From: Acidimicrobiia bacterium
GTDB lineage: Bacteria > Actinomycetota > Acidimicrobiia > IMCC26256 > JAMXLJ01
Assembly (NCBI GenBank): GCA_035651955.1
Contig: DASRES010000041.1
Span: forward strand, 1 to 54,993
Direction of reading: 5' to 3'
DNA length: 54,993 bases
Positions 1 through 54,993 of the stretch are shown piece by piece. The position numbers and the translations under genes were made by a program. The notes beneath the pieces are model-generated. The model was not told the origin of the DNA. It was given only the letters and a program-made list of their open reading frames with translations, and searched no databases. The stretch's first letter is position 1. Every line of letters starts with the position of its first letter.

Positions 1-609
1 CAGGTCGTGGACCGCGCGTACGGTCCGCGGTTCGTCGCGCTCGCCGCGCTCGCGTTCCTCACGAGCGTGTTCTCCGCGCCGTCCGCGCAGCTGACGAACA
101 CGTTCCTGCGCGACGAGCGCGGCTTCTCCAACTCCGCGATCGCGCTCTTCCGCGCGGTCACGAACGGGGTACCCGGCGTGCTCGGTCTCGTGTTGGGCGG
201 GCGGCTGGCCGAGAGCCGCGGTCGCCGATGGGTGACGGTCGTCGCGCTGGCCGTCTCGACCGCGATCCAGGTCGGCTTCTTCCTCGCGTCCGGGATCCTG
301 CTGTGGCTCACGTCGACGTTCGCGATCATCGGCGCCGGGGCGGCCGCGCTCGCGATCGGGACGCTCGACGTCGAGCTGTTCCCGACGGAGGTGCGCGGCA
401 CGTCCAACTCGCTCCTGCTCGTGTGCGGCGTCGCGGGCTCCGTCGTCGGCCTCGTCGTCGCCGGGAACCTGAAGAGCGTGCTCGGTGGGTTGGGGCCGTC
501 CATCGCGCTGTGCGGCGCCGCGCCGTTCCTCGGCGCGCTGCTCCTCGCGCCCCGGCTCCCGGAATCCGCCCACCGCACCCTCGACGATGTCAGCCCGTCG
601 CAGATCTAA
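1..609 (+). CDS. MFS transporter, C-terminal part (5' end outside window)
   Basis: The frame is open from the first base, so the gene begins upstream of the window; about 202 residues remain. They alternate hydrophobic segments with short charged loops, consistent with the last five or six membrane helices of a major facilitator transporter. The loop motif 'LFPTEVRGTSNSLL' (bases ~376-417) matches the conserved E-x-R-G loop seen in the second half of MFS carriers, and 'GGRLAESRGRRWV' resembles the G-R-x-G-R-R loop between helices. The substrate cannot be told from this part. The stop lies 10 bases before the next start, so the two genes may be cotranscribed. Confidence 0.75.
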   Translation, partial: QVVDRAYGPRFVALAALAFLTSVFSAPSAQLTNTFLRDERGFSNSAIALFRAVTNGVPGVLGLVLGGRLAESRGRRWVTVVALAVSTAIQVGFFLASGILLWLTSTFAIIGAGAAALAIGTLDVELFPTEVRGTSNSLLLVCGVAGSVVGLVVAGNLKSVLGGLGPSIALCGAAPFLGALLLAPRLPESAHRTLDDVSPSQI

Positions 610-619
610 CGTCACGGGC

Positions 620-1423
620 ATGCGCGATGCACTGGCGGGCTTCCGCACGTCGTCGTTCACGGCCGACGGCGTGACGCGACCGGTGCACGAGATCGGCGCC
701 GGGCCCGCGGTGGTCGTGATCGCGGAGATCCCCGGCATCACCCCCGAGGTCGCCGGCTTCGCACGACGCGTCGCGGACGCGGGGATGACCGCGGTCCTCC
801 CCGAGCTGTTCGGCGAGCCCGGCCGACCGTTGAGCGGTGCCTACGCGGGCGGCGTGTTCTTCCGGGCGTGCATCGCGCGCGAGTTCGCAACGCTCGCGCT
901 GAACCGCACCAGTCCCGTGACGTCCTGGTTGCGCGCGCTCGCACGCGACGCGCACAGCCGCTGCGGCGGTCCCGGGGTCGGTGTGGTCGGGATGTGCTTC
1001 ACCGGCGGGTTCGCCCTCGGGATGATGCTGGACGACGACGTCGTCGCGCCCGTCCTCAGCCAGCCGTCGTTGCCGTTCCCGATCGGGAGACGACGCAAGG
1101 CCGCGGTCGGCGTGAGCGACGCCGACCTGCGACGCGTGAAGGAGCGCGTCGCGAGCGGCGTGTGCGTGCTCGGGCTCCGCTTCACCGCCGACGTCGCGGT
1201 GCCGGCGGAGCGGTTCGAGACGTTGCGCCGCGAGCTCGGCGACGGGTTCGTCGGCGTCGAGATCGACTCGTCGCCCGGGAACCCGTACGGCATCCCGCGA
1301 CGGGCGCACTCGGTGCTGACGAACGACCTCGTCGACGAGCCCGGTCACCCCACGCGCGTCGCGCTCGACCGGGTCTTGGAGTTCCTGCGCGAGCGCCTCA
1401 CGCCGGAGCGCCTCACGTCGTGA
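620..1423 (+). CDS. dienelactone hydrolase family protein
   Basis: A 267-residue alpha/beta hydrolase. The nucleophile is Cys126 in 'GMCFTGG', matching the G-x-C-x-G-G elbow of dienelactone hydrolase. Glu36 in 'IAEIPGI' sits where the family's Cys-activating glutamate lies. An Asp near residue 191 ('RFTADV') and a His near 241 ('RRAHSV') can complete the triad. The frame is open further upstream, but that part overlaps the MFS gene and has no family similarity, so ATG 620 is chosen. The stop overlaps the end of the convergent anti-sigma gene by 11 bases. The substrate is unknown; the family opens lactones or small esters. Confidence 0.8.
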   Translation: MRDALAGFRTSSFTADGVTRPVHEIGAGPAVVVIAEIPGITPEVAGFARRVADAGMTAVLPELFGEPGRPLSGAYAGGVFFRACIAREFATLALNRTSPVTSWLRALARDAHSRCGGPGVGVVGMCFTGGFALGMMLDDDVVAPVLSQPSLPFPIGRRRKAAVGVSDADLRRVKERVASGVCVLGLRFTADVAVPAERFETLRRELGDGFVGVEIDSSPGNPYGIPRRAHSVLTNDLVDEPGHPTRVALDRVLEFLRERLTPERLTS

Positions 1424-2120
1424 GGCGCGCCTCGCACTGCATCTTGCCGTTGTGGTCCAGCAGGCGGACGGCGGTCGCCTGACCGACCGTGGTCGGCGCG
1501 GCACCGCCCCACGACCCATGGCCCCCGACGACCTGCATCTGGCCGATCTGGCGGGCGCCGTTCGGTCCGTCCACGACGACCTGGTACGTCCCGCCCGGGA
1601 CCCAGTAGTCGACCGACACGTATACCCACGACGGCTTGCCCTGGTACGCGAACACCTCGCCCGCCCGGCGGCCGCCTGCACCCAGCATCGGGGCGGCGCG
1701 CAGCGACGTCCCGCCGAGCGCGCGGAGCGACTGCACGTACTCGTCGTGCAACCGGTCGTGATGCGTGCCGAGCGCCCCGACCGCGGCGAACCCGCCGACC
1801 GCCGAACCCGTCGCGAGCGCGCACACGAGCGCGGCAGCCGCGGCCCAACGGGGTGGACGGAAGCGGCGCCACCCGTGCGCGCGCTCGACGCCCATCGCGC
1901 GCAGCACGTTGCGCTCGAAGCCCGTCGGCGGCTCGGCCTCGGGTGCGAGCAACGTCAGCGCGTCCACGGTGTCCGACAGCTCGGCGACGTGCGCGCGGCA
2001 GGCCGGGCACCGGTCGACGTGGAGGATCGCCTCGGCCCGCTCCGGGCCCGCGAGCACGCCCAGCGCCAGCTCGGGCGCGAGATCACGCACCTCGGAGCAC
2101 CCGAACTCGCGCTCAGTCAC
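1413..2120 (-). CDS. zinc-finger anti-sigma factor (RskA-like)
   Basis: This 235-residue membrane protein should hold the adjacent ECF sigma factor inactive. The N-terminal zinc anti-sigma domain shows His34-x3-Cys38-x2-Cys41 ('HVDRCPAC'). One transmembrane helix spans about residues 92-117. The C-terminal extracytoplasmic part contains 'YWVPGGTYQVVVDG', typical of anti-sigma-K C-terminal domains. The start is GTG 2120: it overlaps the sigma stop (GTGACTGA) and has GGAGGG seven bases upstream. The frame extends further upstream but lies within the sigma gene. Release of the sigma factor by proteolysis or redox change is known for related pairs; the signal here is unknown. Confidence 0.82.
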   Translation of the reverse strand: MTEREFGCSEVRDLAPELALGVLAGPERAEAILHVDRCPACRAHVAELSDTVDALTLLAPEAEPPTGFERNVLRAMGVERAHGWRRFRPPRWAAAAALVCALATGSAVGGFAAVGALGTHHDRLHDEYVQSLRALGGTSLRAAPMLGAGGRRAGEVFAYQGKPSWVYVSVDYWVPGGTYQVVVDGPNGARQIGQMQVVGGHGSWGGAAPTTVGQATAVRLLDHNGKMQCEARLTT

Positions 2121-2733
2121 CTTGTCCCTCCGAGACGAGCGCGGCGCGTAGTCGCAGCATGGCGGTGCGGATCCGGGTCTTCGCGGTGCCGAGCGGGATG
2201 CCCTCCGTCTCGCCGACCTCGCGCGCGGTCTGGCCATGGAAGGCGGCGAGCACGAGCGCCCGTCGCTGCTCGGCAGGCAGCTCGATGAGCGCGTTGCGGA
2301 GCCGGGCGACGTCCGCGCTGACCGCGGCGTGGTCCTCCGGGCTGCGCGCGGTCGACGGCTGCTGCATCGCGAGCACCGACTCCGGGTCGATCGCGACCGG
2401 GCGCCGCAGCCGCAACGCGTCGATCGAGAGGTTCCGGGTGATGGCGAGCAGCCACGTCGTCACCGTGCCACGCCGCGGGTCGTACGCTCCGGCGTGGCGC
2501 CAGGCGCGCACGAACGCCTCCTGGGAGATGTCCTCCGCGAGGGCGCCGTCGCCGACGATCGAGAGCGCGAGCCCGAAGACGCGCCGCTGGAACCGCCGCA
2601 CGAACGCGGCGGCCGCGTCCGCATCACCGGTCGCGAGACCGGCGAGCAGTGCGTCGTCCGACACCGACCACACGCCTGTACCTACGGCCCCCGCGTCGGG
2701 ACGGATTGACCCCGCCCATGAGCCCTCGGTCAC
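2113..2733 (-). CDS. ECF-family RNA polymerase sigma factor
   Basis: A 206-residue sigma-70 factor with regions 2 and 4 only. Region 2 includes 'DISQEAFVRAWRHAGAYDP' and the DNA-melting stretch 'TWLLAITRNLSIDALR'. Region 4 is the helix-turn-helix 'TAREVGETEGIPLGTAKTR'. The GTG at 2733 has a strong ribosome binding site (GGGAGGGG, seven bases upstream); an internal GTG at 2673 would give a 186-residue protein. The longer open frame upstream overlaps the divergent cupredoxin gene and is rejected. It is translationally coupled to its anti-sigma factor and divergent from the cupredoxin, a likely target. The arrangement resembles SigK/RskA, but I do not assign a named group. Confidence 0.88.
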   Translation of the reverse strand: MTEGSWAGSIRPDAGAVGTGVWSVSDDALLAGLATGDADAAAAFVRRFQRRVFGLALSIVGDGALAEDISQEAFVRAWRHAGAYDPRRGTVTTWLLAITRNLSIDALRLRRPVAIDPESVLAMQQPSTARSPEDHAAVSADVARLRNALIELPAEQRRALVLAAFHGQTAREVGETEGIPLGTAKTRIRTAMLRLRAALVSEGQGD

Positions 2734-2830
2734 GCTAGCCCCTCCCGCGCGCAATCCGCACCGGGCCCACGGTCGTAACCCCGGCGTCACGTCACACCGG
2801 ACGGAACCGACCGACACCCCGGGGGGTTCG

Positions 2831-3418
2831 ATGCGCAGGATCGTCATGCCGGCGGTGCTCGTCTCCACCGCGCTGCTCGTGCTCGGTGCGTGCGGCTCCA
2901 GCTCGAAAGGGGCCAAGAGCACGAGCACGACGACGGCGAAGACCGCCACCGCCCCGGTCGCGCTGACCGGCACGGTCACGAACAAGGGAACCAAGGACCT
3001 CGCCGGCGCGACGACGGTGTCCGTCGAGGCCGACGACTACTACTTCCAGCCGACCTTCGTGAAGGCGACGCCCGGTGCGACGCTGACCGTCCACCTGAAG
3101 AACGAGGGCAAGGCCGCGCACACGTTCACGATCGACGGCGTCGCGGACCAGATGCTGAACCCGGACCAGCAGGCGACGGTGCAGGTGAAGGTGCCCACCT
3201 CGGGTGCGCTGAACTTCTACTGCCGGTTCCACCGGGCCATGGGCATGCAGGGCGCGATCTACACGGCGCCCGGCCAGAGCGTGACGGCCGCCGCGGCGAC
3301 GGGCGCGAGCGGCGCGACCACCGCGCCGCAGAGCCAGAGCACGCCGTCCACCAGCCCGGCGACGTCCGCGCCGTCGACGTCCGGCTCGTCGGGCGGCAGC
3401 TCGGGCTACGGCTACTGA
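2831..3418 (+). CDS. cupredoxin-domain lipoprotein
   Basis: A 195-residue exported protein. The signal peptide ends in a lipobox, 'LVLGAC' with Cys21, so it is probably a membrane-anchored lipoprotein. A single cupredoxin domain covers about residues 62-147. The type 1 copper ligands appear to be His97 ('AAHTF'), Cys131, His134 ('YCRFH') and a Met at 137 or 139. The tail (~150-195) is a Ser/Thr/Gly-rich linker with no recognisable domain. Likely roles are periplasmic-side electron transfer or copper binding. The gene is divergent from the sigma/anti-sigma operon, and its last bases overlap the end of the convergent methylase gene. Confidence 0.8.
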   Translation: MRRIVMPAVLVSTALLVLGACGSSSKGAKSTSTTTAKTATAPVALTGTVTNKGTKDLAGATTVSVEADDYYFQPTFVKATPGATLTVHLKNEGKAAHTFTIDGVADQMLNPDQQATVQVKVPTSGALNFYCRFHRAMGMQGAIYTAPGQSVTAAAATGASGATTAPQSQSTPSTSPATSAPSTSGSSGGSSGYGY

Positions 3419-4662
3419 GCTCCGTCCGTGACGGCCTCCGCCCGGCCGGGTGCGCGCGGCCCCGTTCGCCCGGCCGTCGCGGAGGAGGCGCGGTCCCCGG
3501 CAGCGCCGCGCGCGGCGCTCGTCCCGTGCCCCCGCGTGTCGAGACGGCCCGGTCCCCCCACACCCGGGCCGTCACAGCCGCCGCCGGGGACCGCCCCACC
3601 CCGACCTCCGGCGAGCGCGTCCCGGCCCGCCCCGGCGACACGCTCGACGTCGGCGCGCTCCCCGCTCACCACCAGGTACTCGACGTTGCGGAGGTGCGAG
3701 ACCGTCCCGACGCGCACGCCGCGCAGGTCGTGCACGCCGATCTGCGCACCGACGTAGCGCTTCGAGTCGACGGCGAGCACGTCGACCGTGCCGCGAACCG
3801 CGCACATGTCACGCAAGTCGTCGAGCGTGATCCACGACTCGTCGTTGTACGACAGGACGACGACACGCGCGTCGACCTCGCGGACGAGCGCGGCGAGCGC
3901 GTCGGGCATCTCGGCGCGGGAGTTGAAGACGCTGCGCGTGTGCGGCTCCCGCGCGTCGATGCGCTTGCACGCGACGCCGTAGTGGGCGGGCGCGTCCCAC
4001 GCGACGAGCGTCTCCCAGATGTGGTAGTTCGTGAAGTAGCGGTGCTGGTTGTAAGGCGGGTCGAGGTACGCGAAGTCGACGGGCGCGAGCGAACGCACGA
4101 GCGTGCACGCGTCCGCGTGCCGCGCGGCTCCTGCTCCCGCGACGAGACGGGGCACCCGCAACGTGAGGGGCTTGAAGGAGCGGGGCGCCCATCGCTTGAC
4201 GTACGCCATCTGCACGCCGGTCGTCGAGTCGACGCGGTCGGCCGCCTCGATGAGGCTCGTCAGCAGGATCGGGTACAGCGGTGTGTCGCGGTGGTCGCGC
4301 TCGATCGCGTCACGGATCGCGTCGACGCGCGCGCCGTTGTGCGGCTGGAAGAACCGTGACCGGACGCAGAACGTCTCGGTGAAGTAGCCGGGAGCGGGCG
4401 GGAGCGCGTCGAGGCTCGTCACGGCGTCGTCGAGTGCATCCGTGTCGATCGCGCGCCCGTCGGTCTCGACGTAGCAGCGCGCGAGGACGTGCGAGTACCG
4501 CGCCGTGTCGACCGCGGTGACGTGCGCGCCGCGCCGCTTGAGCTCCTGCGCGACGCGCGTCGTACCGGTGAACAGGTCGAGCGCGGTGCGCGCCTCGACC
4601 GCTCCCGCCATCGCGCCGAGGACGGGGACGAGCCGGCGCTTCGACCCGATGTACTTGATCAC
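3412..4662 (-). CDS. D12-class DNA adenine N6-methyltransferase
   Basis: A 416-residue protein with the N-terminal D12-class signature 'MIKYIGSKRRLVPVL'. Motif I is 'LDLFTGTTRVA' (about 29-39) and the catalytic motif IV is 'DPPY' at 201-204. Such enzymes transfer a methyl group from S-adenosylmethionine to adenine N6 in DNA. No restriction endonuclease gene lies nearby, so it looks like an orphan methylase. Residues after about 345 form a Gly/Ala/Arg-rich low-complexity tail that reaches into the 3' end of the convergent cupredoxin gene (7 bases overlap); this tail may be a read-on extension. It follows the HIT-like gene by 9 bases and so may end the trp operon transcript. Confidence 0.82.
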   Translation of the reverse strand: MIKYIGSKRRLVPVLGAMAGAVEARTALDLFTGTTRVAQELKRRGAHVTAVDTARYSHVLARCYVETDGRAIDTDALDDAVTSLDALPPAPGYFTETFCVRSRFFQPHNGARVDAIRDAIERDHRDTPLYPILLTSLIEAADRVDSTTGVQMAYVKRWAPRSFKPLTLRVPRLVAGAGAARHADACTLVRSLAPVDFAYLDPPYNQHRYFTNYHIWETLVAWDAPAHYGVACKRIDAREPHTRSVFNSRAEMPDALAALVREVDARVVVLSYNDESWITLDDLRDMCAVRGTVDVLAVDSKRYVGAQIGVHDLRGVRVGTVSHLRNVEYLVVSGERADVERVAGAGRDALAGGRGGAVPGGGCDGPGVGGPGRLDTRGHGTSAARGAAGDRASSATAGRTGPRAPGRAEAVTDGAQ

Positions 4663-4671
4663 GGGATGAGC

Positions 4672-5007
4672 TCAGGTCCGCCGGAAGCCGTGACCGAAGA
4701 AGCCGCCCCGCGGCCGTGCATGCGCGTGGTAGTGGTCGGGGATGTTGCGCATGTTGTCGTCGACGTAGTGCTCGACGGTGAGCTGCTCGCCCGCGACGCG
4801 CGCGAGCTGCTCGTGCATGTGCTCGAGGTGATCGGCCGGTGGGGTGACACCGTGGTGGCGCCACACCACCATCGGCACCGCGCAGATCTCGCACTCCGCG
4901 ATCCAGCACACGTCGTCCTCGTGGTACCACGGCGTGATCCGCGCGGCCTCGCACAGGTCGCAGTCGGCGTCCGCGGGCGGAGGCGTGAACACAGCCGGGT
5001 CCGTCAT
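4672..5007 (-). CDS. small HIT-like protein with CxxC pairs
   Basis: A 111-residue protein. It has two Cys pairs, 'CDLCEAA' near residue 16 and 'CEICAVP' near residue 39, and a C-terminal 'HYHAHARP', which fits the histidine-triad pattern H-x-H-x-H. It therefore looks like a small, zinc-binding member of the HIT superfamily (nucleotide hydrolases or transferases), but the fold call rests on short motifs. The ATG at 5007 is 23 bases after the trpA stop, and the methylase starts 9 bases after its own stop, so it probably belongs to the trp transcript. No link to tryptophan synthesis is evident. Confidence 0.6.
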   Translation of the reverse strand: MTDPAVFTPPPADADCDLCEAARITPWYHEDDVCWIAECEICAVPMVVWRHHGVTPPADHLEHMHEQLARVAGEQLTVEHYVDDNMRNIPDHYHAHARPRGGFFGHGFRRT

Positions 5008-5030
5008 CGGCGTGCGACCCTACGCGGACC

Positions 5031-5807
5031 CTACGCGGACCCGTCGAGCGCGCTGCGCAGCTCGGCGACGAACCGGCCGGCCTCCTCCGGGCCGCCTCCT
5101 TGGAGCAGTCGGCGCACGAGCGCGCTCCCGACGACGACACCGTCGGCGACCGCGCTCGCGGCGACCGCCTGTTGCGGTGTCGAGATCCCGACGCCGAGCA
5201 GCACCGGCATGTCGGTCGCGGCCTTGCACCGCCGTCCCATCTCGATCGCCTGCGACGGGAGCTCGGCCCGCTCCCCCGTCACGCCCATCAGCGCGACCGC
5301 GTACAGGAAGCCGCGCGAGCGCGCGCAGATGCGCGCGAGCCGCTCGTCGGGCGTCGTCGGCGCCGCGAGCAACACGGTCTCCACACCCGCGCGGTCGGCT
5401 GCGTCGGCCCAGCCGTCGAGCTCGTCGAACGGCAGGTCGGGCACGATCGCGCCGTCGATGCCCGCGTCGGCGAGCGACGACGCGAACCGCTCGTGCCCGG
5501 CGTGCTGCACCGGGTTGTAGTACGTCATGACGGCCACGGGGACGTCGACGTCGACGGTCGCGAGCCCGGCGACGATCGCGTCGGGCGTCGCGCCGATGTC
5601 GAGCGCGCGCTGCGACGCCTCCTGGACCGTCTTGCCGTCCATGACCGGGTCGGAGAACGGGATGCCGACCTCGATCGCGTCGGCGCCGGCGGCGGCGACG
5701 GCGCGCACGACGTCGAGCCACGCGGAGCCGAGCCCGCCCGTCACGTACGGGACGAGGAGCTTGCAACCGCGCGCCCGCCGGTCCGAGAGACGACGCTCGA
5801 GGTTCAC
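5031..5807 (-). CDS. trpA: tryptophan synthase alpha subunit
   Basis: A 258-residue TIM-barrel enzyme that cleaves indole-3-glycerol phosphate to indole and glyceraldehyde 3-phosphate. The signature '[13 protein letters not shown]' carries the catalytic Glu and the Asp of the active site. '[10 protein letters not shown]' forms the phosphate-binding loop and 'PDLPFDE' is the conserved loop after strand 4. It should partner TrpB1, whose gene overlaps it: the GTG start at 5807 shares bases with the trpB stop (GTGA). A longer frame upstream is a shadow of trpB. Length and motifs are normal for the family. Confidence 0.95.
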
Positions 5808-7051
5808 GTGCTCGGTCGCTCGCTGAGCCGTCCGGCCACCTGCATCGCGTCCTTGTCGCCGCGGCCCGACAGCGTGACGAGGACCTTCGACCCGGGTGCG
5901 AGCGACCCGTCCTGCGCAGAGCGCACCACCCACGCGAGCGCGTGCGACGACTCGAGCGCGGGCACGATGCCCTCCGTCACCGAGAGGAGCTGGAACGCCG
6001 CGATGGCCTCGTCGTCGTTCGCGCAGTCGTAGCGGGCTCGACCGCTCGCCGCGAGCTGGGCGTGCTCCGGGCCGACACCCGGATAGTCGAGACCCGCGCT
6101 GATCGAGTGCGCCTCGAGGATCTGGCCGTGCTCGTCCTGCAGGTACATCGAACGCGCGCCGTGCAGCACGCCCGGCACGCCGCGGTTGATCGACGCGCCG
6201 TGGCGGCCCGTCTCCAGCCCGAGCCCGGCGGCCTCGACGCCGACGAGCTGCGCGCGCGTGTCGAGGAAGCCGGCGAACGTGCCCAACGCGTTGGACCCGC
6301 CGCCGACGCACGCGACGACGACATCGGGATCGTCGCCGAGCAGGACGCGGCACTGCTCGCGCGCCTCCTCGCCGACGACACGCTGGAACTCGCGCACCAA
6401 CCACGGGAACGGATGCGGGCCGACGACCGAGCCGATGCAGTAGTGCGTCGACTCGACGGTCGCGACCCAGTCGCGCAGAGCGTCGTTGATCGCGTCCTTC
6501 AGCGTCGCGGAGCCCGAGTGCACGGGGACGACCTCGGCACCGAGCAGCCGCATGCGGAACACGTTGAGGGCCTGCCGTTCGACGTCGACCGCGCCCATGA
6601 ACACGAGGCACTCGAGCCCGAACAGCGCGGCCGCGGTCGCGGTCGCGACGCCGTGCTGGCCCGCGCCCGTCTCCGCGATGATGCGCCGCTTCCCCATGCG
6701 CCGCGTCAGCAAGGCCTGACCGAGGACGTTGTTGATCTTGTGCGAGCCGGTGTGGGTCAGGTCCTCGCGCTTGAGCCAGACGTCGACACCGAGCTGCTCC
6801 GACAGCCGGTCGCAGTACGTCACCGGCGTGGGGCGGCCCGCGTACGACTCGAGCAGCTGCGCGAACTCGGCGCGGAAGTCCTCCGTCTCGTACCACGCGG
6901 TGCGGAACTCGCGCTCGAGCTGCACGAGCGCGGGCACGAGGCTCTCGGGGACGAACCGCCCGCCGAAGTCACCGAAGCGGCCGAGGCCGGTCGGTTCGGG
7001 TCCGGGATCGCCGAGCTGCACGCGCTGGCCGCGCGCGATCGAGGCCGTCAC
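5804..7051 (-). CDS. trpB: tryptophan synthase beta subunit (TrpB1 type)
   Basis: A 415-residue PLP enzyme that condenses indole with serine. It shows the beta-subunit N-terminus '[15 protein letters not shown]', the PLP-lysine segment '[13 protein letters not shown]', the '[12 protein letters not shown]' loop and the glycine-rich phosphate loop 'GGGSNALG'. The GTG start at 7051 overlaps the trpF stop (GTGA). It overlaps trpA downstream, as expected for partners in the alpha2-beta2 complex. The open frame upstream of 7051 lies inside trpF. A second, distinct beta-type gene lies 0.8 kb upstream (7828-9078). Confidence 0.95.
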
Positions 7052-7782
7052 ACCTCGTCCTCGGCCCAGTCGTAGGGCCGGTCCGCGCGTGCGAACGGCG
7101 CGAGCTCGTGGTCGACGCGGTCGGACGGGTGGTGCGCGCCGTTGCCGTTGCCGTTTCCGCCCGGTGTGGCGGACAGCGCGTCCGCGGCGGCGCGCGCCTC
7201 CTCGATGAAGCGGCGCATCTTGCGTGCGTCCTTCTGGCCCGGGGCGGCCTCCACCCCCGTCGACACGTCGACGCCCCAGGGACGGACGCGCCGGATCGCC
7301 TGCCCGACGTTCTCGTGGTTCAGCCCACCGGCCAGGAGCAACCGGATCCCACCTGGCGCGCCCTCGGCGAGCGCCCAGTCGAACACCCGGCCCGAGCCCG
7401 GGCTGGGCGAGTCGACCAGGACCACGTCGGCCGGGCCGTTCGCCGCGGTCGCGAGCGCGGCGTCGCCCGCCGTGAACGCCTGGATCACGAACTGCACGCG
7501 GCGGCGCACCCACCGCACCTCGGACAGCGGCTCGCGCCCGTGCAGCTGCGCGCCGGTCAGGCCGACACGGTTGACGACCTCCACGACGCGCTCGGGACGC
7601 TCGTCGCGGAAGACGCCGACGGTGACGACACCGTGCGGCAAGCGGTGCACGATCTCGGCCGCGAGGTCGGGACGGATCTGGCGCCGGCTCGGCGCGAACA
7701 CGAAGCCGAGCGCGTCGGCGCCGAGCGCGACCGCGAGGAGCGCGTCGTCCTCGTTCGTGACCCCGCAGACCTTCACGAACAC
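7048..7782 (-). CDS. trpF: phosphoribosylanthranilate isomerase
   Basis: A 244-residue TIM-barrel isomerase that converts phosphoribosylanthranilate to the carboxyphenylamino-deoxyribulose phosphate used by TrpC. 'KVCGVT' provides the catalytic Cys at residue 6, 'GFVFAPSRR' and 'QLHG' are family motifs, and an Asp lies in '[11 protein letters not shown]'. The C-terminal 40 residues after about 205 (Gly/Asn-rich, then acidic) extend past the normal barrel. The start is GTG 7782. Many actinobacteria lack TrpF and use the bifunctional PriA instead; here a dedicated trpF and a hisA coexist. Confidence 0.9.
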
Positions 7783-7827
7783 GAAGCCAACGGTACTGGA
7801 AGGGCGCGCGCCCGCCGCTGCTTTCTC

Positions 7828-9078
7828 TCAGTCGGTCAATCTCCCGTGCAGGAAGTCGTCGTAGGCGCTGAGGTCCAGGAAGCCGTGGCCCGAGAAGTCG
7901 AACAGGATCACGCGCTCCTCGCCCAGCTCCTTCGCCGCGAGCGCTTCGTCGATCGCCGCGCGCACCGCGTGACCGGTCTCCGGCGCGGGCAGCTTGCCCT
8001 CGGTGTTCGCGAACTGGACGGACGCCTCGAACGTCTTCCCCTGCGGGTACGCGAGCGCCTCCATCCGGCCGGTCTTCACGAGGTTCGAGATGATCGGCGA
8101 GTCGCCGTGGTAGCGCAGCCCGCCGGCGTGGATCGGCGGCGGGACGAAGTCGTGACCAAGCGTGTACATCGGCAGCAACGGGGTCATGCCTGCGGTGTCA
8201 CCGAAGTCGTAGTCGAAGCGTCCCTCGGTGAGGGTCGCGCACGACGACGGCTCGACCGCGACGAGCCGCACGGTGTCGTCGTCGAGGAACGGCAGCGCGA
8301 TCCCGCCGAGGTTCGACCCGCCCCCGCAGCTCCCGATCACGACGTCGGGCTTCGCCTCACCCGCGAGCGCGAGCTGCTCCTTGGCCTCGAGGCCGATGAC
8401 CGTCTGGTGCAGCAGGACGTGGTTCAGAACGGAACCGAGCGAGTAGTGCGTGTCGTCGCGCTGCGCGGCGTCGCGCACCGCGTCGCTGATCGCGAGACCG
8501 AGCGAACCGGGGTGATCGGGATCGTCGGCCGGTGACGGGACGACCTCGCCGCCCCACGTCTCCATCAGCACGCGCCGGTAGGGCTTCTGCTGGTACGACG
8601 CGCGGACCATGTAGACCTTGCACTCGATGCCGAACTGCCGGCACGCGAACGCCAGCGCGGTCCCCCACTGGCCCGCGCCCGTCTCGGTGGTGAGGCGCGT
8701 GACGTTCTCCGCCGCGTTGTAGAAGGCCTGCGCGACCGCGGTGTTCGGCTTGTGCGAACCCGCGGGCGACAGCGATTCGTCCTTGTAGTAGATGCGCGCC
8801 GGCGTGCCGAGCGCGCGCTCGAGCCGCTCGGCGCGCACGAGCGGCGTCGGCCGCCACAGCCGCAGCACGTCGAGGACGTCGCCGGGGATGTCGACCCACG
8901 GCTCGGTCGCGACCTCCTGCGCGATGAGCCCCATCGGGAACAGCGGCGCGAGGTCGTCCGGGCCGACGGGCTCGCGCGTCGCCGGGTGCAGCGGCGGTTG
9001 CAGCGGCTCCGCGAGGTCGGGCAGCACGTTGCGCCACGCGGTCGGCAGCTTGTCGTCGTCGAGGAAGAAACGCGTCAT
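7828..9078 (-). CDS. trpB2: TrpB2-type tryptophan synthase beta homologue
   Basis: A 416-residue PLP enzyme of the TrpB2 branch. The long N-terminal extension ('[15 protein letters not shown]'), the PLP-lysine segment '[14 protein letters not shown]' and '[11 protein letters not shown]' fit TrpB2 rather than TrpB1. TrpB2 enzymes convert indole and serine, or in some cases O-phosphoserine, to tryptophan without strong TrpA contact. This is family knowledge, not seen here. It lies between trpC (22 bases) and trpF (45 bases) on the same strand, within the operon. Having both types adjacent suggests indole salvage as a role for this copy. Confidence 0.9.
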
Positions 9079-9100
9079 GTCGACGAGTGTGGCCGACCGG

Positions 9101-9895
9101 TCAACGCCGCGCTACTGCGTCCCTCCGCATCGCCGCGACGAGCGCGGAGGGATCGTCGCTGCGGACGAGCGCCTCGCCGACGAGCACGGCGTCGAACCCC
9201 GCGCCCGCCATGCGCGCGGCGTCGTCCGCGCTGCGGATCGCGCTCTCCGCGACCGCGACGACGTCGCGCGGGATGCGTGACGCGAGCCCGTGCGCGACAG
9301 ACAGGTCCTCGGCGAAGTCGCCGAGGTCGCGGTTGTTGACGCCGACGACGCGGGCTCCCGTGCTGAGCGCGCGCTCGAGCTCCGGCTCGTCGTGGGCCTC
9401 CACCAGCACGCCGAGCCCCCATCCCTCCGCGGTCAGGCGCAGGTCGGTCAGCAACGCGTCGTCCGGGATCGCGGCGACGATGAGCAGGATCGCGTCGGCG
9501 CCCGCGCCGCGCGCCTCGACGACCTGCAGCGGGTCGACCGTGAAGTCCTTCCGCAGCACGGGGATCGTGCACGCGTCACGCGCTGCGGCGAGATCGGCGA
9601 GCGAGCCGCCGAAGTACTCGGCGTCGGTCAGCACCGACAGCGCGCTCGCACCGCCCGCCTCGTAGGCCTTCGCCGTCGCGGCGGGGTCGAGGTCCGGCGC
9701 GAGGTCGCCCTTCGACGGCGAGCGCCGCTTGCACTCCGCGATCACGGCCAGTGTGCCGTCATCGCGGCGGAGCGCGCCCCCGAAGTCGCGCGTCGGGCCG
9801 GCCGCGTGCGCGGCGTCGAGCAACGCCGCCTCACGCGTTCGGAGCGCGGCGATCTCGTCGAGCTTCGTCTCGAGGATCCGGTCGAGCACCGACAT
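9101..9895 (-). CDS. trpC: indole-3-glycerol phosphate synthase
   Basis: A 264-residue TIM-barrel enzyme that closes the indole ring. Family motifs are '[15 protein letters not shown]' (catalytic Lys/Glu strand), '[10 protein letters not shown]' (catalytic Lys), 'GVNNRDL' and '[11 protein letters not shown]'. The ATG at 9895 is the first gene of the minus-strand trp cluster, 57 bases from the divergent glycosidase gene. The leader is too short for a Trp-rich leader peptide and attenuator. trpD and trpG are not in the window; trpE lies 4.5 kb away beside hisI. Confidence 0.95.
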
Positions 9896-9937
9896 GGGCC
9901 GCCCAGTCTGTCAGCGGCAACGCCGCCGCCACGCACC

Positions 9938-9943
9938 TACGAT
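9938..9943 (+). promoter_or_regulatory. candidate -10 element for the GH1 gene
   Basis: TACGAT fits TAnnnT and ends nine bases before the ATG at 9953. There is no ribosome binding site between them, so the transcript may be leaderless. No clear -35 is visible. Confidence 0.35.
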
Positions 9944-9952
9944 CCCCCGCCT

Positions 9953-11122
9953 ATGGCGATCAGCTTTCCGGACGGGTTCCTGTGGGGGACGGCCACGGCC
10001 GCGCACCAGGTCGAGGGCGGGAACTGGAACAACGACTGGTGGGAGTTCGAGCACCGGGACGGGACGCCCTGCGTCGAGGTGTCGGGCGACGCGGTCGACC
10101 ACTTCCATCGCTACCCGTCGGACCTCGCGATGGTCGCGGGTCTCGGGTTCAACGCGTACCGCTTCTCGATCGAGTGGTCGCGCATCGAGCCCGAGGAGGG
10201 CGAGTTCTCGCGCGCCGCGCTCGACCACTACCGCCGGATGATGGCGGCGTGTCTCGAGCACGGGATGGTCCCCGTCGTCACGTTCCATCACTTCTCGACG
10301 CCGCGGTGGGCCGCGACGGGCGACACGTGGGCCGATCCCGTCACGGCCGAGCGGTTCGCGCGGTTCTGCGAGCGTGCGGTCGACGCGGTCGGCGATCTCG
10401 TCGGCATCGCGTGCACGATCAACGAGCCGAACATCGTCGCGTTGATGGGCTACATGGTCGGCGTGTTCCCGCCCGGCCGCCAGGACATCGACCAGTACGC
10501 GCGCTCGAACGACGTGCTGATCGACGCCCACAAGCGCGCGGTCGACGCGCTCAAGGCGGGTCCGGGCGACTTCCCCGTCGGCATCACGATCGCCATGGGC
10601 GACTGGGACGCGCCCGAGGGCGCCGAGGACACGCTGGCGCGGATCCGTCACCAGCACGAGGGGATCTACCTCGAGGCCGCGCGCGGCGACGACTTCGTCG
10701 GCGTGCAGGCGTACTCGCGCACGCGGCTCGGTGCCGACGGCATGCCGATCGGGCCCGAGGACGGCGTCGAGGTGCTCGACATGGGATACGAGTACTGGCC
10801 GCAGGCGCTCGAGGTCGCAGTCCGGCACGCGGCGGACGTCGCGGGCGTGCCCGTCTACGTGACCGAGAACGGCATCGGCACGACCGACGACGAGCAGCGC
10901 ATCCGGTACGTGAGGTCCGCGCTCGAGGGGCTCGGCCGTTGCCTGGCCGACGGGCTCGACGTGCGGGGCTACTTCTACTGGTCCGCGATGGACAACTTCG
11001 AGTGGGCCCTCGGCTACAAGCCGCAGTTCGGTTTGATCGCCGTCGACCGCACCACACAGCTCCGCACCATGAAGCCGAGCGCCCACTGGCTCGGCGCGAT
11101 CGCCCGCACCAACGTTCTGTGA
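9953..11122 (+). CDS. glycoside hydrolase family 1 beta-glycosidase
   Basis: A 389-residue cytoplasmic enzyme without a signal peptide. The GH1 N-terminal motif 'FLWGTATAAHQVEGG' is present. The acid/base Glu158 is in 'TINEPN' and the nucleophile Glu305 in 'YVTENG'; 'FSIEWSRIEPEEG' is also typical. It should hydrolyse beta-glucosides or related beta-glycosides with retention; the sugar specificity cannot be read. At under 400 residues it is shorter than the usual 440-470. The stop codon lies inside a long hairpin (11113-11163). It is divergent from trpC. Confidence 0.9.
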   Translation: MAISFPDGFLWGTATAAHQVEGGNWNNDWWEFEHRDGTPCVEVSGDAVDHFHRYPSDLAMVAGLGFNAYRFSIEWSRIEPEEGEFSRAALDHYRRMMAACLEHGMVPVVTFHHFSTPRWAATGDTWADPVTAERFARFCERAVDAVGDLVGIACTINEPNIVALMGYMVGVFPPGRQDIDQYARSNDVLIDAHKRAVDALKAGPGDFPVGITIAMGDWDAPEGAEDTLARIRHQHEGIYLEAARGDDFVGVQAYSRTRLGADGMPIGPEDGVEVLDMGYEYWPQALEVAVRHAADVAGVPVYVTENGIGTTDDEQRIRYVRSALEGLGRCLADGLDVRGYFYWSAMDNFEWALGYKPQFGLIAVDRTTQLRTMKPSAHWLGAIARTNVL

Positions 11123-11163
11123 AGGCTCATGCACACGATGTGTGTCTGAGGCTTCACAGAACG
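11113..11163 (+). terminator. long hairpin overlapping the GH1 stop, shared family copy 1
   Basis: About 24 paired positions flank a GAT loop centred on 11138, with mismatches at 125/151 and 130/146. The outer arm is cgttctgtgaag (11113-11124), pairing with 11152-11163. No U-tract follows. Nearly the same sequence occurs at 27095-27143, also directly after a plus-strand gene. A terminator or mRNA 3'-end stabiliser is the likely role. Confidence 0.55.
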
Positions 11164-11239
11164 ACTGCCCCGGGGCGCTTCACAGTTCCCTCATCCGCGC
11201 TTCACCGGCACGCGGCACGTGCCGAGTCACAATGACGTG

Positions 11240-11908
11240 GTGGACAAGGGCACGATCGTCGTCGTCGACGACGAGCCGAACATCGCCGATCTCGTCGACC
11301 TCTACCTGGCGCGCGACGGGTTCCGCGTCCTGAAGGCGGCGACGGGCGAGGCGGGCATCCAGGCGGTGCGCGACCAGCGGCCGCGTCTGGTGGTCCTCGA
11401 CGTCGGGCTGCCCGACATGGACGGGCTCGAGGTGTGCCGGCGCATCCGGTCGACGTCGCAGGTGCCGGTCATCTTCCTGACCGCGCGCGACGGCGAGGTC
11501 GACCGCGTGCTCGGGCTCGAGCTCGGGGCCGACGACTACGTCACGAAGCCGTTCTCACCTGCCGAGCTCGTGGCGCGCGTCAAGGCGGTGCTGCGCCGCG
11601 TCGACGGCGGTCCCGGCGCCGAGATCGTCCAGGCGGGCCGCGCCGCGATCGACGTCGGCCGCCGCGAGGTGCGCATCGACGACGAGCCGGTCGAGTTCAC
11701 GACGAAGGAGTTCGACCTCCTGCGCTACCTCGCGGAGCGCCCGGGCCTCGCGCTCAGCCGCCAGCAGATCCTCGACGGCGTCTGGGGCTACGACTGGTTC
11801 GGCGACGTTCGAACCGTCGACGTGCACATCGCGCAGGTCCGCAAGAAGCTCGGCGACGCGGCGACGATCAAGACCGTCCGCGGCGTCGGCTACCGGTTCG
11901 ACGCGTGA
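11240..11908 (+). CDS. OmpR/PhoB-type response regulator
   Basis: A 222-residue two-component regulator. The receiver domain (about 3-117) has the acidic pair in 'VVVDDEPN', the phospho-acceptor Asp in 'VVLDVGLPDMDG' (about residue 53) and the Lys in 'DDYVTKPFSP'. The C-terminal winged helix includes 'GYDWFGDVRTVDVHIAQVRK' and ends in 'TVRGVGYRFDA', the OmpR/PhoB DNA-binding class. In-frame GTGs exist at 11219, 11237 and 11240. The last is preferred because CACAAT six bases before it could serve as a -10 for a leaderless transcript; this choice is uncertain. The partner kinase gene starts 37 bases downstream. Confidence 0.9.
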   Translation: MDKGTIVVVDDEPNIADLVDLYLARDGFRVLKAATGEAGIQAVRDQRPRLVVLDVGLPDMDGLEVCRRIRSTSQVPVIFLTARDGEVDRVLGLELGADDYVTKPFSPAELVARVKAVLRRVDGGPGAEIVQAGRAAIDVGRREVRIDDEPVEFTTKEFDLLRYLAERPGLALSRQQILDGVWGYDWFGDVRTVDVHIAQVRKKLGDAATIKTVRGVGYRFDA

Positions 11909-11944
11909 CGCGCGACGCGAGACGGACGACGTGAGACGAGCACC

Positions 11945-13450
11945 GTGAGCTGGGCGCCGCCCGTCCCCCGCAAGCACTACCTGCGCACGCGATTCGTCGC
12001 GGCGATGGTGGCGCTCGCGATCGGCGTGCTCGCGGTCACCGCGCTCGCGACGCTCGGGCTGGCGCGCAAGGCCGACACCGAGAGCGCGACGAAGGACCTG
12101 CAGGGCAAGGCGCCGAAGCTCGCGACGGTCCTCGACCAGCTCCTGCAGGCGCGACTGAGCGCAACTGGTACGGCGACGACGTTGCGCAACCGCAACCTCG
12201 TGACGAACGCGGTCCGCAGGTCGCTGCAGCTGTCCGGTGCGAGCGTCGTGACGATCCGAGCGGACGGCACGGTCGTCGACGGCTTCGGCGCGACGGGCGC
12301 CGCGAGCAACGCGCCGATCCTGCAGCTGCCGCACGGGCTGCAGACGTCGGATCTCGACCAGCGCGCGCTCGTGGCGGGGCAGGAGCAGAGCGGCCAGCGC
12401 GGGCAGCTCGTCTTCGTCGCGCACCCGCTCACGCCCGTGCCGGCCGGCACGCCCGTCCTCGTGCTGACGCAGCAGGTGCAGCGGACCGTCGCGAAGCGCG
12501 CCGGCATCTTCTTCATCCTCGCCGCGTGCATCGCGACCGCGATCGCCGCCCTCATCGCGTTCTTCCTCGCCCGGCGTCTGACCCGGCCGATCGGCGCGAT
12601 GCAGGACGCGGCCCGTCGCATCGCGGGCGGCGACCTCACGGCGCGCGTCGATCTCGGTGGTCACCCGCACGACGAGCTCGCCGACCTCGCCCGCGCGCTG
12701 AACGGCATGGCAAGCGAGCTCGAGAACGCGCGCGGTCTCGAGCGGGGGTTCATCCTCAGCGTGTCGCACGACCTGCGCACCCCCCTGACGTCGATCCGCG
12801 GGTACGCGGAGGCGATCGCCGACGGCACCGTGCAGGGCGACGACGGGCTCAAGCGCTCGGCCGAGATCATCGCCTCGGAGGCGCGCCGGCTCGAGCGGCT
12901 CGTCGCCGACCTCCTCGATCTCGCCCGTCTCGATGCGCACCAGTTCTCGCTCACGCCGAGGCCGATCGACGCGGCGGAGGTCGTCGAGGCAGCCGCCCTC
13001 GCGTTCGTGCCCGCGGCCGACGATCTCGGCATCACGCTCGACGTCGACGCGCGCGAGCGCCTCCCCGCCGACGCCGACCCCGAGCGCCTGGGTCAGATCG
13101 TCGCCAACCTCGTGGAGAACGCGCTGAAGTACGCGGTCGCGCGCATCGAGGTGCGTGTCGAGCGGACGGGGAGCGACGTCGTCCTGCAGGTCGTCGACGA
13201 CGGGCCCGGCATCACGACCGCCGACCTCCCCCACGTGTTCGACCGGCTGTACACGTCACGCACGATCCCGGGCCGGAAGGTCGGGACCGGGCTCGGGCTC
13301 GCGATCGTCCGCGAGCTGTCGGCCGCGATGAACGGCGCCGCGACGGTCGAGACGGGCGACACGGGCGGGACGCGCTTCGTGGTGCGCTTGCCGCTCCCTG
13401 CGTCCGTCGTACCTGGAACCGACGGCACCCCCACGTCCATGCGTCGCTGA
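11945..13450 (+). CDS. HAMP-type sensor histidine kinase
   Basis: A 501-residue membrane kinase. Helix 1 is about residues 16-40 and helix 2 about 185-207, enclosing an external sensor region of about 140 residues with no recognised domain. A HAMP linker follows ('RRLTRPIGAMQDAARRIAGG'), then HisKA with His near 275 in 'SVSHDLRTPLTS', and HATPase_c with 'NLVENALKYA', 'VVDDGPGI' and 'GTGLGLAIV'. It should phosphorylate the regulator encoded just upstream. The start is GTG 11945. The signal is unknown. Confidence 0.9.
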   Translation: MSWAPPVPRKHYLRTRFVAAMVALAIGVLAVTALATLGLARKADTESATKDLQGKAPKLATVLDQLLQARLSATGTATTLRNRNLVTNAVRRSLQLSGASVVTIRADGTVVDGFGATGAASNAPILQLPHGLQTSDLDQRALVAGQEQSGQRGQLVFVAHPLTPVPAGTPVLVLTQQVQRTVAKRAGIFFILAACIATAIAALIAFFLARRLTRPIGAMQDAARRIAGGDLTARVDLGGHPHDELADLARALNGMASELENARGLERGFILSVSHDLRTPLTSIRGYAEAIADGTVQGDDGLKRSAEIIASEARRLERLVADLLDLARLDAHQFSLTPRPIDAAEVVEAAALAFVPAADDLGITLDVDARERLPADADPERLGQIVANLVENALKYAVARIEVRVERTGSDVVLQVVDDGPGITTADLPHVFDRLYTSRTIPGRKVGTGLGLAIVRELSAAMNGAATVETGDTGGTRFVVRLPLPASVVPGTDGTPTSMRR

Positions 13451-13458
13451 GCGTTGCT

Positions 13459-14337
13459 CTACGACGACGAACGACGCATGGACAGTTCGAGGAGGCGCAC
13501 GCGTGCCTCGCCGTCGTCCCAGCGCGCGGTCAGCTCGGCCGGGGGCTCGACCTCCCGGCGCGCGTAGCCGAGCGCGAGCCACGGGAAGCCCGCCGGCGTC
13601 ACGCTCGTGAGCGAGCCGACGACCTTGCCGGCGTCCGTGACGAGCTCCGCGCCGCGCGGAGGCTCGGGGCCGTCGACGAGCTCGACACGGCGCAGGAACC
13701 GGTTGACGTGACCGCGCGTGTCGATGCGGCACACGAGCTCCTGGCCGATGAAGCACCCCTTCGTGAACGAGACCGCGTCGACGTCGAGGAACGCCTCCTG
13801 CGCGATCGTCCGGTCGTCGAGGTCGAGCCCCTGCCGCGGGACACCCTCGTCGATCCGGACGGCCTCGTACTCGTCTGCGCTCGCGACCTCCGCGTCGCCG
13901 CGCGCCTCGTCGACGGCGCGCTGCGGTCCGATCACGTCGAACCCGCGCGGCCTCGCGATGTCCAGCACTGCGGCGCCCCTGGCATGGGGCCGCGCGACGT
14001 CGCCGTCCCCGGTGAGCACCGACAGGCAGCCGAACTCTTCGCTGCGGTCGGCGACGTCCGCCTTCACTCGGATCCGGTACCGGTTCAGCGATGCCGCGAG
14101 ACGCTCGCCGTAGCCGGGCTCGGTGTCGAGCCACAGCTCGTCCTCGCCAGCGCGGTACAGCCGGATGTCGACGTCGAGCTTCCCCTGCGGGGTGAGCAGC
14201 AGCGTGTGCGTCCACTCGCCGACGGGCACGCGCAGCACGTCCTGCGACAGCAGGTTCTGCAGGAACGTCCTCGCGTCAGGTCCCTCGACGACGACCAACC
14301 CGCGGTCCGAGCGATCGACCATCCGCGCGGTGCTCAT
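13459..14337 (-). CDS. ygfZ: YgfZ/GcvT-type folate-binding protein
   Basis: A 292-residue protein with the YgfZ hallmark 'KGCFIGQE' (usual K-G-C-Y-x-G-Q-E), where the Cys is needed for function. The N-terminus resembles the aminomethyltransferase fold ('EGPDARTFLQNLLSQDV'). YgfZ-type proteins assist iron-sulfur cluster assembly or repair with folate; this is family knowledge. The ATG at 14337 is placed by the SD GAGGGAG, five bases away, inside the repeated leader cassette 14338-14391. It lies 61 bases after trpE on the same strand. It ends 8 bases from the convergent kinase gene. Confidence 0.85.
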   Translation of the reverse strand: MSTARMVDRSDRGLVVVEGPDARTFLQNLLSQDVLRVPVGEWTHTLLLTPQGKLDVDIRLYRAGEDELWLDTEPGYGERLAASLNRYRIRVKADVADRSEEFGCLSVLTGDGDVARPHARGAAVLDIARPRGFDVIGPQRAVDEARGDAEVASADEYEAVRIDEGVPRQGLDLDDRTIAQEAFLDVDAVSFTKGCFIGQELVCRIDTRGHVNRFLRRVELVDGPEPPRGAELVTDAGKVVGSLTSVTPAGFPWLALGYARREVEPPAELTARWDDGEARVRLLELSMRRSSS

Positions 14338-14391
14338 GGCTCCCTCGGACCGGGCCGTCCCGCGCTCCACGCACGGCCCGGCTTCGTCCGC
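14338..14391 (-). repeat. hairpin/RBS leader cassette, copy before ygfZ
   Basis: Read on the minus strand it runs gcggacgaagccgggccgt, a 10-base arm within a hairpin, then a closing acggcccggt arm, then gagggagcc and the ygfZ ATG. It matches the tandem cassette at 34131-34250 over nearly its full length. The differences in the inner stem keep pairing (GTGC/GCAC there, GCGT/GCGC here). It fills the gap between the trpE stop and the ygfZ start. Confidence 0.8.
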
Positions 14392-14398
14392 GCCGTGC

Positions 14399-15937
14399 TC
14401 ACGGCAGCGCCGCCTCCTCCGCACGAGCGAAGTCGCGCGACGCCGCGGCTGCGGTGAGGAGCGCGCGCGCCTTGTTGTGGCACTCGAGGTCCTCGAGCTC
14501 CGGGTCGGAGTCGACGACGATCCCGGCACCCGCCTCGACGCTCGCCTGCCCGTCGCGCCACACCATCGTGCGGATCGTGATCGCGGTGTCGACGTTCCCC
14601 GAGAAGTCCACGTACCCGACGACTCCCGCGTACGGGCCGCGCTTCGTCGGCTCGAGCTCGTCGATGATCTCCATCGCCCGCACCTTCGGGGCGCCGCTCA
14701 TCGTTCCCGCGGGAAAGGTCGCGCGCAGCACGTCGACCGCGTTCTTTCCTTCGGCGAGCTCACCGGTGACCTGGCTCGTCATGTGCATGACGTGCGAGTA
14801 CCGCTCGAGCACCATGAGCTCCTCGACACGTTCGGTGCCGAAGCGCACGACGCGCCCGACGTCGTTGCGTGCGAGGTCGACGAGCATGACGTGCTCGGCA
14901 CGCTCCTTCGGATGTTCGACGAGCTCGGCCGCCATGCGCCGGTCGTCCTCCTCGGTGCGGCCACGACGCCGCGTGCCGGCGATCGGACGGCTGATCACAC
15001 GCCCGTCACGCACCTGCACCATCGTCTCGGGCGACGAGCCGACGAGCGTCGCCTCGTGGTGCCGCAAGAGGTACATGTACGGCGACGGGTTGACCTGGCG
15101 CAGCACGCGGTAGACGTCGAACGGGTCGTACTCGCCCTCGAGGTCGAAGCGCTGCGCGAGCACGACCTGGAAGATGTCGCCCGCGAGGATGTACTCGCGG
15201 GCGGCCTCGACGACGTCCGCGAACTGCGCCGGCGTCATCGTCGAGCGGAAGGGCGGGAGCTCGCTGAGCGGCTCCGGCGGCGGCGCGGACGGGAGATACG
15301 GCAACGGGCGCGCGAGCTCGTCGACGAGCGCGTCGAGCCGCGCGCAGGCGCGCTCGTACGCGTTCGTCAGCGTCGCGACGTCGGCGCCGTCCGGCACGAA
15401 CACGTTCTCGATCAGGTACAGCCGCTGCCGGAAGTGGTCGAACGCGGTCACGTGACCCGTGAGCGACAGCACGGCGTCCGGCGTGCCGAGGTCGTCGACG
15501 GGCACGCTCGGGAGACGCTCGACCTCGCGCACGACGTCGTAGCCCAGATAGCCGACGACGCCGCCGTGGAACGGCGGCAGGTCCGCGAGCTGCGGCGCTC
15601 GATAGCGCGCGAGCAACGCCTCCAGCGCGCACAGCGCGCCGCGGTCGGTGGGGACGTCGCGGGGAGGCGCGACCGCGCCGTGCTCGAACGTGACGTCGCG
15701 ACCACGCACGACCATCGTCAACGCGGGGTCGCGTCCCATGAACGAGAACCGGCCCCAGCGTTGCGCGTGCTCGACCGACTCGAGCAGGAACCCTTCGCCG
15801 TCGCCGACCAGCTTCGAGTACGCGGACACGGGGGTCTCGAGATCGGCGAGCACCTCGCGCCACACCGGTACGACGGTGTGGTCGGCGGCGAGGCTCAGGA
15901 ACTCGTCGAGCGACGGCTTCGAGCGGGAGACGGCCAT
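14399..15937 (-). CDS. trpE: anthranilate synthase component I
   Basis: A 512-residue chorismate-utilising enzyme. The C-terminal catalytic domain shows 'SPSPYMYLLRH' (read as NPSPYMY), 'GSSPETMVQV', 'RPIAGTRRRG', 'EHVMLVDLARNDVGRV' and 'FPAGTMSGAPKVRAMEIIDELE'. The latter two are the Mg2+ and chorismate site motifs of TrpE. It makes anthranilate with a TrpG glutaminase not in this window. The ATG at 15937 is 10 bases past the hisI stop; an ATG overlapping the hisI stop is out of frame. A stretch upstream of 15937 stays open but lies in hisI. PabB is the main alternative, but length and pathway context favour TrpE. Confidence 0.88.
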   Translation of the reverse strand: MAVSRSKPSLDEFLSLAADHTVVPVWREVLADLETPVSAYSKLVGDGEGFLLESVEHAQRWGRFSFMGRDPALTMVVRGRDVTFEHGAVAPPRDVPTDRGALCALEALLARYRAPQLADLPPFHGGVVGYLGYDVVREVERLPSVPVDDLGTPDAVLSLTGHVTAFDHFRQRLYLIENVFVPDGADVATLTNAYERACARLDALVDELARPLPYLPSAPPPEPLSELPPFRSTMTPAQFADVVEAAREYILAGDIFQVVLAQRFDLEGEYDPFDVYRVLRQVNPSPYMYLLRHHEATLVGSSPETMVQVRDGRVISRPIAGTRRRGRTEEDDRRMAAELVEHPKERAEHVMLVDLARNDVGRVVRFGTERVEELMVLERYSHVMHMTSQVTGELAEGKNAVDVLRATFPAGTMSGAPKVRAMEIIDELEPTKRGPYAGVVGYVDFSGNVDTAITIRTMVWRDGQASVEAGAGIVVDSDPELEDLECHNKARALLTAAAASRDFARAEEAALP

Positions 15938-15947
15938 GGCGCGGTGG

Positions 15948-16334
15948 TCATACCGGACCGGGCGCCGACCCGCTGCCGAAGGCGCGGAAGAAGCACGAGC
16001 GCTCACCGGTGTGGCACGCGCCACGCCCTTCCTGCTCGACGACGAACAGCAGGACGTCCATGTCGCAGTCGTAGTACGCCGCGCGCACCCACTGGCGGTC
16101 GCCCGACGTCTCGCCCTTGCACCAGTACTCCTGCCGGCTGCGACTCCAGAACCACGTTCGCCCGGTGTCGAGCGTGCGCCGCAGCGCCTCGTCGTTCATC
16201 CAGGCGAACATGAGCACCTGCCCGGTCGCCTCGTCCTGCACGATCGCGGGCACGAGACCGTCGGCGTCGTACTGGACCGACGCGAGCTCGTCGTCCGTGT
16301 AGCCGATGGGTGTGGCGGTCGGTGTCGCGGGCAT
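15948..16334 (-). CDS. hisI: phosphoribosyl-AMP cyclohydrolase
   Basis: A 128-residue histidine-pathway enzyme that opens the adenine ring of phosphoribosyl-AMP. The metal-binding and catalytic motifs '[15 protein letters not shown]', '[19 protein letters not shown]' and '[11 protein letters not shown]...[13 protein letters not shown]' (Cys and His zinc ligands) are all present. ATG 16334 is preferred over the GTG directly upstream. There is no HisE domain. It is followed within 10 bases by trpE, mixing the two pathways in one transcript. It is divergent from the oligopeptidase gene. Confidence 0.93.
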
Positions 16335-16407
16335 CACGAGCAGCGTAGTCGCCGCCGTTTCCGCCTCCCCCGTCGTTTCGCGCCCGGGCGCGTCGCTCGG
16401 CCGACCG

Positions 16408-16413
16408 TAGGAT
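16408..16413 (+). promoter_or_regulatory. candidate -10 element for the S9 oligopeptidase
   Basis: TAGGAT fits TAnnnT and ends eight bases before ATG 16422 with no ribosome binding site between, suggesting a leaderless transcript. No convincing -35 is seen. Confidence 0.35.
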
Positions 16414-16421
16414 GCCGAGCC

Positions 16422-18506
16422 ATGTCATCCCCGACGCCTCCGCGCGCCGAACGCCGCCCGGTGACGCTTCGCGCGCACGACGACGAGCGCGTCGACGAGT
16501 GGTACTGGCTCCGCGATCGCGACGATCCCGCCGTCGTCGCATACCTCGAGGCCGAGAACGACTACGCGCGCACGGCGCTCGCCCACACCGACGCGCTGCA
16601 GCAGCGGCTGTTCGACGAGATCAAGGGCCGAATCCAGGAGACCGACGTCTCGGCGCCCGTCCGCAAGGGGCGCTGGGACTACTTCACACGCACGATCGAG
16701 GGCCTGCAGTACGCGATCCACGGCCGCCGCCGCGCGGGCGCGCCGGTCGGCGAGGACGAGATGGTGCTGCTCGACGAGAACGTCCTCGCCGAGGGGCACG
16801 GGTTCTTCGCGCTCGGTGCGCTGAGCGTGAACCCCGCGCAGCGGCTCCTCGCGTACTCGGTCGACTTCGACGGCTCGGAGCGCTTCGAGATGCGCTTCCG
16901 CGACCTCTCGCGCGGCACCGACCTCGACGACGTCGTGCCGGACACGTACTACGGCGCGGCATGGGCGAGCGACGACCGTACGGTCCTGTACACGCGCCCC
17001 GACGAGGCGATGCGCCCGTGGCAGGTCTGGCGTCACGTCCTCGGGACGCCGGCCGCGGACGACGTGCTCGTCCACCAGGAGGACGACGACCGCTTCTACC
17101 TCGACGTCGAGCGCACGCGCACGGGTCGGTACCTGATCATCACCGCGCACTCGAAGATCACGACCGAGGTGTGGTTCGTCCCCGCGGACGACCCGACGGC
17201 GACGCCTCGCGTCGTCGAGCCGCGCCGTGAGGGCGTCGAGTACGTCGTCGAGCACCACTGGTCCCGCACCGACGGTGACCGGTTCTACGTCGTGACGAAC
17301 GACGACGGTGCCGAGAACTTCAAGCTCATGCTGACGCCGGTCGCGTCGCCGGGGCGGGCGCACTGGCGCGAGGTCGTCGCCCATCGTCCCGACGTGCGGC
17401 TCGACGCGGTCGACGCGTTCGCGGACCACGTCGTGCTGTCGGAGCGCGCCGACGGGCTCGAGCAGCTGCGCGTCATGTCGTTGCGTGACGACAGCGAGCA
17501 CCTGATCGAGATGCCGGAGCCCGTCTACAGCGCCGGCCTCGGCGCGAACCTCGAGTTCGAGACGCGCACCGTCCGCTACGTGTACACGTCGCTCGCCACG
17601 CCGGCGTCGTCGTACGACTACGACCTCGACGCGCGCGTCTCGGTGCTCGTCAAGCGTCAGCCCGTGCTCGGCGGGTACGACCCGACCCGGTTCCGGACCG
17701 AGCGGCTGTGGGCGACGTCGGCCGACGGGACACGGGTGCCGATCTCGCTCGTCGCGCGCGTCGACGTCGAGCGCACGGGCGACGCGCCGACGTTGCTGTA
17801 CGGGTACGGCTCGTACGAGTCGTCGACCGACCCCACGTTCAGCTCGATCCGGCTCAGCCTCCTCGAGCGCGGCTGGGTGTTCGCGATCGCGCACATCCGC
17901 GGTGGCGGCGAGCTCGGCCGTCGCTGGTACGAGGACGGGAAGCTGCTGCGCAAGCGGCACACGTTCGAGGACTTCGTCGCGTGCGCGCAGCACCTCGTCG
18001 ACGAGCGCTACACGTCGCCGTCACGACTCGCCGCGCGCGGCGGGAGCGCGGGCGGTCTGCTGGTGGGCGCGGTGCTCAACGAGCGCCCCGACCTCTTCCG
18101 CGCCGTCGTCGCGCAGGTCCCGTTCGTCGACGTCGTCACGACGATCCTCGACGAGACGCTGCCGCTCACCGTCACCGAGTGGGACGAGTGGGGCAACCCC
18201 GTCGAGGACGCCGAGGTGTATCGCTACATGAAGTCGTACTCGCCGTACGACAACGTGCGCGCCCAGGACTACCCGGCGATCCTCGTCACCGCAGGGCTGA
18301 ACGACTCGCGCGTCGCGTACTGGGAGCCCGCGAAGTGGGTCGCGAAGCTGCGCGCGACGAAGACCGACGACAACGTGCTCGTGCTCCGGACCGAGATGGG
18401 CGCGGGCCACGGCGGCCCGTCAGGCCGGTACGACGCCTGGCGCGACGAAGCGCTCGTGCTCGCGTTCCTGATCGACCAGGTCGCTCCGGAGACGGCCGGC
18501 GCCTGA
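16422..18506 (+). CDS. ptrB: oligopeptidase B-type S9A serine peptidase
   Basis: A 694-residue cytoplasmic peptidase of the prolyl-oligopeptidase clan. The N-terminal cap ('[17 protein letters not shown]...YLEAENDYA') and the propeller region precede the hydrolase domain. The nucleophile Ser542 is in 'RGGSAGGLL'. The Asp is in '[20 protein letters not shown]' and the His in '[12 protein letters not shown]', the classic protease II signature. Oligopeptidase B cleaves short peptides after basic residues. Length and motifs are normal. The gene is divergent from hisI; a run of negative residues needed for basic specificity was not checked residue by residue. Confidence 0.9.
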
Positions 18507-18605
18507 CCGCGACGTGACCGGCGCCCGTCCACAGGATCGTTTACCGTCCGTTGGCCCGCTGGGGACGGTCGCGCGCCGCCTGGGCCCGTAGCGTCCCGGT
18601 GCGGG

Positions 18606-20549
18606 ATGCGTGCCAACCGCCTGCTCGTCGTCGCCGCGGCCGTCGTCGTCGCGATCGTCGTCGCCGCGATCGTGTTCGTCGCGTCACCGGGGGGGACGCG
18701 TCATCGCGCCGCGCGTGCGCGGCCGCACGTGCTCGCGACGACGGTGACGCGCCTCGACGTCGCCGACGCCGGATGGCAGCTCCCCGCGCCGGTGTCGCGC
18801 GCCGCGGTCGTCGCCGACGGGAGCGCGATCGACATCGCGGGTGGTCTCGACCGGGCGAACGCGTCGGCCGACGGTGTGTTCCGGCTCGACCCCGCGACGG
18901 GGGCGCTCGCGCGCGCCGGTGCCCTGCCGCAGGCCACGCACGACGCCGCGGCCGCGATCGTCGCGGGCCGGCTGGTCGTGTTCGGAGGTGGCGCGCAGCA
19001 CGTCACCGACGCCGTGCAGGAGCTCGACGGCACGACCGCGCATCTGGTCGCGCGCCTCCCGCAGCCGCGCGCCGATCTCGCGGCCGTGACGTCCGGGACG
19101 ACGACGTATCTCGTCGGCGGATACGACGGGACCCGCCCGACGCCGGACGTACTCGCGACCGACGACGCCCGCCACTTCCGGACCGTCGCGACGTTGGCGC
19201 AGCCCGTCCGCTATCCCGCGGTCGCGGTCGCGAACGGCGCGATCTGGGTGTTCGGCGGCGAGAGTGCAGGAGCCGCGACCACCGCGGTGCAGCGCGTCGA
19301 CCTCGCGACGGGGACGGCGAGCGTCGTCGCGCAGCTCCCGCAACCGGTCACCGAGGCGAGCGCGGTGACGCTCGACGGGACCATCTACGTCGCCGGCGGG
19401 CGCACGGGCGGCGCGCCGACCGCGAACGTCGTGCGGTTCGACCCGCAGCGTGGTACGAGCGTCGCCGGGACGCTGCCGGCGCCGCTCGCCGACGCGGGAG
19501 CCGCCGTCGTCGGCGACGTCGCGTACCTCGTGGGTGGCGAGTCGGCGGGACCCGTCGCGTCGGTCGTGATGCTGCGCACGGTGACGTCGACCCCGGGTCG
19601 CGCGCCGGCGACGGCGGCGCCGCCGGCCGCGTTCGACGGCCGGATGCTGATCGCGGACCGCGGGAACAACCGGCTGATCCTCGTGGACGCCGCGAAGCAC
19701 GTCTCGTGGGTGTACCCGTCGTCTGCGACGGCACCTCCTCCCGCGGGCGGCTTCTACTTTCCCGACGACGCGTTCTTCGTCGACCACGGTCGCTCGATCA
19801 TCTCGAACGAGGAGGAGAACGACACGATCGTCCGGATCGGGTTCCCGAGCGGTCAACTCCTGTGGAGCTACGGCCAGCCGCGTCGGCCGAGCGCGCTGCC
19901 GGGGTTCCTGAACCAGCCCGACGACGCGTACGTCCTGCCCGACGGGCGCGTCACCGTGGCCGACGCGAAGAACTGCCGCATCCTGTTCATCAGCGCGCAG
20001 GGCCAACCGCTCTCACAGATCGGCACGACGCGCCGTTGCGTGCACGACCCGCCCCGCGGTGTCGGCTATCCGAACGGCGACACCCCGCTCGCGAACGGCG
20101 ACGTGCTCGTGTCGGAGATCAACGGCTCGTGGGTGTCGGAGTACACGCAGGACGGCCGGCTCGCGTGGACCGTGCACCTGCCCGTCGTCTACCCGTCCGA
20201 CCCACAGCAGCTCGGCCCCGACCTGTACCTGATCGCCGACTACACACGCCCGGGCGGGATCGTCGAGTTCACGCGCGAGGGCCAGATCGTGTGGCAGTAC
20301 CGGCCGCCGGCCGGGCCCGGCATGCTCGACCATCCCAGCCTCGCCGAGCGTCTCCCCAACGGCTTGATCGGCGTGAACGACGACTACCGCCACCGCGTCG
20401 CGCTCATCGACCCGCGCACCACCGCGATCGTCTGGCAGTACGGCGTGACCGACGTCCCCGGCACCGCCCCCGGGTTGCTGAACACACCGGACGGCTTCGA
20501 CCTGCTCCTCGCGGACGGCACTACGCCGACCCACCCGCAGACCGGCTGA
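18606..20549 (+). CDS. secreted or membrane-anchored kelch plus NHL-like propeller protein
   Basis: A 647-residue protein with one N-terminal hydrophobic helix (about residues 5-28) acting as signal anchor or signal peptide. Residues ~60-325 contain kelch-type repeats, with GG pairs such as 'IDIAGGLD', 'VFGGGA', 'YLVGGYDG', 'VFGGES', 'YVAGGRTGG' and 'YLVGGES', suggesting a six-bladed propeller. After a Pro/Ala linker (~330-345), residues ~346-640 form a second propeller-like region with NHL/PQQ-like features ('MLIADRGNNRLILVDA', 'PDGRVTVADAKNCRIL', 'GQIVWQY'). No catalytic residues were recognised. An extracellular binding or scaffold role is inferred. Confidence 0.7.
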   Translation: MRANRLLVVAAAVVVAIVVAAIVFVASPGGTRHRAARARPHVLATTVTRLDVADAGWQLPAPVSRAAVVADGSAIDIAGGLDRANASADGVFRLDPATGALARAGALPQATHDAAAAIVAGRLVVFGGGAQHVTDAVQELDGTTAHLVARLPQPRADLAAVTSGTTTYLVGGYDGTRPTPDVLATDDARHFRTVATLAQPVRYPAVAVANGAIWVFGGESAGAATTAVQRVDLATGTASVVAQLPQPVTEASAVTLDGTIYVAGGRTGGAPTANVVRFDPQRGTSVAGTLPAPLADAGAAVVGDVAYLVGGESAGPVASVVMLRTVTSTPGRAPATAAPPAAFDGRMLIADRGNNRLILVDAAKHVSWVYPSSATAPPPAGGFYFPDDAFFVDHGRSIISNEEENDTIVRIGFPSGQLLWSYGQPRRPSALPGFLNQPDDAYVLPDGRVTVADAKNCRILFISAQGQPLSQIGTTRRCVHDPPRGVGYPNGDTPLANGDVLVSEINGSWVSEYTQDGRLAWTVHLPVVYPSDPQQLGPDLYLIADYTRPGGIVEFTREGQIVWQYRPPAGPGMLDHPSLAERLPNGLIGVNDDYRHRVALIDPRTTAIVWQYGVTDVPGTAPGLLNTPDGFDLLLADGTTPTHPQTG

Positions 20550-20583
20550 CGCGACCGCCGTCTCCCGCCCCGGGGGCACGCCG

Positions 20584-20627
20584 GTTGGTACACAAGTCGC
20601 GGTCAGGAGCGCGACTTGTGTACCAAC
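20584..20627 (+). terminator. perfect 18-bp hairpin after the propeller gene
   Basis: The arm gttggtacacaagtcgcg (20584-20601) pairs perfectly with 20610-20627 around an 8-base loop. It begins 35 bases after the stop and lies before the next promoter-like TAGCCT. No U-tract follows. It may act as a terminator between two plus-strand genes. Confidence 0.6.
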
Positions 20628-20650
20628 GCAGCCGTGGCGGGCGCCCGTCC

Positions 20651-20656
20651 TAGCCT
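20651..20656 (+). promoter_or_regulatory. candidate -10 element for the alpha/beta hydrolase
   Basis: TAGCCT fits TAnnnT and ends seven bases before ATG 20664. It lies just downstream of the 18-bp hairpin, as a new promoter after a terminator would. Confidence 0.33.
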
Positions 20657-20663
20657 GAGCGGG

Positions 20664-21308
20664 ATGCCGGAGCCCCGCACGTGCGTGACCGAGGACGGGC
20701 TGCGTCTCGAGGCCGAGCTCGCGCCGGCGAACGGGCCCGCCCGCGCCCGCGCCGTGCTGTGCCACCCGCATCCGCAGTACGGCGGGAGCATGCGCTCGAT
20801 CGTGATCGGTGCGCTGTTCGACGCCCTGCCGCGCGCAGGCGTGACGTGCCTGCGCTTCAACTTCCGGGGCGTGGAGCGCAGCGAGGGCGTGTGGGACGAG
20901 GGCAACCTCGAACGGGTCGACGTGGAGGCCGCCGTCGCGCTGCTGGACCGCGACGCGCCCGGCCCGGGTCCGCTGTTCCTCGCAGGTTGGTCGTTCGGTG
21001 CCGACATGGCGCTGTCGGTCCGGGACCCGCGGGTCGCGGCGTGGCTCGCGATCGCCCCTCCCCTTCGCTACGTCCACGACCTCGCCGGACTCGAGGACGA
21101 TCCCCGGCCCAAGCTGCTGGCCCTCGCCCAGCACGACGAGGTCCGGGACCCGGCCGAGGTCGAGGCGATCGCGGCCCGCTGGGCGAGCACCGAGGTCCAC
21201 GTCGTCGGCGGTGCCAGCCACTTCTTCGTCGGGCGCACGGACCGCCTCGTCGAGCTCGCGCTCGGGTTCGCCGACGAGCTCGTGGCGGAGCGTGACCCGG
21301 GCGGCTAG
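20664..21308 (+). CDS. small alpha/beta hydrolase (KANL3/Tex30-like)
   Basis: A 214-residue alpha/beta hydrolase. It has 'LCHPHPQYGGSMRS' and 'LRFNFRGVERSEG', typical of this short hydrolase family, and Ser110 in the nucleophile elbow 'GWSFGAD'. A late His in 'GGASHFFVGR' and an Asp in 'LAQHDEV' could complete the triad. ATG 20664 is chosen; the upstream in-frame ATG at 20616 lies in the hairpin arm. The substrate is unknown. The next gene starts 88 bases downstream on the same strand. Confidence 0.75.
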   Translation: MPEPRTCVTEDGLRLEAELAPANGPARARAVLCHPHPQYGGSMRSIVIGALFDALPRAGVTCLRFNFRGVERSEGVWDEGNLERVDVEAAVALLDRDAPGPGPLFLAGWSFGADMALSVRDPRVAAWLAIAPPLRYVHDLAGLEDDPRPKLLALAQHDEVRDPAEVEAIAARWASTEVHVVGGASHFFVGRTDRLVELALGFADELVAERDPGG

Positions 21309-21396
21309 GAGCCGAGAAGACGGTCGAATTCCCCCTCACCTGCACGGGCGCGCCGGTCGATGAGAGATCCGACCGGAAGATGCAGCGAGGACGACC

Positions 21397-22704
21397 GTGA
21401 CATCCGACCCCCGCCGAAGCGTGGTCACTCGGGCCGGCACCGACGCGCGCGAGCGTGCCGCGCACCTCGTCCGGAGGGCCGGGTTCGGCGCGACCGCGGG
21501 CGAGATCGAGCACGTCCTCGAGCGCGGGTACGCCGAGACCGTGGAGCGGCTCGTCGCGCGCTCGGACGCGGGCGCCGACGCCGTCCCCGCGCCGGGCCTC
21601 ACCCGCCCGCCGTCGCCGATCACGTCGGATCGCCGCGAGGTCGAGACCGACGCAGTGGTGAAGTGGTGGCTCCGCCGGATGGTCTGCTCGACGAACCCAC
21701 TTCGCGAGAAGCTCACGTGGCTCTGGCACGGCTGGTTCCCGACGGCTGCCGCGCGCGTCGTGTGGCCGGCGACGCTGCTCGACCAGAACATCATGCTGCG
21801 CGACCTCGCGACCGCCCGGTTCGAGACGTTGACGCAGGCCGTCACGCTCGACCTCGCGATGCTGACGTGCGTGGGCGGCCTGGGCAGCGCGGCCGACGCG
21901 CCCGACGACCGCTACGCGCGCGTCCTGCTCGAGCGGTTCATGCTCGGCCCCGGTCGCTCCACCGAGCGCGACGTGCACGACGCCGCGCGCGCGCTCACCG
22001 GGTGGGTGCTCGACCGTCGCTCGGGTCAGGTGCGCTTCGACGCGTCACGCTTCGACAACCGGACCAAGACGGTGCTCGGGCGGACGGGTCCGCTCCATGC
22101 GGCCGACGTCGTGCGTGCCGCGGCGGCACATCCAGCGTGCGCGCCGTACGTCGCGGCGCGCGTGTGGAGCGAGCTCGCCTACCCGATCGACCCGACCGAT
22201 CGCCTCGCACACGAGCTCGGCACGCGCTTCCTCGACAACGATCTCGAGATCGCGGCGCTGGTTCGCGACGTGTTCCACCACCCGCTCTTCCAGTCGGCGC
22301 ACGCCCGCGCCGCGCTCGTGAAGTCGCCGCTCGAGTGGGTCGTCTCGGCGCACCGTGCGCTCGCGATCCCGGTCGGCGACACGACGGTGCGCGTCCTCGA
22401 CGCGCTCGGGCAGCTCCCGTACCGGCCGCCGAGCATCGCGGGCTGGCCCGACCGCCGCGCGTGGCTGCGCGACTGGCCCGCGGACGCGCGGCTCCGGATC
22501 GCCACGCACCTGCTCCGGGACGCGGACGTGCGGTGGCTCGCCGAGGTCGTTCCCACGCGTCGTCCCGCGGTGCTCGCCAACGCGTTCGGGCTGCCGGGCT
22601 GGAGCACGCGCACCGAGCGCGCGCTGCACGCGTCGGCCGGCGCGGCGGACACCCGACGCGTCGTCGCGGTCGCCCTCGCGTCGCCGGAGTTCTTGCTGGG
22701 CTGA
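21397..22704 (+). CDS. DUF1800 family protein
   Basis: A 435-residue protein with the DUF1800 start 'AAHLVRRAGFGATAGEIEHVL' and the core 'NPLREKLTWLWHGWFPTAA' followed by 'LLDQNIMLRDLAT'. Also present are 'LTGWVLDRRSGQ', 'VLGRTG' and a C-terminal 'SPEFLLG', usual features of the family. The family's function is not established. DUF1800 genes are commonly followed by a DUF1501 gene; here the next gene is convergent and unrelated. No signal peptide is obvious from GTG 21397. Its stop overlaps the left arm of a perfect hairpin. Confidence 0.8.
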   Translation: MTSDPRRSVVTRAGTDARERAAHLVRRAGFGATAGEIEHVLERGYAETVERLVARSDAGADAVPAPGLTRPPSPITSDRREVETDAVVKWWLRRMVCSTNPLREKLTWLWHGWFPTAAARVVWPATLLDQNIMLRDLATARFETLTQAVTLDLAMLTCVGGLGSAADAPDDRYARVLLERFMLGPGRSTERDVHDAARALTGWVLDRRSGQVRFDASRFDNRTKTVLGRTGPLHAADVVRAAAAHPACAPYVAARVWSELAYPIDPTDRLAHELGTRFLDNDLEIAALVRDVFHHPLFQSAHARAALVKSPLEWVVSAHRALAIPVGDTTVRVLDALGQLPYRPPSIAGWPDRRAWLRDWPADARLRIATHLLRDADVRWLAEVVPTRRPAVLANAFGLPGWSTRTERALHASAGAADTRRVVAVALASPEFLLG

Positions 22705-22751
22705 AGATGCGGCACTGAGTCCCGGATTCCGGGACTCAGTGCCGCATCTTC
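22703..22751. terminator. near-perfect 24-bp palindrome between convergent genes
   Basis: Bases 22703-22726 pair perfectly with 22728-22751 around a single base, so the real loop is a few bases. It begins in the DUF1800 stop codon and ends two bases before the opposing gene's stop. It thus fills the whole intergenic space and can act as a bidirectional terminator. There is no T-tract on either side. Confidence 0.65.
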
Positions 22752-22752
22752 G

Positions 22753-22971
22753 TCAGGTCGAGGCTGTTTGGAGCGTGATGCCGTGGCGGTCGAGGAACTC
22801 GCGCTTGCGTGCGACGATCGCCTTCCACTCGGACAGGTCCTGCTCGAAGTGGGCGCGGTCCCCGTCCTCGTACGCATGCTCGAGCTCGTCGAACGCGGCG
22901 TCCTCCGCGTCGAGCAGCTCGCGGTACTTGCGCAGGAAGGCCTCGTCGCACACGGCATTCGTCTCCGTCAT
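22753..22971 (-). CDS. small acidic helical protein of unknown function
   Basis: A 72-residue protein from ATG 22971, which has GGAG seven bases upstream. It is rich in Glu, Asp, Ala and Leu and probably forms two or three helices ('FLRKYRELLDAEDAAFDELEHAYE'). No family was recognised. It lies 100 bases downstream of hisA on the same strand, ending against the 24-bp palindrome, so it may be the last gene of the histidine transcript. Confidence 0.65.
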   Translation of the reverse strand: MTETNAVCDEAFLRKYRELLDAEDAAFDELEHAYEDGDRAHFEQDLSEWKAIVARKREFLDRHGITLQTAST

Positions 22972-23071
22972 GCCTGCTCCTGTCGTCGGCCGGCGTGGCT
23001 CGCGCGCCCCGCGGCGCGCGTGCCGACCGTACCCGCCCGGCGACCCCCTCGTGACCGCCCCGCGCGCGGGA

Positions 23072-23812
23072 TCAGGTGGCCGGCGTCCCGAGCGCACGCA
23101 CGGCCTCGCCCACCCCGACGCGTCCCTCGTAGATCGCCCGCCCGACGATGACGCCCGCCAGTGCCCGGGTCCCGACCCGCAGCGTCGCGAGCGTCCGCAG
23201 ATCGTCGATCGTGCCAACGCCGCCGCTCGCGACGACGGGCACGTCGGTCGCCTCGAGCACGGCCCGGAGCTGCCCGACGTCAGGGCCGGTCATCGTGCCG
23301 TCACGCCCGATCTCCGTGACGACGAGCGCTGCGACGCCGGTCTCCGCGAACGCCACCGCGAGCTCGACGAGATCGCGGCCGCTCACCTCGGTCCAGCCCC
23401 GCACCGCGACCTCGCGCCCACGCGCGTCGAGCCCGACGGCGACGCGACCGGGATGCGCGGCGCACAGCTCGCCCACCAGCGCGGGGGTCTCCACGGCCGC
23501 GGTCCCGACGACGACGCGCGCCGCACCCGCGTCCAGGAGACGGGCGGCCGCGGCCGCGTCACGCACACCGCCGCCGACCTGCACGCGGGCGTCGACCGCC
23601 GCGCACACCGCCCGGACGACCTCGAGGTTCGCCGCGCTCCCCGTGCGCGCCGCATCGAGGTCGACGACATGGAGCCAGCGCGCACCCGCGTCCGTGAACC
23701 GCCGCGCCACACCGACCGGGTCGTCGTCGTAGACGGTCTCGGCCGCGAAGTCGCCTTGTCGCAACCGCACCGCATGGCCGCCACGCAGGTCGATCGCGGG
23801 ATAGAGGTTCAG
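23072..23812 (-). CDS. hisA: phosphoribosylformimino-aminoimidazole isomerase, probable CTG start
   Basis: A 246-residue TIM barrel. The family N-terminus 'LYPAIDLRGGHAVRLRQGDF' begins two codons after the start, with the catalytic Asp in 'AIDL'. The second Asp is in 'TEIGRDGTMTGPD', and 'GGGVRDAAAAARL' and 'SGGVGTIDDL' are phosphate loops. No ATG, GTG or TTG lies in frame at the expected position. The only candidate is CTG 23812, sharing bases with the hisB stop (CTGA), with AAGG about eight bases upstream. PriA-type dual activity is possible, but a separate trpF is present. Confidence 0.9.
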   Translation of the reverse strand: MNLYPAIDLRGGHAVRLRQGDFAAETVYDDDPVGVARRFTDAGARWLHVVDLDAARTGSAANLEVVRAVCAAVDARVQVGGGVRDAAAAARLLDAGAARVVVGTAAVETPALVGELCAAHPGRVAVGLDARGREVAVRGWTEVSGRDLVELAVAFAETGVAALVVTEIGRDGTMTGPDVGQLRAVLEATDVPVVASGGVGTIDDLRTLATLRVGTRALAGVIVGRAIYEGRVGVGEAVRALGTPAT

Positions 23813-24399
23813 AGCGCGCCCTTCGTCGAGGGGACGGTCGTCCCCTCGACCCGCACGGCGTCCCGCAACGCGCGCGCCACGCCCTTGAACGACGCCTCGA
23901 TCACGTGGTGCCCGTTGCGGCCCGACACGCTGCGTAGGTGCAACGTGATGCCCGCCGCGAACGCGAACGCGCGCCAGAACTCCTCGGCGAGCTGCGGGTC
24001 GAACGTGCCGATCCACTCGGCGACCGGGTCGACCTCGTAGACGAGGAACGGACGGCCCGACAGGTCGAGCGCCACCTGCACGAGCGCCTCGTCGAGGGGG
24101 ACGAGCGCGTCGGCGAACCGCCGGACACCCGCCTTGTCGCCGAGCGCCTGCTTCAGCGCGGTTCCGACCACGATGCCGACGTCCTCGACCGTGTGGTGGA
24201 GGTCGACGTCGAGATCGCCGCGGGCGCGCACGGTGAGGTCGAAGCCGGCGTGCTTGCCGAGCTGCTCCAGCATGTGGTCCAGGAACGGGATGCCGGTGTC
24301 CGCGGACGCGCGGCCGTCACCGTCGACGCGCAGCTCGACGTCGACGGTCGTCTCCTTCGTCTCGCGGTGCTGCTGCGACTCCCTGATCTGCGCGCTCAC
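23809..24399 (-). CDS. hisB: imidazoleglycerol-phosphate dehydratase
   Basis: A 196-residue monofunctional HisB that dehydrates imidazole glycerol phosphate. Metal-binding motifs are 'GIPFLDHMLEQLGKHAGFDL', 'DLHHTVEDVGI' and 'NGHHVIEASFKGVARALRDA'. The GTG at 24399 overlaps the hisC stop (GTGA). It overlaps hisA downstream. The usual hisH is not between them. Confidence 0.95.
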   Translation of the reverse strand: MSAQIRESQQHRETKETTVDVELRVDGDGRASADTGIPFLDHMLEQLGKHAGFDLTVRARGDLDVDLHHTVEDVGIVVGTALKQALGDKAGVRRFADALVPLDEALVQVALDLSGRPFLVYEVDPVAEWIGTFDPQLAEEFWRAFAFAAGITLHLRSVSGRNGHHVIEASFKGVARALRDAVRVEGTTVPSTKGAL

Positions 24400-25508
24400 C
24401 GGTGCAACCCTTCCTCCGCGACCGCGTCGCGCAGGGCGGCGACGAACGCGTCGTTCTCGTCACGCGTCCCGATGCTGACGCGCAGGCAGTCGTCGAGCCG
24501 GGGCCAGCGGGCGAAGTCACGGACCAGCACGCCGCGCGCCACGAGCCGCTCCCAGACCGCGTGCCCGTCGCCGTCGACGCGGAAGAGCACGAAGTTGGCG
24601 CCCGACGGGAACGGCGTCACGCCGGGCTGCGACTCCAGCGCGTCCTGCACGCGGTCACGCTCGCGCACGAGCTCGTCGACCCGCGCGCGCATCGCCTCTT
24701 CGTACTCGAGCGCGAGCCGCCCGGCGACCTGGGTCGGCACGCCGAGGTGGTACGGCAGCACGACCTTCTCGAGCTCCTCGACCACCCACTCCGGCGCGAC
24801 GCAGAAACCGAGGCGCAGCGCCGCCATCGACCAGATCTTCGAGTACGTCCGCACGACGACGAGCGGCCGGTCCTCGGCGACGAGGTCGATCGCGGTGCGC
24901 GGCGCGAACTCGCCGTACGCCTCGTCGACGACGAGCAGCGCGCGGCCGGTGTCGGCGAGCGTCGACGTGAGCGCGTCGATCGTCCCGTGCTCGTCGACCG
25001 TGCCGGTCGGGTTGTTCGGGCTGCACGCGAAGACGAGCGACGGGTCGTGCTCCGCGATCGCGGCGCGCGCGACGTCGACGTCGACGGAGAAGTCGTCACG
25101 GCGCTCGGCTTCGACGAGCGGCGTCCCGGTGATGCGCGCGATGTGCGAGTGGAGCGCGTATGTCGGCTCGAACACGAGCGCGCGACGCGACGCGCCGCCG
25201 TAGGTCAACAGCAGCGTCTGGAGCACCTCGTTCGACCCGTTGGCGCAGAAGACGCGTTCGACGGGCTGGTCGAGCCGCTCGGCGAGCGCAACCCGCAGCT
25301 GGCGCGCGGCGCGGTCGGGGTACCGGTGCAACGGGACGGTGCCCAGCTCCGCCAGCCACGCGTCCACGAACGCGCGCGGCGGGGGGAAGGGGCTCTCGTT
25401 CGTGTTGAGGCGGACCCGCACGTCGAGCTGCGGCGAGTGGTAGCCCTCGAGCGCCTGCAGGTCGTCACGCGGCGGGACGGGCGCGAACGTGCGCGTCGCT
25501 CGGGTCAT
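24396..25508 (-). CDS. hisC: histidinol-phosphate aminotransferase
   Basis: A 370-residue class I/II PLP aminotransferase. It has 'RLNTNESPFPPP' at the N-terminus, 'ANGSNEVLQTLL', 'SPNNPTGT' (PLP ring contact), 'VVDEAYGEF' and the PLP-lysine segment 'RTYSKIWSMAALRLGF'. 'SKIWSMAALR' differs from the usual SKAFGLAGLR but keeps the Lys. ATG 25508 overlaps the hisD stop (ATGA). It converts imidazole acetol phosphate to histidinol phosphate. Confidence 0.93.
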   Translation of the reverse strand: MTRATRTFAPVPPRDDLQALEGYHSPQLDVRVRLNTNESPFPPPRAFVDAWLAELGTVPLHRYPDRAARQLRVALAERLDQPVERVFCANGSNEVLQTLLLTYGGASRRALVFEPTYALHSHIARITGTPLVEAERRDDFSVDVDVARAAIAEHDPSLVFACSPNNPTGTVDEHGTIDALTSTLADTGRALLVVDEAYGEFAPRTAIDLVAEDRPLVVVRTYSKIWSMAALRLGFCVAPEWVVEELEKVVLPYHLGVPTQVAGRLALEYEEAMRARVDELVRERDRVQDALESQPGVTPFPSGANFVLFRVDGDGHAVWERLVARGVLVRDFARWPRLDDCLRVSIGTRDENDAFVAALRDAVAEEGLHR

Positions 25509-26815
25509 CGGTTGTCGCCTCCGACCCGCATCGTGATCGTCTCCGCGTGCGCGTCGAGGCCCTCGACGTGGGCGAGCGTCGTGACGCGATCGGCGACACG
25601 CTCGAGCGCGTCGCGGTCGAGCCCCACGACGTGGATGTGCTTGCGGAAGTCGTCGACGCGCAGCGCGCTGGCGAACCGGGCCGATCGTGCGGTGGGCAGC
25701 ACGTGGTTCGTCCCCGCGACGTAGTCGCCGATGACGGCGGGTGCCCACTCGCCGCAGAACACGGCACCGGCGTTGCGCACGCCTCCCACGAGCCGCTCGG
25801 GTCCGGCGACCATGAGCTCGAGGTGCTCCGGTGCGACCGCGTTCGCGAGCTGCACCGCGTGCGACGCGTCGTCCACCAGGACGCTGCGACCGCCGCGGGT
25901 CATCGTCTGCTCGATCTCGGCGCGCCGCGGTGCCTCGGCGACGAGGCGCGCGAGCTCATGGTCGACGGCGTCGAGCACGTTCTCGTCCCACGCGACGACG
26001 ATCGCCGCACCGTCGGGCCCGTGCTCGGCTTGGGCCATGAGGTCGATCGCGACGTACTCGGGCGGCGCCGAGCCGTCGGTCAGGACGACGAGCTCCGACG
26101 GACCCGCGGTGGACTCGATCCCGACCACGCCCGCGACCTCCTGCTTCGCGAGCGCCACGTACTTGTTGCCCGGACCGACCACGACGTCGACGGCCGGGAT
26201 CGTCTCCGTCCCGTAGGCGAGCGCCGCGATCGCCTGCGCGCCCCCGACGGCGTAGACCTCGTCGACCTCGCCGAGCGCGGCCGCGGCGAGCATCACCTCG
26301 TGCACACGCCCGTCCTCGCCGGGCGGGACGCACAGCGCGATCTCGGGGACGCCCGCCACGCGGGCCGGGATCGCGGTCATGAGGACGGTCGACGCGAGCG
26401 GGGCGCGACCCCCGGGCGCGTAGAGCCCGGCGCGGTCGACGGGCCGGACGACCTCGTGGGCCTTGATGCCCGAGCGGACGGTCCGGATCTCGGGCACGTC
26501 CTGCAGGCGGTGGTAGGCCCGTATCTGGTCAGCCGCGAACTCGAGCGCGTCGCGGACGTCGCGCGCGAGCCCGTCGAGCGCGCGGTCGAGATCGGGCGAC
26601 GGGACACGAAGCCGCTCCGGCACGCAGCCGTCGAACCGCTCCGTGTACTCGCGCAGGGCCGCGTCGCCGTGCGCGCGGACGTCGTCCACGATCGCGCGGA
26701 CCGCGGCCCGCGCGTCGCCGTCGTCGCTGCGCTCGGCGCGCGGCGGTTCGAGGGCGCGGTGCAGGTCGCGGTGGTTGCCGCGCAGGTCGAGGCGGGCGAG
26801 CATGCGGTCGGCCAT
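25505..26815 (-). CDS. hisD: histidinol dehydrogenase
   Basis: A 436-residue NAD-dependent zinc enzyme catalysing the last two steps of histidine synthesis. Recognisable parts are 'RAGLYAPGGRAPLASTVLM', 'GGAQAIAALAYGTE', 'VVGPGNKYVALAK', 'AGPSELVVLTD' and the zinc/catalytic segments 'DLMAQAEHGPDG', 'NAVAPEHLELM' and 'DYVAGTNHVLPT'. ATG 26815 is preferred over GTG 26824; no strong ribosome binding site precedes either. It is the first gene of the hisDCBA operon and is divergent from a small coiled-coil gene. Confidence 0.95.
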   Translation of the reverse strand: MADRMLARLDLRGNHRDLHRALEPPRAERSDDGDARAAVRAIVDDVRAHGDAALREYTERFDGCVPERLRVPSPDLDRALDGLARDVRDALEFAADQIRAYHRLQDVPEIRTVRSGIKAHEVVRPVDRAGLYAPGGRAPLASTVLMTAIPARVAGVPEIALCVPPGEDGRVHEVMLAAAALGEVDEVYAVGGAQAIAALAYGTETIPAVDVVVGPGNKYVALAKQEVAGVVGIESTAGPSELVVLTDGSAPPEYVAIDLMAQAEHGPDGAAIVVAWDENVLDAVDHELARLVAEAPRRAEIEQTMTRGGRSVLVDDASHAVQLANAVAPEHLELMVAGPERLVGGVRNAGAVFCGEWAPAVIGDYVAGTNHVLPTARSARFASALRVDDFRKHIHVVGLDRDALERVADRVTTLAHVEGLDAHAETITMRVGGDNR

Positions 26816-26885
26816 CGTAACCACGGGGTCCCGGCCGGCCGCGGTGGATTGCGGCCGTCACGACCACGGGTAACGCTCGTGCACC

Positions 26886-27083
26886 GTGAGCCCCGCATCG
26901 GACCACGCCGAGCTCTCGACGCTGCGATCGCAGCTCGACGACCTGAGCGAGCGCGTCACGCGCATCGCCGAGCGCTTCGGGAGGACACCGGACTCGGCCG
27001 TCGCGTTCGATCTGTTCGCCGCCGAGCGGTCGCTCACGGCGGCGCGCCGATCGCTCGACAAGGCCATCGGCGCGCTCGAGTGA
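26886..27083 (+). CDS. small coiled-coil protein of unknown function
   Basis: A 65-residue protein from GTG 26886. Heptad-like spacing in 'LSTLRSQLDDLSERVTRIAE' and 'AERSLTAARRSLDKAIGALE' suggests a helical hairpin or coiled coil. No family was recognised. It is divergent from hisD and is followed by the hairpin at 27095-27143. The codon bias matches its neighbours, so it is probably real. Confidence 0.6.
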   Translation: MSPASDHAELSTLRSQLDDLSERVTRIAERFGRTPDSAVAFDLFAAERSLTAARRSLDKAIGALE

Positions 27084-27094
27084 CCACCGCGTCC

Positions 27095-27143
27095 GTTCTG
27101 TGAAGCGTCATGCACACGATGTGTGCTTGACGCTTCACGGAAC
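27095..27143 (+). terminator. long hairpin after small coiled-coil gene, shared family copy 2
   Basis: Paired arms of 23 positions with one T/T mismatch and one G-T pair flank a GAT loop centred on 27119. It is nearly the same as 11113-11163. The bases that differ (GCG/CGC here at 27105-27107 and 27131-27133) restore pairing. It starts 12 bases after the stop and has no U-tract. Confidence 0.55.
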
Positions 27144-27171
27144 ACCGCTGCGAGATCTCCGCAGACGCGAA

Positions 27172-27201
27172 CGAGCGGCGCCGGCAGGGAGGCGCCGCTC
27201 G
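27172..27201. terminator. GC-rich hairpin before the nth stop
   Basis: The arm cgagcggcgcc (27172-27182) pairs perfectly with 27191-27201 around an 8-base loop. It lies between convergent genes (small coiled-coil gene and nth) and is suited to terminating the nth transcript; no U-tract. Confidence 0.45.
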
Positions 27202-27238
27202 CTCAGGTCCGGCAGGGTGGGCTGCGGACGAGGGTTGG

Positions 27239-27946
27239 TTACCCGGCCCCTCGCGCCGCCAAACCGCGACCGCGCGATTTTTTCGCGGCTGCCGGCGCGG
27301 CCGTCGGGAGCTGGGCGGACGGGCAGATGTCGGCCAGCACGCACGCGTCGCAGCGCGGCTTGCGGGCCAGGCAGACCCTGCGGCCGTGCTCGATGAGCCG
27401 GAGCGAGAGCAGGCCGCGGTCCGCCGGCTCGACCATCGCGTCGAGGTCGGCCTCGATCTTGTCCGGGTCGGTCTCGTTGCTGAGCCGCAGCCGGCCGACG
27501 AGCCGCTTGACGTGCGTGTCCACCGGCAACCCGGGGAGATCGAACGCGACCGACCGCACGACGTTGCCCGTCTTGCGACCGACGCCGGGCAACGTGACGA
27601 GGTCGGAGAGCTCGGTCGGGACCTCGCCCTGGTAGCGGTCCTGCAGCGCGCTCGCCATCCCGATCAGGCTCTTCGCCTTCGCGTGGAAGAAGCCCGTCGG
27701 GTGGATGACGTCCTCGAGCTCGGCCGGGTCGGCGGCGGCGAGCTCCGCGGGCTCCGGCCACCGCGCGAAGAGCGCGGGCGTCACCTTGTTGACCATGACG
27801 TCGGTGCTCTGCGCGGACAGGATCGTCGCGACGAGCAGCTCGAACGGGTTGCGGTGCTCGAGCGCGCAGCGCGCGTCGGGATACTCCTCGGCGAGACGGC
27901 GCACGACCTCGGCCGCGCGCGCCCGCGCTCCTCGGGGTCGGGCCAT
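27239..27946 (-). CDS. nth: endonuclease III
   Basis: A 235-residue DNA glycosylase/AP lyase that removes oxidised pyrimidines. The helix-hairpin-helix 'LPGVGRKTGNVV' carries the catalytic Lys and 'VDTHVKRLVGRL' the catalytic Asp. A C-terminal iron-sulfur site is formed by 'CLARKPRCDACVLADIC' (C-x6-7-C-x2-C-x5-C pattern). 'LSAQSTDVMVNKVTPALF' is the family N-terminal signature. The last ~25 residues are an Ala/Lys/Arg-rich tail. ATG 27946 is used; the gene is divergent from mshD by 53 bases. Confidence 0.95.
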   Translation of the reverse strand: MARPRGARARAAEVVRRLAEEYPDARCALEHRNPFELLVATILSAQSTDVMVNKVTPALFARWPEPAELAAADPAELEDVIHPTGFFHAKAKSLIGMASALQDRYQGEVPTELSDLVTLPGVGRKTGNVVRSVAFDLPGLPVDTHVKRLVGRLRLSNETDPDKIEADLDAMVEPADRGLLSLRLIEHGRRVCLARKPRCDACVLADICPSAQLPTAAPAAAKKSRGRGLAARGAG

Positions 27947-27985
27947 CGCGCCGACGTTACCGGCTCGGCCCGACACGGTCGCCGG

Positions 27986-27991
27986 TACGCT
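27986..27991 (+). promoter_or_regulatory. candidate -10 element for mshD
   Basis: TACGCT fits TAnnnT and ends eight bases before GTG 28000; no ribosome binding site lies between, suggesting a leaderless transcript. Confidence 0.38.
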
Positions 27992-27999
27992 CGGACGCC

Positions 28000-28941
28000 G
28001 TGACCGATCCCACCACGGTCGCCGTCCGCACGGTCGCGTCCCTCGACCGCGCGCAGCTCGAGGACGTGCGCGGGCTCCACGCCGCCGCGGTCGCGGCGGA
28101 CGGGCACGAGTCGCTCGGCGACGCTGTCTGGCGCGACCTCGCCGATCCCGCGAGTGCGGGGCCGCACGCGGAGGTGGTCGCGACAGACCGGGATCGCCTC
28201 GTCGGGTTCGCACACGTCGCGACCGGCGACGGCGCGCGCGCCACGCGTGACGCCGAGATCGGCCTCGTCGTGCACCCGGACGCGCGTGACCGTGAGGTCG
28301 CCGCGGCATTGCTCGACGCCGCGGTCGACGCGGCACGCGCGCAGCACGCGACGTCGGCGACCTGGTGGCGGATCGGCGCGGACGACAGCAGCGACGCGGT
28401 TGCCACCCGGACCGGCTTCCGGCCGTCGCGTGACCTGCACCGCATGGAGGTCCTGCTCCCCCTCGGCCAGGAGCCCCGCTGGCCCGACGGTGTCGACGTC
28501 CGCACGTTCGTCCCCGGCCGTGACGACGACGGCTGGCTCGCGGTCAACAACGCCGCCTTCGCCGGTCACCCCGAGCAGGGTGGTTGGACGCACGCGACGT
28601 TGGAACGGCGGATGCGGGAACCGTGGTTCGACCCGAAGGGCTTCGTCGTCGCGTTCGACGAGCGTGGCCTGGCCGGCTTCTGCTGGACGAAGATACACGC
28701 CGACGGCGTCGGCGAGATCTACGTCATCGGCGTCGACCCGTCACGACAGGGCCGGGGCCTCGGCCGTCCGCTCGTCGTCGCGGGTCTCCAGTCCCTCGCG
28801 GCGCGCGGCGTGACGACCGGGATGCTCTACGTCGACGCCGCGAACGACGCCGCCGTCTCCCTCTACCGGTCGCTCGGGTTCCGCACGGTACGCGTCGACC
28901 GCGCGTACGAGCGCGACCTGCACGACGGAGCGTCGCGATGA
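28000..28941 (+). CDS. mshD: mycothiol synthase
   Basis: A 313-residue double GNAT acetyltransferase that acetylates Cys-GlcN-Ins to form mycothiol, the actinobacterial thiol. The C-terminal GNAT domain has 'YVIGVDPSRQGRGLGRPLV' (acetyl-CoA loop) and 'MLYVDAANDAAVSLYRSLGF'. 'NAAFAGHPEQGGWT' is a hallmark of MshD. The N-terminal GNAT half is degenerate, as usual. It begins a tight cluster: its stop overlaps the rlmN start (ATGA). Its presence supports an actinobacterial origin. Confidence 0.93.
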   Translation: MTDPTTVAVRTVASLDRAQLEDVRGLHAAAVAADGHESLGDAVWRDLADPASAGPHAEVVATDRDRLVGFAHVATGDGARATRDAEIGLVVHPDARDREVAAALLDAAVDAARAQHATSATWWRIGADDSSDAVATRTGFRPSRDLHRMEVLLPLGQEPRWPDGVDVRTFVPGRDDDGWLAVNNAAFAGHPEQGGWTHATLERRMREPWFDPKGFVVAFDERGLAGFCWTKIHADGVGEIYVIGVDPSRQGRGLGRPLVVAGLQSLAARGVTTGMLYVDAANDAAVSLYRSLGFRTVRVDRAYERDLHDGASR

Positions 28942-30011
28942 CGACCGCGCCGGCGCCCCGCTACGGCGCGACGTTCGACGACGTCGCCGCGATCGTGCGC
29001 GAACGCGGCGAGCCCGCGTATCGCGCGCGCCAGGTGTGGGACGCGCTGTACCGGCGCGCGGAACCCCTCGAGGACGCGACCGACCTCCCCAAGCGTCTGC
29101 GAGCACACCTCGCGGACGCGCTCCCGACGGCGCTCGAACCGGTCCTGCAGCAGACGTCGCGCGACGGCCTCACGACGAAGTGGCTCTACGCGTGCGCGGA
29201 CGGCGGCGCGCAGGTCGAGACGGTCCTCATGCGCTCCGACGACCGCGCCACCGTGTGCGTGTCGTCGCAGGCCGGGTGCGCGATGGGCTGCACGTTCTGC
29301 GCGACCGGCCAGGCCGGCTTCGAGCGTCACCTGACGGCCGGCGAGATCGTCGAGCAGGTCCTGCGAGCCGCGCACCGCTCGCCGCAGAGGGTCTCGAACG
29401 TCGTCTACATGGGGATGGGCGAGCCGCTCGCCAACTTCGACGCGGTGTGGGCCTCCGTCGAGCGGTTGCACGACGACGTCGGGATCTCCGCCCGCCACAT
29501 CACGGTGTCGACCGTCGGCGTCGTGCCCGGCATGCGTCGCCTCGCGCGCGCCGGTCTCCCCGTGACGCTGGCCGTCTCCCTGCACGCGCCCGACGACGAC
29601 CTGCGCGCGTCGCTCGTCCCACTGAACCGTCACTACCCCATCGACGCCGTCCTCGACGCGGCCCGCGAGGTCGCCGCGGCTGCGGGTCGCCGGGTCACGT
29701 TCGAGTACGCGCTGATCGACGGTGTGAACGACCGGCCCGCCGACGCGGCGCGGCTGGGCACGCTGCTCGCCGATGCGGGCCTGCGCGGCGGTGCTCACGT
29801 GAACGTCATCCCACTGAACCCGACCGCCGGGTTCGCCGGGCGCGCGCCGTCCGTCGGCCGGGCACGCGCGTTCGCGGCGCGGGTCGAGCGTCCCGGCGTC
29901 CGGGCGACGGTCCGGCGCAACCGCGGCACCGACATCGACGCCGCCTGCGGGCAGCTCCGCCGGCGACCCGGCTCTCCTTCCGGCCGCCTGTCGGCCACAA
30001 TGGTCCCGTGA
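28938..30011 (+). CDS. rlmN: 23S rRNA/tRNA adenine-C2 methyltransferase (radical SAM)
   Basis: A 357-residue radical SAM enzyme methylating A2503 of 23S rRNA and A37 of some tRNAs. The cluster motif is 'CAMGCTFC' (C-x3-C-x2-C). 'YMGMGEPLANFD' and 'VSTVGVVPGMRRLA' are family motifs. The mechanistic Cys near the C-terminus is in 'DIDAACGQL'. The ATG at 28938 overlaps the mshD stop; its own stop overlaps the next start (GTGA). Confidence 0.95.
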   Translation: MTTAPAPRYGATFDDVAAIVRERGEPAYRARQVWDALYRRAEPLEDATDLPKRLRAHLADALPTALEPVLQQTSRDGLTTKWLYACADGGAQVETVLMRSDDRATVCVSSQAGCAMGCTFCATGQAGFERHLTAGEIVEQVLRAAHRSPQRVSNVVYMGMGEPLANFDAVWASVERLHDDVGISARHITVSTVGVVPGMRRLARAGLPVTLAVSLHAPDDDLRASLVPLNRHYPIDAVLDAAREVAAAAGRRVTFEYALIDGVNDRPADAARLGTLLADAGLRGGAHVNVIPLNPTAGFAGRAPSVGRARAFAARVERPGVRATVRRNRGTDIDAACGQLRRRPGSPSGRLSATMVP

Positions 30012-30367
30012 ACGAACGCCGGTGGTTCAACCCGCACCAACCACAGACGCTCCAGATCGCCGTCATCCTGTTGTACCTCGACGCCGTCTTCATGCTGATC
30101 GGCGGCGCGCTCACCTATCCGCTCTTCTTGATCACCATGGCCGCGATGGCGGTCGGTGCCTTCGGCATCGCGAACGAGAAGAAGTGGGGGTACGCGCTCG
30201 GCGTCGTCGGGGCCGTGCTCAACCTGTGCTGGCCGTTGATCCTCGGGCTCGGAGTCGGCTTCTACTTCCAGGGCAGCTACATCCTCAACACGATCTTCGA
30301 CGTCGCCCTGGTCGCGCTCCTGGTCCACCCGATGAGTCGCGACTACCAGCGCATCTGGTTCCACTAG
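30008..30367 (+). CDS. small multi-pass membrane protein of unknown function
   Basis: A 119-residue protein from GTG 30008. It has three or four hydrophobic segments: 'LQIAVILLYLDAVFMLIGGA', 'LFLITMAAMAVGAFGI', 'GYALGVVGAVLNLCWPLILG' and 'NTIFDVALVALLVH'. It has short charged ends. No family was recognised. It overlaps rlmN by four bases and is followed 5 bases later by the metallopeptidase start, so it is in the mshD-rlmN transcript. Confidence 0.75.
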   Translation: MNERRWFNPHQPQTLQIAVILLYLDAVFMLIGGALTYPLFLITMAAMAVGAFGIANEKKWGYALGVVGAVLNLCWPLILGLGVGFYFQGSYILNTIFDVALVALLVHPMSRDYQRIWFH

Positions 30368-30372
30368 CAGGC

Positions 30373-31956
30373 GTGCGTCCCGATCCGGTCGAGCTCGTCG
30401 CGCAGCTCGAGGCGCGCATCAAGCCGCTCGAGATCGCGGCCGCGCACGCGTGGTGGGACGCCGCGAACTTCGTGTCCGACGAGACCGAGGCACGACGCGT
30501 CGCCGCCGACGTCGCGCTGCGCGACGCGCTCGCGGACCCCGAGGCGTTCGCGGCGATCCGCGACGCACGCGAGCAGCGCGATCTCGACCCGCTCGTCGCG
30601 CGCCAGCTCGACGTGCTGTTCGACGGGTTCGCGCCGCAGCAGGTCCCGGCCGCGCTGCGGACGCGCATCGTCGAGCTGGAGGCGCAGGTCGAGGGGACGT
30701 TCAACGCGTTCCGCGGCGACCTCGACGGGACGCCCGTCGACGACAACGAGATCGCGAAGATCCTCCGGGCGAGCGACGACGGCGACCTGCGACGCCGCGC
30801 GTGGGAGGCGTCGAAGCAGGTCGGCGCGCAGGTCGCCGAGCTCGTGCGCGAGCTCGCGCGTCTGCGCAACGAGGCGGCACGGACGCTCGGCTTCCGCGAT
30901 CACTTCGAGCTCGCGCTCGCGACGGGCGAGCTCGACGAAGACCGGCTCATGGCCACGCTCGACGAGGTCGACCGGGTCACGCGCGAGCCGTTCACGCGGT
31001 GGAAGGTGGAGGTCGACGAGCGACGTGCGACCCGATTCGGCTGCTCGGTCGCCGCGCTCGGCCCGTGGCACTACGACGACCCGTTCTTCCAGGACCCTCC
31101 CGGCGGCGACGACGTCGACCTCGATCCGCTCTTCGCGGACGCGGACGTCGAGGCGCTCACGCTCCGGACCTACGACGGGATCGGGCTGGACATCCGTCCC
31201 GCGTTGGGGCGCAGCGACCTGCTGCCCCGCGACGCGAAGAGCCAGCACGCGTTCTGCATCGACGTCGACCGTGAGGGTGACGTCCGCGTGCTGTGCAACA
31301 TCGTCCCGAACGAGCGCTGGGTCGAGACGATGCTCCACGAGTTCGGGCACGCCGTCTACGACCTCGGGGTGCGCCGGGACCTGCCGTGGCTGCTGCGCAC
31401 GATGCACCCGCTGACGACCGAGGGTGTGGCGATGCTGTTCGGCAGGCTGCCGCGCGACCCGCGGTGGCTCGCGGGCGTCGCCGGGCTCGACGACGGGCGC
31501 GTCGACACGCTGCGTGACGGCCTCGCGCGCATGCAGCGCGGCGCCCTGCTCGTGTTCGCGCGATGGGTGCTCGTGATGACGAACTTCGAACGGGGCCTGT
31601 ACGCGGATCCGGACGCGGACCACGACACGCGCTGGTGGGACCTGGTCGAGCGGTACCAACAGGTGCCCCGTCCGGCCGGCCGCCGCGCGCCCGACTGGGC
31701 GGCGAAGATCCATCTCGCCGCGGCGCCCGTCTACTACCAGAACTACCTGTACGGCGAGATGGTCGCGTCGCAGCTCGACGCGACGTTGCACGCGCGCGCC
31801 GGCGGTCTCGTGGGCCGGCCCGAGGCGGGCGCGCTGCTCGCCGACCGTTTCTTCGGGCCCGGCACGTCGATGCGGTGGGACCGTCTCGTCGAGCACGCGA
31901 CCGGCGAGCCGCTGACGCCGCGGCACTTCGCCGCGCAGCTCGCGTCGCCCGCGTAG
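30373..31956 (+). CDS. M2/M3-like zinc metallopeptidase
   Basis: A 527-residue mostly helical peptidase. The zinc motif 'MLHEFGHAVYD' (HExxH) is followed about 28 residues later by 'TTEGVAMLFG', whose Glu is the likely third ligand, as in gluzincins. The N-terminal region ('LEIAAAHAWWDAANFVSDE') and 'LYGEMVASQ' near the end resemble peptidyl-dipeptidase (M2, ACE-like) or M3 enzymes; I cannot choose between them. No signal peptide, so it is probably cytoplasmic. GTG 30373 is 5 bases past the preceding stop. Confidence 0.78.
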   Translation: MRPDPVELVAQLEARIKPLEIAAAHAWWDAANFVSDETEARRVAADVALRDALADPEAFAAIRDAREQRDLDPLVARQLDVLFDGFAPQQVPAALRTRIVELEAQVEGTFNAFRGDLDGTPVDDNEIAKILRASDDGDLRRRAWEASKQVGAQVAELVRELARLRNEAARTLGFRDHFELALATGELDEDRLMATLDEVDRVTREPFTRWKVEVDERRATRFGCSVAALGPWHYDDPFFQDPPGGDDVDLDPLFADADVEALTLRTYDGIGLDIRPALGRSDLLPRDAKSQHAFCIDVDREGDVRVLCNIVPNERWVETMLHEFGHAVYDLGVRRDLPWLLRTMHPLTTEGVAMLFGRLPRDPRWLAGVAGLDDGRVDTLRDGLARMQRGALLVFARWVLVMTNFERGLYADPDADHDTRWWDLVERYQQVPRPAGRRAPDWAAKIHLAAAPVYYQNYLYGEMVASQLDATLHARAGGLVGRPEAGALLADRFFGPGTSMRWDRLVEHATGEPLTPRHFAAQLASPA

Positions 31957-32004
31957 ATTGCCGCCGCGTCACGCGGGCGGGCACGACCGGGAGGTTCACG
32001 CGGG

Positions 32005-32808
32005 ATGGATCTCGGACTGCGCGGACGGGCCGCCGTCGTCGCCGGCGGCTCGCGTGGGATCGGCCGCGCGACGGCCGAGCTCCTCGCGACGGAGGGCTGC
32101 CGCGTCGCGGTGCTCGCACGCACGGAGTCCGACCTGCGTGAGACCGAGGACGAGCTGCGCGAGTGCGGCTCTCCCGACCCCCTCGGCCTGCAGTGCGACC
32201 TGCTCGACACCGGCGAGGTCGAGGCCGCGTTCTCGTTCCTCGAGGAGCGGTGGGGCGAGCTGAACGTGCTCGTGCACGCGGCCGGCCCCGCGCACCTCGG
32301 CGGGATCGACGAGCTCACCGACAACGAATGGCTCGACGCGTTCGATGCCGGCGTGGTGTCCGCGATCCGCTGCGTGCGTGCCGGGCTGCCGCTGATGCGC
32401 AAGGCCGCGTTCGGCCGGATCGTGAACGTCGCGTCGAGCAACATCCGGCACCAGAGCCCCGGGCTCATCGGGTGGACGGCGGCGAAGTCCGCGCTCGCGA
32501 GCGCGTCGAAGAACCTCGCCCGCGAGCTCGCAGGTCAGGGGATCATCGTGAACACCGTCGCGCCCGGGATGGTGATGACCCCGGCGATCGAGACGTACCT
32601 CGACGAGTCCGACCGCAGCGACCTCCCCGAGGGCCCGCTCGAGGCGGCGTACGCCGCGATCGAGCGCGACTTCGCGACGCCGAACGACATCGGCCGCATC
32701 GGCCTCCCCGAGGAGGTCGCCGCGCTCGTCGTGTTCCTGTGCTCGGAGCCGGCGAGCTACATCGTCGGCGCGACGATCCCCGTCGACGGCGGCAGCGACT
32801 TCTTCTGA
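32005..32808 (+). CDS. short-chain dehydrogenase/reductase with Trp at the catalytic Tyr position
   Basis: A 267-residue Rossmann-fold protein of the FabG-like SDR group. The cofactor motif 'GGSRGIG' (usual G-x3-G-x-G) lies near residues 14-20, and 'HAAG' replaces NNAG. Ser144 is in 'NVASSN' and Lys161 in 'TAAKSAL'. The residue four before the Lys, normally the catalytic Tyr, is Trp157 (codon TGG at 32473). It ends with the usual 'DGGSDFF'. Thus it is a full-length SDR that probably lacks normal oxidoreductase chemistry or uses another acid. GGGAGG lies about ten bases before ATG 32005. Confidence 0.85.
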   Translation: MDLGLRGRAAVVAGGSRGIGRATAELLATEGCRVAVLARTESDLRETEDELRECGSPDPLGLQCDLLDTGEVEAAFSFLEERWGELNVLVHAAGPAHLGGIDELTDNEWLDAFDAGVVSAIRCVRAGLPLMRKAAFGRIVNVASSNIRHQSPGLIGWTAAKSALASASKNLARELAGQGIIVNTVAPGMVMTPAIETYLDESDRSDLPEGPLEAAYAAIERDFATPNDIGRIGLPEEVAALVVFLCSEPASYIVGATIPVDGGSDFF

Positions 32809-32810
32809 TG

Positions 32811-32849
32811 CCGCCCCCACCCCCGCCCCCAGCCCCGCCCCCAGCCCGC
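32811..32849. other. C-tract spacer (G-quadruplex-capable minus strand)
   Basis: The gap between the SDR and the C69 peptidase holds at least five runs of four or more C (with CCC at the end) separated by one to three bases. The minus strand thus has consecutive G-runs that could fold into a G-quadruplex. No gene or ribosome binding site is visible. Confidence 0.5.
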
Positions 32850-32869
32850 TTCCGTCGGAAGCACGAGCC

Positions 32870-34060
32870 GTGTGCGACACGCTCTGCCTGATCGGCCGGG
32901 ACCGCACGGTCTTCGCCAAGAACTCGGACCGGCCGGTGCGCGAGGCCCAGGTCGTCGAGTCGTTCGGCCCGCGCCCACGGGGCGTGTCGGTGCGCGCCCA
33001 GTACGTCGACGTGCCCGACGCGGGCGCGATGCCCGTGCTCGGATCGCGCCCCGCCTGGCTGTGGGGCTTCGAGCACGGCGTGAACGAGCGCCGCGTCGCG
33101 ATGGGCAACGAGCGGGTCTGGACGGTCGACGACGCGCGCGTCGCGCCGCGCGCGCTCATCGGCATGGACCTCGTGCGTCTCGCGCTCGAGCGCGCGGCGA
33201 ACGCTGACGAGGCGATCGACGTCGCGACCTCGTTGCTCGAGCGCCACGGTCAAGGCGGCAGCGGCGAGGAGGAGCACGACGAGCCGTACTTCTCCTCCTT
33301 CCTCGTCGCCGATCCAAGCTCCGCGTGGGTGCTCGAGACGAGTGCCCGCACGTGGGCAGCGCGGCCCGTCGAGGACGGCGCGTCGATCTCGAATCGCGTC
33401 TCGCTCGGCCGCGACTGGACGCGCGCGTCGTCCGACGTGCCTCCGGATGCCGACTTCGGCGCGTGGCGCGACCCGACGCAGCCGACCGGCCACGCGGATG
33501 TCCGCCTGGCCGCGACCGGTGCGTGCGTCGCGACCAGCGCACGCGCGGTGAGCGCGCGCGACGTCGTCGCGACGTTGCGCCATCACGGCGAGCGCCCATG
33601 GGGACGGCCCGGCGCCGCAGCCGACGACGCCTCGCCCCTGCCGACACGCATCGAGGCGGACGGAACGGGGGTGACCGTGTGCATGCACCTCCGCGGCTAC
33701 CAGGCGACCGCGGCGTCGATGGTGGCCGAGCTACCTCGCGACGAGGACGAGCCGGTGCGCGCCTGGGTCGCGCTCGGCAGCCCGTGCGCGAGCGTGTACG
33801 TCCCCGTGTTCCCGACCGCGACCGTGCCCGCGGAGCTCGCCCGCACCGAGACGTGGTCGCGGTTCGCCGCGCTGCGATCTCGTGTGGAGCAGGACGCTGA
33901 CGCGCTCGCTGGCGTGCGGGCCCGGTTCGCCCCCGTCGAGGCCGAGCTGTGGGACGCGGCCGACGACGCCGTCGCCACCGGCACCGAGGCCGCGCTGCGT
34001 CGTGTGGTCGACGGCGCGTGGCCGCTCGTGGACGACGCATTGCGGGCGCTGCGCGTCTGA
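32870..34060 (+). CDS. C69 family (secernin-like) peptidase
   Basis: A 396-residue Ntn-hydrolase-type protein. It begins 'MCDTLCLIG', so removal of the start residue would expose Cys2 as the N-terminal nucleophile. 'VFAKNSDRP' and 'WGFEHGVNERRVAMGNE' are secernin/dipeptidase A motifs. 'YFSSFLVADPSSAWVLETSARTWAA' also matches. It probably hydrolyses dipeptides or amides; specificity is unknown. The GTG start at 32870 is fixed by the need for Cys at position 2. It is followed by about 200 bases that hold the tandem leader cassettes. Confidence 0.85.
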   Translation: MCDTLCLIGRDRTVFAKNSDRPVREAQVVESFGPRPRGVSVRAQYVDVPDAGAMPVLGSRPAWLWGFEHGVNERRVAMGNERVWTVDDARVAPRALIGMDLVRLALERAANADEAIDVATSLLERHGQGGSGEEEHDEPYFSSFLVADPSSAWVLETSARTWAARPVEDGASISNRVSLGRDWTRASSDVPPDADFGAWRDPTQPTGHADVRLAATGACVATSARAVSARDVVATLRHHGERPWGRPGAAADDASPLPTRIEADGTGVTVCMHLRGYQATAASMVAELPRDEDEPVRAWVALGSPCASVYVPVFPTATVPAELARTETWSRFAALRSRVEQDADALAGVRARFAPVEAELWDAADDAVATGTEAALRRVVDGAWPLVDDALRALRV

Positions 34061-34130
34061 CGCGCTGTCAGCTTGCCCGGGCGCGCCGGGCGCCCGCTAC
34101 GTTCGCCGCCCGAGCGGAGCGGGAGCGAAC

Positions 34131-34190
34131 GAGTGCGGACGAAGCCGGGCCGTGTGCGGAGCACGGGACGGCCCGGCCCGAGGGAGCCAC
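34131..34190 (+). repeat. hairpin/RBS leader cassette, tandem copy 1
   Basis: A 60-base unit repeated exactly once more at 34191-34250; only the last base differs (C versus T). Within it gccgggccgt pairs with acggcccggc (10 bp), and an inner GTGC/GCAC pairs around GGA. It ends in gagggagcca. In this copy the ending is CCACG rather than CCATG, so it lacks a start codon. Confidence 0.85.
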
Positions 34191-34250
34191 GAGTGCGGAC
34201 GAAGCCGGGCCGTGTGCGGAGCACGGGACGGCCCGGCCCGAGGGAGCCAT
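34191..34250 (+). repeat. hairpin/RBS leader cassette, tandem copy 2
   Basis: Second 60-base unit, directly before the acyl-CoA synthetase gene. It keeps the same hairpin and the SD-like gagggag, and ends in an ATG (34249-34251). The cassette matches the one before ygfZ (14338-14391). Confidence 0.85.
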
Positions 34251-34254
34251 GTAA
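34249..34254 (+). promoter_or_regulatory. ATG-TAA start-stop element
   Basis: The cassette's ATG is followed at once by TAA. The real gene starts two bases further on at GTG 34257 in another frame. Ribosomes placed by gagggag could thus meet a minimal one-codon reading frame before the real start. Confidence 0.45.
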
Positions 34255-34256
34255 TC

Positions 34257-35873
34257 GTGCAGTTCAACCTCGCGGACCTGTTCGAGATCGTCGTCGACAC
34301 CGTCCCCGACCGCGAGGCGCTCGTCTGCGGTGACCGCCGGCTGACGTACCGCGAGCTCGAGGCGCGCGTGAACCGGCTGGCGCACCATCTCGCCGCGTCG
34401 GGCGTCGGCGCCGGCGATCACGTCGCGCTGTACCTCTACAACGGCACCGAGTACCTCGAGGCGATGCTCGCCGCGTACAAGGTGCGAGCCGTCCCCATCA
34501 ACGTCAACTACCGGTACGTCGAGGAGGAGCTCCGTTACCTGCTCGACGACTGCGACGCCGTCGCGGTCGTGTTCCACTGCGAGTTCGCGCCGAAGCTCGT
34601 CGCGATCCGCGAACAGCTCCCGAACCTCCGCGCGTTCGTCGCGGTCGACGACGGCAGCGACACGCACGACGCCGCGCGCACGCTCGGTGCCACCGACTAC
34701 GAGGATGCGCTCGCGCACGCGTCACCCGCGCGCGACTTCGCACCTCGCTCGGCCGACGACCTCTACATCCTCTACACCGGCGGCACGACGGGGATGCCCA
34801 AGGGCGTGATGTGGCGCCACGAGGACATCTTCTTCGGCGCCTTCGGCGGCGGCGGGATCGGCAACGAGGTGTCGACGCCGGAGGAGCTCGCCGACCGCGC
34901 CCGCGACGCGCGCATCACCCGTTGTCTCCCCGCGTGCCCGTTCATGCACGGGACCGCGCACTGGATGGCGTTCTCCACGCTGTACACGGGCGGCGCGGTG
35001 GTGATCTCGCCCGAGCACCGGCTCGATCCGGTCAGGCTGTGGGAGCTCGTCGCGCGTGAGCGCGTGAACTTTCTCGTCATCGTGGGCGACGCGTTCGCGC
35101 GGCCGCTCGCCGAGGCGCTCGACCGGCTACCACCCGGCGTGGACGTGTCGGGTTGCTCCGTCATCCTCAGTGGAGGTGCGATCCTGTCGCCGTCCGTCAA
35201 GCGCGCGCTGGCGGAGAAGCTGCCCGGTTCGCTGATCGTCGACGGGTACGGATCGTCGGAGGCGGGTGGGCAGGGCCAGTCCGTCACCGTCGCCGGCGCG
35301 GACGTGAGCACGCAGCCGCGCTTCATGGTGAACGACGAGACCACCGTTCTCGACGACGATCTCCGTCCCGCGGCGCCCGGCGTCGTCGGGAAGCTGGCGC
35401 GCCGCGGTCGCATCCCGCTCGGCTACTACCGCGATCCCGAGAAGTCCGCGGCGACGTTCCCGGTCGTCGACGGCGTGCGCTGGTCGGTCCCCGGTGACCA
35501 CGCGCGCATCGAGCCCGACGGGTCGATCACGCTGCTCGGCCGCGGGTCGGTGTCGATCAACACCGGCGGCGAGAAGGTCTACCCCGAGGAGGTCGAGGCC
35601 GCGCTCAAGGGGCACGCGGCGGTGTTCGACGCCGTCGTGGTCGGGGTGCCGGACGAGCGCTGGGGCGAGCGAGTTGTGGCGCTCGTGCAACCCCGACCCG
35701 GTCGTGAACCGACGTTCGACGAGCTCGACGCGCACGTCCGCCGCCACGTCGCGGGCTACAAGGTGCCGCGTCAGGTTCTGCTCGTGGACGCGATCGTCCG
35801 GTCACCGTCGGGCAAGCCCGACTACCGCTGGGGCAAGCAGACCGCGAAGGAGCGTCTCGGCGTCGGCGCGTGA
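34257..35873 (+). CDS. acyl-CoA synthetase / AMP-dependent ligase
   Basis: A 538-residue adenylate-forming enzyme that activates a carboxylic acid to acyl-AMP and then acyl-CoA. Motifs: the P-loop 'YTGGTTGMPKGV', 'DGYGSSEAGGQ' (acid-binding/A5), 'DHARIEPDGSI', 'GRGSVSINTGGEKVYPEEVE' (A8 hinge) and the C-terminal catalytic Lys in 'SPSGKPDYRWGK'. A chain-length or substrate class cannot be told; FadD-like long or medium chain is plausible. GTG 34257 is the first in-frame start after the leader cassettes, with GGAG ten bases upstream. Confidence 0.9.
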   Translation: MQFNLADLFEIVVDTVPDREALVCGDRRLTYRELEARVNRLAHHLAASGVGAGDHVALYLYNGTEYLEAMLAAYKVRAVPINVNYRYVEEELRYLLDDCDAVAVVFHCEFAPKLVAIREQLPNLRAFVAVDDGSDTHDAARTLGATDYEDALAHASPARDFAPRSADDLYILYTGGTTGMPKGVMWRHEDIFFGAFGGGGIGNEVSTPEELADRARDARITRCLPACPFMHGTAHWMAFSTLYTGGAVVISPEHRLDPVRLWELVARERVNFLVIVGDAFARPLAEALDRLPPGVDVSGCSVILSGGAILSPSVKRALAEKLPGSLIVDGYGSSEAGGQGQSVTVAGADVSTQPRFMVNDETTVLDDDLRPAAPGVVGKLARRGRIPLGYYRDPEKSAATFPVVDGVRWSVPGDHARIEPDGSITLLGRGSVSINTGGEKVYPEEVEAALKGHAAVFDAVVVGVPDERWGERVVALVQPRPGREPTFDELDAHVRRHVAGYKVPRQVLLVDAIVRSPSGKPDYRWGKQTAKERLGVGA

Positions 35874-35882
35874 CCGCCCGGG

Positions 35883-35888
35883 TACCGT
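35883..35888 (+). promoter_or_regulatory. candidate -10 element for the DUF255 gene
   Basis: TACCGT fits TAnnnT and ends six bases before ATG 35895, with no ribosome binding site between; a leaderless start is suggested. It lies 9 bases after the previous stop. Confidence 0.35.
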
Positions 35889-35894
35889 CGAACC

Positions 35895-37970
35895 ATGAAC
35901 CGGCTCGCGCAGGAGTCCAGCCCGTACCTCCGCCAGCACGCCGACAACCCGGTCGACTGGTTCCCGTGGGGCGCCGACGCGTTCAGCGAGGCGCGCCGGC
36001 GCGATGTCCCGGTGCTGCTGTCGGTCGGGTACTCGTCGTGTCACTGGTGTCACGTCATGGCCCACGAGTCGTTCGAGGACCCCGAGATCGCGCGCGTGAT
36101 GAACGACCGGTTCGTGAGCGTGAAGGTCGACCGCGAGGAACGGCCCGACGTCGACGGGATCTACATGCAGGCCGTCCAGGCGATGAGCGGCCGGGGCGGC
36201 TGGCCGATGACCGTGATCCTCACACCCGACGGCCTCCCGTTCTTCGCGGGCACGTACTTCCCGCCCGAGGATCGTCACGGCATGCCCGGGTTCCCGCGCG
36301 TGCTCGCCGCGATCGACGGCGCATGGCGCACCCGACGCGCCGAGCTCCTCGACCAGGCGGGCAAGGTGCACGACGTGATCGCGGCGGAGGCGTCGTTCCG
36401 CGCGCCGGCGGGCGAGGAGCCGGCCGACCTTTCCCGTGACGCGATCCGTCTCGCTGTCGCGAACGCGCGCGACCAGTTCGACGCGCGCTTCGGCGGCTTC
36501 GGTCCCGCGCCGAAGTTTCCGCCGTCCGGGACGATCGAGCTGCTGCTGCGTGCGTACCTGCGCGACCGCGACGACCACACGATCGCGATGGCCGCGACGA
36601 CACTCGACCACATGGCCGCGGGCGGCATGTACGACCAGATCGGCGGCGGGTTCCACCGCTACTCGGTCGACGCGCACTGGCTCGTGCCCCACTTCGAGAA
36701 GATGCTCTACGACCAGGCGCTGCTCACGCGCGCGTACCTGCACGCGTTCCTCGTGACGGGCCGCGCGCGCTACCGCCGGGTCGTGGAGGAGACGATCACG
36801 TACGTCCTGCGCGACCTCCACCATCCCGACGGCGGGTTCTTCAGCGCCGAGGACGCCGACTCCGAGGGCCACGAGGGTCGCTACTACGTCTGGTCGCTCG
36901 ACGAGCTGGAGCGGGTGTGCGGCGCCGACGCGCCAGAGGCGGTCCGCTACTACGGCGTCACCGCGGGCGGGAACTTCGAGGGCAGCAACATCCTCCACGT
37001 CGTCGATCCGGGCGAGGACCGACCGGCCGCGGTGCAGCGCGCGCGGCACGCGCTGTTCGCGGCGCGCGCGCCCCGCGTGCGGCCCGGGCTCGACGACAAG
37101 GTGCTGCTCGGCTGGAACGCGCTGTTCCTGCGGTCGCTGACGGAAGCCGCGAGCGCGCTCGACCGCGACGACTGGCTCCATGCGGCACGGGCCAACGCGC
37201 GGTTCCTGCTGCGCGAGCTGCGGCGTGACGACGGCCGGTTCCTGCGGTCGTGGCAGGCGACCGTCGGCGCTCGCGACGGGTGGGGCGCGACGGGACGCGC
37301 CCGCCATCTCGCGTACGCCGAGGACTACGCCGCGCTGCTCGCCGCGCTCGTGACCCTCGCCGAGCGTGACGAGATCGGCTGGCTCGAACCGGCGTTCGAG
37401 GTTGCCGACGGCCTGCTGCACCTGTTCCTGGACCGTGACGCAGGCGGGTTCTTCACGACCGGGACCGACGCCGAGACGTTGATCGTCCGCCCGAAGGACC
37501 TGTTCGACGGCGCGACGCCCAGCGCCACCTCGCTCGCCGCCGACGCGCTGCTCCGGCTCGCCGCGCTGTCGGGCCGGACGGGCTACGACGAGCCGGCGTT
37601 CGGCGCGCTGCGCTTCCTGTCACCGCTGCTCCAGCGGCAGCCGTCGGCATGCATCTACGCGCTCGAGGCGCTCGAGCGCGCGACGAGCGCGCCGATCGAG
37701 GTCGCGGTCGTCGGCGAGCCCGACGACGCGGCGACCCGCGCGCTGTGGCGCGAGGTGAGCGGCCGATTCCTCCCCGACAGCGTGGTGACCGTCGCGCGCC
37801 CCCAGCGGGGCGCCTCGGACCTGAGTCCGCTGCTCGCCGACCGGTCGACGGTCGACGGACGGCCGAGCGCGTACGTGTGCGAGTACTACGCGTGCAAGCA
37901 GCCGGTCACCGACCCAGCCGGCCTGCGCGCGCAGCTCGACGACGCGCTCGCAGCGCGGGCCGGCATCTAG
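35895..37970 (+). CDS. DUF255/YyaL thioredoxin-fold protein (SSP411 family)
   Basis: A 691-residue protein. It begins '[19 protein letters not shown]' and has a thioredoxin-like domain with Cys-x-x-Cys in '[16 protein letters not shown]' (about residues 48-56) and 'DREERPD'. '[13 protein letters not shown]' and 'GTYFPPE' follow. The rest is an (alpha/alpha) barrel-like region ('[25 protein letters not shown]') as in cellobiose epimerase-like folds. The family is widespread, and its biochemical role is not settled. The length is standard. Confidence 0.9.
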
Positions 37971-37988
37971 GACGCGCCGGGCGAGCCG

Positions 37989-38654
37989 TCAGCTGCCGGA
38001 CGACAGGCCGTTGGCGAGCGCGTCCGCCAGCGCCCAGCCGAACGCGATCATCGCCTCGCCCTGGGTCGCGTCGACACCATCGAGCAGCGTCGTGGCGGCC
38101 TTGCCACCCGCCTTCACGGTGCTGGCGTCGAGGATCGGCGCGTGCTTGCCGATCGCCGCGAGCCGGAACCGGCGGTCGTCGTAGCGGCCGTCGCACCCGA
38201 AGCGGCGCGCGAGGCGCCGCCCCCAGGCCCGCTCCTCGCCGGTCGGCGAGTAGTCGAGGCGCGGCACGATGTCGGTCAACGGCGACAGCAGCGCGTACGC
38301 GGCGGGGTGGGCGACCTGCCCGGCGACGAGCACGTCCTCGTCGGGGAAGGAGATCGCGGCCCTGCGGTACAGCTCCGCGACGAGCCCCTTCAGCACGGCG
38401 TTGGCGTTGCGCGACCGGCGGACGGCTCCGAGGCCCCAGAGGATGCACGGCGTGCCGCCGACCCGTTCGAGCGAGCCGAACAGGAAGCCCTGGCGGTCGC
38501 CGTCCTCGGACGCCTGGACCACCAGCGCGAACTGCTCGACCTGCTGATCGAGGTCGCTGTCGCCCAGTGAGACGCCGACGGCGGAGAGGAGCTGGCCCAG
38601 CTCGTCGAGCTCGGCCGGCTTCAGCGAGACGGAATCACGGGATTCGACATGCAT
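37989..38654 (-). CDS. protein of unknown function, 221 residues
   Basis: The frame reads on far upstream, but codon character and context place the start at ATG 38654 ('MHVESRDSVSLKPAELDEL'). It is a soluble alpha/beta protein with 'QGFLFGSLERVGGTPCILWG' and 'VLVAGQVAHPAAYALL', which might suggest a GNAT-like fold, but I do not recognise a family. It is convergent with the DUF255 gene (18 bases apart). Confidence 0.65.
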   Translation of the reverse strand: MHVESRDSVSLKPAELDELGQLLSAVGVSLGDSDLDQQVEQFALVVQASEDGDRQGFLFGSLERVGGTPCILWGLGAVRRSRNANAVLKGLVAELYRRAAISFPDEDVLVAGQVAHPAAYALLSPLTDIVPRLDYSPTGEERAWGRRLARRFGCDGRYDDRRFRLAAIGKHAPILDASTVKAGGKAATTLLDGVDATQGEAMIAFGWALADALANGLSSGS

Positions 38655-38734
38655 CGCTCGTTCATTTTTGCCGACGCGCGCCGGAGCGAGCCAGTCGATC
38701 CCGGTCTCGCCGGCTCCGATGCGGTCCCCGGGCG

Positions 38735-39112
38735 TCAGGCGGGACGGGCCCGGGTGAGGTCCCAGTAGGCCCGCATCGACGTGATCCGGCCGTCGTCGTC
38801 CACTCGGAAGACGTCCACGGCGTCGAGGACGGTCGTCGCTCCGCCGCTGGTCGCGAGGATCTCGAAGACCATGACCGCCTCGTCGGCGCACACGATCACG
38901 TCCTCGGGGACCAGCTCGAGCCGATCCGCCAGGGCGTGGACCGAGTCCCAGAACCCGCCGCGGGCGTCGATCCCCTCGTGGGGCGGCGTCCCGACCGGGT
39001 CGACGACGACGCCGTCGTCGCTGAACGCGCTGAGGAACGCCTGGCGGTCGTCGCGGTTGTAGGCGTCCACGTACGCGTCGACGGCGGCGCGGACCTGCTC
39101 GGGCGTCGGCAC
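38735..39112 (-). CDS. SnoaL-like / NTF2-fold protein
   Basis: A 125-residue small cone-shaped-fold protein. 'VDAYVDAYNRDDRQAFLSAFSDDGVVVDPVG' is typical of the SnoaL/ketosteroid isomerase-like group, as is the final 'GRITSMRAYWD'. Members bind small hydrophobic ligands or act as isomerases and hydrolases; the ligand here is unknown. GTG 39112 has a strong AGGAGG five bases upstream. It is divergent from the GAF/GGDEF gene. Confidence 0.8.
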   Translation of the reverse strand: MPTPEQVRAAVDAYVDAYNRDDRQAFLSAFSDDGVVVDPVGTPPHEGIDARGGFWDSVHALADRLELVPEDVIVCADEAVMVFEILATSGGATTVLDAVDVFRVDDDGRITSMRAYWDLTRARPA

Positions 39113-39205
39113 GGGTCCTCCTCGTCACGGTTCCGGCCGGTGGGGACGGGAGCGTACAAGCGGGACGGTGTTCAACTCCGGAACCGATCTGCCGACAACA
39201 CAGAC

Positions 39206-40174
39206 GTGCCAAACCTCGCCCAGCCGTCGCCGCTGCCGGGCTGGTCGCTCGCGCCCTTCGGGGACTTCGCAGACGCCTGCGAGGCCGTCTTGGCCCATCT
39301 CGACGCGACGCTGCCCCTGGACGCCTGGGTCGTCGCGCGCGTCGACGGCGACGAGGCCGTGGTGCTCGCGAGTGCGGGAGCCTCCGTACGTGCGCGTCCG
39401 GGCGACACGTTCTCGTGGACCGCGTCGATCTCGGCGCGCATGCTCGCCGAGCGCGGACCGCGCGTCGCCGCCCCGCTCGCCGACGTCGAGTCGTACCGGG
39501 ACGCACCCGCCGCGCGGGAACACGGCATCACCGCGTACGCGGGCGCGCCCCTCTGCCGTGCCGACGGGACACTGTTCGGGATCGTCGCGGGTGTCGGCAC
39601 GCGGCCCGCTGACGTCGCGGTCACCGAGACGACCGCGCTGATCGAGCTCCTCGCCCGCCTGCTCGGCACGCACCTCGCAGCGGAGCTGCGCGAATCCGAC
39701 GCGGCGCGCACGGTCGCGCGCGCGGACGCCGCCGACATGCACGACGGCGTGACAGGCGTGGGCAACCGCGCGTATTGGGAGCAGGTCCTCGTCGCGGAGG
39801 AGAGCCGGTGCCGTCGTTACGGTGACCGCGCCGCGATCGCAGTCGTCGAGCTCGCCGGATACGAGGTCATCCGCGGGATCGAGGGCGACGACGCCGCACA
39901 GGTGCTGCTGCGACGCGCGGCGCGCGTCCTGCGGACGGAGTGTCGCGAGGAGGACGTCGTCGCGCGTACCGGCGACGGCACGTTCGCAGTGCTCTCGGTC
40001 GGCGCAGACGACGCCGGCGTCGCGGCCTTCGCCGCTCGCCTCGAGCGCGAGCTGGCCGCGAACGACGCGCTCGCGTCCGTGGCGTACGCGGCGCGCGACA
40101 CGCGGACCGGTCTGCACGCCGCGTGGGAGACGGCGGTCTCGTCCGCATCCCAGGACCAGCGCCGACCCGCGTAG
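39206..40174 (+). CDS. GAF plus degenerate GGDEF protein
   Basis: A 322-residue protein. Residues ~20-165 resemble a GAF sensor ('GITAYAGAPLCRADGTLFGIVAGVG'). Residues ~175-310 resemble GGDEF ('DGVTGVGNRAYWEQVL...DRAAIAVVELAGYEVIR'). The signature loop reads 'RTGDGTFAVL' where R-x-GGDEF-x-L is expected, so the catalytic GG[D/E]EF motif is lost. It is therefore unlikely to make cyclic di-GMP and may be a nucleotide or protein binding module. GTG 39206 is chosen; no clear ribosome binding site. Confidence 0.75.
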   Translation: MPNLAQPSPLPGWSLAPFGDFADACEAVLAHLDATLPLDAWVVARVDGDEAVVLASAGASVRARPGDTFSWTASISARMLAERGPRVAAPLADVESYRDAPAAREHGITAYAGAPLCRADGTLFGIVAGVGTRPADVAVTETTALIELLARLLGTHLAAELRESDAARTVARADAADMHDGVTGVGNRAYWEQVLVAEESRCRRYGDRAAIAVVELAGYEVIRGIEGDDAAQVLLRRAARVLRTECREEDVVARTGDGTFAVLSVGADDAGVAAFAARLERELAANDALASVAYAARDTRTGLHAAWETAVSSASQDQRRPA

Positions 40175-40264
40175 CGCACACGTGATCCCGGCCCGCGCAA
40201 GCGCTACGGGCGCGTCCACCAGTGGCGCGAGCCACGGCGTGGGACATGGCACGCTGGTGCGCTC

Positions 40265-42589
40265 ATGACCCGCTCGCCCATCCGTGTGCTCGTCGCGGTC
40301 CTCGTGACCGTCGCGACCGCGCTGGTCGTGGTCCCCAACCCCGCGGGCGCGTCACCGGCGACGCCGCGCGCGGCGCGCCCCTCGCCCTCGTCGGCGACGG
40401 CGCGCTACCGCACGGACCGTGTGCTCGTGAAGTTCAAGCCCGGCGTGAGCGCCCAGCAGCAGGCGCGAAGCCTCCATGGCGCTCGAGCACGCACCGTCGC
40501 GCGCGGGAGCGATGTGCAGACGGTGTCCGTCCCGAACGGTGACGTCATGGGCGTGATTGCCCACCTGAAAGCGGACCCGAGCGTCACGCTCGCGCAACCG
40601 GACTACCTCTACCACGCAACCGAGACGATCCCGAACGATCCCTACTACGCGCAGCAATGGGGTCCCGCGAAGATCGCTGCGCCGGAATCGTGGGACGTCG
40701 CGCGCGGGTCGGCCGCGAGCAACGCGCCCGTCGTCGCCGTGATCGACAGCGGGGTCGACTACGTGCACCCCGACCTCGCCACCAACATGTGGACGAACCC
40801 CGGCGGCATCGGCTCCTGTCGCGCGGGAACGCACGGCTATGACGCGCTGGCACAAGAGGCGGGCTCCCCGTACTACGGCCTCGACCCGTGCATCCCGTTC
40901 GACGACGACGGCCACGGCACCCACGTCTCAGGGATCATCGGCGCCGCGGGCAACAACGGAACGGGGGTCTCCGGCGTCGAGTGGCAAGCGCGCATCATGG
41001 CGGTCAAGTTCCTCGACAGCTCGGGATCGGGTGACGACGTCGCCGCGATCGCCGCGATCAACTGGGTGGTCGACGCGAAGAACCACGGCGTCAACGTGCG
41101 CGTCATCAACGCGTCGTGGGGCGGCAGCGGCGACGACACCGCGCTCGACAACGCGATCCAGAGCGCGAACGCGGCCGGCATCCTCTTCGTCGCCGCCGCG
41201 GGGAACGGGGACAACTCGGGAACGCCGATCGACGTCGACACGACGCCTCAGTACCCGTGCTCCACGTCGGGAGTGCTGTGCGTCGCGTCGAGCGACCCGT
41301 ACGACGGGCTGTCGTGGTTCTCGAACTACGGCGCGAGCACGGTCGCGCTCGCCGCGCCAGGCGAGTGCATCCTGTCCACGGTCCCCACCGAGTTCCCCTT
41401 CGGCGAGAACGATCCGTACTGCGGGACGCCACCGCGCAACTACGCGTACCTCGACGGCACGTCGATGGCGACACCGTTCGTCTCGGGCACCGCGGCACTC
41501 ATCGCAGCGGCCGCGCCGAGCGCGGACGCGACGCAGCTGCGTGTCGACATGGTGAACAGCGTCGACCCGAGCAGCTCGCTGTCGTCCAAGGTCTCGAGCG
41601 GCGGCCGCCTGGATGTGTGCAAGGCGCTCGCTCAGGCTGGCGTCTTCACCCCGCCACAGAGTCTTCGTGCGACGCAGTCGAACGGCAGCGCGCTCATCGC
41701 GTGGAACGCGCCCTGCAGCGGCGCGACCGACTACGCGATCAGCCAGAGCGGGGGTGGCAGTACGACGACAGCATCGTCGACGACAACCCTTTCGTCACTG
41801 ACGACGAACGCGGCGTACACCGTGACGGTCACCGCACGGATGAGCGGCAGCCCACGTGCTTCGTCGACCGTGCTCGTCACCCCGCTGAGCGGTGGATACG
41901 AGCTCGACGGGTTTGGTGGGTTGCATCCGGTCGCGGCGAGTGGTGGGACCGCACCGCCGACAACCAGTGGCGGGCCGTACTGGCGAACGTGGAACATCGC
42001 GCGCGGCGTCGCGGTGCTCCCGAGCGGCGCGGGGGGCTACGTCCTCGACGGCTATGGCGGACTGCACCCGTTCGGTGTCGGAACACAGACCCCGCCGCCG
42101 GGCGCGCGCGTGAGTGGCTACTGGCCCGGTTGGGACATCGCGCGCGGCGTCGCGTTCCTGCCCGACGGAACGGGCGGCTACGTCGTCGACGGCTACGGCG
42201 GGCTCCACCCGTTCGCGGTCGGCAACGCGCCGATGCCGCCCAACCTGTCGACGCCGAACTACTGGCCGGGCTGGGACATCGTGCGGGGCATCGCGACGGT
42301 CCCGAGCGGCTCACTCTCGCTGACGTCCGCCGGCGGGCTGGTGCTCGACGGGTACGGCGGCATCCACGGCTTTTCCCTCGGCGGGGCAACGCCCAGCGCA
42401 TCGAACGGCCCGTACTGGAAGCCGTGGGACATCGCACGCGGCATCACGGTTTCACACGACGGGACGGGCGGATACGTGGGCGACGGCTGGGGCGGTGTGC
42501 ACCCGTTCCAGCTCACACAGCCTGCGCCGCCACTCCAGACCGGGCAGTACTGGCACGGCTGGGACATCTCGCGCGGGCTCGCGCTGTGA
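40265..42589 (+). CDS. secreted subtilase with FN3-like domain and C-terminal W/G repeats
   Basis: A 774-residue secreted protease. A signal peptide (about 1-30) ends near 'NPAGASPA'. An I9-type propeptide follows ('RVLVKFKPGVSAQQQARSL'). The S8 domain has Asp161 ('AVIDSGVDY'), His217 ('DDGHGTHVSG') and Ser400 ('GTSMATPFVSG'), with oxyanion Asn in 'AAAGNGDNSG'. After about residue 455 comes a fibronectin type III-like domain ('PQSLRATQSNGSALIAWNAP'), then five repeats (bases 41891-42586) that also occur in the protein at 46282-47166. The repeats probably bind surfaces or substrate; no known family was recognised. Confidence 0.9.
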   Translation: MTRSPIRVLVAVLVTVATALVVVPNPAGASPATPRAARPSPSSATARYRTDRVLVKFKPGVSAQQQARSLHGARARTVARGSDVQTVSVPNGDVMGVIAHLKADPSVTLAQPDYLYHATETIPNDPYYAQQWGPAKIAAPESWDVARGSAASNAPVVAVIDSGVDYVHPDLATNMWTNPGGIGSCRAGTHGYDALAQEAGSPYYGLDPCIPFDDDGHGTHVSGIIGAAGNNGTGVSGVEWQARIMAVKFLDSSGSGDDVAAIAAINWVVDAKNHGVNVRVINASWGGSGDDTALDNAIQSANAAGILFVAAAGNGDNSGTPIDVDTTPQYPCSTSGVLCVASSDPYDGLSWFSNYGASTVALAAPGECILSTVPTEFPFGENDPYCGTPPRNYAYLDGTSMATPFVSGTAALIAAAAPSADATQLRVDMVNSVDPSSSLSSKVSSGGRLDVCKALAQAGVFTPPQSLRATQSNGSALIAWNAPCSGATDYAISQSGGGSTTTASSTTTLSSLTTNAAYTVTVTARMSGSPRASSTVLVTPLSGGYELDGFGGLHPVAASGGTAPPTTSGGPYWRTWNIARGVAVLPSGAGGYVLDGYGGLHPFGVGTQTPPPGARVSGYWPGWDIARGVAFLPDGTGGYVVDGYGGLHPFAVGNAPMPPNLSTPNYWPGWDIVRGIATVPSGSLSLTSAGGLVLDGYGGIHGFSLGGATPSASNGPYWKPWDIARGITVSHDGTGGYVGDGWGGVHPFQLTQPAPPLQTGQYWHGWDISRGLAL
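41891..42586 (+). repeat. five coding W/G repeats in the subtilase C-terminus
   Basis: Units begin at 41891, 42032, 42173, 42332 and 42467 (47, 47, 53, 45 and ~40 residues). The pattern is G-G-Y-V-x-D-G-[YFW]-G-G-[LIV]-H-P-F, a variable Pro/Thr/Gly linker, then Y-W-x-x-W-[DN]-I-x-R-G-[VIL]-x-x-x-P/H-x-G. The nucleotide sequence has diverged between units, so the array is old rather than freshly duplicated. Confidence 0.85.
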
Positions 42590-42703
42590 CCTGCACTCGC
42601 CGCGGGAGCCCGCGGCTCGTCTGACGCGAGCTCCGAACGCGATTCGAAACGGCCCGGCGGGACCGCTCACCGATCGACCGGCAGAGAGTCTGCCGCCGCG
42701 CGT

Positions 42704-44688
<1,985 letters not shown>

Positions 44689-44732
44689 CCCGAGCGGACC
44701 TGTCGTCGCGAGCGCTTAGTGTTGACGATTCG

Positions 44733-45878
44733 GTGGGCGCGCGTGACCTGATTCCCGCAACCGGCGCGTGGTGCCCCGGCGACGAGCCGGGGCACCGCCG
44801 GTTCGCGACGGTGTTCGACACGCGCCCGCACGTTCTGGAAGCGGGCGGCCGGCTGTCGGACGTGACCGTCGCGTTCGAGACCTGGGGCGAGCTCGACGCG
44901 TCGCGCTCCAACGCGGTCCTCGTGCTCCACGCGCTCACCGGTGACAGCCACGCGGCCGGGTCCGTCGGGCCCGGGCACGTGCAGGAAGGCTGGTGGGACG
45001 CGGTCGTCGGGCCGGGCAAGGCGATCGACACCGAGCGGTTCTTCGTCGTGTGTCCGAACGTCCTCGGCGGATGTCAGGGGACGACCGGTCCCGCGTCGCT
45101 CGCGCCGGACGGGAAGCCGTACGCGTCGCGCTTCCCCGTCATCACGATCCGCGACCAGGTCGTCGCGGAGGCCGCGCTCGCGGACCGGCTCGGCATCGAA
45201 CGATGGAACGCGGTGGTCGGCGGCTCGATGGGCGGGATGCGCGTGCTCGAGTGGGCCGTCGCGTTCCCCGATCGTGTCGGGAGCGCGGTCGTCATCGCTT
45301 GCGGTGCCACCGCGAGCGCGGAGCAGATCGCGTTGTGCTCGTTGCAGGTCCGCGCGATCCGCAGCGACCCCCGTTACCGCGGCGGCGAGTACTACGACGC
45401 GCGACCGGGCGACGGTCCACACGCGGGGATCGCGCTCGCGCGCGGCATCGGGCAGGTGAGCTACCGCAGCGAGCTCGAGCTCGAACGGCGCTTCGGTCGC
45501 GGCCACCAGGGCGACGAGGTCCCGCTCGCGGGTGGCCGATACGCGATCGAGTCGTATCTCGAGTACCAGGGCGAGAAGCTCGCGCGCCGCTTCGACGCGA
45601 ACAGCTACGTCGTCCTGAGCGAGGCGATGAACCACCACGACGTCGGTCGCGGCCGGGGCGGGATCGCGGCCGCGCTCGCGCGCATCACGGCCGACGTGAC
45701 CGTTGCCGGCATCTCGTCGGACCGCCTCTACCCCCTCCGCCTCCAGCACGAGCTCGCCGAGCTGATACCCCGCGCGAGCAGCGTCGAGGTGGTCGAGTCG
45801 ATCTCCGGTCACGACGGGTTCCTCGTGGAGCACGAGGCCGTCGGGAAGGTGATCGCGCGGGCCTTGGCCGGCCGCTGA
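44733..45878 (+). CDS. metX: homoserine O-acetyltransferase
   Basis: A 381-residue alpha/beta hydrolase-fold acyltransferase providing O-acetylhomoserine to MetY. Nucleophile Ser165 is in 'VVGGSMGGMRVLEW', the Asp in 'ISSDRLYPLRLQHEL' and the His in 'SISGHDGFLVE'. 'LVLHALTGDSHAAG' forms the oxyanion region, and 'NVLGGCQGTTGPAS' is the family loop. GTG 44733 is the first start that fits the family N-terminus; the frame continues upstream into the metY end. Acetyl versus succinyl use cannot be read with certainty, but the pairing with metY favours acetyl. Confidence 0.94.
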   Translation: MGARDLIPATGAWCPGDEPGHRRFATVFDTRPHVLEAGGRLSDVTVAFETWGELDASRSNAVLVLHALTGDSHAAGSVGPGHVQEGWWDAVVGPGKAIDTERFFVVCPNVLGGCQGTTGPASLAPDGKPYASRFPVITIRDQVVAEAALADRLGIERWNAVVGGSMGGMRVLEWAVAFPDRVGSAVVIACGATASAEQIALCSLQVRAIRSDPRYRGGEYYDARPGDGPHAGIALARGIGQVSYRSELELERRFGRGHQGDEVPLAGGRYAIESYLEYQGEKLARRFDANSYVVLSEAMNHHDVGRGRGGIAAALARITADVTVAGISSDRLYPLRLQHELAELIPRASSVEVVESISGHDGFLVEHEAVGKVIARALAGR

Positions 45879-45946
45879 CCGGCGCGTCACCAGCCCCGGA
45901 CGAGATTTCCCCTTCGGACGGGCGCTCCGGTGCCGATACCCACTAC

Positions 45947-46174
45947 GTGGAGGACGAGGCCGCGCGCACCGGCGAGACCGACGAGTTGGCGTTCCACGTC
46001 GACGACCTCGCGGCCTGGCTCGGACCGGACGCGGTCGAGGACGTCCTCGCGCGCGAGGACCTGCGTGCGCTGCTCGAGAACCGCCGCATCTGCATTCCCC
46101 GGGCGGATCTGGAGCGGTGGCTGCGCGAGCTCCAGGCGCGTGCCCGCGCGGCCCACGACCGCGATCACGCCTGA
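45947..46174 (+). CDS. small acidic helical protein of unknown function
   Basis: A 75-residue protein from GTG 45947. It is rich in Glu, Asp, Ala and Leu; the end 'RRICIPRADLERWLRELQAR' resembles the tail of excisionase-type winged helices, but the helix-turn-helix core is not evident, so no function is given. It starts 69 bases after metX on the same strand. The frame reads open for a long way upstream, as a shadow of metX. Confidence 0.55.
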   Translation: MEDEAARTGETDELAFHVDDLAAWLGPDAVEDVLAREDLRALLENRRICIPRADLERWLRELQARARAAHDRDHA

Positions 46175-46281
46175 CGCCACGCGTCAAGCCCCACGCGCAT
46201 CCGCTTTCACGACGCGCTCATGGAGCGCCGCGCAGGATCGCAATCGTGTCGCAATGGGGCGACGTGGCAGGGAGGGGACCG

Positions 46282-47166
46282 ATGCGTCGGTTCTGGTCAT
46301 GGTTGGTCGGTTCGAGTGTGGTGGTCGCGCTCGCGACGTTCGGGATCGGGTCGGTCGGCACGGCCACGGCCGGTGCAGCCCAGGGTGGGACGGTGCGCGC
46401 CGCGGCGACGAGCCCGTGCACGCCGCCATTCCCGAACCAGCCGTACTGGCAGGGCTGGGACATCGCGACGGGCGTCGCGCTGCTCCACGACGGAACCTGC
46501 CGCGGGTACGTCCTCGACGGCTGGGGCGGCTTCCATCCGTTCGGCAACCCACCGCCGCCCGCGCTGTTCGGCGGCAAGCACGCCGTGGGACAAGTCGTTG
46601 CGCACAACATGGCGATCGAGGGCAGCGACGTACTCAACCCGACCAATCCGCCGGTCCGTGGTGCGGTCATCAACACCCACGCCAAGGCCTACCCGTTCGG
46701 AGCGAACGGCGTGACCCCGGTGACCTACGCCACGAACGACCAGTCGTACCTGTACAACGTGCCGACGCGTGCGATCTCGCTCGACCCCGCGCCGGCGGGC
46801 AGCGCGTACAACCTCAACGGCGCGACGATCGACGCGTGGGGCGGGATCCATCCGTTCTCGACCGTGACCGAGACGATCGACACGTGCAACGCGCCCTACT
46901 GGCCAAAGTGGAACATCGTGCGCGGCCTCGCGCTGTTGCCCAACGGCCAGGGCGGCTTCACGCTCGACGGCTGGGGCGGTGTCCATGCGTTCGGCAAGGC
47001 GCAGCTGGCGACGCCACCGGACACGTACTGGGGGCCGTCCTTCGGGCACAAGGCGTGGGACATCGCGCGTGGCGTCGCGATCGACAACAACGGCAACGGC
47101 GTCGTGCTCGACGGCTGGGGCGGGCTGCACCCGTTCACGTACACGATCAACGCCGCAGGGTGCTGA
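46282..47166 (+). CDS. secreted W/G-repeat protein
   Basis: A 294-residue secreted protein. The signal peptide ('FWSWLVGSSVVVALATFGIG', cleaved near 'TAGAAQGG') has GGGAGGGG just upstream of ATG 46282. The whole mature part is made of the same motif found in the subtilase C-terminus: 'PYWQGWDIATGVALL', 'GYVLDGWGGFHPFG', 'DAWGGIHPF', 'YWPKWNIVRGLALLPNGQGG', 'LDGWGGVHAFG', 'KAWDIARGVAI' and 'LDGWGGLHPF'. One central stretch (about residues 95-165) is more divergent. Two Cys near each end could form a disulfide. No catalytic motif is seen. A role in surface attachment or in binding a shared partner with the subtilase is inferred. Confidence 0.8.
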   Translation: MRRFWSWLVGSSVVVALATFGIGSVGTATAGAAQGGTVRAAATSPCTPPFPNQPYWQGWDIATGVALLHDGTCRGYVLDGWGGFHPFGNPPPPALFGGKHAVGQVVAHNMAIEGSDVLNPTNPPVRGAVINTHAKAYPFGANGVTPVTYATNDQSYLYNVPTRAISLDPAPAGSAYNLNGATIDAWGGIHPFSTVTETIDTCNAPYWPKWNIVRGLALLPNGQGGFTLDGWGGVHAFGKAQLATPPDTYWGPSFGHKAWDIARGVAIDNNGNGVVLDGWGGLHPFTYTINAAGC

Positions 47167-47172
47167 ACGGCG

Positions 47173-48420
47173 TCAGGCGACGCCGAACCAGCCGAGGACC
47201 GTCTGCGCGAGCAGCACGCTCGACAGCACGGCCACGGCGATCACGCACACCCAGGCGACGGCCCGGAACACCGGGCCGTTCGCCGCGTCACCGAGCAGGC
47301 TGCGACGGTTCGCGAGCGTGAGGATGAACACGAGGATGACCGGCGTGATGATCCCCTGCAGCACCTGCGTGCCGACGAGCAGCCGGATCAGGTTGACCGG
47401 TGTGAGCGCGACCAGCGCGCCGACGAACACCTGGAACGTGAACAGGCCGAGGAACACGGGCGCCTCGCGGAAGCGCCGCGACACGGATCGCTCGACGCCG
47501 ACCGCCTCGGAGATCGCGTAGGACGTCGACAGCGGCACCACCGCGGCGGCGAGCGCCGACGCGCCGAGCAGGCCGATCGCGAAGAGCAGCTCTGCGCCTG
47601 CGCCCGCGACCGGGCGCAGCGCCTCCGCGGCCTGCTTCGCGCTCGACAGCGGCCCGTGTCCGCCGATCGCCGCCGCGGTCGCGATGATGATGCACATCGC
47701 GATGAAGTCACCGAACACGGCGCCCCCGACCGCGTCGACACGTTCGAGCGAGTACTCGTCCGCCGTGATGCCACGGTCGACCACGCCGGCGGCGGTGTAG
47801 AGCTGCATGTACGGCGAGATCGTCGTGCCGATCAGCGCGACGCCGACGAACACGAACGCCTGCCCACCCGTGAAGTGCGGCAGCACCGTCTGCGACGCGA
47901 CCGCGTGCCAGTCCGGGTGACCGAGCACCGCCGCGATCGGATAGGTCAGGAACACGAGCGACAGCAGCAGGAAGACGCGCTCGGCGTACCGGTACGAGCC
48001 GAACATCACCAGCGCCCACAGCGCGACGGCCGCGACCGGCACGCTCAGATAGCGCGTGACGCCGAGCAGCTCGAGCGCCGCGCCGATGCCGGCGAACTCC
48101 GACACGACGAGCCCGAGGTTCGCGAGCAGCAGGCACGCGAGCGCGAGCGTCGCGAACCGGATCGAGAACTGCTCGCGGATCAACGCCGCGAGCCCCTTGC
48201 CGGTGAAGACACCGAGACGCGCGCTCATCTCCTGCACGACGACGAGCCCGACGGTCACGAGCACCATGAAGAAGAGCGTCCGGTACCGGTACTGCGAACC
48301 CGCCGACGCGTAGGTCGCGATGCCGCCGGCGTCGTTCCCGGCGTTCGCGGCGATGAGACCCGGTCCGGCGATCGCGAGGTAGGCGAGGAAGCGCGTCCGC
48401 CGCCGCGTCCCCTCCCTCAT
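47173..48420 (-). CDS. NRAMP-family divalent metal transporter, altered metal site (possible Mg2+ transporter)
   Basis: A 415-residue membrane protein with about 11 helices. Helix 1 reads 'GPGLIAANAGNDAGGIATYA': the Asp of the metal motif is kept, but the canonical DPGN is DAGG. Helix 6 reads 'LIGTTISPYMQLY': canonical MPH is SPY, so the metal-binding Met and nearby His are lost. NRAMP-related Mg2+ transporters are known to lack that Met. The gene overlaps the MgtE_N/CBS gene upstream (ATGA), which supports Mg2+ as substrate. A second open stretch upstream is a shadow of that gene. Confidence 0.85.
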   Translation of the reverse strand: MREGTRRRTRFLAYLAIAGPGLIAANAGNDAGGIATYASAGSQYRYRTLFFMVLVTVGLVVVQEMSARLGVFTGKGLAALIREQFSIRFATLALACLLLANLGLVVSEFAGIGAALELLGVTRYLSVPVAAVALWALVMFGSYRYAERVFLLLSLVFLTYPIAAVLGHPDWHAVASQTVLPHFTGGQAFVFVGVALIGTTISPYMQLYTAAGVVDRGITADEYSLERVDAVGGAVFGDFIAMCIIIATAAAIGGHGPLSSAKQAAEALRPVAGAGAELLFAIGLLGASALAAAVVPLSTSYAISEAVGVERSVSRRFREAPVFLGLFTFQVFVGALVALTPVNLIRLLVGTQVLQGIITPVILVFILTLANRRSLLGDAANGPVFRAVAWVCVIAVAVLSSVLLAQTVLGWFGVA

Positions 48421-49751
48421 TGCAGCAGCCGCGGGAAGCGGAAGCGGCCCCGCCCGGGCACGAGCGCGTCGATGACGTCGTCGGCGAGGATCCGGCCGAC
48501 GGGCTTGTCGTGGTCCACGACGACGAGCGACGAGCGCCGCGCGTCGATGAGGCGGTCGGCGAGCTCGTCGATCGGCATGTCGGGCTCCACGACCGCGCAG
48601 CGCGGCTCGCCGACGAGCTGACCGACGTGGCGGTCGTCGGGCGCGAGCAACACGTCGAACAACGTCACGTCGTCGAGCAGGTACCCGTCGCCGTCGACGA
48701 CCGCGACCGCGTCGATGTCCGAGCGGTGCTCGCGCATGTCGGCGAGCGCGCGCTTCACGGACGCGATCGTGTCCGACGCGGGAACGCACACGACGTGGGT
48801 CGTCATGATCCCGCCCGCGGTGCCGACGGGGTACTCGAGCAGCTCGGCAAGGTGACGGGACGTCTCGCGCGGCATGCGGAGGAGCAGCGCGGCGCGCTCG
48901 TCGGCGCCGAGGGTCCGCAGCGCGTCCGCCGCTTCGTCGGGCTCCATGGCGGCGACGAGCATCGCGGCCTGCTCGGGCGGTGCCTCGCGCAGCAGCGCTT
49001 CGAGCTCGCCCGGCTCCATCTCCTCGAGCGCGTCCGCGGCGGTCTCGGGCTCGAGCGAGCCGAGCAGCTCGTGGCGTTCGTCGCGCCCGAGGTCCTCGAG
49101 GAGATCGGCGAGCTCGCTCGGGCGCAGCTCGCGCAGGCCCGCGTGCGGCACGCGCAGCTGCACGTCGGCCTCGGGGTCGCTGAACGGTTGGATGGAGGCC
49201 CAGTCGATGACGCGCTCGGGCGTCGGTCGTGTGCGCCAGCGCGCGGGTCCGAGGCGGCGCAGCAGTGACGACACGCTCACGTCGACGCCGACGAGCAGGA
49301 TGCGTCCGAGGACGGGCGCCAGGTACAGGTCCGCGGCGCGGATCACCTGCACGCCGTCGACGTCGACGAGCTGGTGGTCGAGGACGTCCTTGGCCAGGGT
49401 CACCTCGCCGGATCGCCGGCGGAAGTCCTGGAGGTCGAGGCGCGCCGATCGCAGGGTGACGGCTTTCGCCGCGATGGTCTCGATCTGCGCGGCGGGAACG
49501 AACGCGAGCCGGCGCGCGACGCGCACGACGAGCCCCGTGACCGGCGGGTAGTGAACGGCGCCGTCCCATCGCGCGACCACGTCGACGAGCCGGCCGAGCT
49601 CAGCGCTCTCGCCGTGGCGGACGGGGCTGCCGATCAGCCCCGCGAGCGAGACGAGCGACTCGCGGACCGCGCGGCGCGCCAGGAGCCGTTCCGAACGGGC
49701 GCGGCGCCGGCGACGCAGCGCGTCGGCCGGTGACGGCGGTCGTCGCACCAC
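48417..49751 (-). CDS. PRC-barrel / MgtE_N / CBS regulatory protein
   Basis: A 444-residue soluble protein. After an Arg-rich start, residues ~40-200 hold two PRC-barrel-like modules ('HGESAELGRLVDVVARWDG', 'LAKDVLDHQLVDVDGVQVIRAADLYL'). Residues ~230-335 are the helical MgtE N-domain ('LADLLEDLGRDERHELLGSL', 'EPDEAADALRTLGADERAAL'). Two CBS domains follow (~340-440). The MgtE membrane domain is absent. In MgtE these parts sense Mg2+ and gate the channel. GTG 49751 has AGGAGG seven bases upstream. Its stop overlaps the NRAMP-type gene, which it probably regulates. Confidence 0.85.
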   Translation of the reverse strand: MVRRPPSPADALRRRRRARSERLLARRAVRESLVSLAGLIGSPVRHGESAELGRLVDVVARWDGAVHYPPVTGLVVRVARRLAFVPAAQIETIAAKAVTLRSARLDLQDFRRRSGEVTLAKDVLDHQLVDVDGVQVIRAADLYLAPVLGRILLVGVDVSVSSLLRRLGPARWRTRPTPERVIDWASIQPFSDPEADVQLRVPHAGLRELRPSELADLLEDLGRDERHELLGSLEPETAADALEEMEPGELEALLREAPPEQAAMLVAAMEPDEAADALRTLGADERAALLLRMPRETSRHLAELLEYPVGTAGGIMTTHVVCVPASDTIASVKRALADMREHRSDIDAVAVVDGDGYLLDDVTLFDVLLAPDDRHVGQLVGEPRCAVVEPDMPIDELADRLIDARRSSLVVVDHDKPVGRILADDVIDALVPGRGRFRFPRLLQ

Positions 49752-49851
49752 GGTCGCACCTCCTCGCGCGCGTCGGATCGGGGCCGGGGACGCAGGCGCG
49801 TCCGGCCGGTGCGACAACCATTGTGGTCGGGAGTGAGAGCGGGATGAGGGT

Positions 49852-51078
49852 TCACGCGAGGTAGTAGCCCCGGGCGAGCATCGCGGACACCACGAGAAGG
49901 CCGGTCGCGCTCGCGACGACGACCGCCGCGCCCGCCGTCCGGTTGCACCTCGCGAGTGCCACTCCCCCGACCGCGAAGCACGGAAAGGCGGCGAGCAGGA
50001 AGCGGCCCATGCTGAACAGGTCGTCGGTGACGAGCGCGGGGAACGCGACGACCCCGAGCGCGTACAGGCCGTACGCGACACCGAAGCGCCGGAACACGAA
50101 CGGGATCGCGACGAGCGCGGCCAGCGTGACGGCCGGCGCCGCGGCGTAGCGCACGAGCGCGTACGGATACGACGCATGCGCAAGGTCGCGCACGAGCGGG
50201 ATCTTCGCGAGCGTGGCGATCGACCAACCGTGACCCCATGCCGTCTGCGTGTGCGCGAACGCGAGCGGGTCGCCGAACCGTGCACCCAGGTAGGTCGCGT
50301 ACGCGACGAGCCCGAGCGCGGACGTCCCGACCGGGAGGACGGCGCGAACCGCGCTCCCCTCCCCCCGCTGCCGGTGCAGCTCGATCGTGCGTGCGAAGAG
50401 TCCCACGACGAGGAACGGCCCGATCGGACGTGCGGCGGTCGCGAGCGCACCGACGACGCCCGCGGCCCACGGTCGCCCGTCCTCGAGGAGCACGAACGCG
50501 CCGAGCGCGCACGCGAGGAACAGCGCGTCGGAGTAGACCGCGCCGTAGAGGAAGTACGCGTACGGGAACACGAGCAGCAGCGAGACGGCGAGCGCACGCG
50601 CGCGCGTCTCGACGCGACCGTCGAGCCAGTGCGCGAACAGCGCGACGGACGCGAGCCCGGACGCGACGGTCACGGCCACACCGGCGACGAGCACATCCCG
50701 CGTCGCGAGCGCGACCGACCGCATGAGGAACGGGTACAGCGGGAAGAACGCGACGCTCGACTGGCCGCCGGTGCGGTATCCGTACCCGTGCCGAGCGACG
50801 TTGGCGTACCAACCCGCGTCCCAGTGCATCCACCCGTCGAGGACCGCGACGCCGGTGGACCCGAAGGCGTGGTTGGTGTGCACCGGCGCGAGCAAGGCCG
50901 GCGAGAAGCCGACGGCCGCGTACACGAGGACCGCGACCCCGGCGAACGCGAACGCGGCATCGAGCTCCGGTCCGCGCCGGGCTACCGCGAGGACGGTGTC
51001 GCGGCGGGCCGGACGCGGCCGCCCGGGCCGCACACGGGGTCGCCCCTCCCGCACACGCACATCGCTTCCGATCGCCAT
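49852..51078 (-). CDS. PIG-V-like membrane mannosyltransferase
   Basis: A 408-residue multi-pass protein (about 9-10 hydrophobic segments). The first external loop has 'GWMHWDAGWYANVARHGYGY', matching the W-D-x-x-[WHF]-Y loop of GT-C mannosyltransferases of the PIG-V type, and 'VAFFPLYPFLMR' follows. 'SDALFLACALGAFVLLEDGRPWAAG' and 'LATAARPIGPFLVV' are also seen in this family. It probably uses a polyprenyl-phosphate sugar donor outside the membrane. ATG 51078 is preferred; GTG 51111 would add 11 residues. The acceptor is unknown. Confidence 0.75.
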   Translation of the reverse strand: MAIGSDVRVREGRPRVRPGRPRPARRDTVLAVARRGPELDAAFAFAGVAVLVYAAVGFSPALLAPVHTNHAFGSTGVAVLDGWMHWDAGWYANVARHGYGYRTGGQSSVAFFPLYPFLMRSVALATRDVLVAGVAVTVASGLASVALFAHWLDGRVETRARALAVSLLLVFPYAYFLYGAVYSDALFLACALGAFVLLEDGRPWAAGVVGALATAARPIGPFLVVGLFARTIELHRQRGEGSAVRAVLPVGTSALGLVAYATYLGARFGDPLAFAHTQTAWGHGWSIATLAKIPLVRDLAHASYPYALVRYAAAPAVTLAALVAIPFVFRRFGVAYGLYALGVVAFPALVTDDLFSMGRFLLAAFPCFAVGGVALARCNRTAGAAVVVASATGLLVVSAMLARGYYLA

Positions 51079-51312
51079 CCGCCGCGACCGTGCGAACTGT
51101 GACGTGAGCACGCCATGAGCGACGGGTCGCGCTCACCAGCCCTCCTGACAGGCGGATGAGACCGCGATGAGCGCTCGGCGTGCGGTGGTCGTCGCGTGCC
51201 GTTCAAGCTCGCCCGCTCCGAACGCCGATGACACAGACCGTGAGGTGAGCCGGGCAGGGGTTCACGCCGAGCGCGCGGGATCCGTGCGTCCTGCACCGAG
51301 GGGGGTCACTCC

Positions 51313-52518
51313 GTGCATCACCGTCCGACCGTCCGTGCCCGTCGTCTCGGTCCCGTGCTCGCGTGTGCCGCGTTGCTCGCCGCTGCCCTGTCCGCGTGCG
51401 CACGGGTCGCGCCCGTGTCTACCGTCCCCCGCCCGAACGGGACCTTCACCGTCCCGGCGTCGATCCCGAGCGACTGCTCGCGGGACGTGACCCCCGACCT
51501 GACGCGGTGGATCGCCACGATCGGCGACGGGTCCGTGCTGCGCTTCACGCCCAACGGCTGCTACCGGATCGACGCGACGTTGCGGATCGAGAACCGCAAC
51601 CACCTGACGTTCGAGGGCGACAACGCGACGTTCCGCGCGTTCACCGACGGACGCGAGCTCGGCCCGTCGGCTGCCCGCGCGCGCAGCCAGTTCGTGTTCG
51701 CGGGCGGGTCGGACATCGCCGTGCGCGATGTGATCGTGCGCGGCGCGAACCCGGACGCCGGCCTGGACGACGGCGCGTACGTCGCGGATCTCGAGGCCCA
51801 GCACGGCTTCGTGATCGGCGGAACCGTCGGGATCGTCCTCGACCACGTACAGGTCTACGACGTGTACGGGGACTTCGTGTACGTCGGCGCGCCCAGCCGC
51901 CAGGTGACCGTCGAGAACTCGGTGTTCCGCCGCAACGGCCGGCAGGGCTGGACGGTCGCCGGCGGTGACCAGGTCACGTTCGACCACGACACGATCAGCG
52001 ACACCCGCCGGGCGACGATCGACATGGAGCCGAACTCCGTCGAGTCGGCACAGACCCGGATCACGTTCAGCAACAACACGATCGGCGAGGGCCGGTTGTT
52101 CCTCGTGTCGCTCCACGGCGCGTCCGCGCCGACCGAGGACTTCGCGTTCCTCGGCAACCGGCTCGTCGGGATGCCGATGACGATCCACGTCGAAGGCACG
52201 CCCGGCGTGCGGTCGCACTTCCGCGTGATCGGCAACACGAGCGACACCGCGGCGAGCCAGTCCGGTGGCGGAGTCATCTACTTCGACGGCACGAGCGACG
52301 TCGTCGTGCAGCGCAACGTCGTCCCCGCGCAGCCCGATCGCGGGATCTCGGGCGTCGGCCTCGCCAACACGACGAACGTCGACGTGTCGGGCAACACCTT
52401 CCCCGACGCGATCGCGCCGATCGCGTTCTACCCCGGCAACACGAACGTGCACGCGGCCGGCAACCTCGTGGGCGCGCCGCTCCAGGCGTTCCCCGAGTTC
52501 ACGGTGGCCAGCAACTGA
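51313..52518 (+). CDS. right-handed beta-helix lipoprotein
   Basis: A 401-residue exported protein with lipobox 'AALSACAR' (Cys near 29). The mature part has parallel beta-helix repeats: 'NRNHLTFEGDNATFRAF', 'GSDIAVRDVIVRGAN', 'GIVLDHVQVYDVYGDFVYVG', 'VTVENSVFRRNGRQG', 'VTFDHDTISDTRR' and 'NVDVSGNTFPDAI'. Such folds are common in polysaccharide lyases and epimerases and in surface adhesins; no catalytic set was recognised. GTG 51313 has GAGGGGGG about ten bases upstream. A hairpin (52541-52585) follows. Confidence 0.8.
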   Translation: MHHRPTVRARRLGPVLACAALLAAALSACARVAPVSTVPRPNGTFTVPASIPSDCSRDVTPDLTRWIATIGDGSVLRFTPNGCYRIDATLRIENRNHLTFEGDNATFRAFTDGRELGPSAARARSQFVFAGGSDIAVRDVIVRGANPDAGLDDGAYVADLEAQHGFVIGGTVGIVLDHVQVYDVYGDFVYVGAPSRQVTVENSVFRRNGRQGWTVAGGDQVTFDHDTISDTRRATIDMEPNSVESAQTRITFSNNTIGEGRLFLVSLHGASAPTEDFAFLGNRLVGMPMTIHVEGTPGVRSHFRVIGNTSDTAASQSGGGVIYFDGTSDVVVQRNVVPAQPDRGISGVGLANTTNVDVSGNTFPDAIAPIAFYPGNTNVHAAGNLVGAPLQAFPEFTVASN

Positions 52519-52540
52519 GGCGGCAACTAGGCGGCACGGC

Positions 52541-52585
52541 ACCGTCCGGCGGTGATGTTCAATTGACGTGTCACCGCCGGACGGT
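52541..52585 (+). terminator. 15-bp perfect hairpin after the beta-helix gene
   Basis: accgtccggcggtga (52541-52555) pairs perfectly with 52571-52585 around a 15-base loop. It starts 23 bases after the stop and ends 11 bases before ATG 52597. No U-tract. It may end the upstream transcript; it also lies close to the next ribosome binding site (GGAGG). Confidence 0.5.
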
Positions 52586-52596
52586 CGGAGGCCGCG

Positions 52597-52857
52597 ATGG
52601 CACAACTTCGAAAGCGTCAGAGCACGAACGCCGCCGCGGGTCGCTGGGTGAGCGACCCGATGGTGCGGCTCCTGTTCAAGGCCGGGCCACCGCTGCCCGC
52701 GCAGCAGGGCGCGATGGCGCCGTTCCCGTTCGAGTCGCTCGACGAGATGCACGCCGCGTGGCTCGAGGTCCGCGACACGCTGCTCCCGCAATTGCGTGAT
52801 GAGCTCGGGTCGACCGCGGGCGAGCCGTGGGCCGAGCGCGAGTGGGGCGCGAGCTGA
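52597..52857 (+). CDS. 86-residue unknown protein coupled to the SABATH methyltransferase
   Basis: An 86-residue protein from ATG 52597, with GGAGG five bases upstream. A basic start ('MAQLRKRQST') is followed by 'PFPFESLDEMHAAWLEVRDTLLPQLRDEL', probably helical. No family is recognised. It ends three bases before the methyltransferase ATG, so the two are almost certainly cotranslated. It might be a partner protein or act on the same substrate. Confidence 0.65.
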   Translation: MAQLRKRQSTNAAAGRWVSDPMVRLLFKAGPPLPAQQGAMAPFPFESLDEMHAAWLEVRDTLLPQLRDELGSTAGEPWAEREWGAS

Positions 52858-52860
52858 CCG

Positions 52861-53946
52861 ATGGTGGAGCAGGCACGCATCGACGAGAGCGTCATGGCGA
52901 CGCACGGCGAGTACAGCCGGCACTCGCGCCCGCAGCACGCGGCGGCCGCAGTGGCGTACCCGTACCTGCGGAGCGCGGCAGCACGGGTTCCCCTCCCGGA
53001 CGCGCCGGCGCCGCTGCAGATCCTCGACATGGGCTGCGCGGGCGGCCAGAACGAGATGGAGCCGATCGCGCTGGCGATCGACGGCGTGCGCGCGCGAGAC
53101 GCCCGCACACCGGTCTGCGTCCTCCACACGGACCTCCCCGAGAACGACTTCGGTTCCCTGTTCGCGCTGCTCGACAGCGCGAGCAGCTACACAGCCGGAC
53201 GTGACAGCGTGTTCCCGTCGGCCGTCGGCCGGACGCTGTACGGGCCGCTCGTGCCCGACCGGAGCACCCACCTCGGCTGGTCGGGCATCACACTGCACTG
53301 GCTCAGCACGGTGCCGTGCCCGGTCCCCGACGCCGTGTTCTCGAACCTCACCACCGGCGCGGTACGCGACGCGCTGCAGCGTCAAGCCGCCGACGACTGG
53401 TCGACGTTCCTACGCGAACGCGCGCGTGAGCTCGTCGACGGCGGCGAGCTCGTGATCGTCGCCGGCGCCTCCGACGACGCCGGGCGTGCGGGCGCGGAGG
53501 GGTTGTTCGGGCTGATCGGCGACGAGCTGCACGCAATGGTCGAGCGGGGCTCGTTGCAGCGCGCGGAGGCCGAGCGGATCTTCTACCCGACCTGGAACCG
53601 GACGCTCGCGGAGTGGCTCGCACCCTTCTCGTCCGGCCCCGCCTCCGACGACTTCGAGGTGCTCGAGCACCGCGAAGATGCGAGCGACGACAGCGCCACG
53701 TTCCCGCAGTACGCGCGCGACCACGACGCCGCCGCGTTCGCACGGGCGTACATCGGCTTCGTCCGAGCGGTCACCGAGAACCCCTTCTTCCGCTCGCTCG
53801 ACCCTGCGCGCACCGAGGCGCAGCGCGATGCCGTCATCACCGAGTTCTACGACGGGCTGCAGCAGCGCATCGAGGCCGCGCCCGACGTCGCCACGTGCAT
53901 CTGGCGGGTCGTCTCGCTCCACCTCCGCCGCCGCCCGCGCCGCTGA
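52861..53946 (+). CDS. SABATH-type SAM-dependent carboxyl methyltransferase
   Basis: A 361-residue enzyme of the plant salicylate/jasmonate carboxyl methyltransferase (SABATH) fold. The SAM site 'LDMGCAGGQN' (plant DLGCSSGPN), 'HTDLPENDFGSLFALL' (plant NDLPGNDFN-LF), and 'HLGWSGITLHWLSTVP' (plant YSLHWLSQVP) align in order. 'GELVIVAGAS' and 'EFYDGLQQRI' follow. These enzymes methylate carboxyl or ring-N groups of small acids. Bacterial members are known, but their substrates are mostly untested. ATG 52861 follows the 86-residue gene by 3 bases. Confidence 0.85.
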   Translation: MVEQARIDESVMATHGEYSRHSRPQHAAAAVAYPYLRSAAARVPLPDAPAPLQILDMGCAGGQNEMEPIALAIDGVRARDARTPVCVLHTDLPENDFGSLFALLDSASSYTAGRDSVFPSAVGRTLYGPLVPDRSTHLGWSGITLHWLSTVPCPVPDAVFSNLTTGAVRDALQRQAADDWSTFLRERARELVDGGELVIVAGASDDAGRAGAEGLFGLIGDELHAMVERGSLQRAEAERIFYPTWNRTLAEWLAPFSSGPASDDFEVLEHREDASDDSATFPQYARDHDAAAFARAYIGFVRAVTENPFFRSLDPARTEAQRDAVITEFYDGLQQRIEAAPDVATCIWRVVSLHLRRRPRR

Positions 53947-54031
53947 CGGCGCGCCGCACCCTCCCTGCCGCCGTCCTTCATTGATGGATTTCGGTCGTCA
54001 TACGGCACTCAAGTGCCAATGAGAGGCACGC

Positions 54032-54622
54032 TCATGTGGTCCCGCGGGACCGCCCGGCGAACCGCAGCACGAGGTCGCCGGCCGGAGCTCGGGCGGGCGA
54101 TCCGCGGCCGAACGACCAGTCGACGTCAGTCGCCTCGAACGCGCCGTCGCCGAGGTCGACACCGAAGTTGGCGCGGCCGCCACCGCGCGTCAGCTGGTCG
54201 AGCACGTGCACGACGGCCGCGTCAGGCGAGGACCGCGGGACGCCGAGCGGGACGGTGACGTCGAGGCCGTGGATCACGACGTGGTTCAGCGCGCCCTCGA
54301 CCCCGCCGCCGGGCGGCGTCCACCGGTGCAACGTCTCGTCGCGCAGGTTGGCGACGAGCTCGGCGTTCGGCAGCTCGGCGTCGCGCGCGGCAATCCGGTT
54401 GGAGAGGCGCGTGAAGTCGAAGTCGCAGTCACGCAGCTCGGCCATGAACGTCTGCTCGTCGTAGCGCGCCGGCATGGTGACGTGCGCGACGACCTCGCGA
54501 ACGCGCCAACCCTCGCACAGTGACGGGACGTCCCATCGTGTGGTGTCCAGTGCCTCGAGCTCGTCCGCGAGCGCCTCGTAGCACTGCGCGACGAGCGGCT
54601 GGAGATCGGGTGCAGCAGGCAT
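54032..54622 (-). CDS. maleylpyruvate isomerase/DinB-like mycothiol-dependent family protein
   Basis: A 196-residue protein with 'CYEALADELEALDTTRWDVPSLCEGWRVREVVAHVT' at its start. This matches the N-terminal DinB-like domain of the mycothiol-dependent maleylpyruvate isomerase family (TIGR03083/03086-type). His residues in 'VVAHVT' and 'LNHVVIHGLDV' are likely metal ligands. Many members are of unknown function. It fits an organism with mycothiol. ATG 54622 is chosen. It is convergent with the SABATH gene. Confidence 0.8.
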   Translation of the reverse strand: MPAAPDLQPLVAQCYEALADELEALDTTRWDVPSLCEGWRVREVVAHVTMPARYDEQTFMAELRDCDFDFTRLSNRIAARDAELPNAELVANLRDETLHRWTPPGGGVEGALNHVVIHGLDVTVPLGVPRSSPDAAVVHVLDQLTRGGGRANFGVDLGDGAFEATDVDWSFGRGSPARAPAGDLVLRFAGRSRGTT

Positions 54623-54735
54623 GTCTGGTCCCTTCCGCGTCGGCGGCACTCCCTCCACCTTGACGTCGCGGACGCCGCGAACTCACCGGGGCTCGGGCAC
54701 CGATCGTGTCGGAGTCGTTCGATGTGTGCATCCCC

Positions 54736-54741
54736 TACGCT
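54736..54741 (+). promoter_or_regulatory. candidate -10 element for the hydrolase fragment
   Basis: TACGCT fits TAnnnT and ends seven bases before GTG 54749 with no ribosome binding site between, matching other leaderless starts here. Confidence 0.33.
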
Positions 54742-54748
54742 TCGTTCG

Positions 54749-54847
54749 GTGGGGTGGGAGTCGGAGATCCGGTTCTTGCAGCGCGCCGGGCGTCGGGTCG
54801 CCTACGCGGTCACGGGCACCGGTCCCGCGCTGGTGGCGCCTGCGTGG
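54749..54847 (+). pseudogene. 5' fragment of an alpha/beta hydrolase-like gene, broken at a junction
   Basis: From GTG 54749 the frame reads 'GWESEIRFLQRAGRRVAYAV' and 'TGTGPALVAPAW', the start of alpha/beta hydrolases found in actinobacterial regulator and cyclase proteins. At TGG 54845 the family likeness stops; beyond it this frame is Ser/Arg-rich nonsense. In another frame an integrase sequence begins. The gene appears truncated by recombination at about 54845-54850. The call rests on about 32 residues. Confidence 0.5.
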
Positions 54848-54993
54848 TCGATCAGCTCCTCTTCCCCGCACCGGAGGGCGGCCCTGTACGTCTCTCGCTC
54901 TGGCGCCGGCGCTTCTGGGCCCCGGCCGTGCGCGCAGCCGGCGTCGAACCGCTGCGCATCCACGACATGCGCCACACCGCGGTCGCGCTCTGG
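54844..54993 (+). CDS. tyrosine recombinase fragment, C-terminal catalytic part, open at window edge
   Basis: The frame starting GTG 54844 reads 'VVDQLLFPAPEGGPVRLSLW', then 'RRRFWAPAVRAAGVEPLRIH' and 'DMRHTAVALW'. 'RIHDMRHTA' is box II of phage-type integrases (H-x-x-R), with the second catalytic Arg. The N-terminal and core-binding domains are absent on this side. It seems to be the 3' part of an integrase joined to the hydrolase fragment; it runs off the window. The protein is likely nonfunctional unless it starts elsewhere. Confidence 0.65.
   Translation, partial: MVDQLLFPAPEGGPVRLSLWRRRFWAPAVRAAGVEPLRIHDMRHTAVALW

Follow-up and report, generated by a model that had tools for sequence, protein, structure and literature searches.

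A short, apparently mobile hairpin element with a Shine–Dalgarno-like tail at gene junctions in one order of Acidimicrobiia

A repeated unit in a 54,993-nt stretch of an Acidimicrobiia genome (contig DASRES010000041.1; the whole stretch is hereafter called the window) is one of a genuine family of small mobile elements that are structured and sit at gene junctions. We consider it likely that the unit, some 56 nt long, is a mobile but non-autonomous element carried by certain lineages within a single order of Acidimicrobiia, that it bears a Shine–Dalgarno sequence, and that its hairpin is under selection. Since the sister species is without it at the same places, it appears as a tiny mobile element able to enter operons and still provide a ribosome-binding place for the following gene.

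The window contains three copies (Table 1). Each 56-nt unit consists of GTGCGGACGAA (GCGCGGACGAA in the copy at 14338), a hairpin, and CCGAGGGAGCC; the hairpin has a 10-bp outer stem, a 4-bp inner stem, a GGA loop, and a GGG bulge on its 3' side. The first-pass annotation had described both stems, the GGA, an inner-stem difference between loci, and a G-U pair, all of which we recovered. Its two 60-bp units, at 34131–34190 and 34191–34250, indeed differ only at base 60 (C/T), so copies 1 and 2 are identical across 56 nt. The third unit, placed by it at 14338–14391, does lie on the minus strand but extends to 14393. It had also put all three units directly upstream of genes, whereas the 3' neighbor of the first tandem copy is the second copy. 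The ATG right after gagggagcc, read there as the gene start, has to be given up: this ATG (34249–34251) runs straight into TAA, and the sister-species orthologue (L200), which begins ATGGAGTTCAACC, aligns with that sequence against GTGCAGTTCAACC here. The acyl-CoA ligase therefore very probably starts at GTG 34257. The ACGA repeated around copy 1 is by itself too short for a target duplication. At the third copy, the GTG of a candidate mini-ORF overlaps the upstream stop, and its TGA overlaps the ygfZ ATG by 4 nt.

Table 1. Element copies, their parts, and neighboring genes in the window
Feature	Position	Strand	Evidence or remark
Element copy 1 (56 nt)	34133..34188	+	Covariance model R1, source genome: 84 bits, E 1.5e-11
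Copy 1, make-up			5' GTGCGGACGAA, then hairpin, then 3' CCGAGGGAGCC
Copy 1, hairpin	34144..34177	+	Covariation in 18 source-genome copies and 81 copies from several genomes; copy 2: all parts +60
Copy 1, outer stem	34144-34153/34168-34177		
Copy 1, inner stem	34154-34157/34161-34164		
Copy 1, GGA loop	34158-34160		Copy 2: +60
Copy 1, GGG bulge	34165-34167		Copy 2: +60
Element copy 2 (tandem, period 60)	34193..34248	+	Covariance model R1: 84 bits, E 1.5e-11
GAGGGAG, proposed Shine–Dalgarno sequence from copy 2	34240..34246	+	10 nt 5' of GTG 34257; putative function
ACGA ahead of copy 1	34129..34132	+	Recurs between copies at 34189-34192; read from the sequence
AMP-binding acyl-CoA ligase, downstream gene	34257..35873	+	Pfam PF00501/PF13193; GTG start from orthologue
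Element copy 3 (single)	14338..14393	-	Covariance model R1: 75.8 bits, E 4.7e-10
TGAGCAC, upstream copy of duplicated junction	14395..14401	-	Contains the trpE-like gene's stop (TGA)
TGAGCAC, downstream copy	14330..14336	-	With A 14337, gives ATGA at ygfZ start
Candidate 22-codon mini-ORF spanning copy 3	14334..14402	-	Deduced from the sequence
ygfZ-like gene (GCV_T folate-binding domain), downstream	13459..14337	-	Pfam PF01571
Anthranilate synthase component I (trpE-like), upstream	14402..15886	-	Pfam PF00425/PF04715

The element is dispersed well beyond the window. In the source genome (4.1 Mb), a covariance model built from 18 copies gave 56 matches at E values up to 1, some 50 of which fell below E 0.05, and the shared sequence sits at about 40 unlinked loci, mostly in narrow intergenic gaps. 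The count for a two-ended pattern, 15 exact matches against none for the reversed control, is likewise far above chance. Tandem units mostly have periods of 60–67 bp, with pairs of nearly identical units being common. In the sister species, which was the only genome of the same genus searched, the 37 copies found belong to another subfamily (GGACGGAGCTGCGCCC...GGAGGGAGCC). Related forms occur in other families of the order (f2, f5, f9, f12, and f14), and in most of these forms the tail is shorter and ends GCGGAGTCGACC. Using a broader model, 12 of 198 genomes of the class matched, all within this order and several with at least 28 copies. Across a phylum sample of 346 genomes, the source genome alone matched, and weak outliers could be missed there because only 16 candidates per genome were scored. 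A contig scan with the source-genome pattern gave no match. Carriage by phages or plasmids was looked for, with no pattern match in viral contigs and no phage hit; a weak 45-nt match to a Paraburkholderia plasmid was taken as chance. Rfam returned no match above the gathering score in the window, and the literature covered, which excludes subscription papers, yielded no report of it from Acidimicrobiia. Among named records, the short-tailed form occurs in MAGs whose titles read Acidimicrobiia or Actinomycetota and, in one case, Bifidobacterium breve. In the latter MAG, four contigs (CAMDCC01 records L160, L162, L163, and L164) carry the element in its Acidimicrobiia form; the Bifidobacterium breve label is probably wrong.

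That the unit is mobile or repeatedly copied, as the first-pass annotation had argued, is borne out by these roughly 50 copies together with empty orthologous sites. Orthologous junctions were compared through downstream proteins located in the sister species, which is without the element at both window sites and at about ten more junctions. Empty there are trpE–ygfZ (14338), the acyl-CoA ligase (34131), rpsR, gyrA, rph, rpoZ, a MaoC-like gene, a two-component pair, and others; gene names beyond the Pfam-assigned ygfZ, trpE, and acyl-CoA ligase were read from the proteins and are presumed identities. At the acyl-CoA ligase site, the same upstream gene is present in the sister species (69% identity over 396 aa). 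In the reverse case, about eight sister insertions face empty sites in the source genome, at cydB, menD, relA, L108, a mutase gene, plsY, ribA, and L099. At empty orthologous junctions, the model gives no significant match. Because such junctions are empty reciprocally in both species, the copies are best read as insertions. At some sites there may have been loss in the sister species rather than gain here. For the ygfZ junction, an ancestrally empty site is the likelier state, since the GTGA overlap of the sister species and the ATGA overlap of G002 are both uninterrupted. One insertion that appeared to be shared (L075/L093) was set aside, as it looks like two independent insertions within one gene.

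Selection on structure, also proposed at first pass, is supported by covariation. Among the 18 source-genome copies, 99.2% of pair cells hold standard pairs, with two-sided changes at 6 of 14 pairs. For 81 copies from several genomes, whose alignment was fitted to the model's own structure and is thereby biased in its favor, the corresponding figures are 93.8% and 11 of 14. None of 500 shuffles reached the covariation score, and slid versions of the structure were only 31–51% paired. Across the element family, hardly any variation is seen in the GGA loop, the GGG bulge, or the GGAG-type tail. The hairpin does not stand out by folding energy (z -0.9 to -2.4), which is ordinary for DNA so rich in GC, and a rival structure appears when the 14338 copy is folded together with its flank. 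Support for the predicted hairpin comes from covariation, not from folding energy.

Insertions favor gene junctions, often stop/start overlaps (ATGA/GTGA), and a minority of arrays have flanking direct repeats of 7–10 nt that copy the junction, so that the upstream stop and the downstream start both survive. Flanking repeats scoring at least 7 were found at 10% of source-genome, 23% of sister, and 12% of distant arrays, against 0.4%, 1.8%, and 0.7%, respectively, for mispaired flanks; a clear flanking repeat is absent from most arrays. The clean cases are ygfZ, which reads TGAGCACG-element-ATGAGCACC, and cydB of the sister species, which reads ATGAGCACC-element-ATGAGCACG where the source genome has an ATGA overlap (TCGCCATGAGCACC-R-ATGAGCACG versus the empty AGATGACG). 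At sites that probably had a GTG or TTG start before insertion, an A follows the element, which thus seems to bring ...GAGCCA and to turn TGA into ATGA. Duplication lengths range from 7 to more than 30 nt, unlike those expected from a fixed-stagger transposase. In sister copies L090 and L093, 31–34 nt of the downstream gene start are duplicated, and the downstream copy begins 15–20 nt past the element.

Arrays are biased in strand: of 57 located between same-strand genes, 46 have the sense orientation and 11 are antisense (p 3e-6); 25 further arrays lie between divergent genes and 3 between convergent genes. Start codons were called without regard to the element by a simple home-made codon model trained on identified genes, so the position figures are approximate: among arrays with a co-directional downstream gene, the start of that gene is within 30 nt for 15 of 30 in the source genome, 14 of 25 in the sister species, and 11 of 16 in distant genomes, and where the upstream gene is co-directional, its stop is mostly no more than 30 nt from the array. 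About half of the copies are not near any start codon; some are antisense, and some follow stop codons. The element supplies GAGGGAGCC at its 3' end, in which GAGGGAG is a plausible Shine–Dalgarno sequence. A bridging mini-ORF with an exact 4-nt overlap can be read in 3 of 31 source-genome arrays and 6 of 25 sister arrays, counting single-unit ORFs and leaving out chains across tandem units; the ygfZ copy is among those carrying a short ORF that ends on the downstream ATGA. The first-pass annotation took the unit for a leader supplying a structured ribosome-binding site and suggested a covariance-model search of its own and related genomes. That search returned many copies with compensated stems, but only about half of them near starts; the sense bias at junctions agrees with its leader reading, whereas the half outside 30 nt of a start and the 11 of 57 antisense arrays do not.

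On the preferred reading, the element would insert at gene junctions, with the sense strand favored and DTGA stop/start overlaps or start codons as frequent targets. The clearest cases would have 7–10 nt of the junction copied, such that the upstream gene retains its stop and the downstream gene retains a start. An element ending GAGGGAGCC(A) would bring in a Shine–Dalgarno sequence and, joined to TGA, make an ATG, and in some copies a short ORF may restore 4-nt stop/start coupling. The hairpin would be retained by selection, most likely because copying, by way of single-stranded DNA or RNA, requires it and because it keeps the tail free. Units would then multiply in tandem, mostly at a period of 60–67 bp, and decay. 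A more speculative reading, which we consider decidedly unlikely, is a bacterial SINE-like element, or another element copied through an RNA or single-stranded-DNA hairpin, in which a host enzyme copies the folded strand into DNA nicked at the stop/start TGA. If true, it would give variable target duplications with neither a dedicated transposase nor inverted ends.

Several other explanations were weighed. Tandem pairs of nearly identical units could come from local duplication of ribosome-binding regions without any mobility, an idea to which the roughly 40 unlinked loci and the empty orthologous sites leave practically no credence. Mobility could also be accepted and the covariation attributed to quasi-palindrome correction, that is, template switching between the arms during replication, rather than to structural selection. 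Such correction would yield perfect arms, and the tandem arrays point to replication slippage. However, in a small and non-independent sample, the 7 stem differences between tandem neighbors are all uncompensated, whereas 53% of those separating loci within one genome are compensated. The arms are therefore not corrected in the short term, and we hold this explanation to be unlikely. The contrast fits random decay after insertion combined with selection in the propagating lineages.

The near-invariant GGA loop and the many copies preceding start codons would suit a cis-regulatory RNA leader that defines a regulon, for example a CsrA-type site, with GGA in loop and tail, controlling the translation of many genes. 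CsrA is not expected in most actinobacteria, and csrA (PF02599) is present in both the source genome and the sister species; the source-genome protein is encoded at G000 C55:30565-30717 (L178; E 2.5e-23). However, the genes concerned are housekeeping genes with no relation to one another, some copies lie antisense or behind stop codons, and G042, which is 96% complete with at least 28 copies, gives no csrA hit. As csrA does not track the element and the target genes are not conserved, with sister orthologues lacking the leader, a conserved regulon is hard to sustain, and we regard this possibility as highly improbable. An even smaller probability is given to a REP-type element moved by a RAYT/Y1 HUH transposase acting on a single-stranded DNA hairpin. 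Short dispersed hairpins with conserved foot sequences, compensated stems, and tandem copies would be consistent with it. In a search of the source genome and the sister species for a mobilizing Y1/RAYT enzyme, however, Y1_Tnp (PF01797) was absent from both while five control genomes were positive, and flanking duplications, which Y1 transposition is not expected to give, are present. A MITE or DDE-type element was rejected, as inspection of the aligned copies showed no terminal inverted repeats and the flanking duplications vary in length.

In behavior, the junction element most resembles the mycobacterial MIRUs. According to a 2025 review (PMC12548453) that cites Supply et al. 1997, these appear mobile, have start codons as their insertion sites, and contain an ORF whose coupling to the gene has a spacing of -4 nt; units of 46–101 bp at 41 loci are given in PMC3914561, and both sources, describing Supply et al. 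1997, indicate that MIRU insertion disturbs expression little. The Acidimicrobiia element is likewise short and dispersed over tens of loci, in part as tandem arrays. Insertion at start codons or overlaps is seen at ygfZ, cydB, menD, L078, L108, and the MaoC-like gene but not at many other sites, and the coupled ORF is confined to the minority of arrays counted above. Unlike MIRUs, it resides in another actinobacterial class and has a covarying hairpin with a GGA loop, a purine-rich tail, and many copies at non-overlapping junctions. It is likened to MIRUs by behavior, not by sequence; membership is not claimed, the ORF feature not being general. The first-pass annotation knew of no named element that fits; MIRUs (PMC12548453) offer a precedent for the behavior, sequence relation aside. 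REP/BIME elements with RAYT are also short dispersed hairpins, frequently in tandem, but here there is no Y1 transposase in either genome, and there are junction duplications, a sense bias, and a Shine–Dalgarno-like tail. BOX, RUP, ERIC, and other small bacterial repeats, as far as PMC3049150 and PMC2759123 describe them, are dispersed units without an enzyme of their own; the present element differs from them in size, sequence, and insertion preference, and no terminal inverted repeats were seen.

These results suggest that the lifestyle of MIRUs, in which a tiny repeat enters operons at stop/start junctions while the next gene stays translatable, also exists in another class of actinobacteria. 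The covarying hairpin makes a structural requirement testable, and the reciprocal empty sites of the sister species provide clean before/after pairs for the effect of an inserted leader on translation and coupling. Additionally, the variable duplications and compensated stems constrain any account of how enzyme-less short repeats move.

Two other repeats were observed in the window. A second dispersed repeat, at 11105–11163 and 27094–27152, is palindromic over about 50 bp, with GTTCTGTGAAGC/GCTTCACAGAAC as conserved arms around an inner part that varies; it has 18 pattern matches over two strands (about 14 places) in the source genome, against none for the reversed control, and is possibly a MITE or a bidirectional terminator. 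Furthermore, 41878–42586 and 46421–47136 contain repeated blocks about 141 nt apart that encode GYVLDGWGGLHPFG-like motifs, probably of a repeat protein.
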